From Aduncisulcus paluster (taxonomy: Eukaryota; Fornicata): a DNA stretch of 21,233 bases. The position numbers were made by a program, and so were the translations under genes. The stretch lies in contig BQXS01012625.1 in assembly GCA_024181965.1 (NCBI GenBank), positions 5,987 through 27,219 on the forward strand. Reading direction: 5' to 3'. Of the stretch, positions 1-21,233 are shown piece by piece. The notes under the pieces were generated by a model. The model saw only the letters and a list, made by a program, of their open reading frames with translations. It was not told where the DNA came from and searched no databases. How positions within the stretch are numbered: the first letter of the stretch is position 1; every line of letters begins with the position of its first letter.

Positions 1-971
1 CTCTTCTTTTCTTGCGCCTCCTCTTCGCTAATGTGATGGGCAGCATGCATGTGTCCAGTGGTGAGGTGCCGATGTGATACTCTCCGTTTATGAGAGGAGT
101 GAATAACGAGAGGAGGGGAGTGAGAGGAAGACGGAGTATGGAAGGAAGTAGGATCATGATGGTGGTACACTTGAACATCATCGTCCGAGTAAGGTTTAAT
201 CGCAACCGAATCACCCTGCTTTCCCATAGATGTCGAACGAGGGCGAGATTGAGAGGGTTTTGATATCATAGATTCGGCAGGTTCGGAATGTTTTGATCGT
301 TTTTTATCATGGAATGAGTGTGTTGGAGGCAATTTCCCAAATTCAAAATGAAATAGGTCATCATTATCATTATCTTTGGGAGAATGTACTTCCTGGTCAC
401 GCATATCCCCAAAAGATGTCATAAATGGCGACAATCCTAGTTTTTTCAGCATATCCGATGAAGTATCATGGGCGTCTGATGTTATTGGAGGTGATTTACA
501 GATAGATGGAGTTTTGCGATGCTGAAGTGATGATACATGTTGGGATGTTGTGAGTAAAATAGGTGATCTAGCACGACTTTTTGATGATTCTTTGATTACA
601 GATTGCAATACAATTGGAGTTCTCCCTTGCTGTTGAGAGTGTCTGGAAAGAGATCGACTTTGCGAATTGGGTCGTTTTGGAATTGAATTAAGACTGTTTT
701 CTGCTGAAAGTTCGAACCTTTCCTGAGGTTTCAATAGATCACTAACAGAAATAGTTTTTGATTGTTTAGAATGAGCAAACATCCCCTAATCAAATGTAAA
801 CAAAGAAATATAATATTATTCACAGATAAAAGAGAGTTACACCTACTATATGATGAAAAAGATGCACAAAACTCAAAAACTGTAGATAATCATCATATTG
901 CAGAATACAAATAAATTAAGTATCTAAATCACACATACCTTCGCATATCTTGCGTGATGAAGTTCTTTCAT
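1..971 (-). CDS. Ser/His-rich hypothetical protein, 3' end cut by window edge, probably two exons
   Basis: I translated this minus-strand frame by hand; it stays open from the ATG at 782 down to base 1, about 260 codons, and leaves the window without a stop. I do not recognise the product. It is rich in Ser, Pro, Gln, Arg and His, with SP and SR pairs (SLSRHSQ, RARSPIL) and His clusters (YHHHD, HRHLTTGHMHAAHH), as in a long disordered region. The in-frame TAG just before ATG 782 coincides with a possible 3' splice site. Joining an upstream 11-codon exon (971-939, MKELHHARYAK) to 785 keeps the frame and adds a Gly before that Met. I therefore favour join(971..939, 785..1); the fallback is a start at 782. 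The gene is divergent from the PI synthase gene. That the frame codes is fairly sure; its function is unknown. Confidence 0.7.
786..938 (-). other. Probable spliceosomal intron, 153 bp
   Basis: Read on the minus strand, the segment begins GTATGT, the canonical 5' splice site in many protists, and ends in TTTGATTAG. It is AT-rich, and reading through it hits a stop within a few codons (ATT TAG). Exon 1 (939-971) is exactly 33 nt, and exon 2 begins GGG ATG in the same phase, so splicing extends the open frame without a break. No strong branch-point sequence stands out; TGTAACTC and TTTACAT are weak candidates. RNA evidence would settle it. Confidence 0.5.
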
Positions 972-1256
972 TAAAAGCAAACAAGAATTTAGCGATAGAA
1001 ATCATGAATACAATGGCAAAACTATTTTCCGCCAAAGTCGAAAGGAGTGCGGTAGTGGAAAGAACAAAGCTTTGATTTTGCACAAAACATTGTCAAAAAT
1101 AGCAAAATATAATTTTGATTATGTTCAATGTAAATTTTGTGCCAAAATAGCCGACAAAGAATGGATAATTTCGATTTGATCTGGATGTCAGTGTCCAACA
1201 ACAAGTGCTGAGATTTTGTCGATCTTTTTCTTCTTGATCATTACATCAATTCATAA
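972..1256. promoter_or_regulatory. Divergent intergenic region, presumed shared promoter
   Basis: These 285 bp separate the minus-strand start at 971 from the plus-strand start at 1257, so both genes must be controlled from here. The sequence is AT-rich without a clear TATA box or a conserved element that I can name. Short open frames on both strands here have no recognisable protein character. Confidence 0.35.
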
Positions 1257-1892
1257 ATGGGAGTTTCTGTTTGGTTTTGGGTTCCAAATATAATTGATTA
1301 TCTTCGTATAATTCTTCTTGTTGTGGCTTTCCTCTTTCCAGCTGAAAAATGTCTCTATACTGCTGCCATATATTGCGTTTCTGAATATTTGGATGCCTTC
1401 GATGGATATTTTGCGAGAAAATTGAACCAGACATCCCTTTTTGGTGAACTTCTCGACCTCTCAATTGACAGGGCCAGTACTGCTGTGCTTGCAATTAGAA
1501 TTGCTTCATTGCAGCCCTCTCTTACCGGTCTCATGCAATTTATTATTGGATTGGATATTATTTCCCACTTTTTTGTCATGGTTACAACCTTTGTTCAAAA
1601 AAAGAAATCTCACAAAGATGTTTCAAGTGAGAAAAATCCTTTGATCCGTTTGTATTATTCATCTAGAACTTTCTTATTCCTCCTATGTGTTTTTAATGAA
1701 ACATATATTATGGCCTTGTATGTGTACTATGCTTCTTCTGTTGAGACCCTGATAAACCTCATTGCTTTATGGACCCTCAGAATATGCTTTACCGGATTTG
1801 TGCTGAAACAGATTATCAATGTTTTACAATGGCATAGTGCGGCAAAGGTTCTGATCGCTTCATCTTCAAAACAACAGAAGCTTGAAGAATAA
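1257..1892 (+). CDS. PIS1: Phosphatidylinositol synthase (CDP-alcohol phosphatidyltransferase)
   Basis: This enzyme joins CDP-diacylglycerol and myo-inositol to form phosphatidylinositol and CMP, in the ER membrane of eukaryotes. The full family signature is visible: D46-x2-D49-G50-x2-A53-R54-x8-G63-x3-D67-x3-D71. The acidic residues bind the metal and the CDP group, and D71 would be the catalytic base. Around it the sequence has the PI-synthase flavour rather than that of choline/ethanolamine transferases (DGYFARKLNQTSLFG, then DR), and the N-terminus VPNIIDYLRIIL matches the usual start of PIS proteins. At 211 residues it has the size of yeast and human PI synthase (about 210-220). Several hydrophobic segments follow (around 13-28, 73-85, 88-108, 130-145, 155-185). 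An in-frame TAA directly before the ATG fixes the start. The stop lies in AATAAA, 57 bp before the next gene. Confidence 0.93.
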   Translation: MGVSVWFWVPNIIDYLRIILLVVAFLFPAEKCLYTAAIYCVSEYLDAFDGYFARKLNQTSLFGELLDLSIDRASTAVLAIRIASLQPSLTGLMQFIIGLDIISHFFVMVTTFVQKKKSHKDVSSEKNPLIRLYYSSRTFLFLLCVFNETYIMALYVYYASSVETLINLIALWTLRICFTGFVLKQIINVLQWHSAAKVLIASSSKQQKLEE

Positions 1893-1893
1893 A
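1888..1893 (+). terminator. AATAAA overlapping the stop of the PI synthase gene
   Basis: The hexamer AATAAA contains the TAA stop at 1890-1892. With only 57 bp to the next start codon, a poly(A) signal here is plausible but not proven. Confidence 0.35.
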
Positions 1894-1949
1894 TATAAAT
1901 TTGTTTAAATTATGAATTAATCAATTTCATCTTATGGGTTTCTTCAAAA

Positions 1950-4900
1950 ATGGATCGTTTTTCAAATGAGTACCCAAATAGAACATCAATTTCATTTTTT
2001 GATCGAATGGGGAAGAACTACAAGACGATACCACTTGAGAAATCATGTGTAGTGGAGCCTCTTTATAAGAATCAGGACATTCATCTTGTATTCGATCAGT
2101 ACATATCTTCACCAAGTGGCCCATCACCTTTCCAGGAATATAAACTCCCAAATGATGAAAAGAGTGGTTGGATTGGTCCATATAACGATAAGCGCCTAAT
2201 TTCGTGCACTTCTTTGAAGATTCTCGCCCGTATTACTCGATACCGTCCTGATGTCAGAATAAGACGCATCACTATGTTGGTACAGAATTTTTCTCCACCT
2301 TATAAGATGCAAATCTGCTTTTCTAAACGCAAAGAAGATTCCTTTTTTGTTGATTTTTCAAAATCCAAATCCAAAGAGAAATTTCTATATCATACCTTCG
2401 ATCTCCCAGACCTTGAAATGTGTCTAGATTTCAAAACTCTACATATTCACTTTTATAATAAGAGTAATGAACGGTGTAATGTTTCTTTGCATGGGGTTTG
2501 GTTGGAATCTGATACAGCACCCATTTCAATGGCAGATCTTGTTTCCAAACCATCAACTCATGCGAAAACTGCGAAGAAACCCTCTCGATTAACAGATATT
2601 GATATTCATCTTGCCAGTATCAGCGATGATCCCAGTATTAGTAATGCCAGGAAGATATTCCGCCAATTGGAACCCAAACTCGTAATTTTAGTGAGCAAAT
2701 CAAATTTGGTATCTCCAACCTTTATGAAAACTTCGTTGGAATTGCTTCACAAATTAATACATTTAGATCCAATGCTTATTAGGGCTTCTATTTTCCAAAT
2801 AGTTTGTGACAAGTGTCTTGAATCAATTCATGTGGCTTTATTAAAGAAACATCGCCAAAAGGAGTTAAATGTCGTCATATCCAAAATGTTTTCTCTTGTA
2901 CGCAAGATTTGTACATCCCAGAAGAAGTGTGAAGCTCCGTCACATCTGATTTCGATCATGGAGGAGTTATTGAAAGATCATGACCTCAAATCAATAATGA
3001 TCCCCAATATTATGAAGATAATGGACTTTTTGGCCCCCTCCATCGCATCAAGAACCTCTGGCTCTCCTCATGCCGAGTCTTTATCCCGAATGCTTCCCCT
3101 CGTAGCTCCCCCTGTCTTCAACAAGGATGAGTTTAGACGTTTTGTTCTTCTTGTTGAGCAACAATGGATTGATTGGCCTGAAAGGATGGGAACCGAGGAA
3201 ATATTGCACTTGGAGTTTTGTACCCCTGAGTATATTGTAGGCATTTATGACCCCTTCAAGTCAACCCCAGTTCACATCCAGACTGCACGTGCTGAATATT
3301 TCTCTCTTGTAAGAAATGTGTTCGAGAAAACAAATTACTTCCCTGAAATCTCAAGCTTCATCCAAGGAAACATACTGGAATGGGTCTTCCAATTCTCTTC
3401 AATCATCAAAGATGATAGTGAATGGGGAAAAAGTTTCGAAAATCCCACCTTCAGCTCCATGTTCATTGATTTAGCGAATATTCTGGTTTCTTGCGGCATT
3501 CACAATGTTTTCAACAATCATGTTGTTCTTACAGGAAGTATCCCTGCCATCAAAAACATCTCGATCAAATCTTTCATGATGCTTATGACAACTTTCGTGG
3601 GCATTGGAATGAGATTAGTTAATCCCATCGATGGTCACACTCTGGCTTTGGATCCATGTTCCATCCAACAAATTCATGATCTTGTGACAAGTATTTTCCT
3701 TAGCGTGTGGGGTACTATCCAACATTTAAGAGATGCTCGAGCCTTTAAACCCGTCATTGAGTTGGTGGGCAAGAAGAAGAAGACAGCCACATTTTTCCTT
3801 AAAAAACAGCAATATAAATGTGGCATTCCTTTAATTGGAATGCTGAGTGAATGGATATGTTTGGGATATAATTATAAGTTCTTTGAAGCCCCAAAAGTTA
3901 TAAAAGGAAAGAAAGAGAATCCCATTACACCGTCTCCCCTGAAAGAACTGAAGATGGTCAACGGTAAAACATTGCCGGAACTCGAACAATCATTTTTGGC
4001 GTATTTCTCCGATGCCCTCTTTGCAATGATGGAGAATAGATTTGAATACTTGAAAATAACAGATTTTTTTAATGTTATTGCGTTTTTGTCCATTCTCAAA
4101 TTTCCTGAACGCTATCAAGTAGATGATTACTGGGATCTGGACGAAGGCGACTTTAATATGTTTGGAGAAACTTATGGCGAAAAAGTGTTAAAGTTCTTTG
4201 GGGATACGATATCATCCGACGCATTATTATCAACCACCTCTTCTTCTGTTCCCAGTATTACCACTGCACCTCCTGCTGTTAAGGTTCCAGTTCAAGATAT
4301 CCAAGGCATTGGACAGCAGATCCCAGTACCACTAGGTCCCTTACAAATGGTGGAAATGCCCATGCTTGGTCAACCCGTCCATTTTGATCTCCATACCATG
4401 GCTAGCACTCTCCATACCTTGGTTAGTCTCCATCCATGGTTACTAACACCAGGGGGTCCACCACAGTTCTATCCTCCTCCTGTCCAAGAAGAGAGAGATA
4501 CCTCCACAATCCCGACTCAAGTGTCTGATTATGTGGATCAGAAAATCGGGCAAATTGAAACCAATCTCATTGCCCGCTTGGATTCTGAGACATCGAAGGT
4601 TACACAACTTGATGTTTCCGAACTGAAAGAGCAGATCAAGAGAATCGAAAGATCCCAAACGAAGTCAGACTCGGAAATCCAAGCCACAATCACTTCCATT
4701 AAGGATCAAATAGCCTCTCTCAGCAAGGAAATCGATAAAAAGGGGAAGAAGAAGGACACAAAGCAAGAGATCGAGCTTCTTAAGGGGAGCGTGTCACATT
4801 TGGAAACCACTTTCTCAAAGCTAAAATTAGATACTGCGAAGAAAATTGATAGCATTATTTCTTCTGAGAAAACATCCCAAAAAACGATTCAATCATATGA

Positions 4901-6038
4901 TGCCAAGTTCAAATCCATGAAGAAAGATAAAAAAGACCTTGAAGTGAAAGTATCTACCATTTCTGCGACCCTAGATCAGAAAATAAGTAACATTATGACC
5001 ACTTTGGAACGTTATATGGAAGAAAAAGATGAACAGATCGAGGCTAGTCACATGGAATTCAATGATCGTCTCAAGTCTTACCTTGAGAAACACGATGACC
5101 TTCAGGAACAAATCAAGTCAATAATGTCAACTATTTCCTCTTCTGCCTCTTCCTCGTCCTCCTCTTCCTCTTCTTCAGAACAAGCTGAGAAATCTGCTTC
5201 TTCTGTGGCAGATTCTATCAAAACAATGCATGATTCTATCAAAGCCATGCATAATCGAGTGTTATCGGCCTCCAAGAGAGTAGAATTCCTTCAATTTCCT
5301 CCATTAAATAGGTATATTTTTAGCCCTAATTCCTACGATATTGTATCGAAGGAAGAATATAAAGCTGAAATTAAAGAGGAGAGAGAGGAAGAAGATAAAA
5401 TCGAAGAAGAAGATAAAATCGAAGAAGAAGAGAAAATCGAAGAAGAAGAGAAAATAGAAGAAGAAGAGAAAATCGAAGAAGAAGAAGTTGAGAGTATTTA
5501 TGAATTTACTGCTGATGCCCAATCCAATGCAAACGATTTGATTGAGAAACTTAGAGAATTATCCAATGATATCAAATTAAAGAAGAAAAACCTTCGTGTG
5601 GATAAAGACAAACTTAAGGAAATGAAGAAACAAGCATCGGGCAGTGATGATGAAGCTCTCGATTTCAAGCTGCGAATTGACAATTCAAAGTCTGAGATTA
5701 CAACGTTAACTCAACAATTTATTGACATGCTATCCTCTTTGAGAGATGTGGTCAAGAAGTTCCCAAGAGAATTATCTCAATCGCTATTTTTAGACATCCA
5801 CCCTGTTGTCTTCGTCCAAAAGGAGAAAGATCCGGCCAAATTTTTAGCCAAAGGTAAAATTACGAAGGATTTGAATGTTTGGGATGGTGATAAAATCATT
5901 TTAATTTTTATTGACAAAGAATCTTTCCAGAATCAGAAGAGAAGTTTGTCTTCTAATGATTGGAATGAGATTCTCTGTTATGGAAACGGAGAATTTGGTG
6001 GAAAGGATGTCCATTTTGTCGTGAAATTCAAGAAATAA
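1950..6038 (+). CDS. Large coiled-coil protein with beta-rich N-terminal domain (1362 aa), unrecognised
   Basis: I do not recognise the whole protein. Residues about 60-190 alternate strand-like segments and end in a pattern (LHIHFYNKS...VSLHGVWLES) resembling a discoidin/galactose-binding-like beta sandwich; this is inference from pattern only. Residues about 215-750 are helical and could be an armadillo-like or other alpha-solenoid region. A Pro-rich linker follows (about 760-848, with GGPPQFYPPP), then a long heptad-type coiled coil (about 860-1060), a poly-Ser run (about 1063-1077), five EEE(D/E)KI repeats (1146-1175), and a second charged coiled coil (about 1190-1275). A compact C-terminus of about 80 residues with alternating strands ends FVVKFKK. 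There are no membrane segments or signal peptide, so it is probably cytoplasmic, perhaps a cytoskeletal scaffold. The start is the first ATG, 57 bp after the PI synthase stop. Confidence 0.85.
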   Translation: MDRFSNEYPNRTSISFFDRMGKNYKTIPLEKSCVVEPLYKNQDIHLVFDQYISSPSGPSPFQEYKLPNDEKSGWIGPYNDKRLISCTSLKILARITRYRPDVRIRRITMLVQNFSPPYKMQICFSKRKEDSFFVDFSKSKSKEKFLYHTFDLPDLEMCLDFKTLHIHFYNKSNERCNVSLHGVWLESDTAPISMADLVSKPSTHAKTAKKPSRLTDIDIHLASISDDPSISNARKIFRQLEPKLVILVSKSNLVSPTFMKTSLELLHKLIHLDPMLIRASIFQIVCDKCLESIHVALLKKHRQKELNVVISKMFSLVRKICTSQKKCEAPSHLISIMEELLKDHDLKSIMIPNIMKIMDFLAPSIASRTSGSPHAESLSRMLPLVAPPVFNKDEFRRFVLLVEQQWIDWPERMGTEEILHLEFCTPEYIVGIYDPFKSTPVHIQTARAEYFSLVRNVFEKTNYFPEISSFIQGNILEWVFQFSSIIKDDSEWGKSFENPTFSSMFIDLANILVSCGIHNVFNNHVVLTGSIPAIKNISIKSFMMLMTTFVGIGMRLVNPIDGHTLALDPCSIQQIHDLVTSIFLSVWGTIQHLRDARAFKPVIELVGKKKKTATFFLKKQQYKCGIPLIGMLSEWICLGYNYKFFEAPKVIKGKKENPITPSPLKELKMVNGKTLPELEQSFLAYFSDALFAMMENRFEYLKITDFFNVIAFLSILKFPERYQVDDYWDLDEGDFNMFGETYGEKVLKFFGDTISSDALLSTTSSSVPSITTAPPAVKVPVQDIQGIGQQIPVPLGPLQMVEMPMLGQPVHFDLHTMASTLHTLVSLHPWLLTPGGPPQFYPPPVQEERDTSTIPTQVSDYVDQKIGQIETNLIARLDSETSKVTQLDVSELKEQIKRIERSQTKSDSEIQATITSIKDQIASLSKEIDKKGKKKDTKQEIELLKGSVSHLETTFSKLKLDTAKKIDSIISSEKTSQKTIQSYDAKFKSMKKDKKDLEVKVSTISATLDQKISNIMTTLERYMEEKDEQIEASHMEFNDRLKSYLEKHDDLQEQIKSIMSTISSSASSSSSSSSSSEQAEKSASSVADSIKTMHDSIKAMHNRVLSASKRVEFLQFPPLNRYIFSPNSYDIVSKEEYKAEIKEEREEEDKIEEEDKIEEEEKIEEEEKIEEEEKIEEEEVESIYEFTADAQSNANDLIEKLRELSNDIKLKKKNLRVDKDKLKEMKKQASGSDDEALDFKLRIDNSKSEITTLTQQFIDMLSSLRDVVKKFPRELSQSLFLDIHPVVFVQKEKDPAKFLAKGKITKDLNVWDGDKIILIFIDKESFQNQKRSLSSNDWNEILCYGNGEFGGKDVHFVVKFKK
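5385..5492 (+). repeat. In-frame 18-bp tandem repeat coding EEE(D/E)KI
   Basis: Five near-identical 18-bp units (GAAGAAGAAGAKAAAATC type) start at 5385, 5403, 5421, 5439 and 5457, with a degenerate sixth unit to 5492. Each encodes Glu-Glu-Glu-(Asp/Glu)-Lys-Ile, giving an acidic helix. Units differ by single bases (GAT/GAG, ATC/ATA), so the array is probably young and expanded by slippage within the 1362-residue protein gene. Confidence 0.9.
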
Positions 6039-6039
6039 A
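6034..6039 (+). terminator. AATAAA overlapping the stop of the 1362-residue protein gene
   Basis: AATAAA at 6034-6039 contains the TAA stop at 6036-6038. It is a candidate poly(A) signal in the same arrangement as the PI synthase gene upstream. Confidence 0.35.
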
Positions 6040-6392
6040 ACCAATAATATATTGTCTTCACCACTGGTTGGCATTTTTTTTCGGTATTTTCAAAATAAGG
6101 CTTATTTCAAATATTTTGATATAAATAACCGGATAATCCACTAATATTTATCAAGTGAATCATTTAATCTCACTTTAAAATAAAGTTAATTAACATTTGA
6201 ATGTTTTAGAACATTTTGATTGCTAGCCACTTAAAATATAATATTATATCGATATTTTTTTAAAAAAATAAATATAGAGATAATCTTATTTTTTGTTGAA
6301 ACTTTCTTCGATTTCAAAATAGCTTTGATTCAAGAGAACTCGATTTCAAAAATGATCACACATGCTATTGCCCTCACGATTTTTTGCTGAGC
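6039..6392. other. Intergenic region, AT-rich with short palindromes
   Basis: These 354 bp hold no gene that I can support. They are very AT-rich and contain short perfect palindromes (ATATAATATTATAT near 6236, ATATCGATAT at 6246-6255, and an 18-bp T/A palindrome at 6253-6270). A 12-bp direct repeat, TCGATTTCAAAA, occurs at about 6308 and 6340. The USP promoter and 5' leader must lie here. Confidence 0.5.
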
Positions 6393-7766
6393 ATGTCGGA
6401 TCGCAGAAAAGCATTTGATGAATATGATAAATATACACCCGTGCCAAAGGGATTGGGTAATATAGGAAACACTTGTTTTTTTAATTCAGCCACTCAATGT
6501 CTAGTACATTTGAAATATCTCTTCAAAGCTCTCACTGAATGGAAATATGGTACAATGAAATCTCCATTATTGACTTTAAGAAGTGAACTTCCAGTTTTGA
6601 ATCGTACTTTCATGTGGATTTTATTGCGTTCTTATACCAATCCGGAGGAAGAGACTTATGGAAGATATTTAACCCCCAGGCAATTTCACAATGCTTTTGT
6701 CCACGAATATTCTGCTTTTCGAGGCTATGGACAGCATGATTCACACGAATGTTCTGTTTTGCTCCTCGAGGCTTTGGATCTTGGGATTAAGAAGTTTTTG
6801 ATGGATAAATGTTCATATCCTAAAACAAAACCATCCCCAATTGAGGAAATATTTAACTTCCCAGTTGAACAAACCGTTACTTGTGCCCAATGTGAATGCC
6901 AATTTCTTTCTAAATCTAGTTGGATGGATCTTACTTTGGAACTTAAACGGACAAAGATTCAGCAACAATTGATGGGTAAACCATCATCTATGGCTTCTGA
7001 TGACGATCATTTACTTTATTCTATTATGGAATCTATGCCCGGTCGCGAAGAACCCAAAAAACTTTCCCCACACTCCCTTGAATATTTGTTATGGCTATTC
7101 ACTGAACCTGATCCAGTTCCTCGTGATGCAGGATATGTTTGTGAAAGGTGTTCTCTTCGTAAAGCCAAAATGTCCAATAAGAATGCTGCTTTCCAGCCCT
7201 GGTTAGATGTTTTGCACGCCAAACAGGAAGAAGCCATTGAAAAACATGGCTGTGTTATTCGTGATGGCGAAGGAGATATTGATTATGAACTTGATAAGCT
7301 TCGTAAAGATCAATCTTGGCTCCGTAGTAACAATTCTCTCTTGGTCGGTAATAGACGTGAATTATCCGCTATTATGACCGAGAAGAGACCCGTAATCCGA
7401 CGTTGTGAACTCAAAGGCCTGCCTAAGGTGTTGATGATCCACCTAAACAGGTTCAACAGTGGTGAGCGTAGAAGGAGCATGTTCTCGTCATTCTTCTCAT
7501 TTGGTGGGTCAAAGGACGATACCTCCATTCAATATCCAGAATATCTCGATCTTTCTCATCTTATACCTGGATACAAATATAGATTATCATCAATCTCCAT
7601 TCATAGCGGTTCTCTTGGATTCGGACATTATACTGCTTTTGCAAGATGTGGCAAGGAATGGTACTATTTTAATGATTCCATGACAGAGCCTACTTCTCCT
7701 GTCCATGCTCTTACAGCCACCTCAGGAGCCTATATGCTCTATTATGAATTGGAGGAGGAAGAGTAA
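6393..7766 (+). CDS. Ubiquitin-specific protease (peptidase family C19)
   Basis: This is a deubiquitinase that cuts ubiquitin from proteins. The Cys box is intact: GLGNIGNTCFFNSATQCL with catalytic C28. The motif GYGQHDSHEC is the usual second conserved block. The His box SLGFGHYTAFARC supplies H412, and WYYFNDS supplies N427, the same Asn form as in USP2. Two CxxC pairs (C164/C167 and C250/C253) form the zinc-ribbon of the fingers subdomain. At 457 residues it is little more than a catalytic core, with no DUSP, UBL or zf-UBP domain, plus an insertion between the CxxC pairs (about 185-240) and another after them (about 275-340). I chose the ATG at 6393; the frame is open further upstream but contains no earlier ATG. 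The exact human or yeast orthologue cannot be told. The stop overlaps AGTAAA. Confidence 0.93.
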   Translation: MSDRRKAFDEYDKYTPVPKGLGNIGNTCFFNSATQCLVHLKYLFKALTEWKYGTMKSPLLTLRSELPVLNRTFMWILLRSYTNPEEETYGRYLTPRQFHNAFVHEYSAFRGYGQHDSHECSVLLLEALDLGIKKFLMDKCSYPKTKPSPIEEIFNFPVEQTVTCAQCECQFLSKSSWMDLTLELKRTKIQQQLMGKPSSMASDDDHLLYSIMESMPGREEPKKLSPHSLEYLLWLFTEPDPVPRDAGYVCERCSLRKAKMSNKNAAFQPWLDVLHAKQEEAIEKHGCVIRDGEGDIDYELDKLRKDQSWLRSNNSLLVGNRRELSAIMTEKRPVIRRCELKGLPKVLMIHLNRFNSGERRRSMFSSFFSFGGSKDDTSIQYPEYLDLSHLIPGYKYRLSSISIHSGSLGFGHYTAFARCGKEWYYFNDSMTEPTSPVHALTATSGAYMLYYELEEEE

Positions 7767-7767
7767 A
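7762..7767 (+). terminator. AGTAAA overlapping the USP stop codon
   Basis: AGTAAA covers the TAA stop (7764-7766). AGTRAA is the known poly(A) motif of Giardia, so it is a candidate signal here; no transcript end is visible from sequence alone. Confidence 0.35.
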
Positions 7768-8057
7768 GTTAGGTTATTTGTTAATATTTTCTTCATATTA
7801 CAAATATATCGTGCTTATCTTGTTCCTTAATGAAGTATTTATGGGTTTAATTTCATGATAATTATGTAATTCAGACGATAGTGTAAAATTTTAAATATAC
7901 TTCTCTATGACGATTTCCCCAAGATCATAAGGATTAATAAATTTATTTTTATATATGTTTATTCAATTTACTTTATGAAAATGCCCCTATAGTGAATAAT
8001 AAAAGAAATAACAATTGTTGTCGAATTCTGAACCCTTTTTCTTGAAAATTTAATGAA

Positions 8058-9572
8058 ATGAATTCAAGTATTCATCAAAAATCCGAAGATGACAAAAGAA
8101 AATTGTTAATATCTCTACGAAAACAAGTAATTAACTTAACTAGTGAACAGCAGTCTCTATCTCATCGTTTAGAGGAAGCCCCTCATATTATTGAAGAATG
8201 GAAGGAAGCTAATGAAAAAATGAAAAGAATACTTGGGCAGTTTCATGATATTTGTGAAGGTAATATGCTCTATGCAAAAAGTTTGGTAGATGAGGTTAAA
8301 GATCAAAGAATTGAAACACAAGTATCCTTAAAATTGGAAGAGGATAAATGTAAAAAGAACCTCCACGATATATCAGAAGCCCAACATTTAAAAGCGGACT
8401 GTGAGTCGAGAATGAAGGATATTGAGCAATCCATCTCCAAGACTATTCGTTTTACAATGGGTTTGAAGGCAATGAAGGCCTCTTCAAAGCTCAAAGATCG
8501 AATTCTTAAAAAGAATGTTTTAAATATGTGGAGATGGAAAACTCGAGTTTCGACTTCGAAATCTGAGATTCGTGAAAGAACGCTTGACTATTTCCAGTCA
8601 CTTCGTAGAAAGCGTTTATTAAAAATATATTTCAGAAAGATGAGAGAAAAATGTGCATACTCTCGCATTGTTAGCCTCTCCGAGGAAGCCAATGTTCAAG
8701 ATGTTCAAGAAGAATTATCAGCTTTACTTTCATCCATTGAGAAAAATACTTCCGATATTTCAACATTATCTTCAGATATTTCATCAGTTCGGTCAGAAAT
8801 TGAAGGGTTAACAACATTGTCTGGACAAACTGCCATTTCCATTTCAAAAGATCAAGAATCTGTGGAACTTCTCCAAATTTCTCTTAATGAGAAAGAAGAA
8901 CTTGTTAAACATGCCGAGGAACGTGTTTCAAATCTCCGACGTCAGTTGTCAGCTCTTGAAGAGGAAGGTGAGACCAGTCATTCCGCTGAGAGAGTACTGT
9001 CAAGTAAGCATGCTTTGAGGAGACATGAATTAAACGAAGCTTTGAAGAAATACCACGATGATATCGAAACTATTGAACACGATATGTATGCTAAAAAGAT
9101 CAGTATTGCCAAGTTAAAGGGTGAACACTCGGCTTTGTCAAAGAGAATGGCACATACTGAGCAAGGAATACATTCTCTTGGCCTTTACTCAACCAAATTG
9201 AAAGACTGCACATCTCGAGCTTCAGACTCTATCTCCTCTTTCCTCCGTAGAACTCAGGGTGAAGTAACAAGGATGGAAAGGGCCCTTGAGCATCGTTTGG
9301 CACTTATCAAGCAGTTTAAAACTCGTATGAAAGCGACAAAAGAAAGTATTTCGAAAGGAGAAGAATTGGCAGATGCTGCCGAAAAACGGACTGAAAGATT
9401 GGATCTTCAACGCATCAGAATAGAAGGGGACTACCAAAAAGAAGATGTAAGGAAACAACGGACCCATAGTGAATACATTTTGTCGAATAGATTGAGAAGA
9501 GCTGGTGCAACTCGATGTGGCGAAATGTATCTTCATATTCGTGATGGAAGAGCTATTTTGGAGGCTAAATAA
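8058..9572 (+). CDS. Coiled-coil protein with two Sfi1-like motifs (504 aa), unrecognised
   Basis: I do not recognise an orthologue. Nearly the whole protein is charged helix with heptad spacing: about 8-130, then about 215-300 and about 305-460. Between them lies a basic stretch with two Trp/aromatic motifs, ILKKNVLNMWRWKTRV (about 149-165) and RKRLLKIYFRKMREK (about 184-199). Their spacing resembles the centrin-binding repeats of Sfi1-type centrosome proteins, though two weak copies are thin evidence. There are no signal peptide, membrane segments or enzyme motifs. A role in the flagellar or basal-body cytoskeleton is a guess from composition and from two coiled-coil neighbours. A three-codon upstream frame ATG AAA TGA (8053-8061) overlaps the start codon and could dampen translation. 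Confidence 0.85.
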   Translation: MNSSIHQKSEDDKRKLLISLRKQVINLTSEQQSLSHRLEEAPHIIEEWKEANEKMKRILGQFHDICEGNMLYAKSLVDEVKDQRIETQVSLKLEEDKCKKNLHDISEAQHLKADCESRMKDIEQSISKTIRFTMGLKAMKASSKLKDRILKKNVLNMWRWKTRVSTSKSEIRERTLDYFQSLRRKRLLKIYFRKMREKCAYSRIVSLSEEANVQDVQEELSALLSSIEKNTSDISTLSSDISSVRSEIEGLTTLSGQTAISISKDQESVELLQISLNEKEELVKHAEERVSNLRRQLSALEEEGETSHSAERVLSSKHALRRHELNEALKKYHDDIETIEHDMYAKKISIAKLKGEHSALSKRMAHTEQGIHSLGLYSTKLKDCTSRASDSISSFLRRTQGEVTRMERALEHRLALIKQFKTRMKATKESISKGEELADAAEKRTERLDLQRIRIEGDYQKEDVRKQRTHSEYILSNRLRRAGATRCGEMYLHIRDGRAILEAK

Positions 9573-9910
9573 TGTCAATATAAAAATTGGATTTGTTTTT
9601 TTCTTGAACTTATGGAACAAATTCACCAAGTTCTTTATTCCCTAAGTTCGGGATTATCAATAAAAAAGGATGTATATCATGGCATAGCAATACATGTTTA
9701 TTTCGTTTTATTCATGATTTTGAATATTTTGGGTCATCATTCAAGTGAAACAAGATGGCATTATCTATCTCATTGAATACGATAAATTTTTTTCAAATAA
9801 AACGTAAAATTTTTATGATGTTACGTAATAAGTGCAGAAATCTTATTGAATTGTGAATTATCAAAGTAAATGTCTATTTCAGCAAAAAATCAAAATTTCG
9901 GAACAATACA
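9573..9910. other. Intergenic region between two coiled-coil genes
   Basis: These 338 bp contain no supported gene. An AATAAA at 9659-9664 is a possible poly(A) signal for the upstream gene, about 87 bp past its stop. A GT...TTTCAG stretch near 9868-9884 is too short to be an intron. The rest is AT-rich leader or promoter sequence. Confidence 0.5.
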
Positions 9911-11326
9911 ATGACAGAAAAAGGAGAAGATTATGATATGGACTTCGATGAAGATTTTGATGATTTTGAAGGTTCCGGACCCGACAAAGTAGCGAAAGAA
10001 GATGAAGAAGAGAGTTTTCTTGATGATGCCTTTGGTGGTGAGGTTGATGATGATGTTTCCAAGGGAGAAATAGAAAAATCAGAAGATAAATCAAGTGAAG
10101 AACCTCCTAAACCAACTCCTGAAATAGAAACAACTCCAAATGAATCTGATTCTACAAAACCCGTTGATGAGACTAGATCTCGTCATGAAGATAAACCTAG
10201 TGTTGAAACCAAGAATACTGAAGATGAAACTCATAGTCCTATTGATGCAGATGATGCAACTGAAGATATTTTGACCGAAAATACCGAATTGAGAAGACAA
10301 TTGGGCATGTTAAACAAGAAACTTGATGAATTGATTTCTTCCAAGGCGAGAATGAAGCGCAAGCCTACTTCTTCAAAACCAAAATCATCATATATACCCA
10401 AGACCAGAGCTACACTTCAGAGTCGTTCTGGTGCTAGAAAATATGAAAAGTCAAGTGATCCAGCAATATTGTCGAAGAAAATAGCATATTATGAGAAAGA
10501 AAACGAGAAAATTTCCAAGCAAATTGAAAAATACATGAAACGTGAAGAATACACGGCCAATCTTAAGAAGAAGACCATCAAGATCGATGAACGGATTAAA
10601 CAGCTTAAGAAAGATGTTCATCGCCTTGAGTTATTGGAGAAGAATCAAGGAAAGCGACTTGTGAAGGAAGATGGTGGAAAAGAAGAGATATGGAAACAAG
10701 TTGGAGTTGCTTCTGAAGATTCCCGTACTGCTCGCCATCATTTGAAGGTTATGCAACAGAAAATGAAGCGTAAGGAAGATGAGTTTAAGACTCTCCAACG
10801 TAATACAGCCTTTTTGAGCAATTTATTAACCTTTGTCCGTGAGAAGATATCAAGTGGTGAGGGAGTATTACCCGCCGCTTTAATGCATGATAAAGACTCA
10901 AAAACATCCGATAAGAGCCAATATCTGAGTGCTGAGACATCGAAATCTGTCACTGCCGCTCTCCGTAGCGGTTCCATTGCTGACCTTGAGTCTTGTTCGA
11001 CTCTGCTTGACGATGCCATTTCCACTGAATATAAAGGTGTAAAAGGATGTCAAGGTTCCATTTCTGATGCTGAACAACAGGTTTCTTCCAAAGATACTCT
11101 CCATAAAATGCAGATAAAACTCTTGTTGAGCGAAGAGACAAGATTGAAACAAGAATTAAAGGAAATGAAGCGTTTGGCACAGTTTGTTACTGTCAGAGAA
11201 CAGTTACAAACTCTTAAAGTTCCCCAAAAACACATTCGTCAGGCTTTCTCAAGTGGAAGATCTGGATCAAAGAAAGCTTCAAAGAAGAAGATGCCCTCAA
11301 TCAGTGTCGGTACTCCAGCTGAATAA
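9911..11326 (+). CDS. Acidic N-terminal coiled-coil protein (471 aa), unrecognised
   Basis: I do not recognise this gene. Residues 1-60 are strongly acidic (DMDFDEDFDDFEG, EDEEESFLDDAFGG), and residues 60-115 are a Glu/Pro/Ser/Thr-rich linker. A helical segment (about 117-145) leads into a basic Ser/Arg-rich patch (KRKPTSSKPKSSYIPKTRA, about 153-171). Coiled coils follow at about 185-260, 275-310 and 385-430, and the tail is basic (SGRSGSKKASKKK). No signal peptide or membrane segment is seen. The layout, acidic head, basic patch and coiled coils, is common in microtubule and basal-body proteins, but that is composition only. The first ATG is used. The stop TAA is followed by a T-rich 3' flank with no close AATAAA. 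Confidence 0.85.
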   Translation: MTEKGEDYDMDFDEDFDDFEGSGPDKVAKEDEEESFLDDAFGGEVDDDVSKGEIEKSEDKSSEEPPKPTPEIETTPNESDSTKPVDETRSRHEDKPSVETKNTEDETHSPIDADDATEDILTENTELRRQLGMLNKKLDELISSKARMKRKPTSSKPKSSYIPKTRATLQSRSGARKYEKSSDPAILSKKIAYYEKENEKISKQIEKYMKREEYTANLKKKTIKIDERIKQLKKDVHRLELLEKNQGKRLVKEDGGKEEIWKQVGVASEDSRTARHHLKVMQQKMKRKEDEFKTLQRNTAFLSNLLTFVREKISSGEGVLPAALMHDKDSKTSDKSQYLSAETSKSVTAALRSGSIADLESCSTLLDDAISTEYKGVKGCQGSISDAEQQVSSKDTLHKMQIKLLLSEETRLKQELKEMKRLAQFVTVREQLQTLKVPQKHIRQAFSSGRSGSKKASKKKMPSISVGTPAE

Positions 11327-11803
11327 TTTTATTTTGTATGAATCAAATATATATTTGTTAGCGCTAGTAAATAATTGAACTTGCCATTCACTGAATGCCC
11401 GGGAAAACAATTCTAAAATCATTTTAGACAATGATTGTCCGACAATAAAACAAGGAGTCCTTATTTTCGTTACGCGTCCGCGAAAAAGTCTAACCAACAT
11501 GTTCAAATTTGTATCACATTGATAGTCTATAATTTTTGAAGACCATTTAGTCTTTGAATATGATATTTCTGCATATATTGTAATTTTGAACGTACCACAT
11601 GAATAAGAAATTATCTATTAATATTTGTTGTCATAATGAATATATTTCTGATAATATATATTGAAAACCAACGATTTTGTGCCATTTTGTTGTAATCCAT
11701 GTTGGAGAATGGTGGAAAATGATGATCGATATTCAAGATGTATTTCCCCTTTTTTTGGAGATCATTTTTACTATTTTCTCTGTAAACATTATAATTGAGT
11801 CTT
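11327..11803. other. Intergenic region with overlapping palindromes
   Basis: These 477 bp contain no gene or tRNA that I can support. The notable content is a cluster of overlapping perfect inverted repeats at 11413-11446 and an AATAAA at 11444-11449. The remainder is AT-rich and should include the promoter of the following gene; no TATA-like or initiator element is convincing. Confidence 0.5.
11413..11446. repeat. Three overlapping perfect palindromes
   Basis: CTAAAAT/ATTTTAG with a 1-bp centre (11413-11427) shares its last base with GACAAT/ATTGTC around G11433 (11427-11439). The same ATTGTC then pairs with a second GACAAT around C11440 (11434-11446). The block could be a dimer-binding site or form alternative hairpins in RNA. 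Confidence 0.75.
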
Positions 11804-14185
11804 ATGGATCATAATGGAAACAATCCAAATGCAATATCTCATATGATCTCTGATGCATCCCCCACGAAGATGGATTGTGATGATTCCTCTTTTCCAGCTT
11901 CAAAAATAGATTTGTCAAAGGAAAAATATGCTATAAAAGATGGTGTTAATTGCGATGAAGTTTCTGATTCTTCGATTCCCACAACCATTGGTTCCCAAAA
12001 AACTATCGCTGGTTCTTCCAAAGGTCAAAAAATTAACCAAACTGAAAAATTATCTGAAATATCCTCTCCAAAACTCCAAAAAAGTTGTAAATCCACATCA
12101 AATCATCAAGAAATTCCTCATAGAAATCCCCTCTTGACTCGAACGATTGCTCCACCACCTATACCTGTTCCAAGGCCAAAATCCGTTATATCTAGCATTA
12201 ATCCAATGCAAAAAGATGCAAAGAATGATCAGAAACCCGATATTTCTTCCATTTTAGAAGAGGAAATATCTGAAGATTCCTCCTCTGCACATCCTGACAC
12301 TCAATCATCCTCATATGAACATTCTTCTTCTCCCAATATCTCTTCTCAGACGGTTCAAAATGCTTCTCTATCTCCTAATTCATCTCTTATTCATCTGCAA
12401 CGATCAATTACTTTTTCTCATCGTCAAAAAAAACTATTTGAAGAGCAACTTTCTTTTCTGCGTTCCAAAAATAGATCTCTTCAATCAGCAAATGATTCTC
12501 TTCGATTGAATATTGTCTCTCTTCAACGGGACCAAAGGAAGAAAGCTATAGATCATGAACAACAACTTCTAATGATCTCAAAGTTGCATTTACAAGAAAT
12601 AACGAAGCAAAAAAAGGAATATTCGATCGCACTTTCACATATTTCTCTGCAACAAAAGCAGATAGAAGAGATGTCATCCCTTCTCTCTGAAGCCCTTCAA
12701 AATGAGTCCAAAGTCGGTCAAGAAAACAAACAACTCATACTACGAGTGGATATGCTTAAGAAACATTTAAAGGGCGTTCTTACAAGCCAAGATGATATCG
12801 TTCAGAGAATTAAAAACATGTCTATAAAAGAAAGCAAGATAAAGTCGACTATTTCATTCTTGGATACCCGTGTTGGCACTGTTGAAGGTCAGCGTGAGGC
12901 TTGGACATCACGAATGAGGAGTGCATCCGAACGTGTTGGTTTCCTTGAGAGTGAAGTGGAAGGACTATGGGGAATTTTAGAACATCAGGAGGAGAAGAAA
13001 TGCAATGATACTTTCAAATATGATATTGGAATCCAAGCAACTCCTCTAACCTCTATTTCCAAGCCATCCTCACCTGTCGTTTCTTCTATTGCTGCCTCAA
13101 GTGATTGTCGTCTTGTAAATTCATCTGTTCAAGTCAATGCTCCGTATTCCCTGTCTTCATGGGTCGAATCAATATCGTCCAGTAATCTCGGATCTAAAGC
13201 GGCAGAAAAAGGGTCATTTTCTGTGGGAACTAAGATTGGAACCGATCCAGAACAAGACCAGTTCTCATCAATCCTACAGCTTTGTTCAGAAGTTATCCAA
13301 AAGTCTTCTTGTCTCTCTTCAAATTTATCTGGAGCTTTACATTCTATTTCGGACTCATTCAAGGTCCAGAAGGAATTGTACACTGTCAGAGCCACTCATA
13401 TATGCCAAGAAATAGATCAAGCAGTTTCTAATGCTGGTCTTTCTCAAGAATCTATAATTGGAACACAAAAAGAAGGAATTGAGGAGAGGAGAAAAGGAGA
13501 AGAGGGAGAGGGAGAGGAAAATGAAATAGAAGGGCCATCATCAGCAAACAAATCTATAAATAGAATTGAGAACGAAACAACTGAAATATTCAAAACAAAA
13601 GATGTTCCTGTTCATGAAAAATCAAAAGAGGAGGAAGAAAAGGAAGAAGATTTCAAAGTGTCGCTCTCTTCTTCAACTCGGTCTCAAAAAGACAATCACC
13701 AAAATGCTTCTTCTTCTCGAATACAAACCCCTCGATCCTCTACATTTCTTGAACGAACTGAAAGAGAGAGAGCTGGAGACTGGGATAAAGAGAACGATTC
13801 AGAGCTCCGTGATTCAAGTCAACCATCTTCCTCCTCTTCCTCCTCTTCCTCCTCTTCCTCCTCTTCCTCCTCTTCAACACCTCCAATGTCTCCAACATCA
13901 ATGTGGTTGACATCCCGCACAGAACATGACCATCACATCCATCAAAGCTCTGAATCTGCTCAAATGTCAAAGCAGAAAGATCACAAAGTTCCAGCAAGGG
14001 AAGAAATGCGAAGAATTCCATTATCATCTGAGGGAAATGAAACTGCAACTGAGCGAGATCCTTTGGAAGTGACATCAGATGAGAAAGCCATCGTCACTGG
14101 GAAGCGTGGTGGAGGTGCAATGTTCGAATTGAAAAGGAAAAAGGAGAGAAAGAAAAGGGTTTTATCATACCCAATTGATTTGTAA
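11804..14185 (+). CDS. Ser-rich coiled-coil protein (793 aa), unrecognised; its 3' end is duplicated downstream
   Basis: I do not recognise this protein. Residues 1-195 are Ser/Pro/Ile-rich and probably disordered (APPPIPVPRPK, about 116-126). A long coiled coil spans about 200-396 (RQKKLFEEQLSFLRSKNRSL onward), ending around VEGLWGILEHQEE. A Ser-rich, loosely helical region follows, then charged low-complexity sequence (EERRKGEEGEGEENE; EEEEKEED), a 17-Ser run (675-691) and a basic tail (FELKRKKERKKR). No signal peptide, membrane segment or catalytic motif is seen, so a scaffold or cytoskeletal role is the most one can say. The frame is open a little further up (from a TTG at 11795), but the first ATG is at 11804. 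The last 58 codons and 3' flank are repeated exactly 391 bp downstream. Confidence 0.83.
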   Translation: MDHNGNNPNAISHMISDASPTKMDCDDSSFPASKIDLSKEKYAIKDGVNCDEVSDSSIPTTIGSQKTIAGSSKGQKINQTEKLSEISSPKLQKSCKSTSNHQEIPHRNPLLTRTIAPPPIPVPRPKSVISSINPMQKDAKNDQKPDISSILEEEISEDSSSAHPDTQSSSYEHSSSPNISSQTVQNASLSPNSSLIHLQRSITFSHRQKKLFEEQLSFLRSKNRSLQSANDSLRLNIVSLQRDQRKKAIDHEQQLLMISKLHLQEITKQKKEYSIALSHISLQQKQIEEMSSLLSEALQNESKVGQENKQLILRVDMLKKHLKGVLTSQDDIVQRIKNMSIKESKIKSTISFLDTRVGTVEGQREAWTSRMRSASERVGFLESEVEGLWGILEHQEEKKCNDTFKYDIGIQATPLTSISKPSSPVVSSIAASSDCRLVNSSVQVNAPYSLSSWVESISSSNLGSKAAEKGSFSVGTKIGTDPEQDQFSSILQLCSEVIQKSSCLSSNLSGALHSISDSFKVQKELYTVRATHICQEIDQAVSNAGLSQESIIGTQKEGIEERRKGEEGEGEENEIEGPSSANKSINRIENETTEIFKTKDVPVHEKSKEEEEKEEDFKVSLSSSTRSQKDNHQNASSSRIQTPRSSTFLERTERERAGDWDKENDSELRDSSQPSSSSSSSSSSSSSSSSSTPPMSPTSMWLTSRTEHDHHIHQSSESAQMSKQKDHKVPAREEMRRIPLSSEGNETATERDPLEVTSDEKAIVTGKRGGGAMFELKRKKERKKRVLSYPIDL
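13826..13876 (+). repeat. Poly-Ser microsatellite (9-bp TCTTCCTCC x5)
   Basis: Five exact 9-bp units TCTTCCTCC (13826-13870) plus TCTTCA encode 17 serines in frame. The strict 9-bp period, rather than mixed Ser codons, indicates slippage expansion. A related but less regular TCC/TCT tract lies near 5133-5178 in the 1362-residue protein gene. Confidence 0.9.
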
Positions 14186-14235
14186 TGATCCTGTATTCAC
14201 AGTACTATGGAAAATATCCCTAATATCCTAAAAAA

Positions 14236-14241
14236 AATAAA
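14236..14241 (+). terminator. Candidate poly(A) signal AATAAA of the Ser-rich coiled-coil gene
   Basis: AATAAA lies about 50 bp past the stop at 14185, inside an A-rich run. An identical copy sits at 14627-14632 in the duplicated block. Confidence 0.4.
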
Positions 14242-14401
14242 GATAATCGTGCAACGATGGAACAATTCTTTAATTCGTCATCAAAATAGATTTTTACTTT
14301 GAAATCCAACATATTTATTAGAATTATATTGACCATTTCATCGAGAAATGTAAAACTAGAGTTTTCTTCTGTTTAGTGGAGGAAAGTATTCCATTATTAG
14401 T

Positions 14402-14576
14402 AAGAATTCCATTATCATCTGAGGGAAATGAAACTGCAACTGAGCGAGATCCTTTGGAAGTGACATCAGATGAGAAAGCCATCGTCACTGGGAAGCGTGG
14501 TGGAGGTGCAATGTTCGAATTGAAAAGGAAAAAGGAGAGAAAGAAAAGGGTTTTATCATACCCAATTGATTTGTAA
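14402..14576 (+). pseudogene. Duplicated C-terminal fragment of the Ser-rich coiled-coil gene
   Basis: This stretch repeats exactly the codons from RIPLSSEGN to the final DL and stop of the gene at 11804-14185. It has no in-frame ATG near its beginning; the frame opens only from a GTG at 14376, in sequence that is 3' flank in copy 1. It is therefore most likely a dead fragment created by the tandem duplication. Confidence 0.85.
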
Positions 14577-14792
14577 TGATCCTGTATTCACAGTACTATG
14601 GAAAATATCCCTAATATCCTAAAAAAAATAAAGATAATCGTGCAACGATGGAACAATTCTTTAATTCGTCATCAAAATAGATTTTTACTTTGAAATCCAA
14701 CATATTTATTAGAATTATATTGACCATTTCATCGAGAAATGTAAAACTAGAGTTTTCTTCTGTTTAGTGGAGGAAAGTATTCCATTATTAGT

Positions 14793-15112
14793 AAGAATTG
14801 TTATTCATTTACTTATTGCTAACATAAAATGCCCATAGAAATTCCAGTAGCAATTGATAGAACCGATTTTTGATAAATTCGAGTTTATTGATTTAGTACA
14901 AGTATGAAAACATTATGGATTCGTAATTGAGATTATCGCTCTTGATAAGAGTTATTTTATGATTTTATATTTTCATTGAATGAGTTTTTAAGCAGAATGA
15001 AAAGATTTTTTGACATGTTCATTTTGACATCTCCAATTTCTCCAGGGCCTCCTATCTTTTTTGGATTTTACCGTTACCATTATATTGGATTTTTATTGAT
15101 TTTATTCTGACA
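14793..15112. other. Intergenic region after the duplication
   Basis: About 320 bp of AT-rich DNA with no supported gene, RNA or repeat beyond the 7-bp leftover of the duplication at its left end. It must contain the promoter of the following gene. A pyrimidine-rich stretch (CTCCAATTTCTCCAGGGCC near 15030-15048) has a 3'-splice-site look, but no matching upstream exon was found. Confidence 0.45.
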
Positions 15113-18100
15113 ATGGATGTTTCTTCCGTTGTTCCAATTAAAGTTCCGTTTTCAGGCAAATGTCTAAAATTCATTCTTAAAGTGACAGAATGGATAGAAA
15201 AATACGGTAGATTACCTCGTCACAATGAACTTCAACGTCCTGCTCAAATATCTATTCTTATTGAATCTCTAATGGCAGCTTCTTTTCTCCAAATGAATGA
15301 CGTCATGAGATATCTCGCTATAATTATCGCTAAACATAGAAATATCAATGCTAGAATCTTATCATCTTTACCGAATGACGCTCTTAACGAGGTTTTACTC
15401 CATATTCCCATCGCACAATTATTCCGACTACCAGAATCCATCATGACTGAAAAAAAATGGTTTCTGTTGATTCATGGAAAGTTTCATCTTTCAAAACGTG
15501 CTATAGCCACCCTTCAACAAATGGGCAAACGAGCTCAAAAGATAGCTCAAAGATTTAAGGGGAATTCAGGTGTGAGAGCTGCTGCCCGAAGTATTCTATC
15601 TCCAGATGAGAATGATGCCAAAAGAATGGCCCCACTTGAGCTCGGTAAGGTAGAACGTGGTGGAATTGCTTTAGCTGGAATGAAAGAAGGAGAAGATGTA
15701 ACTTTGTTATCTCCCATTCTGCGTGAAGGAAGGATTGTTGACACATCTGATCGACGCAAACAGGTTTTAGCCGATGAACATGAGAGTGAATCGTCCACTA
15801 TTGCTGGCAACGTTAGCAGCACAAAACAGATTCATACTAAGCAACCACCGTCTGCTGCTGATATAAAAATGAAGAAGAGGATTGCAGCACGTGAACCACA
15901 ATCCATCCAAAGGTTATTCGGGGTTCCAATGCAAGGATCTTCACGTGAACAACCATCTCCATATATTCAGGAGAAAATTCGTCCCCAAACAGAAATTGTT
16001 CAGCCGAAAGAAATATTCTCACCCCTTCCAAGAACTCCCGGTCTTCGAAGAAAACGTCTTGAAGAGCAAAATAGAACAGTTTCTCAACAGCAGAGATCGT
16101 CTCCCTTGAGTAATATTTCCCACCAACAAAAACGACCAGCATCGATAACTCCTTCCCATCTCAAAGTTCCCTCTCTTTCCACAGTTGAAAAGGATGAAGA
16201 AGATGAGGGGGAAGAAGAGGAAGAGGAAGAAGAGGAAGATATCGTTGCGATAGCTTCAACAGGGAAAAGAAGCCGTCTTTCTCAATCATCTCGATCCCGA
16301 AACATATCAAAAGAAGACCATTCAGCATCTCCAATCATTGAAATGCGTAGGAAACAGATCCAAGCTCTTCAATCTATAAAGCATTCCAAGAGGAAATCTG
16401 GGTTGTACCAGCAAGTTTTAAGACATTCTCTCAATCGTCCTGAGAAAGGAATATCTCGAGGAGTTGCAACGGCACCTATTCGACGCAAAGAAGTGAAAAA
16501 AGTTAGCCATGACGCGTGGAGTAGAGTAGAAAAGAAACAGCGCATGGATGGGGGGGGGTTGACAGCTGGAAAGGATGAGGAGATTGAAGAGGATGAACAA
16601 GAGATGCTTGAAGCCTCAAATCCTCCCCAATTTGAGAAAGTTCCCGATATATCCATGTCTCCATCGTCATCCAATGCTTCTTCCTCTCAGACATTTAATG
16701 AGGAAGATGGATTCTATACTCCACATTCACCCATTGTTCATCTCTCTCAGCATCATTTAAGAGCTCCTCGACCTCGTTCCTCCATTTTCTGGGACTCTGA
16801 TCGTGATAAAATGCCAGGCGAGGGCACATTTGGGGCTGGAAAAGATGAGGAGAAAGAAGAAGAGGCAGAACTGGATGAAGAAGATGCTGAAAGGGAGAGA
16901 GATCGAAGGCAACTCCACGAGAGAAGAAATCGACCAAAAGGAAGATATTCAACCGTCGAAGAGGCATATTCTGAAGAATCTGAAAAAGATCAGGAAGTTC
17001 CTGATGAGGAAAAATTCAGGCTGAGAGATGACGATGAAGCTAAATCAGTATCGTCATTCAGTGTCAGTGAATTTGGAGTTTCAAGTATCAGTGCTCTGAG
17101 TCATGTTAAAACTGTTCAAAAAACAAGAACGCCACATCCAATATTTTTGCCCAATTCGTATGAACAAGACAATGTATTTGCAGAGACAATGTTCTCTTCT
17201 TCTTCCGTTGAATTTTGGAAGCGTATTTATGCTCAATTATTTATACAGGCGTCTATTCTCGCTCTTCCTGAAGGCGATATTCACACAACATCGAATTTCT
17301 TAGGATCTGGTGTTCCTTCAGAGATTGCGGGAAGTGCTGCCTTAACTGAGCAAAGTGCAAGCCGTTCCAATTCATTCCTGCGGTCTCCAGAAGGCAGCAG
17401 TGAAGGTGATGAGGAAGAGATCGATGGTCTCCGACGTGAATCCCGTGCCATTGGATCTGGGCATCGAAGAGAACGTAGTTGGATGTCTGACGAAGATGCT
17501 GAACTTGTTGAACATGATCGCCATGATCATCAGATTATTGGTCATCACACCCGTTCGTCTGCCCATGAGGATTCCATTCCATCTGATCATCCCCATCCTC
17601 ACCAACTTCACGTTCATCCCAGACACCCCCATAGAGATAATCAAAGGCAAGCATCCACCATGCATAGAGTTCTTTCAGCCATCTCTAATCCTCTCCCTCC
17701 TTCTGAGCATTTTAGTGAAGGCAGTGAAGGTGAGTATGTTCTTCCATTTGATGAACTACCCGTTCCTCCTGAGGTTGTCGATAGTTTGAAGCGAGAGCGG
17801 CTATATCAGAACTCAATTCAGAATCTCCAAAGTGCCTTGAAGAAAGAAAAGGAGCAAGATCAAGCAGTGAAAGGGCTGTGGAGTCCCAAATCTCCGATAT
17901 CAGAAATGGCTTCTACTCAGGCCCGTGTTCTCCAGAAAGATCATAGAAAAGATGTGTTTATTAAATTCCTGAGATATGTTAAAGATCTATCCCCTCTCAT
18001 TTCATCTCTTGTGATCCGTCACCAGAGCCCTCTGATCGTTTCTGGAGCGTGTTCCTCTATTCTTCTGAGTGGGTGGGCAAGCAACCTTGTGAGTGTTGAT

Positions 18101-19123
18101 CTTTCAAAGGTTGGACTGGGGCCGACTCATGCATCCTCGATTTGTTCAGCTTTGATGAGCAACCCATCTGTGAAACGTCTTGTGTTGGGCAATAATCGAA
18201 TTCGAGCCAAAGGATGCGAAGATATTGCACGTCTAATTATGAACCCCGATTGTCACATTGAAACACTCCATCTTGAGCATAATGGAATAGGTCCTGAGGG
18301 TGCCCAATTCCTAGCTGAAGCCATCAAATATAATGTGTCCCTGAAGAAACTCAGCCTTGGATATAACCAGATACAAGAAGAAGGCGGGATTGCTATTGCC
18401 AATGCTCTTGTTCCAAGTGATCACAGCCAGAGGAAGCTCGGGAAAATACCAGGGAGAAAAAAGGCATCGACCGTCAATATCGTCACTCTTGATCTTGCCA
18501 ATAACAATCTCCAAGACAAGGGAGCAAAGGCACTTGGAAAGATGCTGAAATCGAATACAAGTCTGAAAGTTCTCCGACTTTGGGATACATCGATGTCATT
18601 CTTGGCCGGAAAAAGTCTTCTCGAAGGAATGGAAGAAAATTCAACGCTAATTGATTTAGGAATTGGACCTAATGCCGGTTCTTCTGATGTTCGAGAGAAG
18701 ATTGTCGCTATCTGTCACAAGAATAAGAGCGGATCTCTGAAGGACCATCTTCATGGATCTGAAGGTATTGGTGTCAAAAGTGATGAAGATGTTGATGTTT
18801 ATGCATCAAGAAGGAGGAAAGAAAGAGATTTGCTGTATGGAAATGACATTCTGTGGGCGGATAAGTGGTATATTATCGATGAACATTGGTTAGATGAGTG
18901 GAGAACATTCGTCGCTTCTGATAGTCAATCTGCCCCGCCTGGACCAATTTCAAATGAACATTTGGTTGAAAAGGATGGAACACCAAAGAAAAACAAACGA
19001 AAATTGTATGATTATCGAGGAGTGAGTGGGCAAGTTTGGAGATTGTTTGCCAGGATCTATGGTGGTGGGCCTGCAATCGTACGTCCTGTGATTGATTTGT
19101 ATTCACCTCCTCTCGACGATTGA
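15113..19123 (+). CDS. SKP1/BTB-like, F-box-like, LRR and DUSP multi-domain protein (1336 aa)
   Basis: Residues about 5-76 match the SKP1 pattern: VPFSGKCLKFILKVTEWIEKYG resembles the LxxVxxWxxxH part, and LIESLMAASFLQMNDVMRYL the LxLxAANYLxIxxL part. Residues about 84-122 (SSLPNDALNEVLLHIP...EKKWFLLIHGKF) look F-box-like. The middle is disordered: basic patches, an acidic run (about 360-378), many SP pairs and a His-rich tract (about 799-845). Six or seven RNI-type LRRs lie at about 992-1190 (RLVLGNNRI, TLHLEHNGI, KLSLGYNQI, TLDLANNNL). Residues about 1248-1330 are a DUSP domain: WYIIDEHWLDEW, the hallmark PPGPISN (P1276-I1279), then VWRLFARIYGGGPAIVRPVIDLY. The LRRs and DUSP are clear; SKP1-like is likely; F-box is tentative. 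It suggests a ubiquitin-ligase substrate receptor in cytoplasm or nucleus. The ATG at 15113 is the first in frame. A G9 run lies at 16550-16558 with the frame intact. Confidence 0.88.
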   Translation: MDVSSVVPIKVPFSGKCLKFILKVTEWIEKYGRLPRHNELQRPAQISILIESLMAASFLQMNDVMRYLAIIIAKHRNINARILSSLPNDALNEVLLHIPIAQLFRLPESIMTEKKWFLLIHGKFHLSKRAIATLQQMGKRAQKIAQRFKGNSGVRAAARSILSPDENDAKRMAPLELGKVERGGIALAGMKEGEDVTLLSPILREGRIVDTSDRRKQVLADEHESESSTIAGNVSSTKQIHTKQPPSAADIKMKKRIAAREPQSIQRLFGVPMQGSSREQPSPYIQEKIRPQTEIVQPKEIFSPLPRTPGLRRKRLEEQNRTVSQQQRSSPLSNISHQQKRPASITPSHLKVPSLSTVEKDEEDEGEEEEEEEEEDIVAIASTGKRSRLSQSSRSRNISKEDHSASPIIEMRRKQIQALQSIKHSKRKSGLYQQVLRHSLNRPEKGISRGVATAPIRRKEVKKVSHDAWSRVEKKQRMDGGGLTAGKDEEIEEDEQEMLEASNPPQFEKVPDISMSPSSSNASSSQTFNEEDGFYTPHSPIVHLSQHHLRAPRPRSSIFWDSDRDKMPGEGTFGAGKDEEKEEEAELDEEDAERERDRRQLHERRNRPKGRYSTVEEAYSEESEKDQEVPDEEKFRLRDDDEAKSVSSFSVSEFGVSSISALSHVKTVQKTRTPHPIFLPNSYEQDNVFAETMFSSSSVEFWKRIYAQLFIQASILALPEGDIHTTSNFLGSGVPSEIAGSAALTEQSASRSNSFLRSPEGSSEGDEEEIDGLRRESRAIGSGHRRERSWMSDEDAELVEHDRHDHQIIGHHTRSSAHEDSIPSDHPHPHQLHVHPRHPHRDNQRQASTMHRVLSAISNPLPPSEHFSEGSEGEYVLPFDELPVPPEVVDSLKRERLYQNSIQNLQSALKKEKEQDQAVKGLWSPKSPISEMASTQARVLQKDHRKDVFIKFLRYVKDLSPLISSLVIRHQSPLIVSGACSSILLSGWASNLVSVDLSKVGLGPTHASSICSALMSNPSVKRLVLGNNRIRAKGCEDIARLIMNPDCHIETLHLEHNGIGPEGAQFLAEAIKYNVSLKKLSLGYNQIQEEGGIAIANALVPSDHSQRKLGKIPGRKKASTVNIVTLDLANNNLQDKGAKALGKMLKSNTSLKVLRLWDTSMSFLAGKSLLEGMEENSTLIDLGIGPNAGSSDVREKIVAICHKNKSGSLKDHLHGSEGIGVKSDEDVDVYASRRRKERDLLYGNDILWADKWYIIDEHWLDEWRTFVASDSQSAPPGPISNEHLVEKDGTPKKNKRKLYDYRGVSGQVWRLFARIYGGGPAIVRPVIDLYSPPLDD

Positions 19124-19205
19124 TGCTGCTATTTCCATGTAATGGGAGTCATGTTACACCGTATGTTATGAAGTCGAAATGTTTGATTCATTGATTTGCT
19201 GAACG

Positions 19206-19211
19206 AATAAA
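19206..19211 (+). terminator. Candidate poly(A) signal AATAAA of the DUSP gene
   Basis: AATAAA lies about 83 bp past the TGA stop at 19121-19123 and well before the next start at 19383. It is a motif match only. Confidence 0.4.
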
Positions 19212-19382
19212 CATGAAATTTCAAATCTCAATTCAGTTTCTTGTCGATTATTTTTGTTCAAATTGCAAACCACAATAGAATAAGTGAAACAATTTCATTT
19301 TGTGGGCGATAGCAACTTATCTTTGGCTGAATTGTTTCTTGTTTTTAACCAATTAATTAATTTACTACCATTTCAGCCACTC

Positions 19383-21233
19383 ATGTCAACTTATTATCGT
19401 TTTCCCTCTACTATTACTAAATTGATCTGTCCAGGGCTACTTTGTCAACTTTTTCTTTTATTTTGGTTTTTTATTTGTGTTAATTCAACTAATCAAATAA
19501 TTCAACATGGTAAATTACGAAATAATGATTCATACTCCGATCGATCTTCATTTCTTGATCCATCTGCTGTCTATGAATATTATTTCGATTCTGAAATCTC
19601 TTTCAGTCAGAAAATTTATAATTATGAATATTTTTCCCCCTCTATTAGTGCAAAATCATTTCAGGTTGATATTACTGATGATACGTTGAGAAACCATATG
19701 TGCAACGATTTATCGGCAAGTGACGGATGTGACATGTCTGTATTTGATTTGGCTACCATTTCCACTCTTAATGCTGGTCGAGCCGATGGATCAGGTGACT
19801 CTTCCTCTGCTGTTTTCGATCTGACTGGAATCCAGTATCTGATTGGTACGTATTCTCTGATAATCATGAACAATGGATTTTCTGATTTATCTGAAATTGC
19901 TTCGTTACCTCAGATATCACACCTTAATATACATCAATGGACCGGATTCAATGATATCATTACTCTCTCTAGTTTGAGCTCTCTAAACTCTCTTCTTCGT
20001 TTCCATTTGATTGCTATCGATGGAATATCGTCAATTTATGACATCTCACCCATTTATCGTCAGGTTTCATTGAGGGAAATATACATGGGAAATATCTGGG
20101 AAAACGTTGGGATTTCTCTCTGTCACTCTGAAAATGAGGAAGAATTTAGAAGTTTTCTTTATTCTACTTTTCCTCTAATGTATATTAGTTCCGATTTCTA
20201 TGATTACTATCTCCGTCCTAACGAATGTCCTCTCAGTTCTTCGACAAGTTGTGCGGGATATGCACAATGTCCATCTCTTTGGCTTAATGAAGTATATGAC
20301 GGATCTGATAAGAAATGTGCAACTATTGCATTGGAAGGTCCCTCAAATCAATGTTATACTGTTCATTCTAGTTACCTTCGAGACTATTTAGTCACGGAGT
20401 TTAGTTTATCATTAAATAATGGTATTTTGACAATACCAGAGATGCGTAGTTTTGTTGGTACTTTGACTGTTCCTTCTTCAAGTGTGGATTCCCTCAGAGG
20501 ACTCGAATATGCCACAGGTCTGACTGGTCTCGTGCTTGATGGGTATGATCTCAGTCATTCTGGTGATTACGACTCTGAGGCTGCCATTAATGACCGATTA
20601 GTGGTGAAGATATTGTCTCGGCATTCAGAAGCAATCCTTACCGATGATTATAATGGTGATGGATCGGATGTTACATTATCCTTTTCCTTTGGATTGACAT
20701 CCCTCTCTCTTGAGTCATGTGGGATTAAACGAGTTGAAGATGTTCTTGATGTCGCTGACATACATTCCAATGATCCCAGAACAAAAGAATTTGCATTGAC
20801 TAACATCAATTTGGGGGATAATGCAATATCCGATGTTTCCATATTTATGACATCGTCAATGTTTCTCCAAAACCAAACTTTAACTATGAACCTATCTGAC
20901 AATTATATTTGTGATGCCAATAACGTTTTATCAAAGTTGTTAAACCACTTTGATGGCTATGCTTCAATCACTATGGGTTCCCAATCATGTCCCTGTATTT
21001 GGGATGTTTCTTCGGATGATTTCAAGACTTGCAGATACATAGACGAAAATGTTTGGGCCGTGGAGTGTTGGAATGGGTATTATTGGAATGCCAACTCACA
21101 ATCATGTGTTGCTGCTTCAGGTGAGTCTGAAGCCCTCAGGTGTAAAGCATGTGAAAGGTTGGAATATAAATCACCAGTTTTACTGAGCGGAGCAAGTGAA
21201 ATAACATGTGGATGTCGGTCATTTACTTATTGC
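19383..21233 (+). CDS. Secreted or membrane LRR/cysteine-rich protein, 3' end cut by window edge
   Basis: I translated this frame by hand from the ATG at 19383; it stays open for 617 codons to the last base of the window. A hydrophobic segment at about 14-33 (LICPGLLCQLFLLFWFFICV) after a basic start (YYRFP, K13) is a signal peptide or signal anchor, so the rest should be extracytoplasmic. The body has LRR-like units, for example LTSLSLESCGIKRVEDV and INLGDNAISDVSIF followed by MNLSDNYICD, with long loops between them. After about residue 535 it becomes Cys-rich (CPCIWDV, CWNGYYWNANSQSC, CKACERL, CGCRSF), similar to EGF- or ephrin-receptor-like Cys-rich modules near the membrane of large protist surface proteins. 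The rest of the gene, perhaps with a transmembrane segment, lies outside. The ligand or function is unknown. Confidence 0.82.
   Translation, partial: MSTYYRFPSTITKLICPGLLCQLFLLFWFFICVNSTNQIIQHGKLRNNDSYSDRSSFLDPSAVYEYYFDSEISFSQKIYNYEYFSPSISAKSFQVDITDDTLRNHMCNDLSASDGCDMSVFDLATISTLNAGRADGSGDSSSAVFDLTGIQYLIGTYSLIIMNNGFSDLSEIASLPQISHLNIHQWTGFNDIITLSSLSSLNSLLRFHLIAIDGISSIYDISPIYRQVSLREIYMGNIWENVGISLCHSENEEEFRSFLYSTFPLMYISSDFYDYYLRPNECPLSSSTSCAGYAQCPSLWLNEVYDGSDKKCATIALEGPSNQCYTVHSSYLRDYLVTEFSLSLNNGILTIPEMRSFVGTLTVPSSSVDSLRGLEYATGLTGLVLDGYDLSHSGDYDSEAAINDRLVVKILSRHSEAILTDDYNGDGSDVTLSFSFGLTSLSLESCGIKRVEDVLDVADIHSNDPRTKEFALTNINLGDNAISDVSIFMTSSMFLQNQTLTMNLSDNYICDANNVLSKLLNHFDGYASITMGSQSCPCIWDVSSDDFKTCRYIDENVWAVECWNGYYWNANSQSCVAASGESEALRCKACERLEYKSPVLLSGASEITCGCRSFTYC

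Follow-up and report, generated by a model that had tools for sequence, protein, structure and literature searches.

A putative cullin-ligase receptor of Aduncisulcus paluster with POZ-like and F-box-like segments, leucine-rich repeats and a DUSP domain

Results

One continuous frame carries four modules

In the window, i.e. the whole stretch of 21,233 nucleotides of A. paluster DNA that was analysed, a single ATG-to-stop frame at positions 15113-19123 encodes a protein of 1336 residues, which we consider, with moderate confidence, to be an FBXL-like substrate receptor of a cullin-RING ligase equipped with a POZ remnant and a DUSP domain. All coordinates are those of the window and all modules of the protein are on its forward strand. 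The frame was confirmed on the sequence and is real and coding throughout: by codon usage it outscores the other frames in all 25 windows of 300 bp along its length, with thin margins at windows 15263 (0.06 versus 0.03) and 15863 (0.03 versus -0.02). The protein database contains an identical 1336-residue entry, and no orthologue was found in it. A genome search with the protein gave LRR-type partial matches only; the genome searched, here and below, amounts to 7.09 Mb and probably does not comprise the whole assembly. An earlier note, made from the DNA letters, had proposed the order SKP1-like, F-box-like, LRR and DUSP within one chain. This order stands. The notion of SKP1 and F-box joined in a single chain went too far, since the first module resembles a POZ half only.

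Leucine-rich repeats and DUSP domain

The RNI-type leucine-rich repeats cover residues about 986-1200 (18068..18712). In the Pfam scan, PF13516 (LRR_6) matched four stretches over its cut-off (8.4e-18), so that leucine-rich repeats do stand behind the F-box-like segment, as in FBXL proteins, and a unit scan showed clear units beginning at residues 1020, 1049, 1077, 1123 and 1151. The closest relative in the PDB is ribonuclease inhibitor (70 bits, 8.7e-19), which, together with the profile match, bears out the RNI type proposed in the earlier note. Further PDB matches include radial spoke protein 15, dynein regulatory complex subunit 5 and LRRC34. Ahead of the repeats, translation and composition show a long, charged linker of low complexity (residues 137-985; 15521..18067), which includes an acidic run (residues 361-376). 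Judging by its composition this linker is presumably disordered, and the Pfam scan found there Myc_N alone, under its cut-off.

The DUSP domain, at residues 1250-1327 (18860..19093), matched PF06337 with 64.1 bits and 1.7e-17, far over the cut-off of 29.3. It carries PPGPI and IYGGGP, and the conserved residues are in place: the tryptophans, PPG and IYGGGP are invariant in an alignment with three USPs (3 of the 16 matches). The C-terminal DUSP with PGPI of the earlier note is thereby confirmed. A search with the DUSP region placed it nearer to USP20/33, and all 16 of the other proteins found carry a USP catalytic domain; this agrees with the earlier remark that DUSPs are known mainly from USPs and with a published study that describes them as restricted to USPs (PMC4243247). 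The Pfam scan detected neither a UCH catalytic domain, the hallmark of a USP deubiquitinase, in the 1336-residue protein nor a Ubl beside the DUSP. A DUSP in a protein other than a USP is therefore truly unusual.

F-box-like segment

Residues 83-125 (15359..15487; Pfam match 83-106) resemble an F-box. PF00646 matched with 13.6 bits (E 0.065), 17.5 bits (E 0.0038) and 19.5 bits (E 8.9e-4) when the query was the whole protein, residues 1-136 and residues 79-136, respectively, each time under the gathering cut-off of 20.5 bits; PF12937 had no match in this segment. When the 7.09 Mb genome was searched with the F-box profile, the same segment was the sole candidate (18.4 bits, E 0.018). It begins 7 residues beyond the second SKP1-like block described below. 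The F-box-like segment of the earlier note is therefore retained as a sub-cut-off match, supported but not proven by these sequence comparisons.

A POZ-like half at the N-terminus

Residues 11-32 and 48-76 (15143..15340) correspond, in order, to two blocks of SKP1 that we take to be beta3-alpha3 and alpha4-alpha5, and would represent the C-terminal half of the SKP1/BTB (POZ) fold. In a two-block test based on three canonical SKP1s, they score 48.3, a value reached by none of 3000 shuffles and none of 2867 background windows (1411 after removal of 1456 consisting mostly of masked letters), the blocks having been selected after the likeness had been noticed, which favours the query. The organism's own SKP1 scores less (43.7), and the next in the background are a genuine BTB protein, L008 (43.3), and then a sequence with 27.3. 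The background comprised 121 sequences: six-frame open stretches of at least 200 aa from the loci retrieved and from the window, the remainder of the 1336-residue protein, and three USPs. It excluded the loci that encode this protein and SKP1. With four SKP1s, the protein scores 41.0 and L008, again the next, 33.5. The test does not separate SKP1 from BTB, nor does it detect every true POZ domain: the genome's second BTB protein, L009, is outside the five best. When the matrix was built solely on the A. paluster SKP1, no signal was seen: the score was 19.0, with 99 of the 2867 windows and 422 of the 3000 shuffles doing at least as well, indicating that the N-terminus is no recent copy of that gene.

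A whole-length SKP1 HMM gave 7.2 bits for residues 19-80, with the second half of its alignment out of register relative to the block alignment. This score was reached by 1 of 20000 shuffles (16189 reported), by 2 of 20000 in a repeat run (16208 reported) and by 4 of 2713 windows, all from BTB protein L008. The HMM without the acidic loop did worse, with 3.7 bits, 114 of 20000 shuffles and 4 of 2713 windows, again all from L008. Assignment of residues 11-76 to the C-terminal half of a POZ fold is supported by these data but not proven.

The other searches limit the assignment to this half. Pfam left SKP1/BTB unmatched in residues 1-78 and 1-136, by PF03931 as well as by PF01466; the only match in residues 1-136 besides the F-box, PMBR, was sub-threshold (14.4 bits versus 24.9), and a PDB sequence search with residues 1-136 gave no match. 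Skp1_POZ (PF03931) found nothing in the 7.09 Mb genome and, since it misses even the organism's own SKP1, this half of the profile test is weak. The PF01466 tail of SKP1, which is the part holding the F-box, has no counterpart in the N-terminus. Neither do the first ~40 residues of SKP1, only 10 residues preceding the first block, so a complete POZ fold with its N-terminal beta-alpha half was not found. The earlier note had described a SKP1-pattern N-terminus and had named a missing SKP1/BTB profile match in residues 5-76 as evidence to the contrary. Formally, Pfam gives this contrary result, but the two-block test argues the opposite, with residues 11-76 above all windows sampled; what falls is the N-terminal half and the PF01466 tail.

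A hidden 5' exon was also considered. The best score of the SKP1 N-terminal block for starts 14186-15170 was 3.25, on a scale where A. paluster SKP1 reaches 18.3 by the other three SKP1s (different matrix) and chance places elsewhere in the window up to 15.75, so the scan is not very sharp. GTATGT, the donor form inferred for the A. paluster SKP1 gene, is absent upstream, the only one in 14186-19123 being at 17734, inside the frame; an exon may still lie farther off or use a different donor. Two AlphaFold models were both poor (mean pLDDT 52.5 and 44.7), and in structure searches the first of them had no match above noise.

Ubiquitin-system genes in the genome

The genome encodes a separate SKP1 (36.4 bits; L005), a cullin (66.4 bits; L007), whose neddylation domain scores 14.1 bits versus a cut-off of 36.9, and RBX-type RINGs (best 76.3 bits). 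Since a separate SKP1 exists, the F-box-like segment may simply bind it. Searches of the 7.09 Mb yielded six matches to the USP domain, two of which are adjacent on the same contig, and only one DUSP, that of the 1336-residue protein. One USP is encoded in the window itself, at 6393-7766. Giardia is a fornicate. In a published gene inventory of Giardia, SKP1 and Cullin1 were not found (PMC7029713); a free-living, single-celled relative having SKP1, cullin and RBX-type genes, as well as the 1336-residue protein, thus helps to date and explain this loss.

Discussion

As a receptor of FBXL type, the protein could work as follows, with every binding step inferred. The F-box-like segment would dock on the organism's separate SKP1, and the RNI-type repeats, separated from it by the long flexible linker, would hold the substrate; the DUSP may serve as an additional docking point, either for the substrate or for a deubiquitinase. 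The POZ remnant (alpha3-alpha5) could pack against the F-box-like helices and either stabilise the box or provide a contact to the cullin or within a dimer, comparable to the 3-box, which packs on the last BTB helices of CUL3 receptors. The position of the sole F-box match of the 7.09 Mb genome, directly behind a POZ-like half, favours this receptor, as do the LRR_6 and DUSP matches over their cut-offs and the presence of SKP1, cullin and RBX-type genes. Against it stand the sub-cut-off F-box, the missing SKP1/BTB profile matches, the poor AlphaFold models, the late choice of the two blocks, the lack of signal with the A. paluster SKP1 matrix, the low score of the cullin's neddylation domain and the failure to find an orthologue. 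Published work states that SKP1, elongin C and BTB share a common fold (PMC4403949) and terms the F-box, SOCS box and 3-box functionally analogous (PMC4668279). Such a fusion of half a POZ with an F-box would be a test of the minimum of SKP1 needed to present an F-box. Furthermore, with a DUSP in what is probably an E3 receptor, the published rule that confines DUSPs to USPs (PMC4243247) would no longer hold, and ubiquitin addition and removal would be joined in one chain.

The protein might instead have no ligase role. It would then be a scaffold built on LRRs, e.g. in the flagellum or cytoskeleton, and its helical N-terminus would do no more than resemble POZ and F-box. The PDB matches named above (radial spoke protein, dynein regulatory complex subunit, LRRC34) and the sub-threshold N-terminal motifs would fit, but the POZ-like and F-box-like blocks are adjacent, in order and each outstanding in the sequences searched, and the DUSP points to ubiquitin biology; we find the scaffold rather unlikely.

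An unlikely reading, close to that of the earlier note, is a self-contained adaptor and receptor in which the POZ half, with folded-on F-box-like helices, binds a cullin directly in the BTB-3-box manner, needing no separate SKP1. Adjacency of the two segments suits it, and BTB proteins exemplify how receptor and adaptor can merge in one chain (PMC4403949). On the other hand, counterparts of the SKP1 N-terminal half and PF01466 tail were not seen, no nearby exon was found for the former, a separate SKP1 gene exists, and the two-block test cannot tell SKP1 from BTB. The earlier proposal is partly supported: the adjoining POZ-like half and F-box-like segment speak for it, the missing parts of SKP1 against it. 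An extended scenario strikes us as improbable: a fornicate would have merged a trimmed SKP1 and F-box into a single-chain cullin receptor, CUL1-style on a CUL3 plan, with the DUSP recruiting or activating a deubiquitinase in trans, as an intermediate on the route to SKP1/CUL1 loss in relatives such as Giardia.

Quite improbable, too, is a deubiquitinase partner whose DUSP acts in trans on a DUSP-less USP, e.g. that of 6393-7766, and brings it to an LRR-bound target. The six USP-domain matches to one DUSP would agree with this, as would the faster ubiquitin release that DUSP-Ubl causes in USP4 (PMC4243247). However, the genome searched is probably incomplete, the USP gene may lie close by coincidence, no Ubl adjoins the DUSP, and the best PDB match of this USP is USP15 whereas the DUSP is nearer USP20/33 (USP versus USP20/33: one comparison). 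Finally, an artefact of assembly or gene modelling that joined unrelated genes in one frame, suggested by the duplicated sequence immediately upstream and a run of nine G within the frame, is very improbable, as the same frame is best on either side of this run and over its full length, and the same protein is in the database.

Compared with known systems, the putative receptor resembles in plan the FBXL receptors of SCF ligases, sharing with them LRRs that follow an F-box-like segment placed near the N-terminus, but it differs by the POZ half before the box, an F-box under the Pfam cut-off, the ~850-residue linker, RNI-type repeats and the C-terminal DUSP. With the BTB-3-box/BACK receptors of CUL3 ligases (Keap1, SPOP) it has in common that a POZ-type element is followed by helices and a substrate reader within a single chain; however, its POZ is a C-terminal half, its helices are F-box-like and no Kelch or MATH was found. 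Relative to SKP1, it lacks counterparts of the N-terminal half and PF01466 tail but possesses the beta3-alpha3 and alpha4-alpha5 blocks. Its DUSP, although not accompanied by a USP catalytic domain, shares the conserved tryptophans, PPGPI and IYGGGP with those of USP20/USP33 and USP4/11/15.

Reading frame and C-terminal domains

The frame 15113-19123 runs uninterrupted from ATG to stop over 1336 residues, and an identical protein is present in the protein database. A codon model, for which 62 open stretches elsewhere in the genome served as training set, favoured it in all 25 windows, with the smallest margins at 15263 (0.06 vs 0.03) and 15863 (0.03 vs -0.02), and there is no sign of breakage or fusion. 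A nine-G run lies within the frame at 16550-16558; the same frame scores best on either side of it.

The leucine-rich repeats (LRRs) and the C-terminal DUSP domain proposed in the earlier note were both recovered. The LRRs are of the ribonuclease-inhibitor type (PF13516, 8.4e-18 in Pfam; ribonuclease inhibitor, 8.7e-19 in PDB), with clear units beginning at residues 1020, 1049, 1077, 1123 and 1151. The DUSP occupies residues 1250-1327 (PF06337, 64.1 bits vs a cut-off of 29.3). When it was compared with three of its 16 matches, the tryptophans, PPG and IYGGGP were invariant, and PPGPI was present in all rows but one. The top matches of this region are mostly named USP20 or USP33, and all 16 other proteins found with it carry a USP catalytic domain, the candidates being limited to 128 entries of comparable length with short words in common. 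The available text of PMC4243247 describes DUSPs as exclusive to USPs, and a literature search for a DUSP combined with LRRs, with or without an F-box, surfaced only two reviews.

SKP1 likeness of the N-terminus

The genome sequence searched amounts to 397 contigs and 7.09 Mb. The 20 contigs with listed lengths all measure at least 10 kb, and this is probably the long-contig portion of a larger assembly, so that absences within it weigh little; the accessible part of PMC9933649 reports an assembly of 29.4 Mb and 11,743 introns for A. paluster, a free-living fornicate. No Pfam model recognised residues 1-78 or 1-136, and residues 1-136 had no PDB sequence match; the SKP1/BTB profile match sought over residues 5-76 was thus not obtained. 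PF03931 (Skp1_POZ) matched nothing in the searched genome, the true A. paluster SKP1 included, which makes it a weak test here.

Given this weakness, two conserved SKP1 blocks, beta3-alpha3 and alpha4-alpha5, were scored one after the other, a gap of any length to 60 being allowed between them. With blocks chosen once the likeness had already been seen, and in a test that does not tell SKP1 from BTB, the protein scored 48.3 at residues 11-32 and 48-76 (matrix of human, Arabidopsis and yeast SKP1), ahead of A. paluster SKP1 (43.7) and L008, a genuine BTB protein encoded in the same genome (43.3); the sequence ranking after these had 27.3. Across 2867 windows from 121 sequences (1411 once those made up mainly of masked letters are set aside), as across 3000 shuffles, nothing came up to the score of the query. 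A four-SKP1 matrix gave 41.0, followed by L008 (33.5) and 21.0, and again no shuffle of 3000 reached the query. The second genuine BTB protein, L009, fell outside the five best. An ANAPC10-like domain is paired with the BTB domain in both proteins (L008, 868-2457; L009, 940-2397). Support from a full-length SKP1 HMM was weaker (7.2 bits, with part of the alignment out of register), and a matrix built on the single A. paluster SKP1 lent none. AlphaFold predicted helices at 15-31, 43-57 and 61-74, the places expected for alpha3-alpha5, and at 80-84, 88-95, 100-103 and 113-121, those expected for an F-box, in a low-confidence model (52.5; second model 44.7).

F-box-like segment and missing SKP1 parts

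PF00646 located residues 83-106 in scans of the whole protein (13.6 bits, E 0.065), residues 1-136 (17.5 bits, E 0.0038) and residues 79-136 (19.5 bits, E 8.9e-4), always below its 20.5-bit cut-off, and we call this segment F-box-like. It was also the sole F-box candidate in a six-frame search of the 7.09 Mb (18.4 bits, E 0.018), in which the related model PF12937 matched nothing.

With just ten residues ahead of the first SKP1 block, the protein lacks the N-terminal half of the POZ fold, and no exon encoding it was found just upstream, among starts 14186-15170. Much of this spacer is a copy of the preceding sequence: an exact 398-bp direct duplication (14011-14408 repeated at 14402-14799, offset 391), real or an assembly effect, comprises the 3' end of gene 11804-14185 and its spacer. 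PF01466, the SKP1 tail, has no match in the N-terminus. The F-box-like segment starts 7 residues past the second block, at the point where the F-box-binding tail of SKP1 would follow. With both parts missing, a whole SKP1 joined to an F-box does not describe this protein. The observation in the earlier note is partly confirmed, and its proposal of SKP1 and F-box in one chain is only partly supported: the order of half-POZ blocks and F-box-like segment stands, but the N-terminus appears to hold half a POZ at most, directly followed by F-box-like helices.

Possible role and comparison with known systems

The genome encodes a separate SKP1 (99% identical over 97% to an A. paluster protein), a cullin whose neddylation domain scores only 14.1 bits, and RBX-type RINGs (nine matches, seven above cut-off). 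The SKP1 gene seems to contain a short terminal intron (L005 1404-1493, minus strand; GTATGT ... CTAG), as the tail of the public protein differs from that of the open frame. Most simply, the protein would be an FBXL-like receptor: the F-box-like segment would dock on the separate SKP1, the LRRs would read the substrate and the DUSP would offer a second dock. Alternatively, the DUSP might, as a conjecture, act in trans on a USP. The searched genome yielded six USP matches (two adjoining on one contig) vs this single DUSP; one of the six, at 6393-7766 in the window, is a USP deubiquitinase without DUSP (PF00443, 2.1e-43; best PDB match USP15). Long proteins at 1950-6038 and 8058-9572 show weak SMC/Rad50-like matches far under cut-offs, common for coiled coils.

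A. paluster is an informative relative, since a Giardia gene inventory, in the available part of PMC7029713, found neither SKP1 nor Cullin1. No natural one-chain SKP1/F-box fusion emerged from titles and abstract openings of the papers listed on F-box with SKP1 or BTB in a single chain, nor from the accessible sections of PMC4403949, PMC12816148 and PMC4209131. As far as the available portions of PMC4668279 and PMC4403949 describe it, the BTB-3-box plan is closer to this half POZ with F-box-like helices than is a whole SKP1 joined to an F-box.
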